Shown here: piece by piece, positions 1 through 64,000 of the stretch
Layout of the letters: every line of letters begins with the position of its first letter
How positions within the stretch are numbered: position 1 is the first letter of the stretch
DNA from: Perkinsus chesapeaki
Taxonomy: Eukaryota > Perkinsozoa > Perkinsida > Perkinsidae
Length of the DNA: 64,000 nucleotides
Assembly (NCBI GenBank): GCA_013115145.1
Contig: JAAPAO010000032.1
Coordinates: 9,570 to 73,569 of the forward strand
Direction of reading: 5' to 3'
Position numbers and translations under genes: made by a program
Notes under the pieces: model-generated
Told to the model about the DNA's origin: nothing
The model's database searches: none
What the model saw: the letters and a program-made list of their open reading frames with translations, nothing else

Positions 1-195
1 ATAGTAAAGAAGGATATAATAGTAAAGAAGGATATAATAGTAAAGAAGGATATAATAGTAAAGAAGGATATAATAGTAAAGAAGGATATAATAGTAAAGA
101 AGGATATAATAGTAAAGAAGGATATAATAGTAAAGAAGGATATAATAGTAAAGAAGGATATAACAATAAAGAAGGATATGACAATAAAGAAGGAT
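1..195. repeat. 18-bp coding minisatellite
   Basis: At least nine near-perfect copies of an 18-bp unit (AATAGTAAAGAAGGATAT) run from the left edge. The last copies, from about 160, change AGT to AAT or GAC. Because the unit is a multiple of three, the reading frame stays open and each copy encodes Asn-Ser-Lys-Glu-Gly-Tyr. The array probably continues beyond the window. Confidence 0.95.
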
Positions 196-311
196 ATAAT
201 AATAGTAATAAGTTGAATAGAATAGTTAAAGTTGGTAATGCAGTACGAAGAATGCAATTATTAGCTATGAAACAAAGGGGGCATGATGATAATGTACTTA
301 TTAATAATTAA
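3..311 (+). CDS. C-terminal part of a hexapeptide-repeat protein
   Basis: This is the 3' end of a gene whose start lies outside the window. The frame is open from the edge to TAA at 309-311. About 60 residues are S-K-E-G-Y-N repeats that drift to N-K-E-G-Y-D/N. They are followed by a short basic tail (KLNRIVKVGNAVRRMQ, then LLAMKQRGHDDN) with no repeats. The array is lysine/glutamate/tyrosine rich and hydrophilic, so it is probably an extended or disordered tail. No domain is visible and I do not recognise the family. The next gene starts about 100 bp downstream on the same strand. Confidence 0.6.
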   Translation, partial: SKEGYNSKEGYNSKEGYNSKEGYNSKEGYNSKEGYNSKEGYNSKEGYNSKEGYNNKEGYDNKEGYNNSNKLNRIVKVGNAVRRMQLLAMKQRGHDDNVLINN

Positions 312-412
312 TAATTGTTATATTATTAATATCATTATTATCATGTTGTTGTTAATAGGTAGTATCATTATAGTAATATTATCCCAGTAGTTCCCCCTCC
401 TTTATTATTATA

Positions 413-3400
413 ATGTTAAATTGTGGTTGTAATGATAAAGATAATGTTGTAATGATAGATGTAGGTTTTCAAGGTGTTAATGGTGCATATAGCGAAAGCG
501 CTATGTAATACTAATAATAACAAGACCTCCTTTATTATAATAATAATGTTGCTATTTTTATTAGTTACGAATATTTATGTAATAATAATGGTGTATATTA
601 TCCAAATATTAATAAAGATAACATTAATGCTATTGGTTATGAAACATTTGAAGATGTATTTAAGTATGTAGTATCAAATAATATGTTAGGTATAATACCG
701 ATAGAGAATACTTTAGGAGGGACAATACATACTAATTATGGTAATAATAATACATAGTATACATTATTAATATACATTATTAATATACATTATTATTGCA
801 TTTCTTTTAATTGTTAGATTTATTATTACGTTATAGTGGTTCGGTATATATAATTGGTGAATTAGATTATCATGTTAAACATTGTTTATTAACGAAAAAT
901 AAAGATATTAATATAGATAATATTAAAGAAGCGTATTCCCATCCACAAGCATTAGCACAATGCTCTAAATATTTACGAGATAAAGGTATTAAACCAATGG
1001 TATATAATGATACTGCTGGAGCGGCTAAAATGATAGCATCATCCTCATCCTCGTCAAGGATTAATACTGATATTGCAGCTGCTATTAGTAGTAGTTTAGC
1101 TGGTGATATATATAATCTAAATATAGCTGATAATGATATACAAGATATATCATTTAATAGAACTAGGTAGTAATAGTACGTAGTTGTAGTAGTATGTTGC
1201 TGTTACTTATATACTAGTAGATATATATATTTCATACTCATTAGATTCTTATTAATATATTATAAACCTATTTTAAATAATATATCATCAATAATAAATA
1301 AAGCTAGTATTGTATTTACCATGGATGATGATACGTAATAATAATATATGATAATATTAATATAATTTATTATTAGTCCTGGAAGTTTACATAAATCATT
1401 ATCAGTATTTACATATAGGAATTTACAACTTACTAAATTAGAATCTAGACCATTACCAGTTGAAATGTTGGATGATATAACAAAGTAGTAATATTATCTG
1501 ATAATTATAATAAATAATATTATTAGTCTTGAAACTAGTAATAATGATGATAAGAAAGATAAAGGAAGTGGAAGTTATTATAATTATTTATGTTATATTG
1601 ATATATTAATAAATCTAGGGCAAGATGTAGCATTTACAAGAGCTATAGATACATTAAAAGAATATAATTCATTTGTTAGGGTAGTAGTAATAATAATAAT
1701 AATAATATATAGTGAACATATCATTATACATCATATACAAGTAGGTATTATCAATATATCCAGCATCAGCTAATAAACATCATCATCATCATATTGCTAA
1801 ACCCTATGCTATATTACAGTGGCCATTTGACATAGCCATAACATCATCATCATCACCATCCAGTTGTTGTTGTATTAATGATATTAATATATCATTCATA
1901 GGGTAGTATTATTATTAGTAGTATCATTGATAGTATCATCATTAATAGGTATGGTAAGTTTGCACAGTTTTTAAGTGATAGATTGGTTAAAATATGTGAT
2001 AAAAGAACATCGATAAGTGCAACTAATATAATGGATAATAATGATGATAATAATAATAGAATAAAACATGCAATTGAGAATGATATAAGGTACTACTAGT
2101 ATAACTACTACTTATAATACATATAATATAGTAGTATATAATTATTATTAACTATGTTTTTTGTTATTAGGTATTATAGTAATTTTAATATTAAAGATAT
2201 GTTATATAATGAAAAACCAGATATTATAGTGGTTGCTACATCAATATTATCATTTGGTGATGTTGTTAATAAATTGTCATATTATATTAAAGATTATATT
2301 AATTATACCAAAAAGGATATATTAATAACTGATGTATGTAGTGTTAAAAAATATCCATTAGATGTAGTAATTATTATTATGGTATAACGGTATTAATAAT
2401 AATATTAGGTTATGAAAGAAGCATTTATTAAAGTAAGTGAAGTGAACACCAACAACAACAACAAAAAGAATGATGATGATGTTGATGTTGTTGTTGATGA
2501 TGATGATTCTACTACTAATGGTATAAGTATATTATGTACACATCCTATGTTTGGTCCAGATAGTGGTAAATATGGATGGTATAATTTACCATTAGTTTAT
2601 GATGATACATATGTTGATACTACATCTGATAGAATTAATTATATAACTAAATATTGGCTTGATATGTTTAATAGTTGTGGATGTAGATTAATAAATATGA
2701 AAGCTGATGAACATGATAAATTATCAGCATCAACACAATTTATAACACATTTAACAGGAAGAATATTGAGTGGTATAAAACCAAAATTACATAAAACTGA
2801 TATAGATACTGTTGGATTTAGAAGCCTTATTAAATTAATGGATAATACTAATAATGATAGGTAGTAGTAGTAATAATATGATTAGGTCGATTATTATTAT
2901 GATAGTATTGAATTATTTAAAGGACTATACCGTTATAATACATCATCTGAATTACAGCTTGAAGCATTTGAAAATAGTTTAAAATATATTAAAGATATAC
3001 TTAATAAGAATGGACAAGATAATGTAATAATAATAATAACAGTTATAATGCAACATTACATTAGTATTAGGTCAATAACAACAACACTAATCAGCCTTCT
3101 CCCTCTACATCATCATCAGCCGATGCTACTGATGCTACTGATGCTGCTCAGTTATCTAAGTTAATTGATAGATTACCATCCAGTGCTACGGTTCGTCTAC
3201 ATGCGAAATCAATGGAATTAAAAAGGATTGGTAAAGATATACAAGGTGCTTTAGGTGTTGGTGAACCTGACTTTTTACCATCTAAATGTGTATTAATAAT
3301 AATAGTAACATATTATTATTATTAATAATAATAATTAGGTTATTGATGGAATAGAAGAATCATTAAGTAATGGATGGGGATGCAAATATTCCCCATCAAA

Positions 3401-4862
3401 TGGTATTTATGAACTGAGTAATAATAATAATTATAATACTAATAATTATTAATAATAATATAATAGGGAAAGCTATAGCCGATGATATGAATATAAGAAA
3501 AGGCTATAGTAAGGTCATAAATGCTGATAATGTTATTATAACAGCTAGTGGCAAATCAGCTATAGCTGGGACATTCATGGCAATACTCGATAAAAATGAT
3601 GAAGTAATAATAATAATATATTAATAATAATATTATTATTATTGTATATTATTAGATCATTATACCAACACCCTGTTGGCCGACATTCCCTGATTTGGCT
3701 TACATGTGTAAAGCTAAACCAATATTCATAGAAACAATATCACCTTATTATTATATAACAGCTAATATGATAGAATCCGTAATAACATCAAAAACTAAAG
3801 TTATATTATTAAATTCGCCATCAAATCCAACAGGACATGTTATACCTTTACAAGAGTAATAATAAGATTTAATAATATTTTAGTGATCATTATTTTTACA
3901 GATTAATGGCAATATCTAAAGTACTTGAAAAGTATCCTAATATTATTGCTGTATGTGATGACCTGTAATGTCTATTATTATTATTATTATTAACAACCTC
4001 TTTATTGTTGTATCTTCTTTCAGTTATGAAAGATTAGTTTATGATGGTAAACAACATCACACATTAGCAAGTATATGTGATAATAATGATGTTAATAGGA
4101 GAGTTATGTAATTATACTAATAATATTATATAACTTGATAATGATAATAATAATTATTATTGTTGTTGTTATTTAGAACTATTGGTGGATTTTCTAAAGG
4201 ATATGCTATGACTGGATTACGTTTGGGATATGCTATATGTAATGATATTACATTTATTAAAGCTATTGGTAAAGTACTTGGTCAAATAACAGGATGTGCA
4301 TGTATGTATTATTATTGTTATTATCATTATTATTACAAATACTTATTATTATGATTCATATAGGTACAGCATCACAAGCTGGTGGTTTAGCAGCTTTACA
4401 GAATGTACCAATAAAATGGTATGAAGAAAGATTAATGGAACTCCAAAATAAAAGAAATTTCATTTATAAACGTTTAAAAAATATACCAAATGTGATATGT
4501 CCACCAACACCACCTGAAGGAGCATTCTATATTATGCCTGATATTGGTTATTATGTTAATAAAATGAGAATTAATAGAAAAGATGAAACAATTGGAATAT
4601 CTGAATTATGTAAATGATGATAAATACAGATTATTAGTAATTGATGATATTATAATGTATGTTGTTAGGTGAGGAATTATTATCTTCTCAAGGATTATCT
4701 ATTGTACCCGGTACTGGATTTTACAGTCAACAACCAGTTGTTAGATTATCGTAATAGTAATTATATAAATGTTAATTATATATTAAATACAGGTACGCAA
4801 CATCCATCGAAAATATCGATGATGCCTGTAATAGGCTTGAAAAGTTTTTATCATCTCTATAA
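413..4862 (+). CDS. Trifunctional aromatic amino-acid enzyme: PDT-ACT + TyrA dehydrogenase + aminotransferase
   Basis: One continuous spliced frame joins three enzymes that turn prephenate into Phe and Tyr. (1) About 413-1700 is a prephenate/arogenate dehydratase: GVNGAYSES near the start, GIIPIENTLGG, the catalytic TRF triad (NRTRF) and an ACT domain with the ESRP motif that usually mediates Phe feedback. (2) About 1740-3010 is a TyrA-type dehydrogenase: a Rossmann start (FIGYGKFA), CTHPMFGPDSG with the catalytic His, and NNDSIELFKGL. (3) About 3080-4862 is a class I PLP aminotransferase: NSPSNPTG, DDLYERLVYDG, the PLP lysine in GGFSKGYAMTGLRLGY and the substrate Arg in VVRLSYA. Its N-terminus resembles the AspAT I-beta group, which contains prephenate aminotransferases. 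An Asn/Ser/Asp/Ala linker separates domains 2 and 3. The model has about 14 introns of 40-90 nt. The start is the first ATG before the dehydratase motif. Chorismate mutase is not part of the protein. Choice between arogenate and prephenate cannot be judged from sequence. Confidence 0.88.
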
Positions 4863-5089
4863 GAGTGAAATCACACAATCTTCATTCTTTCTCATTCCCT
4901 GTCTTCGTTTACTAATAGACAGTTTTCGGTAGATATTTATAACTTTGTTGAGTTATCCGAGTAAGAGTTGGGCTTCACCTAGCGTCACACAAACAACTGT
5001 CCCAATATATTTATAAACACGAGACAGCAGTCTAGATCTATAATAACACACAACATTGATAATATTGTAATTAGTTACACCATCTTAAC

Positions 5090-6016
5090 ATGGTAATTAC
5101 ATTTGAAATATGTTGTGGTGATATACATGAAGTTGGAGAGGCATGTAAGAAAGGAGCAGATAGAATTGAGTTATGTTCAGGAATAGAATATGATGGGTAT
5201 TATCAGATCAACTTATAATAATAATATCGTATTGTTATCAGATTAACACCTTCGACTGATATTATTACTGATAGTCTCAAACTCTGTCGTAAATATAACG
5301 TAAAACTTGCTGTTATGCTTCGATGCCGTGGTGGAGATTTTATTTATTCAAAGGAGGAAATGGAAGAAATGTTAAATACTTTAAAAGCTTGGAAAGACAA
5401 CGAAGATATTCATCTAGATGGTGTAGTTGTAAGTTGATTAATGTTTATTAATAATTATGATTGCTATTCAGTTTGGCGCTATATCTAAAGATCATCCATC
5501 AAGTCCGGATATTCATGCTTTATTAAAAATAGTTAATTGTGCATTCCCTTGGCCAGTCACGTTTCACAAAGCAATTGACTTTATGATTCCTGCAATAACA
5601 ACTGATACCACAGTAAACAATTAGAAAATTCATTATTAATATATTCTTATGTTAGTTGAGTATAACGGCCTGTAGAATTATCGACGAACTTGATAAATGT
5701 GGCGTACGTCGTATATTAACATCTGGACTTCATCTTACTGCTGATGAAGGAAAGGATGTAATATCATCAAGTTAAACGATGTTATAAATAATTTTATCAT
5801 ATGAATAGGTTATACGTGATATGGTGCAATATATATCAAAGAATAGTATTAATATTAGCATTATTATGGCAGGTGAGCCAATACATTGCTCATGAAATTA
5901 AAGTTAATGTTCTCTTACTAGGTGGTATCCGAGAATATAATGTCAAACGTTTGATTGATTATACGAATGTAACGGAAATACATTCAAGAAGTTGCTGTGT
6001 TCTTAATACTAAATAA
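5090..6016 (+). CDS. cutC: CutC-family copper homeostasis protein
   Basis: CutC proteins are TIM-barrel proteins linked to copper handling in bacteria and animals; the biochemical role is still debated. The spliced protein begins MVITFEICCGDIHEVGEACK and carries the family hallmarks in order: GADRIELCS, GGLTP-like YDGLTPS, MLRCRGGDFIYSKEE, DGVVFGAI, VTFHKAID, CGVRRILTSG, MAGGIREYN and a closing EIHSRS. Introns lie at about 5198-5242, 5429-5471, 5612-5665, 5759-5808 and 5871-5921; removing them leaves a full-length protein close to the usual CutC size. It is 227 bp downstream of the fusion enzyme on the same strand, with no evident functional link. The start ATG matches the start of homologous domains. 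Confidence 0.88.
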
Positions 6017-6135
6017 GTAGCTTAGTTACTTTTCAACCACCATTCATTGTATTATTGAGTTGTTATTATCATGCTAGACCAACACAACTAATTTGAATAC
6101 TAGTAATAATCACACATAATGATGATATGATGATG

Positions 6136-6501
6136 TTATTCATAACTCAAAGGTAATTCATAATTGTGCATTTGAATTATTATATCATCGACATATTTAG
6201 CTTTAATCTCTGCATCAGTTAAAGCATGTATAAGCTTATTATGTTCATTGACCATACCTTCTAGCACTCTACTTCTTTCTGTAATACCATCATTATTCAT
6301 TATTGGATAATCTTTATTATTTTCCATCTCAGTAATATTATTGTCCAACATAGCCAATTGATGTGATATATCATTTGTTATATTTATTAAAGTATTTAGT
6401 AAATCATTAATATCTTCCATTGTGTAGTCACTTTTGACACTAGACATTCCTTCATTTATCGTCATCATTAAGAACAAGAATACCAAAAGTGATGATCGCA
6501 T
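6136..6501 (-). CDS. Small secreted protein, alpha-helical
   Basis: A single-exon 121-residue protein. Residues 1-19 (MRSSLLVFLFLMMTINEG) look like a cleavable signal peptide. The remainder is polar and helical, with heptad-like spacing of Leu/Ile/Met (INDLLNTLINITNDISHQL, then MVNEHNKLIHALTDAEIKAK), suggesting a short coiled coil or helical bundle. Several N-x-T sequons (NIT twice) are present, compatible with secretion. There are no cysteines after the signal. I do not recognise a family. It sits tail-to-tail with CutC, leaving about 120 bp between the two stop codons, and lies just downstream of the FHA gene on the same strand. Confidence 0.65.
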   Translation of the reverse strand: MRSSLLVFLFLMMTINEGMSSVKSDYTMEDINDLLNTLINITNDISHQLAMLDNNITEMENNKDYPIMNNDGITERSRVLEGMVNEHNKLIHALTDAEIKAKYVDDIIIQMHNYELPLSYE

Positions 6502-6672
6502 AATAATAACAACAACAGTTGACTAAATCATAGTGTTTACTATTGAGCGGTATATAACAACAACTCAATACAATATTGAAGTATTCTTGTGAAACTCTAA
6601 TCAATCTAATAGATATTATTAATTCATATACATGTAACCCATTCATAATCTCTTATTCGTATTATTATTATT

Positions 6673-9600
6673 CTAAGCACCATGTATTATATCACTCTGA
6701 GCCAATCGTTGAAGCTCATATTGTGCCAACTCCTGAATGTATGATAAAATATGAAAAAGAATAGTATTGTAATATTATTATTACATGTAATGAGGTTATT
6801 GTTCCTTCTTCAAATGATTCATCAACCTTTAATAATGATACACATATATCGATAAACTACCGTAATAATATTATCAAAATATTAGACTTATTATTATCAC
6901 TACTACCTCGGATGATAGGGATGTAGGATAATTAATATTACGTGTTATCACTTCATATGGTATCCATTTAATAGTTTTTTTATTTTTCATTTTAATCCTG
7001 TTATCAATTGATTTATAACAACCTTTAATAACAGCAGTAGCCTTTTTAATCATAAGTTTTGATATAATATCCTTTAGCTCATCACATCTTGCATCTTTAA
7101 CACTTAAAACTGGTTTCGATAAATATGCAGCTATACCCTCAATAACCCAATGATCATCATTAAATGCCTTTAAAGTAGCCAATGCCTAACCATAACAACA
7201 ACAATACCAACAACAAGAGCCTTTTATCATATTAGCATGTCTATTACAGTTAATGTAACAGCTCTATCGCTATCAACTCTTAATAGTTTAACAATAGCTT
7301 CCTTTATATTATCATTATAAACCATTTTATTATTATTATCATGTAAATAAGATAAACGTATAGCATTTAATGCATTCAATTTAGCTTCTATAATAATATT
7401 ATTTATGATACATTAGATATTATTAATATATTACTCTTTCTTTCTCGTGCGTTTACTCCTTCATCATTAACTTTACCAACTCCACCACCACCCGATAGTC
7501 CTTGTAATATATCATTAGTCGGATGGCATTCTTCTTCTTCTTCTTCTTGTTTTATTAGATTATCATCGTTAATATATGATATATTATTACTTACACTATC
7601 ACATTTGTTACTATTATTATTATCAACCTATAAATTAATATTCAATTTGTTGTTGTTGTTGTATTCAAGTTATAATAATTTACCTTAAATAATCGATTTA
7701 AATCTAATAATTCATTATTATCATTATCATCAATTTCTTTTAATAATTCTTCATATAAATGTTTAATATCTGCTGCTGCTGCTGCTGTTTATTACTATAT
7801 ACCATTATAACAACAAGCAGCTATATTACCTTTATAACCTAGATCTTCCCTTATCCTTATACCCCTTGTAAGTAATATTGTGTCTAATCCAATAATATCA
7901 ATAATATTACCGCCAGGTAAATTTAAATGTTTAATAACATCATTAACACTTGGTGGCATAGCACCTTCAGGTATACCATCTTTACTGCAATGGACTACTT
8001 CATCGCCTATACTACTATTATTATTAATACATACCTAATAATACAAATTTAATAATAATAATAATAACTATTATTATAATTACATTAATATTTTCCGAAA
8101 TACCGTTGGTATCATTATTATTATGATCACGTTCAAACCTTTTAACTCTACTATCATATCTGATATATAATACTATCATAACAATAACTTATACAACTTA
8201 TACATATTACTCAGCTAATTTCTCCATAACCTTTTCAGAGGCTGATAATTTACTTATGATTAATGATGATTCTCTATGTAATTGATGATGTTGTACATTA
8301 GCTTTATCCATAAAACTTGATTCATCTCCCCCTCCTCCCACATCCTCAATATTATTCAATATTCCACCGCCCTCTTTAGTCATATAAATAATAATACTAA
8401 TAATACTAATAATATTACATAACAGCAACAACAATAATAATAATATAATGTTAATATGGTTTATACTATGTATTATAAAATGCAAAGCTCTGTCTACCAA
8501 TACGTATAGTACTACCATCATTTAATGGTAAAGATTGTCCTATATTATCAAGTATTACATTATCAACTTGGGTACCTAGTAGTATAATATTAATATAACA
8601 CTATATCATACTACTACCATTTGGTGAATTATTAATAATTATCCAATTCCCTCCATTATCATCGTCTTCGTCGTCGTCTGCCCCCTTCTTTATTATTGCA
8701 TGTTTACGTGATATGGACTGTGAACCCGGTAAATTAACGAGATTAAGTGAGGGTAGATCATCATCATCATATTGTTCTTGATGATTATGATTGGATGATT
8801 GCAGACATTCATTATTATCGTTGACCTATAAAATTATTATTACTAATATAATTAGATATATTACATCCCCTAATAATGATGATGATATAAGATCTTTAGT
8901 ACTCCTTCCAATAATAAACTCATAATCGTTACTATAACATGATTGCCTAATAATAAAGTGTAATATAATAATTAGATTATTATTACTCTTTATTATTTAT
9001 TATTGGTATAAACATACCACCAGTAACATGTAATACTGGACCACTATATTTATTATTATTTTCTATTATATTGTGCCTTTTCTTCATTAAAGGTCCATTA
9101 TTTGCGCTTGATACAGATGGATGTGATCTATTTCTCTAATATATATGAAAATATAAATATATAATATGAATATATTACTTTATTATCAGTCGTTGCTGCT
9201 GTTATATTATGTATCATATTATTATCATCAATATACCCACCACTAACACCAGCACCATCTGTATTATAACGTTGTTGTGGTGGTATATTACTATATACTA
9301 AAGCTGAGAATGCTTTAAAATTATCATTCATAATACCCTAAGTACGATAATAATAAAATAGCAACACGTAAAACTTGATAATACCTGTAATTGTTGTATT
9401 TTACTAATTTTATTTATCGTTGTTGTATGTTGTTTAATTGTATCATAATTACCCAATAATTGATTTATCCAGTTAATCTTCTAATAATATTATTAATATA
9501 ATTATATTATTATTATGATTACATTATCTATATTATCATGTATTAATGGCCCTTGATTAACCCTACCCTTATAATAAGCATTTTCCCATTTATAACCAAA

Positions 9601-9751
9601 ATCAAAAGCAAAGGCCGATTCCCATGCAAATAATGCATTATCACCTACTATCAATATATTTATTAATATACAATATAACAATACCATCTGATACTGTCAT
9701 TTGTTCTTCTTGTTGCTGAGGACCATTATTATTCGTTATATGACGTACCAT
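6673..9751 (-). CDS. FHA-domain protein
   Basis: A multi-exon gene read from ATG at 9751. A forkhead-associated domain, which binds phosphothreonine, lies at about 8970-8470: YEFIIGRSTK, then SISRKHAIIKK with the conserved Ser/Arg/His, then NNSPNGTQVDNV and DGSTIRIGRQ. This GR...SxxH...NG order is diagnostic. The N-terminal 150 residues contain an aromatic region (NALFAWESAFAFDFGYKWEN) that I cannot assign. After the FHA domain come acidic and low-complexity linkers, a conserved-looking block around 7990-7810 (GIPEGAMPPSVNDVIKHLNL) and a helical C-terminal region from 7390. Two short terminal exons (VDESFEEGTITSLH and ELAQYELQRLAQSD) end at TAG 6673-6675. Splicing them in is my inference. The regulatory pathway is unknown. 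Confidence 0.7.
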
Positions 9752-9978
9752 TATTAATCTAAATAGTATAACTTACTACTACTATAACACAATACCACTT
9801 TAGAATATCAATAAGCCAATAAGACCGAGGACTAGATATTAAGCTGGATTGTAGTAGTAATAGGAAAAGATGATGGCGGGGGCCCTAACGTGGTTTCAAC
9901 AACAACAGGCCGACTAATTGTTGCAATAGGAACTGCTGGTACTAATGTTGCGGGAACAACCGTTGTAACAATTTTCGG

Positions 9979-10731
9979 TCAGCTGCTGCTAGTAGTAGTT
10001 ACTGGTGGTACCATGGTACCTATTCTTTGCATAGGTACTGAAAAACTCCATAATTTGATATTAGCATTGTTATTAATTGTCATATTAAATTGATATTGAG
10101 ATATATAAAATACATTTGACCAATATATATCCATATAAGATGAGGCTATAGCCTTAATATTAACACCAGGAGATATATTATCACGTAACGAAGTATATAT
10201 AGTCTTATCGATCTTAGCTAATATAACATTTGTTGATTGTATATATGTATAACCATTACCCTTAATATTTAAAGTAGGCATACGATCCATAGTACTAAGA
10301 TATGAATTATCATAATATAATGTAATATATTGCCAATTTATATTAATATCATGTTTGGATGGATTATATATACTTATATCCATATTAACTTTAAGACATT
10401 GTACATTATCATATTCACTACATTCATATGCCTCACCAATACTTACCATTTTATTTATATACCATTTAATATTATTATTCATTGATGATATAATACTACG
10501 GCTTATTATAAACCTCCATAATATGAATATAATAATAAATAATATTAGCAATGCGCATATAATGCATGATAACCATTGTCTCTTAGTTATATTATCAAAT
10601 ACTCTATTACTTCGCTTCGCTGATGATACTACGGTCTTATCATAACTTTTATTAATAATGCTTGTATTATCCTCATCATCGTTAAAATCAAGATAATTAC
10701 AAGGCTTACCAATATTTGTAGGAAAAACCAT
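9979..10731 (-). CDS. LEA2/NDR1-like single-pass membrane protein
   Basis: An intronless frame of about 250 residues from ATG 10731. An upstream in-frame ATG at 10863 exists, but the stretch between reads through a non-conserved spacer, so I chose the later start. Residues 1-50 are polar and cytosolic-like. Residues about 53-76 (WLSCIICALLILFIIIFILW) form one transmembrane helix. The rest resembles the beta-rich LEA14/water-stress fold: MDISIYNPSKHDININW, ITLYYDNSYL, then a closing SQYQFNMTI. This is the topology of type II LEA2/NDR1-like proteins found widely in protists and plants. Family assignment rests on pattern, not on a search. The tail beyond GTMVPPV is low complexity and could be altered by an unrecognised intron. 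Confidence 0.55.
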   Translation of the reverse strand: MVFPTNIGKPCNYLDFNDDEDNTSIINKSYDKTVVSSAKRSNRVFDNITKRQWLSCIICALLILFIIIFILWRFIISRSIISSMNNNIKWYINKMVSIGEAYECSEYDNVQCLKVNMDISIYNPSKHDININWQYITLYYDNSYLSTMDRMPTLNIKGNGYTYIQSTNVILAKIDKTIYTSLRDNISPGVNIKAIASSYMDIYWSNVFYISQYQFNMTINNNANIKLWSFSVPMQRIGTMVPPVTTTSSS

Positions 10732-10795
10732 GATAAGAGACAAGATAAGGTAACAATCAAAAACAAGTAGGGGACGCCAAATAATAACACTAAAA

Positions 10796-10842
10796 ATGGA
10801 TTTACCAGGGATCGAACCTACGACCTTCAATAAAGTTGAAGT
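10796..10842 (-). other. tRNA 3'-half-like motif
   Basis: On the minus strand a hairpin (CTTCAACTTTATTGAAG) is followed by GGTCGTAGGTTCGATCCCTGG, TAAATCCA and five Ts. The order mimics an anticodon arm, T-arm/B-box, acceptor strand and Pol III terminator. No matching 5' acceptor strand (GGATTTA) or D-arm is found upstream, so I do not call a tRNA gene. Confidence 0.3.
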
Positions 10843-10896
10843 CGTCCTCGTCCTCGTCGTCATCTCCTCCTCCTCTGGCTCCCAAGTGTTGTTATT

Positions 10897-12767
10897 ATGT
10901 CACTAGTACGGCGATTGAAGGGGAGATCTAAAAAAGGTGTAAATAATAATAGCTGGAAAAGATTATCAATAGATGATGAATTAAATGGTGGTGATGGTGG
11001 GGAATTATTAGGAGTTGATATATTAGAATCAAATAGTGAGGAATATGATAAATTAATAAATATACTTAAACCATCATCATCATTAAAAAGGAATATAAAA
11101 GATGATAATAAAGATGATAAAAGAAAAAAGAAAAAAGCAATGATATGTAAAAAAGATGATGATAATATAGAAGATAATAATATTAATGATCTGGATGATA
11201 TGGATGAATGGAGACATATATCATCAAATATACCTGATATAATACTAAAGGGTTTAAAGGTTATAATTATATATATTATAATATTATTATATATTATTAG
11301 GCACTAGGTTTTATTAAACCAACACCTATACAAGTATATAGTATACCACCAGCATTATTACCATTAGGAAATGATATATTAGCAGCTGCAGAGACTGGTA
11401 GTGGTAAAACACTTGCATATGGTAATAAGATAATTAAAATATAATTAGATATAATTATATAAGGTATACCATTATTAAGTAATATAATATATATGCAAAA
11501 AGAATCAAGTCATAATATACGTCGTAAAATGGATGGTATTATTATAGTACCTACTAGAGAATTGGCTATGCAGGTGATATTAGTAATAATATTTATATTA
11601 TTAACTAACTACTATAGGTTTATAATCATCTATTAAAAGTTGGTAAATATATACCTGATTTATTAATTGCACCTATTGTAGGAGGTATGTCAATACAAAA
11701 ACAACATAGATTAATAAATAAGGTAATAGTAGTTATTGTTATATAATAGTATATGGTATGTATATATAATAGTATTATTAAGGTACCTAATATTATAGTT
11801 GCAACGCCTGGACGTTTAGCAGCATTATTGGGTTGTTGTACTAATATACAAAATAAAAATGATGTATTAGATAGAGCTGATACTGAAGTTCAAGTAAAAA
11901 TAATATACTATTATTATTATTAGTATTATTATTAAATAGGTATCTGATAAACTTAAAAAAGAATTACTAGCACAAGTTAGAAGTATAGTATTAGATGAAG
12001 CTGATAGACTTGTTGCTGATGAAGGACATTTTAAAGATTTAAATAGAGTATTAGATATGATATATAATAATACACAATCTAATAAAATACAAGTAATAAT
12101 GATAAGTATTATTATTAAGTAGTCATCTTCTCGTAATCATTATAGCACCTAATATTCTCGGCTACATTAGCTACAGAAACAGAGCATATTACTGGTATTG
12201 TATCAAAACGTGAAAAGATAAGAATTGAAAGGTCAAGGAAAACATCAGGTGATAAGATGACACGATTAATAAATAAGGTAATAATAGTTAGATTAATTGA
12301 TAATATAACTAGGATTAGTTACGGTTACGTGGGGAGAATCATAGAAGTATTATTGATTTAACAACAAATAACGCTAATAATGCATCCTCCTCATCGAGTG
12401 CTACTACTACTACTACTAGCATGTTACTACCTAATACTCTTACATTTCAACAGATTACAGTTAGTATTGATAATGATAGAGAAGTTGCTTTAGTATATTA
12501 TTTACATAAAAGATTTGGACCAAAACAGGATGATATTAGAAAAAGGTTTGGAATTAGGTGATGGTTATTATATTATAATGTATACATCAGGTCATCATCA
12601 TCATCATCTAATAATAATAATGGTAAAATAATAATGTTTGTAAATTCTATAAGTTATGTATATCGATTATCATCTATATTATCAATTGCTACTAACGATA
12701 AGGTTAAAATATGTGGTATGCATTCTGATTTAAAACAAAAGGTAATAATGCATTTATATGAGTATGA

Positions 12768-12805
<38 letters not shown>

Positions 12806-13519
12806 TTAGGATCGTTTAAAGAAGTTAGAACAGTTCAGAAATGCATCATGTGGTGTATTGGTTACTACTGATTTAGCTTCTAGAGGTTTAGATCTACCTA
12901 ATGTTGATACTGTTATACATGTTAATTGTCCAAGAGTATTAGAATTATTTATACATAGGTATTATTATTAATATTATTGACTACTTCTATATAATATTGT
13001 TTATATGTAGATCTGGACGTACAGCTAGGGCTGGACGTAAAGGTAATTGTATAATAATACGTACACCATCCGAAGATGGTGCATGGAGGAGGACATTAGA
13101 TGCAGTTAATGTTGTTAAAGTTGATGATATAATAATGAATAGCAGGTGATATTAATGAAGATATATCTATTCATCATCAGGGATTGTTCAGGGATATTGC
13201 ATTTATTAAACATCTATTATCAGTAGTTAATGAATATGAAGGTGCACAACATAAAGAACAAAGGGAAAATAAAGAGAAAGCCTGGATGAGAAAGATGGCA
13301 GAAGATGCTGATTTACCTATTAGTGATATTGAAGAGCAGGATGATGATGATGAAGGAGAAGAAGAGGTAAGTTAATATTAATTTAAATGTTGATTATATA
13401 ATTAGATACAATACTCTGGTAGAAAACTAACATCAGAATCATCTATGAAAAGGTTAAAACAGCAATCTGAAATAAAAGATCTCCTAGCAACACCTTTACC
13501 AAGTATTTGTAGAAGATAA
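10897..13519 (+). CDS. DEAD-box RNA helicase, DDX24/MAK5 type
   Basis: An ATP-dependent RNA helicase of the MAK5/DDX24 group, which acts in the nucleolus on 60S ribosomal subunit precursors. An acidic and lysine-rich N-terminal extension precedes the Q-motif (GFIKPTPIQ). Then come motif I (AAETGSGKT), Ia (PTRELAMQV), Ib (TPGR), II (DEAD at about 11996-12007), III (SAT), IV (IIMFVNS), V ([20 protein letters not shown]) and VI ([10 protein letters not shown]). The ILKGLKALGF lead-in and the large insert between motifs Ib and II fit MAK5/DDX24. The C-terminal tail is acidic ([12 protein letters not shown]) then basic. About ten introns of 35-55 nt are present; one near 13147-13192 uses the second of two possible AG acceptors. 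TAA is at 13517-13519. Confidence 0.87.
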
Positions 13520-13646
13520 TAATAAATAATATCTACAATAACGTCAATACTTCCTTGATTTATGGTATATTGAGTTAACATTGTTTTCAAATTAACTTAA
13601 CAATATTATTATGTTATTATTCCGAAACATTATTAGAAACATGTTA

Positions 13647-15169
13647 TTAATAAGATGTTAATATAGTAGCATGTTCATCTAGTGGATATGCATTAGGACC
13701 CCACGGTCCAGGTGGTTCACCTTCTTCAATTAAATTATTATAATGATTAATATCACCTTCATTAGGTAATGCATCAAGACAATATCGACCAAGTAAACCA
13801 CTACGATAGAACTTTAGGAATGTTCGTGCCTAGTAATTATATCTAATAGTTTGATATTATTATTATTACTCCTGATAAAACATCCATAGCACCTGAATCT
13901 CTACAAGGATCATTTGTTAATTGGAAGGCTATCTCACGACAAACTGATCGTATATCATTAGTAGGACCATCATTTAAACCACAAACATTAACATATCTAT
14001 AAATACTGTATTATTATAAAATATATACTAATACTTACTGGAATAATCGTGCATTATTAAGACGCCATAATATGTAATCTGCAATATATAATTCACCAAA
14101 TATATGATCAGGAAATGTACCAACTGCAGCTAGTTTAAGATTTCTCTCTGGATTACTTTTATCCTACTAATAATAATATATTATAAATAGTGTAATAATT
14201 GTACTTTATTATTATCATTATTACTTTAAGGAATGTAACACCAGGTGTATCAACTAAGAATAATGTTGGATTATGACTAAGTTGATATTCTCTAATAATC
14301 TCTGTAGTACCAGGTGACATTGTAACCCTAGCAACAGCAGCAATAACAATATCAATATTAATAATAAAAGTAATAACTAACCTGGCTTGTGATCTACTAA
14401 CACCATCCATAATCCCTTTTGAATCATATCTTGTTTTAGATGCCAATAATGTTAGACGCTTTAATGCATTTATTGTTGTTGATTTACCTAATTATTATTA
14501 TTACAGATATTGCTAATGTTAGTATTACCAGTATTAGGTAAACCGATTATAAGACCATATAAACCCAATGAATTGAATTTAACTTCTCTTTCTGCTAACA
14601 TAAATTCTTTTATTTTAATAATACCCTTCTTTAATACGGATGTTGCTAATATACATTTAACATTAGAATGTGTTTCTATCATATCTTGTGCCTGATAATT
14701 ATAATAATAATAATTATATATAATAATTATTAATCTTATTAACTCGTTTTGCCATACTTGGTGTAACAAGATCACACTTATTTAATACAATTAACCTTGG
14801 TAACTTTCTAATACCAGCTTGCCTTAGATTAGAGTTTAATTCAGTTTGAGCTGATGTTAAAGGTATACGTGCATCTCTAACTTCAATTATAAAATCAACT
14901 CTATTAGCCCAGGATGGTAAAGACTGTTTAGTACGCATCATATGACCAATATACCAATGACCATCTTTATCTGTTTCATATCCAAATTTACCAAGTCCCT
15001 CGAATGTTGGATATGGATCAAATAGTGTTATTTCTTTAACATGTTTAGCATCAACTTCGGAAGGACTTTCGATTATTAATCTTCTCTTGCGTTTAAAGTC
15101 ACCACTCGCAAAGTATCTCTTTGTATTAATAGTAATAAGAGTACTATTATATCGTAAAGATGATAACAT
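13647..15169 (-). CDS. MTG1: Mitochondrial ribosome-assembly GTPase MTG1 (YlqF/RbgA family)
   Basis: A circularly permuted GTPase. The order of G motifs on the protein is G4 (VLNKCDL), G5, G1 (GLPNTGKSTTIN), then G3 (DTPG), typical of YlqF/RbgA/MTG1, which helps assemble the large ribosomal subunit. A basic, Ser/Thr-rich N-terminus (MLSSLRYNSTLITINTKRYF) looks like a mitochondrial presequence, favouring mitochondrial MTG1 over cytosolic relatives. The family signature before G4 is present (GHMMRTKQSLPSW and EVRDARIPLTSA). Four or five short introns interrupt it, one placed just inside the G1 motif. The protein ends DEHATILTSY before TAA at 13647-13649. Confidence 0.85.
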
Positions 15170-15817
15170 CTAATTCAATAATAAAAGTAAAAGTAATTAA
15201 TGTACTAAACACAATATAGTAATATTTTCCAATATGATCAAGTAGTAGTAGTAGTAGATGATACATCATATCCTCAATTACTTTAAAAATAGTAACCAAT
15301 AGTAAAAGGGTATAAATTATATGATAGCATATAATCATATAATTATTATGTACTATTCGTATTACTAATCAATAATAATAATAATAATTGAGAAATGGTG
15401 ATATTACTTGCCTCATTTATTAACCACGACTAGCTACACTTGAGCGGTACGTGAGAACATGAGTAACATTATTATTGTCATTTATTAATAAAGTACAGTT
15501 ATTATATCCGACCTTATCAGCATTACAAGGTAAGTTGGTAATAGTAGTATGAAGCGTTTGCTACAATGAATACTATCATGGAAAATCATAGAGACCAATA
15601 TATCAACTACAATATAAGCTAATATCTTATTCCAAACCTATTATCGTCGTAATGATGATGATGATGATACTAATAATGTATTACAAAAGATATTTCATCA
15701 TATCAATGAATATGATGATGATGATATAAAGAGTATATTAAAGGGTGTAATAAGGTTATGACTTCCTTGCCTTCCTTGGAGTGGTATCAGGTTATTATTA
15801 TTAGTATTATGTCATTG
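15170..15817. other. Intergenic, possible small gene at 15459-15761
   Basis: About 650 bp between MTG1 and the next gene. Most is A/T low complexity. On the + strand an ATG at 15459, a good donor at 15530 and a clear acceptor near 15586 could build a small protein ending NNVLQKIFHHINEY...LKGVIRL before TGA 15759-15761. The spacing loosely resembles LYR-motif assembly factors, but no frame joins all parts cleanly, so I do not call a gene. Confidence 0.3.
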
Positions 15818-16404
15818 TTACATATTATTATTATTGTCATATTCAAGTTCAGAACTCATTGTCGAAGTGTCTTCAAAATCATCTGGATAATACTCATTAT
15901 TTTTATCATTATCATCTTCTTCTTTAATAACACTTAATGTTGATACAAGTCTTGGTAATCGATACCATCGGGAATCTTTATTATTTCCATATTTATATGA
16001 TTGATAATCATATTTATCATTTGATGATAATGATGATGATGCTGAAGTCGACCTAAATAGAATATATGATAAAATAAATAAACGGCGTTATTGCCTCGTT
16101 AATGGATGTCCTTCTTCTTCATGATGACGTTGATAACCATGATTAGGATCCTTTAAAGGATTCAACCATAATATAAGGCCAACAGCAGCTATAGTAACCA
16201 CACTACAGATTGATAGAGTAATAAGGCTTGCATCACCTAATAATCAATAATAATACTACTACTTATAATACTTTGAATATTACTTGTATCACCACTTACA
16301 ACAGGTGGGGTAATAGAGTTAGAAACAATATTAGGAGATGCTGTTGTTGTTGTTGTTGCTGATTCTTTGGTCTTTGTTAATATATCTTGCGTGAAAGTGG
16401 TCAT
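15818..16404 (-). CDS. Small single-pass membrane protein
   Basis: A three-exon gene from ATG 16404. The first exon encodes a Thr/Ser-rich segment (ILTKTKESATTTTTTASPN) with no obvious signal peptide. The second contains one strong transmembrane helix (ASLITLSICSVVTIAAVGLI) followed by a basic/polar stretch with HHEEEGHP. The last exon is acidic (SVIKEEDDNDKNNEYYPDDF) and ends ELEYDNNNNM before TAA at 15818-15820. The likely topology is N-terminus outside, C-terminus cytosolic. The GT/AG sites fit. I do not recognise the family and give it no function. Confidence 0.55.
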
Positions 16405-16765
16405 ACTATACTTTTAGTATAAACCATACTATATAATAATAAAGATACGATCCTTTAATAACACAATAATACTATTATAATAATAACTAGGAAAACTATC
16501 CAGTATCTAGAGATCCATGAGTAGATATTATTACAATAATGAGGGTGATACTAGAAAACTCATGATCCAATAAGAATATAGTAAATATTACTAATCACTG
16601 GAACTGCAACGACACCAACATAAGGTGGAATTCCTATGTCATTAGTAATAATACACATATGCTTAATGGAGAATTCTCAATAGATAACACCATTATTAGT
16701 AGTAATAGATAATAACTACTTATGATAATAATACTATCATTATTAATTAATCATATGAATGTTGT
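16405..16765. other. Intergenic, nothing recognised
   Basis: A 360-bp A/T-rich spacer between two minus-strand genes. I see no credible frame, RNA gene or repeat. It presumably holds the promoter of the membrane-protein gene's neighbour and a 3' untranslated region. Confidence 0.5.
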
Positions 16766-17001
16766 TTATATTGGATTATCCCAAGACTTCCATACCTAAT
16801 TACAACAATTAAGATTTTAGGTATATAGTTTATATTTGATTATTATTACGAAATAACCAATCATACCAAGACCAAAGGCCTTTTGCATTAATACCATTAC
16901 AGGTATCTAAATATGATATTAACAATAATACTAAATATGATAATAGATATACTAACCAATATAGTCTGAGTTAATGCAGCAACACCTTGTAGCACAGTCA
17001 T
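16766..17001 (-). CDS. 43-residue hydrophobic microprotein
   Basis: A tiny three-exon gene from ATG 17001. Removing introns at about 16910-16955 and 16800-16850 gives a 43-residue protein: MTVLQGVAALTQTILIPVMV, then LMQKAFGLGMIGYF and VWKSWDNPI. Residues 13-35 form one hydrophobic helix. Both introns have clean GT...TTTAG or GTAATAAT...ATTAG ends and keep the frame, which supports a real gene. The size and composition resemble small accessory subunits of mitochondrial inner-membrane complexes, but that is only an analogy. It lies 90 bp downstream of the myosin stop. Confidence 0.5.
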
Positions 17002-17090
17002 TTATAATGTTAAGCCTTAAATACTTGAAAATGTATATAACACAACATTCAATAAACAACAACAACTACACTTAATAATATTATGATAAT

Positions 17091-20000
17091 GCATGATAGC
17101 GTGTTGTTGTTGTTGTTGGTAGTGATGGTGATGGTGGCGTTCTTCTAGTATTCAATGATTCTCGCTTTGATGTAGTACGCTCCTCCTAAATAGTATGAAT
17201 AAAGATATCAAAGTATTAGTGAGATATCAAAGATATAATGATACATACCTTATTATTATACGACGAACGTGATGGTAATGGATACTTTATTGAAGGAGTA
17301 GTACGACGACGACGATAAGTAGAAGGTTTAGATCGACTGAGGTTAATGATAATAATGTTTATTGTTATTATATTAATAGACTACCTATCTCCATTAGGTA
17401 CTCTTATATTTATAGATGATCTAATAATAATATCAGACCAAGTTTCAGGTGGTGGTCGTGGTTGAATCATTGGTGATGATCTATTGGATGTTTCATGCAA
17501 CATCATCATCTTCGGTGTTATATTTCCAATATGGGTGGTTTTGTTTATATCTTCCATTATATATCTTAGTGATGTTGTTATAGTAGGTAAATGTGTTCTT
17601 GCTGCATCATTTGTTATTTCACCTAATACAGTACCATCATACATAACCTTTATTTTATTAGCTTTTCTAGCATAACGATATTGGAATAGTCCAGGACGTA
17701 GTACTATAGTACTAGGTTGTGATTTTGTTGTTGCTTTAGTATTATTATAATGTGCAATGGTAACATAATCCCAACCAAATACATTACCATCCATTAATCG
17801 TATAACTACTCTCATATCGGAAGATAGATAAGCCTGAGCTATTGGGGATGAATCTTTAGGAATATCAATTCTTAATGGTTCACATATATCATATTTATGA
17901 GATTGTATCATTTTTATAGCATCATCATTATCATAGTGAGGTATACCAACACATGTTGTATAAACATTTGATATTGTACCCCAATAATAAGCTATACCAT
18001 TCTTAGTAACTATAATAAACCTATTACAACCAACATCATAACTTAATGTATGTATTTCTCCAATATTATTGTTAGATGATAATATAACTTTAGGACCTCC
18101 ACCACCACTAATATTAGTACTGAATATCTTATCTATATTATACCTAGATCTTCTTGGTGTATTATGTATACCCCAAGCTGCTAGACAACCATCATGAGTA
18201 ATACCTAGATTACCATTACATGTAGCATATACTTTGTTAAAACGTAATGTAGTAAATATAGGTTTTGGTATGAACGTATCCTTTGTAAATTGTGTTGGTA
18301 ATGATATACCATTCATTGAGCCCCATGCATAAATCCTACCACCACCACCACTACCATCATCATCGTCTTCATTTAATATGATATTACATAAGCTATGATA
18401 AGGCCCAGCTGATATACTAGTTATATGATGACCAACTCCTGATCCTTCTGGTAATAATATTTGTTGTGGTGTAGTAATAAGTATATTATCTTTAGATAAA
18501 CCACATTGTCCATGAGTATTTGACCCAAAAGCTAGTATAGCATTTATACTATTACTACTCTTACTACCAGCATATTGTACTAATATTAATGTATGTTCAA
18601 TACCACATGATATACTATCAACAGCTATAGCTTGATTAAGGCTATGCTTTATTGTAGGTAAAGGTATAATTGTAGGTTTATGATTAGAATTATGATATAG
18701 ATTATGAGTGAATCCAATACCCCAAAGTACTAAACATAATGACCTTTGAATATCTTGTATACCTATAAAAGCTGAACCATCTTTAAACTGATCAATATCT
18801 AATAATGGGCCATTATACTGCCAAACATCCATAAATCCACGTATAAGAGTATGAGGTAGTAAAGCGTTGTTGTTGTTATTATTGCCAGTTGATATTTCTC
18901 CTTTTATATGAACTTCTTCTGGAGGTTGTAATAATGATAATCCTCTATAAAATGATGTAGTATAATACTGTTTATACAGTAAAGTAAGCCACATATTATA
19001 ATTCATTTTATTATTTATTATCGTATTTTTATTATATTTTAATGCAGACTGTATGACCCTAGCTTTACTTATAGCAATAATAACCCTAATAACATATCCA
19101 CGCCATAACGATTGTATTTTAGTAGCAGCTACTTCCCGTATCTTAATTTTTCTGGGTCTAAGTATACCTCTAATTCTTGCCTGTATAATAATAGCTGCAT
19201 TATTATATTTTATCATTGTATTTCTAGCTAGATATGCTTCTATCACAGAATCTAGTAATATTCTTGCCTCTTTAATTTTAATCATTTTAATAGCTCTATC
19301 TCTTGCATTATGTATCCTTTTTATAACTTCAGGATTACTCCTGCGTGTGGTATAAGACTTCCATACACTTTGTATTAATAATGCAGCATCATTTCTCATT
19401 AAATAATGCCTTCTCATTGGCCATACTAACATACGCCATATCCAATTTTTACCATAAGATCTTCTAGTATATGCCTTCCTCATAGCACCTTGTATATGCC
19501 TGGCCGCTATATCTCGTATTTTTGATTCTTTTCTACATTCGAATTTAACTCTTGATATTATTGATCGACCATAACATTGTAATACAGACGATGCATTCAT
19601 TATTTCTAAGTTTTTACGTCTTCTCTCATAGGATAACATACCAAGAAGGTTTCTAGATGCAGTTTGAAGCTGCATTGCTGCACCACGTGCTGATAAAAAC
19701 ATATATACCTTCCGTTCTAGAAGAGCTACTGTTATTAAACCACGACGATATTGTGTCCTTTGCATCTCAGTACGACGTATTAGATATGATCTTAACATTG
19801 ATTGTATAGTAACCAGTTTATTAGCTCTCATATTATAATTATCTATAGCATGTTTTTCACTAAGACTCCTTCTTATATTATATGCAATGGGATCCATAAT
19901 ATCAGATAATATCCAATTACGTGCCTTCTCCAATTCAATATGAACTTCTTTTGTTGCTAATATCATACTTTTACCAACAATAACCCCTTGCTTATGTGAT

Positions 20001-23000
20001 GACCAAGCAATGAATGTTTTAAGGAAATGTACACATTCTTCTTGTAATGATACATTATCAGTTGTTGTTGTTGTTATTGTTATTGTGGGCACGACTATAT
20101 CTTCAGTACTCTTAGTATTATTAAGAAATGTGATAGGCTGATATCTATCGAGGAATTGTCTAAATGGTAAACGAAAACAATAACCACAATTAGACATCTT
20201 AATAGCATGAAAGACTGATAGACTATGTAACTGTCTCATAACATATCTGCTATTGTATAATCTTGCTTTTTTATATGTATTAGGTTTAACACATCGAACA
20301 AAGAATGCTTCAGTAGGCTCTAATGTTGCCATCAATGAGTCCATTGAATGTACAAACTTTTGAGCTATATATGATCGTCTAGTATTATTATTGATATTAT
20401 TATTATCTCCTGGTATTGCTGGTATAGATATATCACTTGTACTGTATCCAACTACAGATGATGATGCTGCTGCTGCTGCTTCTCGTAATACCCCATTACG
20501 AGTACTTGATATAAGATTGTATAAATCATCACTTAAACGATCCATATTCTTATCTCTAAACCCTTTTATATTATATGTAACACTTCCAGCAGTATGATGT
20601 ATTATAAATATATCATTAGGATTCTGTCTTAGCAACAACCTATTCCCTTTATTTAATGATGATGCTGTTGTTGTAGTTGTTATTGTTGTATTCATGTTGT
20701 TGCTCTGTTGTTGTTGTTGATATGTCATACCATCAGTAAAGAGATTATTAGGATATCCAGCTCTGAGCATCGCATTCATTATAGAATCATCAGTCCCGGT
20801 CTAATTTATAACAATAATTTATAATAATAATTAATAGTTATTATTACCTGTAATAAACAAGCACTTTCAATATGGCTAATACAACCATAACTAGGTCCTT
20901 GTAAAACCTTTAATAAAGGTTCTACAGGTGCATACTCAACAACTTCTGAAGCTAAAGTATCTCCTGATAAACCCTCCGCAAGGTAAACCTGTTAATAATA
21001 AACAACAACTATTACAGTAATATATTATTATTACAATACTTTTTCTTTACCTTTTTCTCTAGCTCAAATACTCTTTGTGTGAAGCATAATTGTAATCTTT
21101 CATTTGCAACATTAACAAGAAATTGTTCAAGTGAGTTACGATGTTCAAAAGATTCAAATCCAAAGATATCGAGTACACCAATCCATCTAATAATAATAAC
21201 ATTATTATTATAGTAACCTGGTTTTAGTACTACCTTAGTGGTGAAGTATTGTTATTATCTTTCATTGGCGATAAACTAGTATTTATTTTCCGTATTATCC
21301 ATTGAAATATAATAGAATAACAATAACGGCTTATACTAGCAACATTATCACTACATTGTTGAGGCGATACTGGTGATAATACAACCTATAAAAACAATTA
21401 TAACGTTATATAATACAATGAAAACTATTTAAACTAGTAGTAGTAGTATTATTACATTATTGCCAGGTAGCCTACGAGTTTGTACTGTTATAGCTTTTAA
21501 TAAATGATCAGGTGGTAGACCAAATAGTTTAGATAATAATATAAACCTACTCTCCTCAGAAGGCATACATGGTAGTATTGGATGATTATTATTATCTATT
21601 ATTATTATCGATATATTATCGATTAGACATACTTATTCTATCTCACCTTTATTAATATCTGATATATTACCACCACCACCATTATTATTTTTATTATAAC
21701 CTATTCTATCTTCGTCCTTTGAATCTATCCATTCTATTTCACCACCATGTAATATACCACCCAATACACGACATATGTCAAAACCTAGTAATAATATAAT
21801 AATCGGTATATCTTCGATGACATGTTATCAATAATAATATATTACAGTAGGCTGTCAACCTATCCTATAATACTATATACACTAGTTTATATTAATATAG
21901 GCTGTCAACCTATCCTATAATNNNNNNNNNNNNNNNNNNNNNNNNNNNNNNNNNNNNNNNNNNNNNNNNNNNNNNNNNNNNNNNNNNNNNNNNNNNNNNN
22001 NNNNNNNNNNNNNNNNNNATATACACTAGTTTATATTAATATAGGCTGTCAACCTATCCTATAATACTATATACACTAGTTTATATTAATATAACAAATG
22101 TTCAAATATCCTATACCATTGTATTATTAATATTACGTTGTCTATTATCAATACCAAGGGCTATCATTGCATTCATTGTATTTTGATATTCCATGGCATC
22201 ATCAACTCCTGTTATTGTTGATAATGTATTATTCAATACCCTAATAATAATAATATGTAAGTATAATAGTAATATATACTAATACTACTTATAAGTCTCT
22301 GTATGTGGATTAAGATCTAAACCATCAATACCAAGTAGTTCTGGGCTACCACCACGTAACAACTGGTAGAATATATGATAATTCCTCTCACCTATTATTT
22401 ATTCAATACTACTACAATTGTACTACTACTACTACAATATTATTATTATTACCATTCTCATGTAAACATATCCTACTCTTCTCTAATAGAAATGATGACA
22501 CTTCACCTCCAGCTACTACTGGATTATGTAGGAGTATACTACTACTACTACCATTGTTAACACCAGCAGCAGCAGCAGCAGTAGATGGTAGTGGTGGTGT
22601 GGATAAATATAATTTAACTAGTTTACCTTATATAACAATGAATATAATAAAGTAATGTATTATTATTACCAAATCTACTAGAGTTATCATTCCTTGATGT
22701 TTTAGCATTACCAAAAGCCTCTAATATTGGATTAAATGCCATTAATGCATCATTTAATGATGATGATGATGTTGAGGTGGTGGTGTTGTTATTATTATTC
22801 AACTTTGGTGTAGCATCAATATTAGATTCCGTAAAGAACTTTATTAAATGTTTACAAGTCTATGATTGGTATTATAAATAATGTTATTATTATTACTACC
22901 TCAGTTTTACCAGCACCGCTCTCTCCACTTATTAATATTGATACATTACCACCACCTTTACCACCATCATCATCTACTACTACATTATCATTTAATCCAG

Positions 23001-24010
23001 TTAATGATTGATCATCATATACTGATGAGCTACCTCTACCACCTATATATTATAAATGATAAATTAATAATATTATTATTATTACTGAACATTCCATCAT
23101 CATTAATATCATCTCGTGATATTATACCACCATTAACATAGTAAGCAGTTAAAGCTTGTGCGGCTATACGAAATATATGTGGTGGGCTCTATTAGTAGTA
23201 TAATGGTGGTGCTATTATTATAATTATATTTAATATTCTTACTTGTTCTATTTGTCCTTCATCTGGTACCATATCTCTGTAATATGATGCAATAGGAGAT
23301 GTTGTATTATTAAGATCACGAAATGGATTAACTAATATAAGCATAGGTCGTGCTGATGTGTAACTATTAATTATATAACTTATTCATAATTATTATTATT
23401 GCTACATTATATCATTCAAATATCTCCTTTTGATAATATCATTAACAATAGGTTCATTAACAATAGCCATTTGTGATACATCCTTTATAGTATCAACTTC
23501 AATATTACCACCATTACTTTCATATATTCTAATAATAAAAATAATAATACCAACATATACCAACTTACTCTGATATATTAACTATACGTTCCCTTCCTAT
23601 CGATGAGGAGGTGGAGGTGGTGGTGGATTTAGTACGTATTTTAATATCCCCATTAAATGGTTTTGGTATACTAACAATCTAAACGACAATATATACGACC
23701 AATTTGATAATAACTTTATTACTTTAGCCATCTCAAACATTCCATCATCATCTTTAGGTATCCATATATCATCTCCAACTTTATAATCCTCCTCTTCTAC
23801 ATTACTGATTCCTTCACGTTGATGATGATGTCGGCGGCCTTGTTGCCATAATGACTGCCTTTTCCTCAAGCGATCCTCATTAGTATCTACTAGTAAGGGT
23901 ATGTAGTTATAATAATATACTATTATAATACTACTTGATAGTTCTGATGGTGATGATGATGATGATGTTAAGGGTGGTGGTGGTGTTAGTGTTGTTGTTT
24001 CTATAGTCAT
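17091..24010 (-). CDS. Unconventional myosin with IQ repeats and RCC1-like C-terminus
   Basis: An actin-based motor of roughly 1,900 residues from ATG 24010. An N-terminal SH3-like segment ([15 protein letters not shown]) is followed by the motor: P-loop GESGAGKTE (22901-22930), a switch I region with [14 protein letters not shown], relay [15 protein letters not shown] near 21150, and the converter-side [16 protein letters not shown] at about 20190. One large exon (17381-20779) carries many IQ-type calmodulin-binding motifs at 19.8-19.05 kb ([15 protein letters not shown] is clear), then an RCC1/ATS1-like beta-propeller at 18.75-17.8 kb ([20 protein letters not shown]). A basic Ser/Thr tail from two small exons ends at TAA 17091-17093. 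Fusions of myosin to RCC1/ATS1-like repeats are reported among alveolate myosins. The model crosses an assembly gap, so the upper motor is incomplete. Confidence 0.85.
21849..22090. repeat. 50-bp tandem repeat flanking an assembly gap
   Basis: A 50-bp unit beginning AGGCTGTCAACCTATCCTAT and ending with ATATACACTAGTTTATATTA is repeated on both sides of a run of 97 N (21922-22018). At least two full and two partial copies are visible. It lies between motor exons of the myosin gene, so it is probably an expanded intronic minisatellite that the assembly could not cross. Confidence 0.85.
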
Positions 24011-24222
24011 AAAGCTACTACTATCAAAAATGGTATATTATATATAATGATACGACCGCCGCCGCCACCACCATCATAACACAACTTATCAATAATTACC
24101 TTATTACTAATTATGTATACAACATATAATATAGCTACTACTACTACTACTGTTATCAACAATATCACTTACTAATACAAGTGAATATAGATGGGTAGGT
24201 AAAATACAGCAATAATACTGTA

Positions 24223-24253
<31 letters not shown>

Positions 24254-24333
24254 TATAGTATTATTATTATTACCATAAACTTTGCAAGGGATAATAATAA
24301 TAACTATAACTAATACTAACTACTTATTCATTA
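24011..24333. other. Spacer with AGT microsatellite
   Basis: About 320 bp between the myosin start and the GNAT stop, both minus-strand. It contains a pure (AGT)n tract at about 24222-24254 and other A/T-rich simple sequence. No gene is seen. It should contain the myosin promoter. Confidence 0.6.
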
Positions 24334-25102
24334 TTAATGATTATTATTATTATTATTTCTCCTTCTTTTCTTTGTTCTACTTCTTTGTTTACTTCTAACT
24401 ATCCATTCCATTCTCCATTGTCCTTCAATATAATCACCATCACCATCATCTACCACTTTTATATCAAGCTTTTGTACTTTCCTAAAACCATTCTTTTTAT
24501 AGAATTTAATAGCACCAGGCAAACTTGAACAAACAAGTCTATCAACCGGACATTTTGGTGACTTAGCCATATCCTTTAAGATGCGAATCTGATGATAATA
24601 ATATTATAATATTAAACAACACCACTTCATTAGTATTATTACCGCTGCCCCACCAACCCCCATTCCCCTATATTCTTCTACGACTGCCATTTGACCAATA
24701 TGAAGCTCCCTTTTACTACCATCAATACGATATACCATAAAACCAGCTAACATACTTCCACTTTCATTCATATCCTTATCACCCTTTTTTATATTATTTA
24801 ATCCCAATTTAATCGATGGTATTATCATAGCTATAGATAGACGCCAAGCATTATGTCGCATTATCTACCACAACTTATATAATATCACTAACTCATATTA
24901 TTATTACTACCTTATCTTGCATAACATTATCACCTTTAAATTCAATATCACAAAGTACTCCTATATCATTAATAATATTCTTCATATATTCATCATTATT
25001 ATTATGTATACATGTAACTTTAACGTTATGTGACCATTCAATATTATCTTTGATAGTAGTAGTTGTAGTAGTTGTAGTAGTGGCCGCCGCCGCAGCTGTC
25101 AT
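24334..25102 (-). CDS. GNAT-family N-acetyltransferase
   Basis: A three-exon gene. Exon 1 starts MTAAAAATTTT and holds the first strand and helix (VKVTCIHNNNDEYMKNI). Exon 2 supplies the acetyl-CoA binding core: MLAGFMVYRIDGSKRELHIG, then the motif A loop EEYRGMGVGGAA, the R/Q-x-x-G-x-G/A pyrophosphate-binding signature. Exon 3 continues IRILKDMAKSPKC and the GNAT C-terminal block SLPGAIKFYKKNGFRKVQ. The donor for the last intron is GTAATAATAC directly after GGAA-A(GCG); using it restores GGAAIRILKDMA, while reading past it would break the domain. A basic, Asn-rich tail ends the protein. The substrate, whether protein N-terminus, lysine or small molecule, cannot be read from sequence. Confidence 0.78.
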
Positions 25103-25312
25103 AGGGAAGGGGGATGGGGTAGCAGCGATACGCTTATTAATATTAATAATACAGTAATGATATATAACAATATAATAATATTATTAGGATAGAAACTATA
25201 TTATTAATAGGACACACACAATAATAATGATGATAATGCTACTTATTCTTATTATTATTGAATATAATGATTCTTGTTATTATGATAATAATAATAGCTG
25301 TTGTTGTTGTTT

Positions 25313-26750
25313 TTATACAAAGTAAGGAACTATATCACGTAAAGGACTTCCTGCTCCTGACATTGGAACTTCTTTAAATAATTTAGCTTGTCTACCACCA
25401 TTTGGATATAATGTAAATACACTAGCAACATTACCACATCTATAGCAATAATTAGGTGCACTCCAAACATTAACTAACATATTACGTGAACCTATTCTAA
25501 GTGTATTTGAGGAAGGTAATGTGGAATTAAGTAATGGATTTACTGGTACTGGTGGTATAACATTAGATGGTCTTGGTCCAGGTGATACTACTTTAGGATC
25601 TTCTGATGCTGGAAACATAAATTTATATCCTTCTTGTACCTGTTAATATACTTACTACTACTAATGATAATAATAATATTATTACAAGTTGATGTGCTCT
25701 AGCAACCATTCTTAAACCATTTTGATGTAAGAATTGTCTAGTAGGTTCAGCACCAAATACTAAACCAGCCCCACGTGGATTTAATTCCCAACCTTTAACA
25801 CTTGCATCTGGATCAGACCATACCTATTTACAATTTATATTAAATATAACTACTACTAGTACTACTACTACCAGATCTGCTAATGGCCCTTGAGGGGGGA
25901 CCTCCTGTACACGTTGTAATAATCTAATCTGATCAATATCACCTAAATCTGGTGATAAACCACCATGTACCTAAATATAACAACAAGAATATAATTAATT
26001 ATATTATCATATTACCTTTTATTACAGCAAAAACATCAAAGGCAATAGCTGCTAATGGTAAATTATCAAATAAATCCATAGCTACACGCCATACTGTAGC
26101 ATTACCAAATTTACGAATACATTCATCATAAAACCCATACACCTGCAACAAGAATAATGATAATAATAATAATAGTGTTGTTGTTGTTACTTGTGTTATT
26201 TGTCTTGTCTCATGATTACCACGTAATAATGTTATCCTATTCGGATATCGATATTTTAATAATAATAAAAGCTCTAAAGTCTCAACTGAATTATAACCTC
26301 TATCAACATAATCTCCCAAAAATAAATATCTAAGTAATAAGGTAATCGTATTAATGATATTAATATTATTAATAATACTACCTTAATGTTGTATCTTTTC
26401 GTGGATCACCACCAACTTTAAATAATTCTAATACATCATAGAATTGTCCATGTACATCACCAGCTATGACAACAGGACCATCATTATTAATATTAACAAC
26501 TGTATTCTCTTTAACTAATATACTTTTAACAAGTCTACATAAATGTATATAGTCCTAATAATAATAACAACAATAAAGTAGTAGTAGTATAGTAGTATTA
26601 TTATATTATTACATTTTGTGGCATAACCAAACTTCTCTGTTGTGAATTTGCATTCTTATCATGTCGTATTGTTGTTGTTGTTGATGCTGACATTAACTTT
26701 TGTAGCCATTCATCAGCTTTACTTTCATTAAAATCACCATAATCAGTCAT
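25313..26750 (-). CDS. PPP-family Ser/Thr phosphatase, PP6/PP4-like catalytic subunit
   Basis: A metal-dependent protein phosphatase with all catalytic motifs in order: [49 protein letters not shown] and [50 protein letters not shown] and PYFx at the C-terminus place it in the PP2A/PP4/PP6 branch and nearest PP6 by eye. Six introns of about 45-60 nt interrupt it. Two oddities stand out: an insertion of about 45 residues (Pro/Ser/Asn-rich, 25620-25490) between KFMF and VNVWSAPNY, and a C-terminal residue of Val where PP2A-type enzymes end in a methylated Leu. The start ATG at 26750 gives a short, ordinary N-terminus. Confidence 0.85.
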
Positions 26751-26857
26751 CGTAATTAAGTAACACTATCAATATAAATAAGCACTATCAACAACAACAG
26801 CAACAACAACAACAATTGGAATAATTGATATTATCAGAAACGTTACGTTCATCATCA

Positions 26858-26921
26858 TCATTGTTTGAGTAGTTCCATTAATAGCCATTGTTTGAACACC
26901 CCACCCTCCTCAAATTTAAAC

Positions 26922-26966
<45 letters not shown>

Positions 26967-28072
26967 CTAGCGGTGGTATTATTATTATTGTCTAACTTTA
27001 ATAACCATCTATCTTGTATACCATTAACATGATTTTCACCAACTACTGCTGCTACTCTTTTATTATTAGATGCTAATCTCCATAATGATCTAAACATATA
27101 TTCATCTCTCATATTAATAACTACTTCTTGTAAACGTTTATCAATATTATATTTATCACATAATCTGATATAACCCCCTGGATCTAATGCAGTATCACGT
27201 ATATATGTAACCCTCTCTTTTGGTGGATATTTATTAATTATAGCATTCCTTATATCATCTATACTACAACTACTCTTACAACTACCATTCACCATCATAC
27301 CTCTTATCATCCTCATTATTGGTAATGGGACTCTCCACTTTATTAACCATTTATCAAGTAAAGGTATTTCCCCCCCACTATTACCGTATATTATCCTCCA
27401 TACCAATATTCTCTCAGCTAATGGTGATAATACCTTCCTTAATAGTATATAATAAGTAATATTAAATATACCATATAATGATATGTCACGAAAGACCTCT
27501 TTAGCAGCTTCACCAGGTGATACATCTAATGCATGTAAAGTAATTAATGATGATTTACATGTATGACTAAATTGCCATAATGCTTTAATATCTTTACTAT
27601 TAACAAATCTCATTCTATTAATACGACCATGACATAGTTCTAAACCCAATGCTAATGATGATGACGAGGATGATGATGCTTTAGGATGATGATGATTATC
27701 TTCTTCTATTTTATATAATGCATTAGCTGCAGCTGATGAATCATGTCGTGATCCCAGTAAATATACCGTGCTTGTTGGGTGGGGTAATTGTTTAACACCT
27801 TCAGGTAAAATACCAGCAGCAGTACCAGTACCAGTAGCAGTAGCAATACCAGCAGCAGTACCAGTAGCAATACCAGCAGCAGTACCAGTAGCAATACCAG
27901 CAGCAGTACCAGTAGCAATAGCAGCAGTACCAGTAGCAATACCAGTAGCAATACCAGCAGCAGTACCAGTACCAGTAGCAATAGCAGCAGCAGCAGCAGT
28001 TGTGGATAAGGGAGAGAAACCTCTAGTAGTTATTATATTATGACAACAACAACATGATCGATAATATAGCAT
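26858..28072 (-). CDS. TraB/PrgY-family protein
   Basis: A single-exon 404-residue protein. Residues 1-25 (MLYYRSCCCCHNIITTRGFS) could be a mitochondrial presequence or membrane anchor. Residues about 26-90 are a Gly/Thr/Ala/Ile repeat. The TraB domain follows: TVYLLGSRHDSSAA near the start, LGLELCHGRINRMR, a central hydrophobic region, RDEYMFRSLWRLA and AVVGENHVNGIQDRW near the end. In TraB proteins (the TraB/PrgY/GumN fold) the paired GxxH...GExHxxGI motifs form the putative active site. Human TRABD and plant homologues sit at organelle membranes; enzymatic activity is not firmly established. The C-terminus has a run of serines coded by (GAT)n on the plus strand. Confidence 0.8.
27810..27998. 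repeat. 24-bp degenerate coding repeat in TraB gene
   Basis: A run of units built from GTACCAGTAGCAATACCAGC-type words, with period 24 or 18 bp, encodes Gly/Thr/Ala/Ile on the minus strand. All words are multiples of three, so the frame is preserved. The opposite strand is also open across it. Confidence 0.85.
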
Positions 28073-28140
28073 TTAATAAACAACAGTCTACATAACCTAC
28101 TACATTATAACTACCCTTATAACTAAAATACCGTATTAAA

Positions 28141-30053
28141 TTAGGAATCGATGATGGTGATAGTCTGCAATAACGTTTGGTAAATATGAGAATCTTGACC
28201 ATGAGAAACTGATATTATATCTTTGCATTCTTTATATGTTGATTTAGCTTTATTAATATAACCTTTACGATTGTAAAGATCAGCTAATGTGAATAGTTGT
28301 AATCCAATTAAAGGATGATAATGTGGTAGATATCTATTGTATCTAATATTGATATATAAGTAAAATAATAAGGTGTAATATTATTACATATTAATAACAC
28401 GTTCTATATATTTAATGGCTTTATCAAAGTCACCAATAGCTAATGCTGTCATTGCGAAATGGCTACTTGCTGACATTATTTGTATCTAATTATTATTATT
28501 ACTATCAATGATTATTAATAATACATTATTATCATGACCCTACATGATAACTACTAAGTTCCTTTTCCATTGGTTCCATTATAACCTTTTCTAACTTTAT
28601 TAAGTCCTCTATTGTATTACAATCCATCAGCTCCCCACCACTATAAAGCCTTTCCCATGCTCTCTTCAATGCTGAAGATGCTTCTTGTCGGAATACCTTA
28701 CCAAATGGACCTAATAAGAACAATTAGACTTAATAATATAAATTAATATACCAATATTACAAATATCATTTGTACCACATAGATCAGGATCTGTTAATAT
28801 TATTCTAAGCCCAGTATAATCTTGTACCATACACCAATCCTCCGACCCTAATAACAATATATCATACAGTGTGACAGTACTATCATTACTACTACTACCA
28901 ACATGAACATTTTCATTATTATCACATCGAATACAATGACATATAAATTCATAATCCCTTTTAAGAATATCCTTCCTTTTCCATGATGGTAATGTTAGTT
29001 CAACATAGCTATGACATATCTCCTATATATTCTATATTATCAAATAATAAACCATTTAATTACTTATTACATCACCCTCATTAATATCACGTATTGCACG
29101 AAAACATAATCGATGTTCATAACAACAACAACAACAACAACCATCTGTAAATGATGGTATAACATTTGGTTGACCTAATAATAATAACAACGATGATGAT
29201 GTTGATGTATTACAACTATGATTGAATAATGCTGGATTAGGATAAACACCAGCTCCAACTGTATTCCATAAATCATCAACAATAGCAAAGTTGTTACATG
29301 GATATCTTACCAATAGACCCAACATAGTATCAAATGATGGTATTTTAGATATACCACCAGATGATGATGATAATGAGGAGGAGGAGGAGAACGAAGTTAG
29401 TATAGATAGGAATTGTGCAACAGTAAGAGCTATTGCTTGTGATGGTTTAGATAATACACCTAATAATAATATAAATTATATAATAATACAAGTACTACTA
29501 TTTACACATTGACATTGCTTTATTATATTTATTATTATCTGATGCTACTCTCCATGCTAGAAAACAATCTGATAGCAACATGAATATATCAATATATATT
29601 ATTAATAACTTACCACTTAGTTGTTGAGCTGTCATACCAGCATCTAATAATGTAGTTATAACACTACATTCCCTTTTATGTCCAGCTTTCCAATCAATTG
29701 CCTATTTATAATATTATAAGACTTCTACTACTATTTAACTTACTTGACACTTTGATGAACAATAACGTACTATTTTACATTTAGAACATGTTTTTAATGT
29801 ATTGTTATTATATGCTGTTTTATAACATCCTCCACAATGTGTATCATATAACCATGGATGAAGTATACTGGCTATCGGTATATCACTATATACAATCTAT
29901 ATAATAAACAATTACCAACAACAAGTACATCATATATAACAACATTACTATTACCTCTCCTGGATGAAATGATCGTTTGGCATACATAGCCCTTCCTTTA
30001 TTATCAGTCATTCTCATATAACAATCATTATTATTAACCATTATATTACTCAT
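28141..30053 (-). CDS. SET and MYND domain protein (SMYD-like)
   Basis: A lysine methyltransferase candidate. After an N-terminal SET-N segment (MRMTDNKGRAMYAKRSFHPG) comes a MYND zinc finger with the expected cysteines and histidine (CGGCYK, CSKCKIVRYCSSKCQ, DWKAGHKREC). The split SET domain resumes with GAGVYPNPALFNHSCN, the NHSCxPN-type AdoMet site, FRAIRDINEGDVI and SYVELTLPSWKRKDIL. A post-SET cysteine cluster (CHCIRC) follows, then a TPR-like helical tail (YHPLIGLQLFTLADLYNRKG). This is the full SMYD layout. About eight introns are present. A poly-Cys tract (CCCCCC) inside the SET domain comes from an ACA repeat and is unusual. Targets may be histones or other proteins. Confidence 0.83.
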
Positions 30054-30213
30054 AATCTATAACTATTATGAATTAGTATTCAACACAATAATAATGTTAA
30101 TGAATCTTTGATACATTAATAATGCTGCTGCTCTTAGAAACCCTTAATGAATGTTCTTCTTCTTCTTGTCGATGATGGTGGTGGTAGATATATTAGTAAT
30201 AAAGCTATTATCC

Positions 30214-33200
30214 TTATAGACTTAATACAACATATTCATGACCATACCTATTAGAATAATATTTACCACATTATTATATCACCTTATTACCTTGGTGTAA
30301 GCATTGGTGGTCCTGCTTGCCATTCATCAGTTTCTGGTCTATAAAACTCAATACTTGACAATGCCTACATTATATTAATATTATTATGACCATCCCAATA
30401 ATACCCTCCACTACTGACTACTACCTCTCCACCATTTTGTCCACCACCAAGTAGAATAGAATCCATAACAGGTGCTGCACAGCAATCCATCCTTTCAGTA
30501 CCTTTTAATAATAATATTAACAACAACGACAACAACAACAACAACAACAACAACCGCAGCAGCATCAGCATCAGCATCAGCAATAAGAAGCTATTAAATA
30601 AAGCTATATCATCTACCATATTACCAGCTTGATGCTTATAATTCCAACCGTTATGTATATTAGATATAGAGAGACTTTCTACTGATGAATGCACCAGTTG
30701 TGTATTATCCGTACCTATTATTAATTATCAACATTTATTATTATTTAATAATATTTATTACCTCCTATAACATATATATGCCCATTAAAGAATACTGCCG
30801 AGCCAGCAGATACCTCTTCAATCATATCCGTACCAGGGATAGATGACCATTTATTATTTCGAATATCATACCTATTAATAATAACCCTCTTATTAACCCT
30901 TTACACCCCCCTTCCTATCAACTTCCTATTATTACATTTCTATACTCTTCAGCCTTTTCCCTGAAGTGCCTCCTAATGCCCATATATGACCATTATTATC
31001 AGCAACAGCCATACAACTACTCCTTGGTGTACTCATTGATGCTACATTCATCCAATTCCTCATACGTGGATCATAACTATAATAATAATATATATTATAG
31101 TAATATAATGGGTTATTATTATTACGCTTCTACACTTGATAACATAGATGATCCATCATACCCTCCAATAGCGAATATTCTACCATCATCCTCAGTTATT
31201 GTTGATGCACAGTTCCTTCTGGGTGTATTCAAACTAGCCTATAGTAAAATGTTATTCCCCATTAGTAGTAGCACCACCCCCCCTTCGTTTATATTGTTAC
31301 CCCTATCATCCATGTATCTCTGAGGGCATCATACACCTCACTTTCACATAATGCTTTATAATCAAGGTTTTGACCACCAAAAACATAAAGTCGAGAATTG
31401 AATCCAGCAGAGCCAAAGTATGTCCCTAAATAATCGTAATAATAATACATCTATTTATATATTACTCTCTGTATTCATTGGACGACATGGACGCCAACAT
31501 TGATTTCCAACATCTAATACCTAACAATATTAAACTTAATAAGGATTTATTATTATTATTCACACTTCAACACTCCTTAAATGCTCTTCACCTGAATGTC
31601 CTCCTATCGCATATGTCAATGGGAATGGGAAAAAGCGTATCTACTATTATAATAAGTTACATAGAGTATTTTAGTAGATTACTCCATAATGGTTAGCTTC
31701 AACACTTAACCTTTCTGAATCAGTAGCATCTTTTGGGCATGGTGGTACCTACTACTACTACTTTATATTAATTATATTATATTATTACTACCTCTGGATT
31801 GCGTAAGAACCCAAGAAGATGTCTAAAAGATTCAGCATCACGATCAATAAATATCCTTCCCTAAATAATTAATTGATGATTATATTAGTATATATAGCTT
31901 ATTATTATATTACTTGTCTATCCCTTTGTGATTCTATTCTTCCTGATGCTAAACCCTCTAATAATGAACCTTGCTGTCTCATTAATGTACCACGTGATGT
32001 TTCGAAAACAGTTCCTATAGTATTATTAATACTATATAGTATATCTATTATTAATACTACCTCCAACATTAACATCAACCTTAGTTTCAATAGCTAATGT
32101 TTGATCAGCCATTCTTTTCCTTTCTTCATCTAATTTATTTTTATCCTAATACACATTAAACAACATTATGACTAGTTTCATCATCATCATTACAGCAGTG
32201 AGTGCATCCTCCTTCAACGTAAGCGTTCTTAATGTATTATCTCTTTCAAGATTAAACCTCTGTTTATCAGCTTCTATCTTCCTTCTTGTATCAGCTCTCT
32301 CAGTTTTAATCTATTATTATTATAACAACATATTAATCCGTATCCCTTCTCCCTTACCACCACTATTACCTGTTTTAATTGATTCTGCATTTCAGCATCA
32401 GCTCTTCTACGATCCTCCTTTAATTTCATTATACCTTTATTCTTCTCATCAACCTACCAATAACCTCCACTTTATCATCATCATCCTTAACTATTACAAA
32501 TTCCTTCCAAACCCTTCTCTTTTCTTGTTCAAAATCATTCCTTTCTGTGTTTAAATCATTCTCTTCACGATTTAACTGAGCTTATCTATTATTAATTACA
32601 TATATTATCAACATTACTGATGCTTCAGTTTTATCCAACCAACTTGTATATGATGTTCTCAAATCATTAACCATTACCTCAAAATCATCACCTAATAATA
32701 ATATATAAAAGTATGAGTCTTTAGCCTACCCGTAATACTATCGATGATAACAACAACAACAGCAACAGCAAAATCCCCTCAATAATAATCCCCTTACGTG
32801 ATTTTCCACCTTTTGACTTCTTCTGTGTATTGGACTGCTGGAATGCCCCAACTGCTGCTGTTGCCGTTGCTGGCGGTTGATGTACGGGTGTATTGAATGA
32901 AGTTGTGTTAGGTGGTACTGCAGTTGTTGTTGTAGTAAATGGTGATGATGATGTATTTAAGAATGGCATAGATGCTGCTGGTTGTTGTTGTATAGTATTA
33001 TATGATGGTATAGTAAAAGTATTATTAGTATCATAATAGTTGTTATTAACACTAGTAGTTCCTCCTCCTCCACCTCTACCTATACTAGGTGTAAATCCTC
33101 CTAATAATATAATGACATTTTAATAATACCCATTAATTACTACCTGACCAATTAGTAGTAGGTGGTGAGAATGCTGATGGTGTAAACGATGATGATGATA

Positions 33201-33303
33201 CCGGCATTTGATGATGTCCAGCTCCTCCTCCTTGTTGTTGTTGTTGAGTGTATGGTCTCTGAGTATTTGATGATGATACTGTGATCGGTGATGGTGCAGT
33301 CAT
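30214..33303 (-). CDS. K13: Kelch13-like protein: coiled coil, BTB/K_tetra, Kelch propeller
   Basis: Apicomplexan Kelch13 supports endocytosis at the cytostome or micropore, and its propeller is where artemisinin-resistance substitutions arise. Here a Gln/Ser/Thr-rich N-terminus is followed by a long coiled coil (32.7-32.1 kb; DEERKRMADQTLAIETKVD), a KCTD/BTB domain (VNVGGTVFETSRGTL, FIDRDAESFRHLLGFLRNP) and about six Kelch blades: YAIGGHSG, LYVFGGQNLDYKAL, IFAIGGYDGSS, IWALGGTSGKRL, IYVIGGTD and SILLGGGQNG. Domain order and motifs such as FGSA, DYKAL...EVYD.LRD.W and TPRSS match Kelch13 rather than generic Kelch proteins. The residue aligned with PfK13 Cys580 (before IGGYDGSS) is Ala, codon 31170-31172. 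About 14 short introns interrupt it; it ends RYGHEYVVLSL. Confidence 0.87.
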
Positions 33304-33648
33304 GATGGCTCACAACAACGACAGTATCAATAAGGTTATAACAAAATCAACTGTCAAACGACGTAATCAACTCAAGGGAAGCTCGCCAATGTCCGCCCAA
33401 TTTCCGCGCCGCAATTAAATGATGGAGAAATGACAAGTGCCGGGATCGAACCCACAGGTGCGCTGGGATGACGCATACCTTGAAATGAGTTTGTCCTGAC
33501 TACATGTTGGTTTAAGCTTGCTGTTCGAGGTACATTGTCAGACTCACTGATATTCTATTGGTTGCAGATAATCCATAGACTTACACAATACAAAATGATA
33601 AAGGTATGAAAAATACCAAATTAATAATAATATTGATCATGCAGCAGT
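33304..33648. other. Promoter-side spacer of Kelch13 with a tRNA T-arm-like motif
   Basis: About 345 bp upstream of Kelch13. On the minus strand, positions 33440-33460 contain GTGGGTTCGATCCCGGC, which matches a Pol III B-box. The surrounding 110 bp is bounded by TGACAA and TTGTCA. I could not fold a complete tRNA: the T-stem has a G-G mismatch and the D-arm is absent. Confidence 0.35.
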
Positions 33649-36600
33649 TTAACGGGAATCTTCTATTTCAATTACTTCTTCTTCTTCTGATGCTTCTTTT
33701 GTTATTCTTTCATTGCAATATATCACCGATTTCGGGCGTTTATAATCAGGGGATGGTATCGATGATGCCCTACTAAATAACAATTATATATATATTCTAG
33801 TCATTCTTCGTTTTCTTACCTTCCACCACTTGAGCCTTCTACAAATAAATCTTGTCTTTTACGTTTTGCTATCATTCCTTGATTAATGATGCACCCTTCT
33901 TCTTCTTTATTATTATTAGTCATCATCGATACTAATTCTAATCCAATATTATAAGATCTATTTATCATATTATGTGATAACGACGTAGAGGAGGAGGAGG
34001 AACTTATATTATTATTATCATCCATTTTAACATTAGTTCCCTTCTCTTCCCCCTTCTGTTTTTTATTTCCCCCATTTGTTTTATTCTTAGCTGCCTTATT
34101 TTTAGCAGCTAATTCAATCTGTGCTGTAATACCAATAATACGATCCCTTAATGCCGGCTTCACTGTATTAATAAGATAAGTATATGCCTTATGAGCAAGT
34201 GTGCCTGGCTGTTTAATTGAACCATCGTTACATCTCCTTCGACGACTTCTAGCATTTATACTATTTGATCCCCTGAATAGTAATAATAACATTATTATTA
34301 TAATTATTATTCTACATACTCGGAAGAAGCTGACTGCAACATAGCAGCCTCCTTTTTGGCCCAATAAAGGAATGGTAACTCATCCTCATTTCCTAATATA
34401 ACTTTATCATCCCAACCACTAGGCATACCATGTACAATAACACATGCAATTAAAGCTCTGAAGAATACAATAAAGAATATAACGATAACAACTACTACTA
34501 CCTATCATGTATTTCACGCTTCCACCAAGGTAGAGTAATCTCATCATTAGTAGATTGATGAATTATGGTAAAATTATTAAGTCGTTCTAATAATTCATCC
34601 AACTTTCTTCTAAATATATCCTCTAAAGTGATAATCTTTGTCTGATAATATAAATTATTATTATGGTTTGTTATTATTTGATTATATTACTTGATTAGAT
34701 GGTGGATTAGGGAATTTACCAAAGACACCTTGTAGATTAGCTTTAACTTGAAGTTCTTCAAACTCATCAATTAATGTAATAGAATCATCATCCTTTCCCA
34801 GTAAAGGAAATGGCCTTTTAAATTGAATATTGATATCACCAGAATTAAATGGTATAAACCTGAGATATTAAAATAACTTAGATATATGATAATACAACAA
34901 TACTAATTACATTAGCTCTTTAAAAGGATTATTTATATTATTCATTTCTAAATCATCTTTTTGTCCTCTTAAACCCATTGCTAATTCCCAAAGGTAAACA
35001 CATGTAAAATCGATACAATCCTGAGCTTTAATACAAGGACTTTTACGAGTAATTGTGGAACCTAATAATTAATTATTACACTACTAATATATTACTATAT
35101 ATACCTAGCTCCTCCATTACAGCTTTAGACCATGGTTTTAACTTAGTACATCCTATAAATCGACCTTGTAATGCTTTATCACCTATTATTATCCATACAA
35201 CAATTATATAATAATATTATCATATTACTCTTAATCCCTTCACTATTATTAAATATATAATCCCATGCTGATGATGCATCAAACTTCCCATCGTCGTCAT
35301 CATCATCTGTTATATGATCAGATTTATCATTTAATGGTTTACGAAATCCGACTTTAGTACGACTACTATTACAGCACGGACGATACTCTTTAAGTATATC
35401 AATAAACTGACAACAATAATAATACCATCAAAGCCGCATCAGCAGGAGAAGGAGAAGGAGGAGGAGGAGAAGGAGCAGATTGAACGTTATTACGATAATC
35501 CATAGTTGTTGTGGTATACCAAGTTTTCTTATAATCTTAACCATCGCCTCAGCTCTGCCATAACTACCCCATTTTTCAGATACTGGTGGTTCAGCATCAA
35601 TCTTTCTACGTCGAGCAACATCAGCTTTTATTTTACCTTCCATTACTGATGCGGCATTCTTAAATGGTATAAATGCTTTACGTATTATCCTAAAGATTAA
35701 TAAGCCATAAACAATGATAATAATAGACGATCAGACTTACATCATTTCTGCATATTCAAAGCCACCTCTAGTAATATCAATACCTTCAATAATAACCTTT
35801 GTTAATCTTATTGCAATATCACCACTCTTTTCCATACCACACATTGTACACATCTTGATAAGATAAGATAAAATATCATTACTACCACATGGCTGAGATG
35901 GCTGAGATAAAGAACCTTGAACATGATTACTATTCAAGATACTGGTATTAACAACTAATTCATATTTACTACTTGATAAATGTGGATACCAATTCATTGT
36001 ACTTGTTGGATAAAATACTATAGTTCGTAGGACATGATGAAGGTGTAATATTCTTAAATATTCTCTAGCCCTTAACTACATAATATACAACATCACACAA
36101 TAGTTATTATATTAAGTTTATATAACATTACCATCTTAGCGTTATTGTCATTGGTAGTATCAGCAAATGGTAGACCAGCATCCTCAAATATTATACTTGT
36201 TATTGGCTCTTCATCTGCTCCTGCTCCTGTTCCTGTTATTGTTGTATTATGAAATACCTCCTCACCACCCTTAGCTGAACATCTTAAAACATTTAAATAA
36301 GCTTTAGTTAACTTTAATACTCCCGTTGGGGAACAGTAACTATAACAACATAATCATAATCATTTATAACATATTATTAATACTCACCTTTGAAGAGATC
36401 TTGGTACAATACTATCAATTATCCAACTACACCATTCTTTAACATCACGCTGATTTAATAATTCTTTAGGTAGTAGCATATCCCCTCTTATACTAGTATT
36501 ATCTATCGATAGTGTTACATACATAAACTAACATACTTAATACCCTTAATATCATCATCATAATCTTCATTCATCATAACACCATCAACCTTTGATCTTA

Positions 36601-39600
36601 TACATGATGATGATGGCTGCTGCTGCTGGCGAGTTGTTGTATCACTAGACGATGGTATCATTACACATAATGCACCTAATCTTACATATGATTATATTAT
36701 TAATCATTATCCTACCTGGTGGAACAAATGAACTATTGGTTTCTAATACAACTGGTCTTAATGGTTTACTACACCTACTACTTGAGATAGGTGATGATGT
36801 TTTAGGACTTGAACGATGGTTGGCTGGTGATAATGATAACAACAATGACAGTAGAGATAAGTAGTAATAAATATTACCACCACTGTTATTAGTATATGAT
36901 ATTAAATCTGACTTAGTGCCCGGTATCTTCTTTATTATTGGATCAAATATACTTGGTGGAATACCATAACGTAGAGTCATATTAACAAATCCCTTATAAT
37001 AATAATAATATATCATCTTTTATAAATTACATATATTACATTAATAAGTTGTCTAGATGTTGTATCACATTTAGTCCATATATAGATATCTTGTGCCTCC
37101 TTCCAATACTTCCATAATGTCTTAATTCTTGATATAATAAAATCATATGTTGGTATTGGTAATTCTTCATTATACCATTCCTAATAATAGTAGTATTACC
37201 TCCTCTTCATCGTTATAATTCATAATAACATTATTTTACCTTTAACTTTCCTAATCTACATTTAATACTATCATATGGTATTATTTTATGATTTGCCGCC
37301 TTCTTTAATACCTTATGTAGACCACTACTTGCTCTTGTTGTATCTATCGGTGGTATAATTACTACTACCTTGACTACCCTGATGTTATATCACTATACTA
37401 GATTACTACCTATTAATTCTCTATCATCATCAGTTGTCCACCATTGCCTAGTACTACTACGTGCATTAGATCCTGCTGCTGCTGCTGGTGCACCAATAGC
37501 TGCTCTCTTCATCCATTTAGGTTCATTACTTATATCAATAGTTGTATCATTATCACCGATACGTCTAATTAACCCTTCTTTAATAAATCTATGATATTGA
37601 TCCTTCCTATTTAACCATTCCACTTCACATATCCCATCTCCACCATTGTAATGATCATCATTACTAAGTCTACCCTTTAAAATAGCCTCTTGCCACTCCT
37701 CATCTACTCTATGAAATGCTTCAATTCTAGTACCAACTCTTATTCCTCTCGAGCCCGCCACATCAACTGATGATGATGATGTTATAATAAATGGTACATC
37801 ACTATTAGGTATGCTTGGTGATACCATTGTAACAATACCGTGTAATGCATCCATGGTATCTAATACAATAATAATATACCAATACTCAGTACTCTATACA
37901 GCAGTATTATTATTACATAACATTCTCTCAGCATCATCAGCTGCTTGATTAATATAATCATCAATTAAATCATCATTTTTCATACTACCATCAATCAATC
38001 TACCCCATTGAGGGAATAGATATGTATTTATACCTTTAACTTTACCAGTTATTAATGCTCCTATACCATTTAACATATCTTTATTAGTATCATCAACATC
38101 GTTAGTAGTCTTTCTAAACTCAGCTTTAATACGTCCCCATAATCTATGCCAACATCTTTCATTCCCATCAAAGTCATTGATACTCTTCACATCCTCAATC
38201 ACCCTTTTCATAATATTTAAATCAAATAACCATTCTAACTGATCTAGCAATGTCTCATTAACACTATTGGATGATCCAGCAATGGATGATGCAGCCCCAT
38301 CTGGTTTATAATCTGAATCATCATCATTATAACCATTATCATCATCTTCAATAATATTATGCTCAGCTCGAATAGCAATAACCTTCACTAAAGTACCTAC
38401 AATAATAAGCCCTATTAAAACAACAACAATGATAGTAATAAAACCCTCTACTTATTCGTTACCAATAAATGATATCATAATTTCCTTAAATGCTGACTCA
38501 TCCATATCATCATTAACCATTCCTTCCTCTTCATAAGGTGTATCGGTGGGTGAGGAGGCAGTATAAGATGACTTTGATGATGATGGACTAGGTTCAAGTG
38601 TTATATTAGAAGCTTCTTTCGAACCTATTATACAATTCCTTATATCCACCATTGAATAAGATGATTATTATAATGATACTAACCAATAATATATGATCTC
38701 ATAGCAGACCATTGTCCATATGCTCCAGCTGTAAGGAATTCACGCAATCTATGGCGAGTATCCTTATCATTCCATGGTGAACTAATAATTAATATAATTA
38801 ATAATAATTTATTATTAATATTCACCCAAGTTTCATTATCTTATTTAACTCTAATTGTTCGGCATAAGTTGGTTCCCCCCTATTAGCTGCTCGACCACCA
38901 CCACCACCTTCATCCATTCTCTTATAATCAGCCCAAGATGGCTGTACATAACTAATTACTTCTTTCCTTCGTTTACCCGGATCTATCAGCATCCAACTAA
39001 TCCTTATTAATATATAATAACAGCTTACCAGTTACTAAACCCTGTGATATCAATTTATCAAAGTCATCTCCAGCTAGTTTACGCCAAAAGTCAGCATCAT
39101 CAACATTAATCTAATAATAACAACGACATCATGGTTTTATTCATCAATTGCTGCTGCTATGATGATGACCTTAGATTCTCCTTCTTCTTGTTGTTGCTGT
39201 ATTGTTTTATCATTCTCATCATCATCTTTTATTAAATCAGCTTCATTAGCTACAAATGTTGCCTTTGAGAATGCACTCCTTTGCCCTCCAGCAACCACTG
39301 TACCATATCTAAAGTATAATAATAATACGAACACCAACAACAACATCGTTGATAACATTACTTAACAGTTTTAGCTCTATCACCAGATAATATATCATCA
39401 ATAGTTGCTGCCATAAAGCTGCCTTCAGCTTTAGATGTATCATCATCTTCACCCGACCCACTTTCAAATGCAGCATATGCTCCTAATAGAATGCCGCCCT
39501 TATTATTATTAACTATACAGTATAGTCTACACTCCATTTTACCTCTTTTGATAAGATCTTGTAACTCCTTTCTAGATAATTCAAGTTTAGAGTTTTTTGT

Positions 39601-42600
39601 TACACCAGACATTAAAGCTTGTTCTAATCCTAACTTTTTAGATGCCACATCAAACATTCTTTCTTCATAACTATTTCTAGTTATTAAACGATACACTTTA
39701 ACTTCTTTACTTTGTCCAATACGATGACATCTACAACAACAACAATAACAATAAAAGTAAGACGAATAATAATAATATCTAACTACTAACCTAGCTTGAG
39801 CTTGCATATCATTCTGTGGATTCCAATCAGAATCATATATAATAACAACATTAGCAGCTGTTAAATTAATACCAACTCCACCAGCTCTAGTTGATAATAA
39901 GAATACCCAAGGCTGAGAGGCTTGAGAGGCACCACCCATACCACCAACACCATTATTATTATCATCATATGGTGTTGCATTAAAACGATCAATTGCTTCT
40001 TGTCTTTCAACTCCAGATACATTACCATCCAATCGCTCATATTTATATCTAACAACAACACTATGAATAACAACAGCATTTACTCGTACCCTTTATATAA
40101 TAGATAATCTTCTATAACATCTAAGGCTCTTGTCATTTGGGAGAATATTAATGCTTTTTGTTTAGTTTCTATTAATCTTGGTAATAGTTTATCAATAAAC
40201 ACCATTTTACCAGACATCTCTATTAATGATTTCATAACTAACTCATCATGTGATGATATATTACTATCTAATAATAATAATATACTACTCCTCACGTTGA
40301 CATTGTGTAAAGTACTACTTTCATTCGCCGCTCTTATATGTTCCTCTTCAACATTATCTAATAAATAAGGATGTGCTAAACACTTCCTTAATTGCATGCA
40401 TATATTTTTATATTGAGATGTATCAATAATACCACCACCAGCATCAGCTGCAGCTAACTGGCAGAAACTTCTTTCATATATACTTTTATAAACCTTCCTT
40501 TGCATTCTTGTAAATTCAACAGATATAACAACTTCCTCTTTAGGCGGTACCTACCAACAATACCAACATTACCCTTATAACACTAATTCGATATAATTCT
40601 ATAACCTGTTTCATAACATCCGTTTTATGCCTTCTGAGAATATATGGTTTCATAACATTAACTAATTCATTAGCTGCAGCTGTATTATCATCTCCATCTG
40701 TATTATCATCATTATCACACACTACAGAGCCATACCTTGCTAATAATAATAATATAGATACAACATGATCATAATGGTTTATAATATTACTTATCATAGA
40801 ATACATCCCAATTATTGAATGTTTTACGATCAACTACATTTAATACAGACCATAACTCTTGTAGATTATTCTGTATAGGTGTACCTAATAATACCGACAA
40901 TATAGAGGAGGATAATAATAATTAGTATTATATTAATACCGGTTAAGAGCAAATGATGATCGACCTTCATTTTATTACGATCACATATAACTTGTTTAGC
41001 TAAACTATCAACACCTTTTAATCGATGACCTTCATCCATTATCATTAATCTCCAATGATAACAATTAAATGCTGATGGTGTTTGTATAACAGTTTCATAT
41101 GATGCTACCACAACATCAAATTTAGGCCTGAATAAGAACTACAACAACAAGTCGTAGAGTTGTACTTATGCTCATTATTACTTATAATTAATATCACCTT
41201 TAGCTGCATTCTTTTCTTTTATTGTTTTACCTGTATTAATATCAACCCAATTAATAATATAATCTTGAATTAGTGGTCTCTCATGTTGAGATCCATGAAA
41301 TACTACAGTATGCAATGCAGGAGCCCACTAATAACATATTATTATTATTAACAGGCTTCTTAGGCTTATTCTTAATACTACTACTTTGGCTAATTCCCTT
41401 TTCCAATGTCCAAGAGTGGATAAAGGCGCAACAACAAGACACGGTCCAACTCCACCAGTTAGATCATGAACTGCTGATATAAATACTGAACTTTGCACTG
41501 TTTTACCAAGACCCATCTCATCTAATTAGACTTATTAATAATAATAATAATAGTGGTAGACCTATTATATCATCATACCACTTACCAGCTAGAATAGAAC
41601 CTCTCGATTGTGACCAATTGTAGAGTAACCATTGTACACCTTGAACCTGATACAATAATAATCAACTTATATATTATTATAAAATGTATAATTACCTGGA
41701 AATCGAATAACTGCTCATCTATAGGTTTATAATAATATTTATGACAAGTATTATCATCAACTTTATTATTATTATCATCTTCAATATTATTATTATACCA
41801 TGTATCAGATGCATCCTAATAGTAGATGGTATATATTAAATACTATTACTACTACTATCATTATGCCTAGATCTACCTTAGGTCTATTCATTATTGCCTT
41901 CATTCTAACCTTCCTTTTCTTATTATTTATATTACGCCAATTAGTTAATAAATCCTCAGGTATATCATTCTATAACAACAACATTATAATAATAATTAAC
42001 ATTCTTAATTTACTATTAAATACCTCATGCTCCCAAGTGGCTTGAGTAAGTGGTAAAGCACGCCATTTTACTAACCATTCCTTATCTTCATTAAATGTTA
42101 AAACACTATCCATTTGTAACCTAATATAAAGTAATACCCCTATATATTCTGGTATTATTACCATTCTCCTTTAATAATATCCCTCTCTATAAGATTATCT
42201 AATAACCTATCACTCTTGGAATGTATCCCTACTGACTTTCTAGGTGACATACTATTATTATGAGTTTCGAATAAAATAGAAAACTCATACTCTGAACCTT
42301 CATGCTTTACATCGAAATGTTTCATCTGTTGTTATTGTTATAATAACAAAAAGAAGGAGTTATTGTTATTATTACTCTTTGCAATGCTGATGGGAATGTA
42401 TCAATTAGTTTACTTCTCTTAACCCATTCCACTTTACGATAGGAATATCCTTTCCATTTCACTAAATATTCACTTTTATCTTCCCTACGGGCAAGTATAC
42501 AATCAATCTCTTTGTCTTCATTGGGGCCAATTGACATAGATCTGCTGCTTTTGGGGAAGTTACCACGATTATCCGCTTTACGAGTCTGGCGGGGATTTGA

Positions 42601-42609
42601 TGATGGCAT
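33649..42609 (-). CDS. CHD-type chromatin remodeller, very large
   Basis: A SNF2-family ATPase that would slide or space nucleosomes. Tandem chromodomains lie at 42.52-42.37 kb ([17 protein letters not shown]) and 42.12-42.02 kb ([18 protein letters not shown]). The ATPase follows: motif I GEMGLGKT, Ia, motif II DEGH (most CHDs have DEAH), LLLTGTPIQNN, then helicase C with [27 protein letters not shown] and CHRIGQ. Downstream, [17 protein letters not shown] and [16 protein letters not shown] match CHD post-helicase regions. A further 1,000 or so residues hold a Tudor-like segment ([19 protein letters not shown], 37.78 kb) and unassigned helical regions, ending [12 protein letters not shown]. 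An intron at about 37864-37918 (GTAATAATAATACTG...TATTAG) joins the two halves in frame, so I call one gene. About 35 introns make individual junctions uncertain. Confidence 0.8.
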
Positions 42610-42755
42610 TTAACTTATAAGTTCACACTAGTTTAAGGTATGCCAAAAATATTAACAAAAACTAGACACAGGTAGTATTGAAAAGTTAAAGTAATAGCGC
42701 AACACCGGGGAGGGGGCATGGGCGTAATGACTGTCTTACAAGAATATGTAGTTCA

Positions 42756-43420
42756 TTAACACCCTAGGTAGTTCACCTTGGACTGTCGTTTGCTCTTTAA
42801 AACGCGATGGAGTTCAATACCATAATAGCATACGTTATCTACTTGAAAGAAATTAATATAACTCAGTTGTCTTCGTACAAGACATAAGACATTCTTGTTG
42901 ACCTCACTCTGGAGTGAATCTTTTAATACGCTTGAATTAGCAAATAGCATTTTAGCAACAGCTAATATACTGTATTGCCAATGTGATTGAATGGCAAAAA
43001 GCCTATCCGATTTAGGTTTATTAGATGATGCTGTTGATTCAATATAATTAAATAATTCATTATTAATAGATTTACTATTATTAGATCCAATACGACAATG
43101 ACCATATTGACCACGGTAACATGTTAGACTTGGTACTACCCAATTAGCATCAAGACAAGTACCTTCCCCTTCAACTACAAAGATATGACCTCCTGACGAC
43201 CATGATGCATGCTATAATATATAATAATGTTGTTTAGGGCTTACCTCCTTTTAACTATACCATGCTTCACACTTAAAGAATAAGAAGAATCCCCCTGCCG
43301 GAGCAATCGGTTCATGCGTACAGATAAAAAAAGGGAGAAAAACATCACCAGCAGGAATCGAACTCGAAACTAACGAATCTGCTGGCAAATAAGGAATCAG
43401 ATAATGTAAATGTTATAGGT
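42756..43420 (-). CDS. Unrecognised protein, 5' end unresolved
   Basis: A minus-strand coding stretch ending at TAA 42756-42758. Two exons can be joined by an intron of about 63 nt (near 43208-43270). The upstream part reads SLVSSSIPAGDVFLPFF, THEPIAPAGGFFLFFKCEAW; the downstream part HIFVVEGEGTCLDANWVVPS, LTCYRGQYGHCR, then FAIQSHWQYSILAVAKMLFA and a basic tail. Composition and codon use look coding, and cysteines suggest a secreted or lumenal protein. No start ATG is found before an in-frame stop near 43421, next to the RRP36 start on the opposite strand. It may use an undetected 5' exon or be a 5'-truncated copy. I do not recognise the family. Confidence 0.45.
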
Positions 43421-43436
43421 ATTAGTTATTATTAAT

Positions 43437-44435
43437 ATGAGACATCGAAAAGCAGAATTTAGACTAAGAGTTAATAATGATAGTTGGGAGGATGTAAGCA
43501 GTAGTAGTAGTGATGATGATGATGATGGTGGTGAAGAGGAGGAATATGGTCTTAAAGGTATTGTATATAATAATATAATACAGTTAGTGATAGTTGTAGT
43601 AGATGATACTAAAGAAGTTGTTGTTACTAAGGCTAAGGCCCCTTTACATATTACGAAAACTAATACAACTAATAAAAAGAAGAAGACACGGTCTGAAAAG
43701 AATAAGTACATAAAGGGTGTGCAGGGTGTGTTGTTATGGTTATAATTTAGGCCATTAGAAGTATCATCTCGAGCACCTATATCAGCTGGTAGAGAGCAAC
43801 ATAAAAATAATAATAGTAAATCAGCCATAATAACCGATCCACGCTTCAATGACCTTACTGGTTCATTCAATGCTGAAGGGTTTGCTAAAGCATATTCCTT
43901 CCTTAATGATGTGAGTAGCTATATATCCTATATATCTAATAATAGTTCAGTATCGGGAATCGGAGAAATCTGATATGAATAAGGAAATATCGAAATTGAA
44001 GAAGAAGGGGAAGATTACGGAGGCCGAAGGTATCGAATCTGAACTTAAACGTATGGAGTCACAGGATATTGTAATACTTATTACTTTCATGGTTATAGTT
44101 GATAATATTATTAGGCACGTAGAAGGCTATCTATCAAACATGAAGCATTAAAGGAAATACGACAAAAACAACGAGAACAAGTAGCTAAGACTGGTACTAA
44201 GGGGGTAGAGGGATATAAAGGTTTATAATTATTTGTATATTAAATAGGTAAAATGCCTTACTTCCCTAAACAATCAGAGTTAAATAAACGTGTTAAGGAT
44301 GCTATGTTACGTGAGACAGCTGGTAAAAGTAAAGGAGCACAGGAAAGGGTTATGGCTAAAAGGCAAAAGAGAGAAGCTGCTAAAGAAAAGAAGAATATAC
44401 CAAGTCGTAGGATAATAGATTCACAAGATTATTAA
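43437..44435 (+). CDS. RRP36: rRNA biogenesis protein RRP36
   Basis: RRP36 is a nucleolar component of the 90S pre-ribosome needed for early pre-rRNA cleavage on the 18S side. After an acidic N-terminal part (DDDDDGGEEEE), the spliced protein carries the family core: KPLEVSSRAPIS, DPRFNDLTGSFN, FAKAYSFLNDYRESE, then ELKRMESQDIARR, KEIRQKQREQVAK and PYFPKQSELNKRVKDAM. It ends in the typical basic tail (KRQKREAAKEKKNIPSRR). The DPRF-DxLxGxFN and Y-FL-DYR-ESE blocks are diagnostic. Five introns of 25-55 nt interrupt it. It is divergent from the minus-strand gene just upstream, so the two may share a promoter. Confidence 0.85.
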
Positions 44436-44526
44436 CGACGTTATATTTCCTCCCTTACTATGAACGTTATTGATTATTATTGCTGTAGTAGTGTTATAGT
44501 AAAATATATTAAAGTGGATTAAGGAT

Positions 44527-45630
44527 ATGTCACCCGTGACAGAAGCTGAAGATTTATTTACACTTGTATGTGATATCGATGAAGCATGCTGTATGTTATG
44601 TGAAGATGGTAGAAAGAGTACAGCTTCAACATCATCACAGAAGGATATGATACAAGCATCCAAAAAGATAGGAATAGAATGAATTAGTAGTTGGAAAGGG
44701 AGGTGGAAGGCTTCAAAGTGGCGTTTATTCAAGTTATAATGATCCGTAATAGCAGCTTTAAGGCAAATACAACAATCCGCTTATATTCAGATTATTGTTC
44801 AGTCTTTGGATCCTATCACAAAGTGAAGATGTAGATTTAATAGAACCATCTTTAATAGATGATATTAATGTATAGATTCAACTAAAAAGGCCATTTAATA
44901 CATTAAATATAATCTATGCACTGGATCATCAGTAGATGATAGAGTGATTCGTATTGGTAAGGATGAATTGGTGGGTTATCTATAATATAATAATAATTAG
45001 GATGAATTGGCTTCTTGAAGGCAGTTATCTCTATTTATTACAGTTTATTTACCATCTCAAACACCAGTCTCACAGATGGATGGGTAAGGTATCACTATTA
45101 TCGTGATCATAATAATAATCACTTTCATGTAGATATTGGATTCATTCATCACATGTATCGAATCCTCATTATAATGCATCACTTGGTGGTACAAAAGGTA
45201 ATTGGAGAATTGATAATCCAACAGATGGTAATATTAAGGATAACAACACATGTGATGTAATAATAATAATACTAATAATTCATATATTAATAATAATACA
45301 TCAACTTTAGGCAGTTTGTCTGGAATGGAGACGTTTGATAGGTTTTCGTATAAATGAACCTCCACCAGGTAAAAGTACAAATTGTCAATAGGGAATAAGG
45401 AAAGGACAATGCCCTCAAATGTAACTACTACTATAGATAACAGTTGACTTTATTATTATTATTGATATGAAGTACATATTCTTAGATATACTAAAGAAAA
45501 TATTAAGGGTGGATCAGAATCATTTATATATTATGGGCATGGATATGCTGGAGCACGAAATTATATAATAGCTGATAACTGTCAATGGTCACAAACTGAT
45601 GATAGTTATGATTCAGATGATAACTATTGA
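44527..45630 (+). CDS. Unresolved multi-exon gene (hypothetical)
   Basis: Several coding-like segments lie in order on the + strand. ATG 44527 begins MSPVTEAEDLFTLVCDIDEA. Next come LVVGKGGGRLQSGVYSSYND (44.68-44.74 kb), YLPSQTPVSQMDGYWIHSSH joined by a clean intron at about 45088-45136, NASLGGTKGNWRIDNPTDGN, LEWRRLIGFRINEPPPG and a last exon ILRYTKENIKGGSESFIYYG...GARNYIIADN ending TGA near 45628. The first two segments are out of register by an apparent 4-bp duplication (GAATGAAT at 44676), and 44.83-44.95 kb has stops in all simple joins. Either introns are longer than usual here or the gene is decaying. I do not recognise a family. Confidence 0.35.
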
Positions 45631-45869
45631 CATGACGATATCTTGATGTCATCATGGGCAACAACCCTATAGCCTGCCATGATGATGATATATATGCGGA
45701 GAGGAACGCTGCCCCCGCCCCCCCAACATATCGATTCGAATGTCATTATTCAACTCCCTTATGTGTTTCTTCTTGTTCTTGTTGTTGTTGTCCTCTTTCT
45801 ACGTTTCTACCACCAATAATAGAGTTATTTATGCTTTAAGTCATGAATATGTGTAACTAGTTTATAATA

Positions 45870-47552
45870 ATGTCATTACCGTTGTATGATGTAACCATTA
45901 GTAATAAGAATGATGTTATTCACACCTTAGTCAAGCAGCATAGCAACGCTGTTGTTGATGATGATGATATTGGTGATAAAGATAAACATGTTGATAATAT
46001 AACACCATTGAAGGTAAAGCATATAGTAGTATTACACAATAATAGTGTAGGAGACACCACCACCCACGAGAAGGCGTGAAGGTGATAGAATATCGGTATA
46101 TGAAGGGCAGCAGCAGCAGCAACAACAAGAACAGGAACTACATGAAAGAGCTATGCAAAGGGTACTCCTCGAAAGGCGTGCTTTATCTAGAGATATGGTA
46201 GATGAATATTATTATTAGTGAATATATACGTGTAGTTGTTATATTATAAGGTACGATTACAAGACTCACTTATGGCTAAGACACAAGAGAATCTTTTATT
46301 ACGGGGTAAGCTTGGTATAGCTGAATTAGAGCTAGATAGAAAAGATGAGGTCACTAAAGAATGTATAGCACAAATCAAAAAGTAACATAAATACAATATT
46401 CAATATTATTATAATTAATATTAGATTACATACTGAGAATAATCGGTTACAATGTATATTGGATACAGCAGCTGTTGGATCACATATAGGTTAGTATTAT
46501 AAGTGTATTACTAATTATTAATTAAATCATGGGATATAATTCAGGAAAAAAGAATGATTTACTACCTGCATCATCATCATTATCAACTATAGCGGGTAAG
46601 AGTAATGGAGAGGATTGTTGTGGTATAATACCACAGAGTAAGCCAATGTCAGCTGAGGTAAGCAGTTTATATCATCCCAACAAGAAGAACAAGAAGAACA
46701 AGTAAAGGTATGTATTGTTATTTAGGAAGAATACTTTCGTATGGTAGTATTAGCTGCTAAACTCAATTCAACTTACCTTGATAATCTTGGACTATTCGAT
46801 CCTAAACACCTTTATCAAAGAGCATGTGAAGAAAAAGTAAGCCCACTACTGCTGCTGCAACAGCATTGTATATGCGTGCATTAATATTGTGTTATTGTCC
46901 CCTCCTCCACGTAGGTACCGTTCCATCAATGGCATAAATGGGTTGAATCACAAATGATAAGAGGAGTACATCTTTCAATAATACACTTACCTATATCCTC
47001 TTATCAGATTTATCGACCATTGGCTGGCCCCTCTCCAAATGCCCAACAGTGCCCAATAGGAGGAGGAGGTACACGTGGTACCTGTTGTGTGCCAGCAGCA
47101 GCAGGAGGGGATGGTATAGAATATAGCCAACATACCATAACATTAATGTTAGGCACCAATGGCAGTGGCGGTGGTGGATTCTTTGGTAATCGTTTGCAAC
47201 TGCCTGATAGGGTAAATGGTATATTTAGTTCTATATCAAAGAAGGTAATACTCCCTCCTACTCTTGAACATGAACTTTTTATTAGGTTACCCGACAAAGT
47301 CATCATGATACACCCAAAGCTGTTCGTCGGAGGTCTACCCGAAGGAGGAGAGCTGCTTCATTGGAGATAACACCTAGGGGCTTAAGTAGATCGAGTGAAG
47401 ATGAAGAGGAAGAAGGTGTTGATGATAATAATACCAACGATGTGACAAGCCCAGAAGGGGGTATGTCTAAATCAAGTGGCAAAGCCGCTGCTGTTATGAA
47501 TCGTAATTATCATTATCGAAAGCAAGTGAGCACAGCAGCAGCTGTACATTAA
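45870..47552 (+). CDS. Coiled-coil protein of unknown function
   Basis: A multi-exon gene from ATG 45870 (MSLPLYDVTISNKNDVIHTL). After an acidic linker an intron at about 46012-46048 leads into a Gln/Glu/Arg-rich coiled coil (QQEQELHERAMQRVLLERRA, then LRGKLGIAELELDRKDEV and IKKLHTENNRLQCILD). A globular-looking part follows (EYFRMVVLAAKLNSTYLDNL, FHQWHKWVESQMIRG), then Gly/Ser-rich and Arg/Ser-rich segments with a cluster of RRRSTRRRRA. It ends in a low-complexity tail STAAAVH with TAA 47550-47552. The C-terminal half is rich in potential phosphorylation sites. No known domain is recognised. The terminal stop codon coincides with the first base of a 64-bp tandem repeat. Confidence 0.6.
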
Positions 47553-47741
47553 TGCATTTAACATGCCACAATTGCTTTAGGCATAGGTCCTATTACTGTT
47601 GAGTTGTCATCATTAATGCATTTAACATGCCATAATTGCTTTAGGCATAGGTCCTATTACTGTTGAGTTATCATCATTAATGCATTTAACATGCCATAAT
47701 TGCTTTAGGCATATGTCCTATTACTGTTGAGTTGTAATCAT
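47550..47741. repeat. Three tandem copies of a 64-bp unit
   Basis: Copies at 47550-47613, 47614-47677 and 47678-47741 begin TAATGCATTTAACATGCC and end TGTTGAGTTGTCATCAT with only a few substitutions. The unit length is not a multiple of three and each copy starts with TAA. The unit contains ATGCAT and a TTAACATG word. Its position spans the stop codon and 3' region of the upstream gene and the promoter side of the next. Confidence 0.95.
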
Positions 47742-47789
47742 TAGTGTTTAGTTATCATTGTTAATTCATATATCATCAACAAGATTAGA

Positions 47790-50700
47790 ATGTACTTTAT
47801 TGTCCTATTTGGTCTCATACAAATAATACAATGTATAAGAGTAGATGATATAGATCCAACACTGCTACAAAACTCTGATATGATAGCATATTCAACGTAA
47901 GCTTATGTGATTATAACCTCAAGGTGGTGATAATAATAGCAACAACTCAGTAGTCATCTTTAGCTTTCCACGCTATCGAACAACTTATAAGGAGTGCACT
48001 AAATATAACAATAATGAAGAGTATGGACTAAGGTGTAGGACACACGGTGTCGTTGAACCGATCGTCGATGATTATTGGTCAATGCTTGATGAACCCCTAC
48101 CCGACTACGATCATGATGATCATGATGACACCGATGTGAAAATAGCCATTGTCATATCACGACTATCTCACCTATTACGAGAGTCTATGGTACAATTAAA
48201 TCCCCCTACTAGAAGAATGATAAATGATGCACTTGAAGGGTTACTGCAGCATGATGTTGAAGATCTTATCAATAACGGATGGCATCACACCTTATTTGGG
48301 CTTTTAGACCAGTTAGGTGGGATAAGCTCTATTCTCACTGGTAACATTATGACGGAATACTCCACACTCTTAAATATATAGTTTAGATGATTCATGGATG
48401 GAATGGAGTCAACATATGCAATCATACGATAAAACAGATATAGACAAGTATTTGAACATATCGTACAAGAACACATCAGCTCCTATAGCGGATATAATAC
48501 TTGAAGTATCCGATGAAGGTGGTTGCGAGACTTCTATCCGACGTATAGGTCGGTATACGACGGACAACCCCGCTGCTGCTGCTGCTCTATACTGACGGTT
48601 AGGTGTGGGACTGGGTTATATCATCAAGGGACTACCAAACGATGGTCAAGAACAATATGGTCCTATTGCCAAAAGATTAATACCCAGGATAAGTACATTG
48701 ATAGAGAAGAGCAGTTGTGATTGGGGGAAGTTAACAGTTAATCATGATGAAGTTATACGTCAACTGTGAGATATAACGACAGCCCTCGAGACATCTGAAT
48801 GCATGCTGCTGTTACTCAGGGCATATCTACCTTCACCGTTGTCGACCATGGATACCACAGCAACAGCAGCAGCAGCACCCTCCTTCTATGTTCCCCTTAT
48901 AATACCATATACCCTACGTAAACGCCTATGTGGGAATATTACACAATTTCATTATGGTCCTCTTGATTACAAAGGCAGGACAGTCCGCATTGTAGCTGTT
49001 GATGGATGGTTGGTTGAAGATCCTACTAGTACAGTGTTATTGTCTAATATTGTTGTTGACAAGGTGATGTTCAAACTTCTAACCATACTTTAATCAATAG
49101 TTATCAGTTACATATACCAGCCTCAAAAACATCAGGTTTTGTAGAAGTTCTCCTTCGTGATGACCTTTCCACTTCCCCCCCTGATAGTCCATATTATATT
49201 GCTAAAGCTGAGTGGATGTGTCGTTTTCATGGAGTTGGACCGAGTATACAAGCAACAAGTGTATCCCTCTTAGATGGACAAATCATCTTCATAAGGTCAA
49301 CAACAACAACGACAACATTGCTAGTTTATTAGAAGCTATGACCTCAACTCTTAGATGCCCTTTGCCATCATCCATTGGCCCCTTTATTGATGAATTGTAC
49401 AGCAAGAACTCTTTACCTAATACTACTGGTCTTGAGCTTATACCTATGCCATGGTCTCAACTAACTACAGAAGTCTCTCCAATTGGGGAGTAAGAGGAAA
49501 TAATAATATGTGACATACATACATATATCTTGCATCCAGTTACCTCTCCAAATGGAAAATAGGTCCTATCCCTCTGTGTTCAGGGGGTATCGATACACCA
49601 AAGACTATTCCAATAATGATTGATGAATATCATCATAAGGAAATAGTGACTAACAGGACTTTGTTAGGAGAGGCTTTAATGAATCCGGCTTGTCACTGAT
49701 AATTTTTAGCGCAAGTATATCTGAGCCCTATCCACTTGCAATTTGTGCAATATACGACCCTAAACTGGAACCTAGTGTAGATCTAGGAGGCTTGGTTGGA
49801 TGGATCATGTACCATCTCAGTATAAATATTGAGAAGATATCGATGTGAGACTATCATTAACAACACCTTTACAACAATCAAACGGTTTGTAGATATGCTA
49901 TAGATATGCGTGAACCACCATATGGCCAGATTGAAGAATTAATTTCAGATCTTTCAGTCGAGTGGCATTCAATCAATTCAACGCACGAAGTCGATACTGC
50001 TATGGTGATGCGGAAGCCTGACTCATTTAAATATCTTTCTTTAGACCGCTTGCTCTTGGTCTCTACGTGGCATAGCTCACAGAGTTGCCTTCCTTCAAGC
50101 TAATATTGATTATTTAACTAACGAAAGAGGTAATGTTCGCTTATTGCTTATTAGTTTAGTGCCATATTACAGGCACTATCAGGAGCGTTACAAAGGACAT
50201 CATCCCAAAGTTAACTGCTGCTGCATTTTCAATTCATGACGATAATGCCGCCGCAGTTATTGAGTTACCTCGATATGGGTATCTAAAGTGAATATATACA
50301 CTTGATAGTGATAGTAAGATACTTAACCTTAACGTCCTCATCACGGTACCCCTTGGAGATTAGTGATGTAGAGAGTGGTATCTCTAGATTGGGTATGAAC
50401 AGAAGGTAAACGACGAGCCGAACGGACGTGTAACGTGGAGCGATTGAACGTATTGTAGGTTTGGCTCAATTATAGCACCACCAACAATAGTGGTGTATGT
50501 TAGTGTACATACTTCAAGTAACTATGCTGAAGGATTGTATTCATTTCATGTAAATACAAGACCAGGTTAGTAGTAGCTTTATGACATACTTGTAACATAA
50601 ATGATGTTAACAGGCACTCTTTATATAGATGATGTACCAGGAGAAGTGGTTCGGCTTAATTGTTATTGCATTCATAGAGAACGACTCTTGACAGTTGAAT

Positions 50701-51032
50701 TGTATAACAGCGGTGATCATATCACCCCGTGGTCTAAGATTACCATACAACACTTTAAAACTAAACTCGTGGATTTCAGGTCTTAACATCCGAAGAATTG
50801 AAATATGTATATTTTTATTTAGGAAAGAGCTCAGGAAATATCGACAATATATTAACCAAAAAGATACTGCTAGAGAACATACCAAAGCTAATGTGAGCGT
50901 AATATGGTTTATGATTCATCATTCAGTGTTCAGGATGTCTTACCCTCTACTTCGGACAACGATGGTGTTATGGGTATCCCGAGTATGAAACATGGAACTT
51001 TCCCGGCAAGCATGACCCATTCTGAGCTGTAA
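47790..51032 (+). CDS. Large secreted protein of unknown function
   Basis: A multi-exon gene with a clear signal peptide (MYFIVLFGLIQIIQC). Exons can be chained in one frame through FPRYRTTYKECTKYNNNEEY, the helical LSHLLRESMVQLNPPTRRMI, GISSILTDDSWMEWSQHMQS, VGLGYIIKGLPNDGQEQYGP, LCGNITQFHYGPLDYKGR, LLRDDLSTSPPDSPYYIAKA, GPFIDELYSKNSLPNTTGLE, LAICAIYDPKLEPSVDLGGL and LYIDDVPGEVVRLNCYC, ending GIPSMKHGTFPASMTHSEL before TAA 51030-51032. One intron (48759-48782) is only 24 nt. Base composition is more balanced than in flanking genes. The alternating beta-rich blocks resemble repeated extracellular modules, but I cannot name a family. No transmembrane helix or GPI signal is evident. Junctions between 49.8 and 50.5 kb are uncertain. 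Confidence 0.55.
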
Positions 51033-51575
51033 AATAATATTCTCTCAGTCCCAGCCTATATATTGAGTTATTATTGTCTTGAGGCTTTCTATTGTACTAT
51101 TTGATGCAACATAATAATTGTAACTTGTACTCTGTATAGTTCCGAGATGCGAGTATGTGCGTTTGTGACGCGGAAGTGATTAATTTATACTTTCAATGTA
51201 AACACAAGCGATGATGTGATTCTAAGATTCAAAGGAGAATCAGACTGTTGGTCTAGTATAGCCTATGTTTAAGTAACAACTGCTTTAAACTTATAGTTAG
51301 AGGACGCCGCCACTGTCATCACACTCAAACAGCTAGCCAGCACTACTTAGAATTATTATTGGAAATATAAAGTTTTAATGACGACTTTGACATACACAAA
51401 CCCTATGGGGTAGTTCTCGTAGCAGAAGAGTATTCGACGACGCTAAGTCATAACAAATCATCCACATCGTTAAAGACTTGCTAAGTGAACCCATTAACGA
51501 CGCTTGCCTCAGGCTCTATGAAAAGGAAAAGACGGCTCCTTCAGAATTCCACAAACACCTGAAGAGGGAACTGTG
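51033..51575. other. Intergenic, nothing recognised
   Basis: About 540 bp between the convergent stop codons of the secreted protein and the cysteine protease. The base composition is balanced, without the trinucleotide runs common elsewhere. I see no credible frame or RNA gene. Confidence 0.5.
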
Positions 51576-52953
51576 TTATCCTACACTGCTTGGCAACTCA
51601 CCATCTTCAGAGTCATCAATTGCTATCCTAATATAGCCGTCTTCACCCCATTTCTCGCCCCATGAGTTCTTCACTAGATAGTATCTGAGATAACTTACGT
51701 GTGAATATAACTTCTTTATTATGCCACGCTTACGGTTGCTCAGAATTCATGTTGTACCCGACAAGTAAAGCACCATGGTTTATCGATGTCCCACAACCAG
51801 CTAATTAAGTAGCACAAAGCAGTGTACACCAATAGTATTGCTGCTGCCTTACAATCGAGGACCCCTCCCTTATATAACTGAAATACACCTGTCCCATCAA
51901 GCCCGACTGTCACTGGCCCAGCTTCTACAACGGCTTGCAGGAGACCTTTTTTGGATCCAGCCTTTACGATACGGTATCCAATGGTATGTGGCTGAACGCA
52001 GAGCATATGAACATGAGCAATAGTAGAATGATGATGCACTTTCACGTCATTATCTTCGTTGGGTCATACCCAGTTGCTCACCTTAATAACCCTCTTCACT
52101 CCGGTGATGTTGCATGTACTCTGGCTGGCTGTATACGGGTAGTCCTTTTCGGATCCAAGACCATGGTCGTTGACGTATCGGAAGGCCTGTAGTTCGAGCC
52201 CACCACGGCAGCCCCTGAGGTATTCCTTTACCGATTCACGCGCTATACCCAAAACATGGACTTATCTTACTGATTGCCATAAGGTGTCGAGCAGCTAACT
52301 AGCTCTTGCTCTGATAGAGATACAAGATCTCCTGTTACATTCTTATGAACTGCTTCAAGAGATCCTGGGAAAGGAATGATAGAGGTAGGACTGTTGCTTC
52401 TCTTATACCAGTAGTCGAGAAAGCCCAACAACTTCCACAGTAACCTTGGTTCTTTACTCCAGTCACCCAACCTTTGTCGACATAGTTCATAGTGTCTGGA
52501 ATGCCTGAAATCTGAGACGCGCTGTAGTTGGTTATAAGGAACCCTGAATTCTGAGATTAGAACTATAAGATAGGATTCTTACCAGAAGAGCGAAGATAGT
52601 TAAGGTATCCACCATAGAACCTTGATGTCATACGTTCCTCGAACTCTGCTCTTGTTAGATGAGTGAATGGAGTGATGCCGAGCTTGTAAGATAGACCTTA
52701 CAATGCTTAAACTGTAGTAGGTAGATAGATGAAATACCTTGGCTATTAACTTCATTTATATACTCAATGTTGCTTTTGAATACTTCGAATCTATAGTCAT
52801 CATCAGAACCAAAGTCGAGCTTGTGTCTGATGAAAGATCAAATGACAGAGTAATCAGCACTTCTAACTCTTTCTTGTATGATGCAAACATATCAATATCT
52901 TGAGTGCATCCCACCGCCACGAGAACGATAGAAAGTATTGAAGCTCGCATCAT
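51576..52953 (-). CDS. Papain-family (C1A) cysteine protease, cathepsin L-like
   Basis: A secreted or lysosomal prepro-protease from ATG 52953. Residues 1-17 ([17 protein letters not shown]) are a signal peptide. The propeptide includes [15 protein letters not shown] and [17 protein letters not shown], resembling the ERFNIN/GNFD-type inhibitory prodomain. The mature enzyme starts near the sequence [20 protein letters not shown]. The catalytic Cys is in [10 protein letters not shown]. Cathepsin-L-like [14 protein letters not shown] follows, then the catalytic His in [15 protein letters not shown] and the catalytic Asn in [18 protein letters not shown]. About eight introns of 44-56 nt must be removed; with them out the reading frame is intact to TAA 51576-51578. 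All catalytic residues are present, so it is probably active. Confidence 0.88.
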
Positions 52954-53977
52954 GCCGAGGGGTTAAAAATGGCATTGTAGTTTAGTCTTCACGAGTTCAG
53001 CTATGTCACAATCGAGCATGCATGCAAAGTAACGCCGCCCTGCTTCAACTCACGGGTTCTCTTATTCCACTTATTATATGGATTTTAATGTCCAATTTAT
53101 GGGCTGTAAGACAAACTCAAATGGCATCAAATGGCGCTTAATAAAACTCATATATAATAAAACGTTTTCAGGGTTGCTCATTTGTTGAGTGTCATGATGC
53201 ATGAAACCAAGCGCCACGCACGTATCCGATTGCACTGTGCATCACGGTCTAATCACCCGAACAGTGTAGGGTACTAGACCTAGCTCCGGATGCTCGAATG
53301 TCTACAATCGGCAAGGCTGTTAGACTGTTACATTCCGATGGCATACCACAAATGCCCGGGAGACAAATTGTCCACAATGGACAGTGTGACAATATTTGGG
53401 GGTGACATCATGTGACTCATACTACGCTCTACCGACTCTCATTCCCAAATGAAAGCATTAATCGTTAGCAAGTTTCGGCCCTGAGATATGTTATAGCCAT
53501 ATATCATCACCACATTGCCATGGTGCAATTGTATACATGGCATGACAAGAGAATCTCACCCAGGGGCTAGATCAAGTCTAGTAGAGTTTGCTTAGTAAGC
53601 CAAGACTCGATAACAGCTCACTAAGGCCTTACTCATGTATTACTGCTGGTAGTAGCATGCATTACCGCTTTTTGTCGTTCGCTACAACTGAGCTCCTTGT
53701 TGGAGTTCTACTATCGAATTGCCACTCTACCAGTCCAGTCTAGTTACATCAGAGTTTACTAAGAAGTTTTTCTTTCCGGCGTGCTTAGAACGGCCGGTCG
53801 CTCGTCTAGTCAGAATTCAACAACATCACGTTCATGCTGCATTCGGGCTCCTACCCATCTATTGTCTACATTGAGCTTGTTGAGTTTAATAGGTAATAGT
53901 GTAACGTGATAGGCGGAGTACTGGATAACACAACTAATGAATCAGGGAAGATATCTTCATGAATTTATTGAAAAGCA
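52954..53977. other. Intergenic, about 1 kb, nothing recognised
   Basis: The longest stretch without a gene in the window. Its composition is balanced and simple repeats are absent, in contrast to most spacers. I found no long frame, no terminal repeats, no tRNA-like folding signal and no similarity I recognise. It could be a decayed mobile element or gene, or a long regulatory region. Confidence 0.45.
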
Positions 53978-55041
53978 TTATTCCTTCAATCTAGTCCATG
54001 TTTGATTACATTGCCATACAATCTTAATACAGTTATCTTTAACGTCGACACTGCCAGTAACAATACGTCCAGAATTAGTAAAGACACATCCAAGAGATTC
54101 CATACTATCTGGTTCTATACCAACCATTATATCTGATAGACCCCATTTACCACTTAAAACATATCCACCTAATAAGATAACATTAAGATAGCAGCTGAGT
54201 AACTTAGTAATGAGTAATCACTTGATGATTTAACGGGATGGAATAATATTCCTGGAACGCCTACATGGGTATCATATGATCCAACCAATTGCTGAACTTT
54301 ACTGGGAAATAATGATTCCTAATAATAAAATATTGAGTTGAATGAATAATATATTGAATAACACTGACCTCAGTAAGCAAGTCATTGCTAGATACATTAC
54401 TAGTAGTAGTACTAGCAAACTCCTTACTAATACGTCTACCAATATCACACCAATTCTCATCTTCATATATTGCACCCAGAGATAGTTTTCTTTTAGATAG
54501 AGGTGAACATGAAACATTAGATCCTGGAGAATAGTCCATTCTAAAAACCTCTAAGGCATTATTCTTCTCATTCTTCTCACTGTTGGTTCTTGGTGTTAAC
54601 ATTGTAGTAGTAGTCTGATTTAGTAAATATACCATTATATACCTCATAACAGCATCACATTTACTTCACTTGTGTATAAGTCCTCGGTACTAATTCCTAT
54701 ATGTCTAACTCTGGTGGCAGGTGGGGGGCGACATGACGATGTTGATGATGATGATCTCCCACCTCTAGGAAGCTCTGCAATGACTGTTGCTAGTTTTTCT
54801 GCTAAAAGTCTGTTCTCTCTAGATTGTTTACCTACAATTACTTCTTATATCATACTTAGATGTGATAGATTGATGACCTATTCTCTCCCTCAGTTCTGCT
54901 ATATGACGTGATTGCTGTAATTTCTCATCCTGTAACTGAGCCACTAGCTTTGTAGTGTCATCGGTCATGTTGCAGGACAAGTCCTCATCAATGCTGCTGC
55001 TGCTGGTCCGAGTACCACATTGACATTTAGTAGATACCATA
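53978..55041 (-). CDS. Coiled-coil protein with C-terminal beta-rich domain
   Basis: A multi-exon gene. I take ATG 55041 (MVSTKCQCGTRT) as start; an in-frame ATG at 55088 is also possible. A coiled coil follows (VAQLQDEKLQQSRHIAELRE, continuing RLLAEKLATVIAELP after a 42-nt intron at 54847-54888 whose removal keeps the frame). A Ser-rich linker leads to RTNSEKNEKNNALEVFRMDY and SKRKLSLGAIYEDENWCDIG. The C-terminal part reads GGYVLSGKWGLSDIMVGIEP, VFTNSGRIVTGSVDVKDNCI and ends TWTRLKE at TAA 53978-53980; its pattern suggests a small beta domain. No family recognised. The gene lies directly downstream of two small paralogous genes on the same strand. Confidence 0.5.
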
Positions 55042-55104
55042 GTTGAGATGTTACCTCCAGTACTAGACTCTATTAATATTATTAACAACCAAACTATATA
55101 TAGA

Positions 55105-55582
55105 TTAAAGCACCATGAGATAACGAACCATGTTATAATGACAACATTTCTCTTGCTTTTGTTCTTCTCTAATACATCTTTGATCAGCCCATAACTACAT
55201 AATATTCCCTTAACATAATATTAATCTCACTACTACTAACTACCTGCATCATTCTTGTTACTGCTGCAGTATTAAGAAGAGTATTATCAGTAAAGGAGCC
55301 TGGTATTAGATATACATTAGGCCCTACTTTAACACCAAGTATAACATATTAACTATTAAATCTACCATTGTTATGATGATGCCGACTTCTTCGTCGTCGT
55401 TTACGTCCACGAAAGAAGCTTGTGGTGTCGTGATGAGGATGAGCAGCAGCAGCAGCAGCAGCAGCTGGTGGCTCTCCTTTAAAGGATGTTGTATAATTAT
55501 GATGATGATGATGTCCAATGGTTAGGAAATGGGTTATCGGAGCACCATGTTGTTGAATAATTAAGTTATGATGATCATTCAT
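55105..55582 (-). CDS. His/Arg-rich small protein, paralogue A
   Basis: A three-exon gene from ATG 55582. The order is a His-rich N-terminus (GHHHHHNYTTSFKGEPP), an Ala run, TTSFFRGRKRRRRSRHHH, then GPNVYLIPGSFTDN and LLNTAAVTRMMQ, ending in a short charged segment (LWADQRCIREEQKQEKC). Introns at about 55325-55366 and 55196-55244 have canonical ends. The layout TTS-x-FFR-R/K-rich-HHH followed by GPxxxxIP recurs in the neighbouring gene at 55643-56045, so the two look like a tandem duplication. Poly-His and Arg clusters could bind metal or nucleic acid, but function is unknown. Confidence 0.5.
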
Positions 55583-55642
55583 AATACTATTATATTACAT
55601 TTACTAAAGTTAACTAAATATCATTATATTTACATCGATACT

Positions 55643-56045
55643 TCATATAGCATGATTGTTGCTCATCATTAATGTTGACATTCTCAAGTGACTATGTCTT
55701 AGATTATAAATTACCTAAAATAGTAGTTACTATAATATCATTATAATTATCCATAATAATTTACCCTAAAGTATCTTTCAATACCAGCTATATTATTAAT
55801 GGATTCACCATTAAAACTTCCTAACATACCCGTATGACCGCAACCACATCCCCCACCACCAGTAGGTATAACAAATATCGACGGACCTAATATACCTTAT
55901 ATGTGTTATTATTATACTGGATACAATCACCATGATGATGCCTATGATGATGACGCCTTCGTCTAAAGAATGCTGTATTTAATGATGTTGTAGCGTCATA
56001 ATGATCATGATGATAACCATTATGATGGGAAGTTAATAGTATCAT
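55643..56045 (-). CDS. His/Arg-rich small protein, paralogue B
   Basis: A small gene from ATG 56045: MILLTSHHNGYHHDHYDATT, then SLNTAFFRRRRHHHRHHHGD, an intron near 55887-55925, GPSIFVIPTGGGGCGCGHTG, LGSFNGESINNIAGIERYFR and a last exon HSHLRMSTLMMSNNHAI ending TGA 55643-55645. It shares with paralogue A the FFR-R-rich-HHH block, the GPxxxxIP motif after the first intron and the following short hydrophobic helix, but it replaces the Ala run with a Gly/Cys cluster. No family is recognised. Confidence 0.45.
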
Positions 56046-56680
56046 ATTAATAGGACGTTTACTATTACTCGCTCATTACTCAGCAACTCAGTTCAATTAC
56101 TCAAATCGGATTAACCGATTAGCTTGAAAGGCATGGCTATGAAGTTGAATCCAGTAATGGTCCAACGAAGGTGGCTATGACTCACTGCTATGGAGGAGTC
56201 TTGGAATAACAAAAGGCAGCCGCAGATACGGGTTTGTGAGGCGTCATCAACCTACGTAGGTTACTCATATTGCAAGGTTTTTATTGAACTACGCTGTTGA
56301 TCAATTCTTTTGTATTTTATGCAGGTTGAAAAAACGAATTCACAGAGTTTCGACTATCGAACGACTATTTGGCGGAACGTAGTGAGTCGAAGTACCGGAT
56401 GAAAATTCCCTTAATAGGGAGCCGAGCGTCCCAATTTAAAGACATCCTAATATACTGGATCTTAGGACCTAACTTTATCTTAGGGAAGGCATAACGATTG
56501 TGAAATGGGTATCTAAGGAGGTGAGGAGGACAACGATGTTGCGCTGAGCGAGACGAGTTGTGTGATTTATTCCGAAATAATCGTCGTGATTACTCTATTG
56601 TTATCTATCACTTTGTATTTTAGCCTGGTGACTTGTTGGTATTACGTTTGTAAGGTGTTTCTTCTCCTTCGTCTAGTAGT
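56046..56680. other. Divergent promoter region of Ataxin-2 and paralogue B
   Basis: About 635 bp between divergent genes. The composition is balanced and few trinucleotide runs occur. I see no coding frame and no complete tRNA or snRNA. It is expected to hold promoters for both genes. Confidence 0.5.
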
Positions 56681-59600
56681 ATGCCTACAACTGTAGTAAC
56701 ACCTTCAGCATCATCATTAACATCTTCATCTGGTGGTGGGGCTAATAGGAATATTGTTGCAGGGCAGCAGCAACAATCAACAGGATCAGTGGCCACTTCA
56801 ACAACTGCTCCAAGGGTACCTCCTACTAGGGCTCAACCAGATATGAATAAAGAAAGAATGATGTTTATGTGGCTATCATTAGTTGGAAGAACAGTTGAAG
56901 TTAAGATGCGAAATCAAACAATTTATCAAGGTATTTTATCTGGTGTTAAACCTGAAAAGGATTATGATATAGCACTTAAATATGCTAGAGAATTACCTAT
57001 TAATAATAAATTATCTGGTCCAATTCTGGATGAAATTTTAATTTCTGGAAAAGATATATCATCATTAACCGCTAAAGATGTACCTATAACAGGTATCGAT
57101 TGGAAAAAAGTAATATATATTACTAGTTAACATTATTATTATCAAATTCATTATTAACATCAGGGGCCTCATTTAAGTGGATTTAAAACCGATTCGGAGA
57201 TCCTACCAAGAAGTAGTCTAGCTGGTAAGGAAAGAGTATTACAACGATGGGATAGTAAAACTGATGATGCGTAATAATAATAATTAGAGTGTTTCCTATT
57301 ATTAATCTATCAGTCTTGATAAACCATTAGAGAGCAGTTTCAATGATACTAGGGTTACTAAAGGTAATAATAATAAAGGTAATTATAATATATGGTATCG
57401 TAGGTGGTGCCCATTGGGATCAATTTGCCGTTAATGAAAGGAAATTTAATGTTAAGAGTACATATAATGAGGATCTGTAAGTTAGTATTATTTATTATTT
57501 GTAATAATTATTATTAGTTATACTACTACTTTGGATACATCAAAGATATCACCGGAAAAGCAAAGAAGGGCTGAAAGGATTGCCAAGTAGGTTGTTTAAT
57601 ATATTATTAATATTATTTATTTAGGGAGATTGAGCATTCCCAAAATTATGGTGCTAAAGAGGAAGGTACAGGTGTTGAAGATGAAGAAGCATTATTCTCG
57701 GCAGTACAAGGTATTAGAATATATATGATTATAATAATACTATTAATTAGGAACTGGTGGTTATGCTAATCATAAACGATCACAGCAGCAACAACAACAA
57801 CAAGCAAGTCAAGGCAGTCATTCTGGCGGCGGCGGCGGCCCTCAGCAGCAACAACATTCAAAGCCTCAATTATCTCCGGAACAGGTATCACATGACTTAA
57901 TATATTGTATATTATATGTTTTAGATATCTGAAAGAGCCCGTATGAAGGCAGATTTCGAGAGTAATCTTCGTATGCTAGATGCAGGTCATCGTTATCCCA
58001 GGGCAGCAGCGGCAAGTGCTGGGAATACAGTAATAATGAGTATAATAAGTGTTATGTATATAACATTATATATTATCAGAGGCTTAATGCCCTTAACTTG
58101 GAGCCTGCATCAGTTCGTGTTAGCCATTTAGGGCGTTCACCTAAACAAAGTAAGTATATTATTAAACTAATAATTATCATAAATATATCAGCATCAACAT
58201 CACCTCGTCCACCACAACCATTAACTCAAGAGAATCTTAATAGTCATAATAGAGCATTAAGATACTCTGCAGTAGCTGCCGCCGCCGCAGCAGGTGGAGG
58301 AGGAGGGTCTACTGGACATAAAGGTGGACAACAAACACCTGGCAGTAAACATTCTATACTGGGAGTAATAATGATATACACTAATTGGTATATATAAGTA
58401 TGTTTAGGCATCACCTGTTATAACAGATGCAAGGAAGCCATTACCACAATTACCTAATACAACTGCTGCAGCAGCAGGTGGTGGTGGGGATGGTGTATCC
58501 CCAATAGTTACCGAAATGAAGGGTATTAATGCACTTAATCTTGAACCGGCTTTGCCTAAGTTACCTGAAAAAGAACGAGATGATTGGATATCTGGTAATG
58601 GTGGTAATAATCAAGGTAAAGGTAAAGGAGGTCGTGGAATAGGAGGGCAACAAGCAGCTTGGCAACAACAACAAGGTTCTGTTGATAATGGTACACCACC
58701 ATTAACAGCAAAAGGTGGTAAAGGGAAGGGAGGCGTTGCTACTACCACTGGTATTAAGTCTGGCCCTGCTGCTGCTGCTGGGAAGGGAGGAGGATCTTTA
58801 ATGCTAGGATCACCACAAATTGGTTATCAATCTGGACAACAACAACAACAACATCAACCAAGTCAGCTTATGATGAATGCCGTTCAGAATGCACAAAGTG
58901 CTGCTGCAGCTGCTCAAATGCAACAACAGCAAGATGCTGGTAAACCCCCGGCTGGTAAAGGTAGAAAGACCAATCTTACCTTGGAGTCATCATCATCATC
59001 AACGACAGTCCTTCCTAAACGAGGTGGATTCTCGTTCAATCCTAACGCTAATACATTCACACCAAGTACCGGTATGGCTGGTGGTAGTGGTGGACCATCT
59101 AGTAGTAGTGGAGGAGGAGCTCAAGGTGGTGCTACGCTTAATATTAATGTTACACCTGGTGGTAGTTTATCCGGAACATTGAAGAATATGAATTATGATG
59201 GTTATGATAGTAATTCTGCTCAACAACAAGGTGGTCAAGGGGGATCTAATACTGGTAATAAGCAACAAAGTAATACCCAACAGCAAGGAAGACAACAGCA
59301 ACAACAACAACATGATCAACAACAAATGTATCAAGTTGGTGGACGTGGCGGTCCATTGCCACCTATGGGAGCACTGCCACATGGTAGTGCCACAGGTATG
59401 ATACCACCACCAATGGCTGGTATGATGGGAGGAGGAGGAGCTCCAGGTTCCAGTGGTCAAGGTGGCCCACCTATGGGTATGATGATACCAATGCCACCAC
59501 CACCACCCCCACATGCTGGGGGTTATCCAGCTGCTGCTGCATTTATGCCTCCAATATCATTACCTAATATAGCACCACCTCCATTCACACCTTTATGTGA

Positions 59601-60471
59601 TAATAAATCATTAGATAAATCAACATTAATTGAAGTTGAGGATAAACTACTTGAATCAAATGAGAATGAGAATACCGCCGCAGTATCTATTGAATGGCCT
59701 GATGGTTCCAAATCGTCTAGCTATAAAGATATAATATCATCATCAGCAACAGCCGCAGTCCCACCAACAGTATTAGGAGCACCACCACCCTTACCTGGTG
59801 GTTATATGCCTATGATGCCTGCGCCTGGTACAGGGGCAGGTGGACCACATATGATTATGCAGCAGCAGCCTGGTGGAGGGGCAGGGGGACCTATGGGACC
59901 TATACCTGGTATGATGATGCAACCAGGTGGTGCTGGGGCACCAATACCTGGTATATATCAATATCCAATACAGCCAATGCAAGGAGGAGGAAATCAACAA
60001 AATAGTGGTAATAATAATAATCAGCAACAACAACAAGGTGGTGGTGGTGGTATGCATATGGCACCCCCACCCCCTCCACCTGGTGGTATGTATGCGCCAA
60101 TGTATGCCGGTGGTGGTGGTGGTATGCCACCTTATTATGCTACTGCTGCATTACCGCAAGGTATGGAAGGAGGTGTTAGAGGTGGTGGTGGTGGTGCAGG
60201 AGGAGGAGGAGCATATATGATGGGACCATCTGGTGGTGTACTAATTACACCTGATAATAATGAAGGTGGACCAGCAGCTGGATTAATGCCAAGTCCACCG
60301 CCACAACAACAACAAAGGGGTGGTGGTAGAGGAGGGGGATATTACGGACAACAACAAGGAGGAGGAGGTAGACAACAACAAGGAGGAGGAGGTCATCGTG
60401 GTGGGGGAGGAGGAGGAGGAGGAGGAGCATATCATACGCAACAACAACAAGGTGGTGGTGGTAACCAATAA
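56681..60471 (+). CDS. ATXN2: Ataxin-2/Pbp1 orthologue
   Basis: An RNA-associated protein that works with poly(A)-binding protein in mRNA storage, translation and granules. After a Ser/Thr/Gly-rich N-terminus, a Sm-like LsmAD-partner domain (Ataxin-2 SM) is visible: FMWLSLVGRTVEVKMRNQTI, YQGILSGV, KDISSLTAKDV. The LsmAD domain follows at 57.4-57.6 kb: FAVNERKFNVKSTYNEDLYT, LDTSKISPEKQRRAERIAKE. The rest is very low complexity: poly-Gln, Gly/Pro/Met-rich and Gly-rich tracts filling a single 651-codon last exon that begins by 58516. About seven introns interrupt the first part. I cannot point to a certain PAM2 motif. The repeat tracts stay in frame because they are trinucleotide runs. Confidence 0.85.
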
Positions 60472-61207
60472 TAGTAAGAAGTAGTGCATCTAATACTAGT
60501 AATGGTTACATCATAATAATATGATGGGTATTAGAAGGCAGCCGCAGCAGCAGCATCATCAGTATCATTATTAACCGGACTCTTGGTATTGTTATAACAA
60601 CAATCACAGTAGTTGTTGGTGATCCTATTGATGTTTCTGCCAATCATGATCGTCATCATCATCATCATCGTGCTTACCATTGTTATATTGTTATCTGTCT
60701 CCTTTTATTACTATTATCATCACATATTCTATATATTACCCATGATGATAGTAGTGCCTATGACACTACTGTGGTTAATACCAGTAATAAATGTTGATGA
60801 TAACGATAATAATGATGATGATGATGGCAACCAACAACAACATCCTTCTTCTTTTTAAACTCCTACCGAGATAATATGTTCTTCCTCAATAGATTAATAA
60901 GAGTATTAAGTTAGTCAATTGGTGGGGGTGAGGTGGTGGTAGTTTTCTTTATACTACTCGATTGCACTACAGTATTGGCCTATCAACAAGATGTTATCAA
61001 CAACAACAACAACAACAACAACCACAAGCATTGATAATAATAATAAAACACTAAACGACACTAAAGGACTCGCTGCTATTTCAAACCCTAGACAACAAGA
61101 AGAAGAAGAAGAAGAAGTTGATGTTGTTGTTAATAGCGGCGGTAAATTGCAGCATGAATGATTATTATATATAAAGGAATAATCGCGTAGGTAAGGATAA
61201 TAGCACG
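60472..61207. other. Low-complexity spacer
   Basis: About 735 bp after Ataxin-2. It contains runs of GCA, ATC, ACA and GAA and frames that exist only because of these runs. No gene is supported. It probably includes the Ataxin-2 3' untranslated region and the promoter of the CCCH gene. Confidence 0.5.
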
Positions 61208-62594
61208 ATGACAGTAAATGACTATGAGGATAACGAAAAGTCATGTCATGATGGTATTAATATACATAACTACTCATCATTTCATAATTCGGTTTATTAA
61301 GCGATTATTATCAAGTCAACCTCTGATGAGACAGGCCCAACATCATTGATGATCGTTGATGGTGATACTAATCCAAGATATATACCATTGGCAATACGCC
61401 ATGATGAGGTTGAAGTTAGTAGACATCAAAGGTTACTTAAAACTAAGTATTATTGTAGCATAACTGCTGGTTTTGTTGTTATTCACTGCTGCTTTAGATT
61501 TTGCCGGTATGGTCCAGACTGTGAGTTTGCTCGTAAAGGCCAATGCTTCTATGTTCATTCACCACAAGAATTGAAATATAGGCCACCAAAGCCGCAGGAT
61601 TATCCAGTAATAAATACTTATATTTCTACTAGCTCATTTTATTAATATATCTTAGTATGGCAGAGATAGGATTAATGATAATAATAATACTACAGGATAC
61701 CAATATTACTTATCTTATGGAATCAGTGGTGAATATGATTATAATGATGATATGTATTATGATGATTATCAATACGATAATTATACTGGAATGGTATTAA
61801 TGTATTACATAACTGGTATACTGTATATAATTAATATTAGGGTAATATAGATGATATTAGTATACCTCTGTATACAGAAGATAACAATAACATTAACAAC
61901 AACAACAACAACAACAATCAGCAGCCTCAGCAGCCTCAAGGTGGGCTGCCCATAGAAAGACGATTCTCAGACTCTTTGGATAATGATGGTTATTATGATG
62001 ATGAATATGTAAAGGACTTTTATACCAGTAATTGAAGATGTATGTAACACCTATCTCATCCTTTCACTTAAGATCTTTCTGCTCGCCGCCCTGCTACTGC
62101 TGACCCACCACGTACAATCTCTACCGCAGCAACACCGGCAAGTTGTTCAAGTCCGATGCTTATTACAAACCGATCAAATAATGATGTTACAGCCCAAGAG
62201 CCAGCATTAAGAGCTATGGAGATAGCGATTCAAGTTAGTCCAGTATGATGATGATGACGATGTACTCGGTGTGTGTATTAGATACGCGATTTCGCGAGAA
62301 CCAACGATCGTATGTTATTATTGCTACAAGCGTTGTCAATACTTGGGTGTAGTACTGAAAATGTTACAGCTCATCATCTAAGTGGTTGGAAGATGGGTGA
62401 AGTGTTTTGATAATATTCGTTTAACATCAGGTGATGATGGAACTACAACTAATCCACTGCTTACTGCTTTGGCTCTATTTTATGCATCCATCACTGCTGC
62501 TACTACTACAACAACAACTACTACTGCTGCTGCTGCAATACCATCTGATACCAATGGAGACAAGGATGGCACAACCCCTGTAAAATGGAAGTAG
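61208..62594 (+). CDS. CCCH zinc-finger protein
   Basis: A probable RNA-binding protein. ATG 61208 begins MTVNDYEDNEKSCHDGINIH. A 24-nt intron at 61292-61315 and another at about 61446-61499 bring together RHQRLLKTKFCRYGPDCEFA and RKGQCFYVHSPQELKYRP, a C-x5-C-x7-C-x3-H zinc finger with the usual basic lead-in. The remainder is Tyr/Asp/Asn-rich (YYDDYQYDNYTGM), then Asn/Gln runs, ERRFSDSLD, ARRPATADPP and a helical segment (LLLLQALSILGCSTENVTAH). The closing exon is Ala/Thr rich. The exact 3' end is uncertain: the frame to 62594 is shown, but a further short exon to about 62690 is possible. A single CCCH finger with disordered flanks is common in protist mRNA regulators. Confidence 0.68.
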
Positions 62595-63224
62595 AATTAT
62601 CATATATAAAGCATTGTTAGTGATAGGCTATCCCACCAGGATTACCTCCTGGATTGGGTGATGGAGGCTCAGGCTGTGCTCAACAATAGATGTTATTATT
62701 TTCGTATGTGTTATATTTCTACTCTGTTGGTTGTGTATGTATAGTCTGCATTTGTAGTGATGTGTGTATTCTTTTTTATAGATGTTCTTATTATTAGTAT
62801 AAATCATCATTATGTCGTAATCGACTATGTCTAATCTACTATCACGACATGAGTATTATCATCATCAACAACAACAACACCAGCAGCATTGTTGTGTAGT
62901 GAGTAAATCTGCATGTTGTTATAGTCTATTAATAGACATGTACTTCTATCGTACTTTCTATTGATGGTCATTTACTTTTATTCTTGAGTTAATGATAGTA
63001 TCAAAATACATGATATCAATAATACTAAGAAATATTGATAAATTATATCAGATAGAAAAGAATAACCAATTACACCGGTTGGTACCGAATATGTAATTTC
63101 CGAATTAACCTCATCGGAAGATGGGAACTAGTAACTCAACATTGAGTAGTTATAAAATGTGTAATTTCACATGATACTATCAACATCACTTTCGGCGTTG
63201 TTGTTGTTGTTGTTGCAGTTGCAA
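62595..63224. other. Intergenic between convergent genes
   Basis: About 630 bp, A/T rich, with ACA and TGT runs near 62865 and 63200. A short terminal exon of the CCCH gene may occupy its first 100 bp. Nothing else is recognised. Confidence 0.5.
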
Positions 63225-64000
63225 TTAATTCCATAAGACAGTACTAATAGCAGTAGCGAATGCTTGCATTACAGATAAAGGATATTTTACATCCAAAGCA
63301 TACGCGTCATTACCAATTTTACCAAATTGGCATATTATATCAGTAGAGTCGGATAAAGACAATTGAAAGTTCTTTGCGGATGGTATAATAATACGATTAT
63401 TAAAATCAAGAATAAGACAGTTCATATGATTATTCCATTCAGGTTGTATAGATGATAATACTATACCATTAGAACCATCGGGGCGAAGTGCTAACTTATG
63501 CTGATCGCCTCTTAATGGACACCATATTGGATCATTAACATTAGGAATAGCCAGTTTTATTGAGTTATATATTCCTCGTCCAACACATTTACTATCTTGA
63601 GTTATACACCCCAATTGCTGTGAACTAAGGCGTATACCATTTACGAATGTTGATGACCTTCTTAACAATGAAGAGGATGTAATATCATAATCATTATTAT
63701 CACTACCATCATCTATTGTATAATATTTAATAGGATTATCAAGTAAAAGTAAGGATGCTCTATTAAGTATATCAGATGTTATGAGAATGTCCGAACAACA
63801 TATACCACCACTTTTACAACGATAACGGCAAGCATCACACTGTGATGATAAGATGGTCCACTGAGATGCATCATTAGAACTTATCATAACCAATGCTGGT
63901 TTATCTATTGAGAATAATGAATCATCTGTGTTATAGAAATAGAACTTAGCACGAACCATTCGACGATGACGACGACGTCGGGGTAGTTGTTGATCCTGTA
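63225..64000 (-). CDS. Tubby-like domain protein (runs off the window)
   Basis: A single open frame to TAA at 63225. The last third matches the Tubby C-terminal domain: KNFQLSLSDS, IICQFGKIGNDAYALDVKYP and LSVMQAFATAIS, equivalent to the NFQ...QFGRV...YPLS-QAFAI signature whose last strand and helix fill the barrel. Upstream blocks YNSIKLAIPN and LALRPDGSNGIVLS fit barrel strands, but the N-terminal third contains a cysteine cluster (CDACRYRCKSGGICCS) that ordinary Tubby domains lack. The first in-frame ATG is at 63959, preceded by a basic stretch (LPRRRRHRR) still open at the window edge, so the true start may lie outside. Tubby proteins bind phosphoinositides and cargo. Confidence 0.65.
   Translation of the reverse strand, partial: QDQQLPRRRRHRRMVRAKFYFYNTDDSLFSIDKPALVMISSNDASQWTILSSQCDACRYRCKSGGICCSDILITSDILNRASLLLLDNPIKYYTIDDGSDNNDYDITSSSLLRRSSTFVNGIRLSSQQLGCITQDSKCVGRGIYNSIKLAIPNVNDPIWCPLRGDQHKLALRPDGSNGIVLSSIQPEWNNHMNCLILDFNNRIIIPSAKNFQLSLSDSTDIICQFGKIGNDAYALDVKYPLSVMQAFATAISTVLWN

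What the first reader, a model, noticed from the sequence alone, without database searches (positions are those of the whole stretch)
413..4862. Three-enzyme fusion covering the post-prephenate steps to Phe and Tyr
Dehydratase-ACT, TyrA dehydrogenase and an I-beta-like aminotransferase read as one spliced frame with linkers and no internal start or stop. Together they could perform transamination of prephenate and both branch reactions on one chain, with the ACT domain as a built-in Phe sensor. Chorismate mutase is missing. I am not aware of a characterised enzyme with this exact set and order, although partial fusions of these domains are known.
Basis: partly seen in the sequence, partly recalled or inferred. 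Interest (0 to 1): 0.8.

Follow-up and report, generated by a model that had tools for sequence, protein, structure and literature searches.

The report
Three-enzyme fusion making Phe and Tyr
One spliced gene of a Perkinsus-like protist encodes a single protein that joins the three enzymes needed to turn prephenate into phenylalanine and tyrosine; the same chain turns up in many other microbial eukaryotes, apparently undescribed, so it is real and old rather than unique to this genome.

Summary
Confirmed. Window 413-4862 splices into one open frame: 21 exons, 20 GT-AG introns, 1,111 residues, with prephenate/arogenate dehydratase, ACT, TyrA dehydrogenase and a class I-beta-type aminotransferase in that order. 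One exon (1745-1902) holds both the end of ACT and the start of TyrA, and exon 12 offers the aminotransferase no start codon ahead of its conserved start, so separate genes are very unlikely. It is not one of a kind: 48 of the 66 best database relatives (of 129 hits) cover all four domains in the same order, including oomycete, thraustochytrid, chromerid, dinoflagellate, haptophyte and amoebozoan records. The domains have largely congruent histories, so this looks like an old fusion inherited as a unit. The TyrA specificity residue is Asp637 (acidic, the arogenate type), also Asp in 47 of the 48. A modelled relative's aminotransferase is closest to Arabidopsis prephenate aminotransferase. Best reading: prephenate to arogenate, then to Phe and Tyr, on one probably cytosolic chain. 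Against: a recalled position-12 determinant is not met (Pro713). Chorismate mutase is a separate gene. Eight literature searches aimed at this fusion found no description.

The parts
413..4862 (+). whole fusion gene, start codon to stop codon; 21 exons: 413-504, 565-740, 818-1166, 1245-1334, 1377-1484, 1527-1680, 1745-1902, 1949-2089, 2171-2363, 2409-2860, 2906-3023, 3071-3289, 3339-3417, 3467-3603, 3656-3855, 3902-3964, 4024-4107, 4177-4301, 4364-4609, 4669-4750, 4793-4862
   Evidence: splice model, no internal stop; upstream in-frame stop at 374
461..1263 (+). dehydratase domain (PDT/ADT), residues 17-212, exons 1-4, TRF motif at residues 205-207
   Evidence: PF00800, 6.4e-46; T, R, F in 48 of 48 four-domain relatives
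1303..1765 (+). ACT domain, about residues 226-330, ESRP motif with Glu258 at 1441-1443
   Evidence: no Pfam ACT hit
1766..1879 (+). linker ACT to TyrA, about residues 331-368, inside exon 7 (no intron, no stop)
   Evidence: a relative's model is least confident in the corresponding region (residues 349-360 of P0005)
1880..3008 (+). TyrA dehydrogenase domain, about residues 369-672; His532 and His601 of conserved motifs; Asp637 (2856-2858) at the 222-equivalent specificity position
3009..3151 (+). linker TyrA to aminotransferase, about residues 673-704, interrupted by intron 11 (3024-3070); no in-frame ATG in exon 12 before Met725
3152..4850 (+). class I-beta-type aminotransferase domain, residues 705-1108; Pro713 (3176-3178), Thr717 (3188-3190), Lys806 (3553-3555), PLP lysine Lys945 (4196-4198), Arg1087

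Best explanation
This is the single post-prephenate enzyme of a Perkinsus-like protist. A separate chorismate mutase makes prephenate. The C-terminal aminotransferase converts prephenate to arogenate with an amino donor such as glutamate or aspartate; the N-terminal dehydratase converts arogenate to Phe and the TyrA domain oxidises arogenate to Tyr; the ACT domain binds Phe and throttles the dehydratase branch. Shown here: one open frame by homology-guided splicing, the domain set, its conservation as a unit in relatives, an acidic arogenate-type residue in TyrA, PDT and TyrA matches at this locus only in the assembly. Inferred: substrates, Phe feedback, a cytosolic place (no room for a targeting peptide), and benefit from keeping the three active sites together; true channelling is not shown.
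For: Splice model and domains. 48 of 66 aligned relatives cover all four domains in order (each at least half covered), one of them an MMETSP transcript labelled complete (P0005). Domain distance matrices correlate at r 0.88, 0.86 and 0.83 over 43 sequences; of splits with support of at least 0.9, 1 of 21, 2 of 21 and 2 of 18 conflict with the other tree. Asp at the TyrA 222-equivalent in the window and in 47 of 48; acidic there goes with arogenate specificity in tested clade I enzymes (PMC5681985, passages). Thr717 and Lys806, equivalents of Arabidopsis PPA-AT Thr84 and Lys169 (mutants named in PDB titles), are kept in 48 and 47 of 48. Top eight fold matches of the relative P0005: Arabidopsis prephenate aminotransferase, TM 0.95-0.96 by target length, 40-41% identity. 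Own genome: PDT and TyrA matches only at this locus; chorismate synthase and chorismate mutase elsewhere.
Against: Position 12 of the aminotransferase (recalled rule: Lys/Arg/Gln in prephenate-competent enzymes) is Pro713; among the 48 only 10 have K (7) or Q (3) and none R. No assay, no transcript of this organism. With all splits counted regardless of support, 15-18 of 40 conflict between domain trees. pTM 0.47 with two low-confidence linkers gives no fixed domain arrangement. The fold match was made on a relative, not on the window protein, and the 50 rows shown are all aminotransferase-type chains, so it says nothing on the other two enzymes. Exon-wise searches of the own genome can miss divergent copies: PF02153 did not even find this locus. 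An aromatic hydroxylase gene could supply Tyr from Phe without TyrA.
Confidence: 0.68

Rival explanations
1. Same single-chain enzyme but with the aminotransferase last: the dehydratase makes phenylpyruvate and TyrA makes 4-hydroxyphenylpyruvate from prephenate, and the one aminotransferase finishes both branches.
For: Aminotransferase position 12 is Pro, which by a recalled rule argues against prephenate as its substrate; some related aminotransferases act on aromatic amino acids (e.g. PDB 1dju, 4my5 by title).
Against: Asp at the TyrA 222-equivalent in the window and 47 of 48 relatives fits arogenate, not prephenate (PMC5681985, passages). Thr84 and Lys169 equivalents kept.
Confidence: 0.22
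2. Two or three neighbouring genes whose exons were joined by mistake.
For: No cDNA of this organism. Perkinsus database models P0001 and P0002 cover only 0.49 and 0.38 of TyrA.
Against: Exon 7 holds both the last ACT strand and the first TyrA strand in one open frame; exon 12 has no in-frame ATG before Met725, which lies behind the conserved start of the aminotransferase; the TyrA-aminotransferase gap is a 47-nt intron. 48 of 66 relatives are fused in the same order.
Confidence: 0.03
3. A fused but partly dead enzyme: one domain kept only as scaffold or regulator.
For: Low GC and Asn/Asp/Ser-rich inserts in TyrA and linkers suggest drift in this copy.
Against: Marks kept in the window: TRF, both TyrA His, PLP lysine, Arg1087. 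In Aphanomyces, TyrA is missing altogether rather than kept as a remnant.
Confidence: 0.07

Closest known systems
Database proteins of the same architecture, e.g. Phytophthora infestans P0039 ('aspartate aminotransferase, putative'), Hondaea P0012 ('Aminotransferase'), Chromera velia P0011 ('Prephenate dehydratase domain-containing protein'), Prorocentrum P0019, Emiliania huxleyi P0043, Arcella P0037
   Same: Same four domains, same order, mostly aligned over 97-99% of the query at about 30-35% identity.
   Different: Longer low-complexity inserts here; the source names seen mention at most one activity, except one JGI name (P0036) that lists all three.
PDT-ACT-TyrA two-enzyme fusion (P0056-P0065; P0064 carries taxid 515487, the diatom Stephanopyxis turris)
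   Same: Same first three domains.
   Different: No aminotransferase; the ten form their own clade (support 0.999); 7 of 10 have N-terminal extensions of 39-114 residues.
Archaeoglobus fulgidus TyrA-AroQ-PheA-ACT fusion (PMC1173090, passages)
   Same: Unites the Phe and Tyr branches and ACT on one chain.
   Different: Other order, has chorismate mutase, no aminotransferase.
HisHb-TyrA fusion (PMC1173090, passages)
   Same: Aminotransferase joined to TyrA.
   Different: Other aminotransferase (HisHb); no dehydratase is mentioned in the passage.
Plant arogenate route: PPA-AT, ADT and TyrAa as separate enzymes, mainly in plastids (PMC6635470, passages)
   Same: Same three reactions proposed; acidic 222 residue; a relative's aminotransferase fold is nearest Arabidopsis PPA-AT.
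   Different: Separate plastid proteins in plants; one chain without room for a targeting peptide here.

Membership tests
PDT-ACT-TyrA-aminotransferase fusion | four domains, this order, one frame | tested here: met
Prephenate/arogenate dehydratase (PF00800) | family score over curated cut-off and TRF motif | tested here: met
   156.9 bits against 25.2; T205 R206 F207
ACT regulatory domain of PheA type | ESRP and GALV-like motifs; ACT profile match | tested here: inconclusive
   ESRP at 258-261 and GSLH at 238-241 (motif names recalled); no Pfam ACT hit
TyrA (PF02153) | family score over curated cut-off | tested here: not met
   23.6 bits against 26.5; but 2.2e-33 to PDB 5t95, Prephenate dehydrogenase 1, over 527-671
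[quoted passage not shown]
   Asp637 aligns with chain position 222, Asp in 5t95 and 5t9f, Asn in 5t9e
Arogenate-type TyrA (clade I) | place in the clade I tree; activity on arogenate | not tested
   no TyrA tree with reference enzymes was built; activity needs an assay
Prephenate aminotransferase (I-beta) | Thr84 and Lys169 (Arabidopsis numbering) | tested here: met
   Thr717 and Lys806 align with Thr16 and Lys101 of 6f77, and both Arabidopsis numbers are 68 higher (mutants named; their role is recalled)
Prephenate aminotransferase (I-beta) | Lys/Arg/Gln at position 12 (Thermus numbering, recalled) | tested here: not met
   Pro713, aligned with Lys12 of 6f77 and Gly22 of 6f35
Prephenate aminotransferase (I-beta) | activity on prephenate | not testable with these tools
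   needs an assay

The most novel reading that the evidence does not exclude
A previously undescribed, ancient eukaryotic enzyme family, shared by alveolates, stramenopiles, haptophytes and at least one amoebozoan record, carries the whole arogenate route from prephenate to both Phe and Tyr on one cytosolic chain. The arogenate route would then be widespread in eukaryotes outside plants and plastids, and the single aminotransferase would set the flux into both branches.
Probability: 0.5. Interest if true: 0.68.

Novelty: new variant of a known kind. Interest (0 to 1): 0.5.

Why it matters
Whether eukaryotes other than plants make Phe and Tyr through arogenate is, to my knowledge, poorly mapped. 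A conserved chain with all three enzymes gives one protein to assay instead of three to identify, explains database entries labelled only 'aspartate aminotransferase', and would give a shared character for tracing the aromatic pathway across alveolates, stramenopiles and haptophytes. For this genome it suggests, with the chorismate synthase and chorismate mutase genes found, that the organism makes its own Phe and Tyr (the earlier shikimate steps were not searched).

Tried and rejected
Chorismate mutase by PF01817: no match; the plant/yeast profile TIGR01802 found five exon-like matches in a row on C79, best 1.3e-10, none over the family cut-off alone, so the first negative was a matter of the model. 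PF02153 on the own genome found nothing, not even this locus, so it says nothing about copy number; a protein search was used instead. Intron 10 with acceptor 2885 was rejected (wrong frame, then stops; read by eye). A mixed assembly was considered because the window is AT-rich while the 25 loci fetched from other contigs are at 0.415-0.516 GC; GC rises unevenly along the same contig to 0.47, so a compositional gradient fits better, though a mixed origin is not excluded. Literature: ten searches, eight aimed at the fusion and two at aminotransferase residues; I looked at titles, abstract starts and the passages of eleven papers. The passages shown from PMC2705460, PMC11439500, PMC6635470, PMC3901274, PMC5592239, PMC6668581, PMC4501334, PMC12142466 and PMC9309667 do not mention it; PMC5592239 lists a Phytophthora ramorum 'Prephenate dehydratase family' gene that may be the same gene (not checked). 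Dornfeld 2014 and Richards 2006 are not held; Giustini 2019 is recalled only. A domain-level search for non-fused aminotransferase or TyrA relatives was not run (1 of 3 protein searches used).

Full report
What is there. The window begins 9.6 kb into contig C246 of a 35.4 Mb, 884-contig assembly. The sequence at 413-4862 is broken by short AT-rich stretches that each begin GTA and end AG. Removing 20 of them gives 3,336 nt coding for 1,111 residues without an internal stop. Coding GC is 0.28 (third positions 0.13), intron GC 0.16. An in-frame stop lies upstream at 374 and the next ATG in frame is 413, so the protein most likely starts there, 16 residues before the dehydratase domain.

Domains. 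Pfam puts PDT at 17-212 and Aminotran_1_2 at 738-1104, both over cut-off; PDH_N is seen at 4.1e-05 below its cut-off. None of the 25 NCBIfam rows shown reaches its curated cut-off, the best being archaeal aspartate aminotransferase at 1.2e-81. The comparison with PDB sequences matches residues 705-1109 with bacterial aspartate aminotransferases and with the plant bifunctional aspartate/prephenate aminotransferase 5wmh, residues 527-671 with 'Prephenate dehydrogenase 1' (5t95; soybean, recalled), and residues 56-262 with prephenate dehydratase 2qmx. ACT was not named by Pfam; the ESRP motif (258-261) and the reach of dehydratase profile and chains to 262-277 support it.

Why it is one gene. Exon 7 (1745-1902) reads VLSIYPASANK...ISFI without a stop, so the last ACT strand and the first TyrA strand lie in one exon. 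Exon 12 reads through the second linker into the aminotransferase; its first in-frame Met is residue 725, behind the conserved SATV start motif. The gap between TyrA and aminotransferase exons is a 47-nt intron.

It is widespread. The protein search listed 120 of 129 hits, after scoring 7,983 candidates. I aligned the first 66 of the 120; the rest match by one or two domains and were left out. Counting a domain as present when at least half covered, 48 of 66 have all four, 10 lack the aminotransferase, 6 lack most or all of TyrA (the Perkinsus marinus and P. olseni models and four Aphanomyces proteins), 2 lack the dehydratase. Names given by the sources to four-domain proteins include Phytophthora, Albugo, Bremia, Hondaea, Chromera, Prorocentrum, Emiliania and Arcella; most of the 48 have no name, and the single Arcella record could be contamination. 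P0005 carries an MMETSP label 'type:complete', that is a transcript. The Perkinsus models cover 0.49 and 0.38 of TyrA; bad gene models are likely but I had no DNA to check.

History. With 43 sequences (window plus 42; P0003, P0019, P0037, P0043, P0045 and P0066 of the 48 were left out as duplicated, partial or divergent) the pairwise distances of PDT-ACT, TyrA and aminotransferase correlate at 0.88, 0.86 and 0.83. Of splits with support of 0.9 or more, 1 of 21, 2 of 21 and 2 of 18 conflict with the other tree; of all splits, 15-18 of 40 do. In a tree of 50 sequences (window and P0001-P0049) the window joins the two Perkinsus proteins (1.00), and these lie with Prorocentrum, four unnamed proteins and Chromera in one clade (0.99); the perkinsid-dinoflagellate node itself has 0.17 and the next deeper node 0.41. 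Supports are FastTree local values. The ten proteins without aminotransferase form one clade (0.999), and Aphanomyces, without TyrA, lies inside the oomycetes (1.0). So the fusion appears older than the myzozoans, is inherited as a unit, and has lost a part at least once; transfer between lineages is not excluded. Closeness to Perkinsus (60 and 66% identity over 41 and 32% of the query) makes the source a perkinsid-like protist; the species was not determined.

How it probably works. The TyrA residue aligned with position 222 of the PDB dehydrogenase is Asp637; the PDB set has Asn there in 5t9e and Asp in 5t9f and 5t95. In tested clade I enzymes an acid here goes with arogenate specificity, and changing it shifts activity towards prephenate (PMC5681985, passages). 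47 of the 48 four-domain relatives have Asp; the other, the Emiliania model P0043, has Pro in a stretch that looks damaged. Thr717 and Lys806 match Thr84 and Lys169 of Arabidopsis PPA-AT, positions mutated in PDB entries 5wmi and 5wmk (titles; their effect is recalled from Dornfeld 2014). A model of the relative P0005 from 46 sequences has mean pLDDT 89 and pTM 0.47, lowest at 349-360 and 625-636, the two linkers; its top eight PDB matches are Arabidopsis prephenate aminotransferase, followed by the Rhizobium prephenate aminotransferase 6f77; the 50 rows shown hold no dehydratase or dehydrogenase. Against the arogenate order, the N-terminal loop residue that I recall as a determinant of prephenate activity (position 12, Lys/Arg/Gln) is Pro713, and only 10 of 48 relatives have K or Q there. 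The Rhizobium enzyme titled aspartate aminotransferase, 6f35, has Gly at that place and Ile at the Thr84 place, while 6f77 has Lys and Thr (alignments); the window enzyme has Pro and Thr, so it meets one mark of two. I therefore give the arogenate order about two chances in three.

Pathway context. PDT matches in the own genome lie only here, TyrA likewise. Chorismate synthase is on C201, a plant/yeast-type chorismate mutase on C79 as a row of exon-like matches, and a biopterin-dependent aromatic hydroxylase on C462, which could give a second way to Tyr. Other class I/II aminotransferases exist: 8 further matches on 6 other contigs, with 9 of 22 candidates scored. Of the 48 four-domain relatives, 46 have at most 25 residues before the dehydratase (P0037 and P0045 among them are cut at their start), so a cytosolic place is likely, also in the algae among them.

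Novelty. Fused enzymes of this pathway are a known kind: chorismate mutase with TyrA, HisHb with TyrA, and the Archaeoglobus TyrA-AroQ-PheA-ACT chain (PMC1173090, passages), and chorismate mutase with dehydratase (recalled). The present set exists in databases, mostly unnamed or under the name of one activity; eight full-text searches aimed at it found no description (listed in Tried and rejected). The library holds open-licence papers only, so a description elsewhere is possible.

Corrected: number of contigs with other aminotransferases (6, not 7), the split counts, the origin of names that were recalled, the number of literature searches aimed at the fusion, and the NCBIfam cut-offs, which I had left out.

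Noticed in passing
window 1-64000 and contig C246 to its right end: GC rises unevenly along the contig from 0.25 at the window's left end to about 0.40 at 48-60 kb, drops to 0.35 and reaches 0.47 at the contig's right end, while the 25 loci fetched from other contigs are at 0.415-0.516. An AT-rich chromosome domain (end or centromere) in a GC-balanced genome would fit.
   Followed up: partly
window 1-201 (open frame 3-311): Tandem array of an 18-base unit, 11.2 copies at 97%, read as repeated SKEGYN; the sequence to its left reads N (withheld).
   Followed up: no
window 5091-6015: Next gene downstream, same strand, is a spliced CutC family gene (two exon pieces over the Pfam cut-off); its full exon set was not worked out.
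   Followed up: partly
P0051, P0053, P0054, P0055 (Aphanomyces): Dehydratase-ACT-aminotransferase without TyrA, nested within oomycetes: TyrA seems lost from the fusion, so Tyr must come another way or from another gene.
   Followed up: partly
P0056-P0065: In the two-enzyme fusion clade without aminotransferase, 7 of 10 have N-terminal extensions of 39-114 residues, possibly plastid targeting, in contrast to the three-enzyme chain. P0064 (Stephanopyxis turris by taxid) has Ser in place of the His of the HPMFGP motif.
   Followed up: no
P0067-P0073: Seven proteins of 781-788 aa (P0067 named from a Zixiibacteriota bacterium) whose match, an aminotransferase, covers 34-37% of the query; what the rest of each protein is was not examined.
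   Followed up: no
P0001, P0002 (Perkinsus marinus, P. olseni): Database models of the orthologue skip parts of TyrA (coverage 0.49 and 0.38), probably annotation faults.
   Followed up: no
contig C462, 6360-8935: Biopterin-dependent aromatic hydroxylase gene, seven exon-like matches: a possible second route to Tyr in this organism.
   Followed up: no
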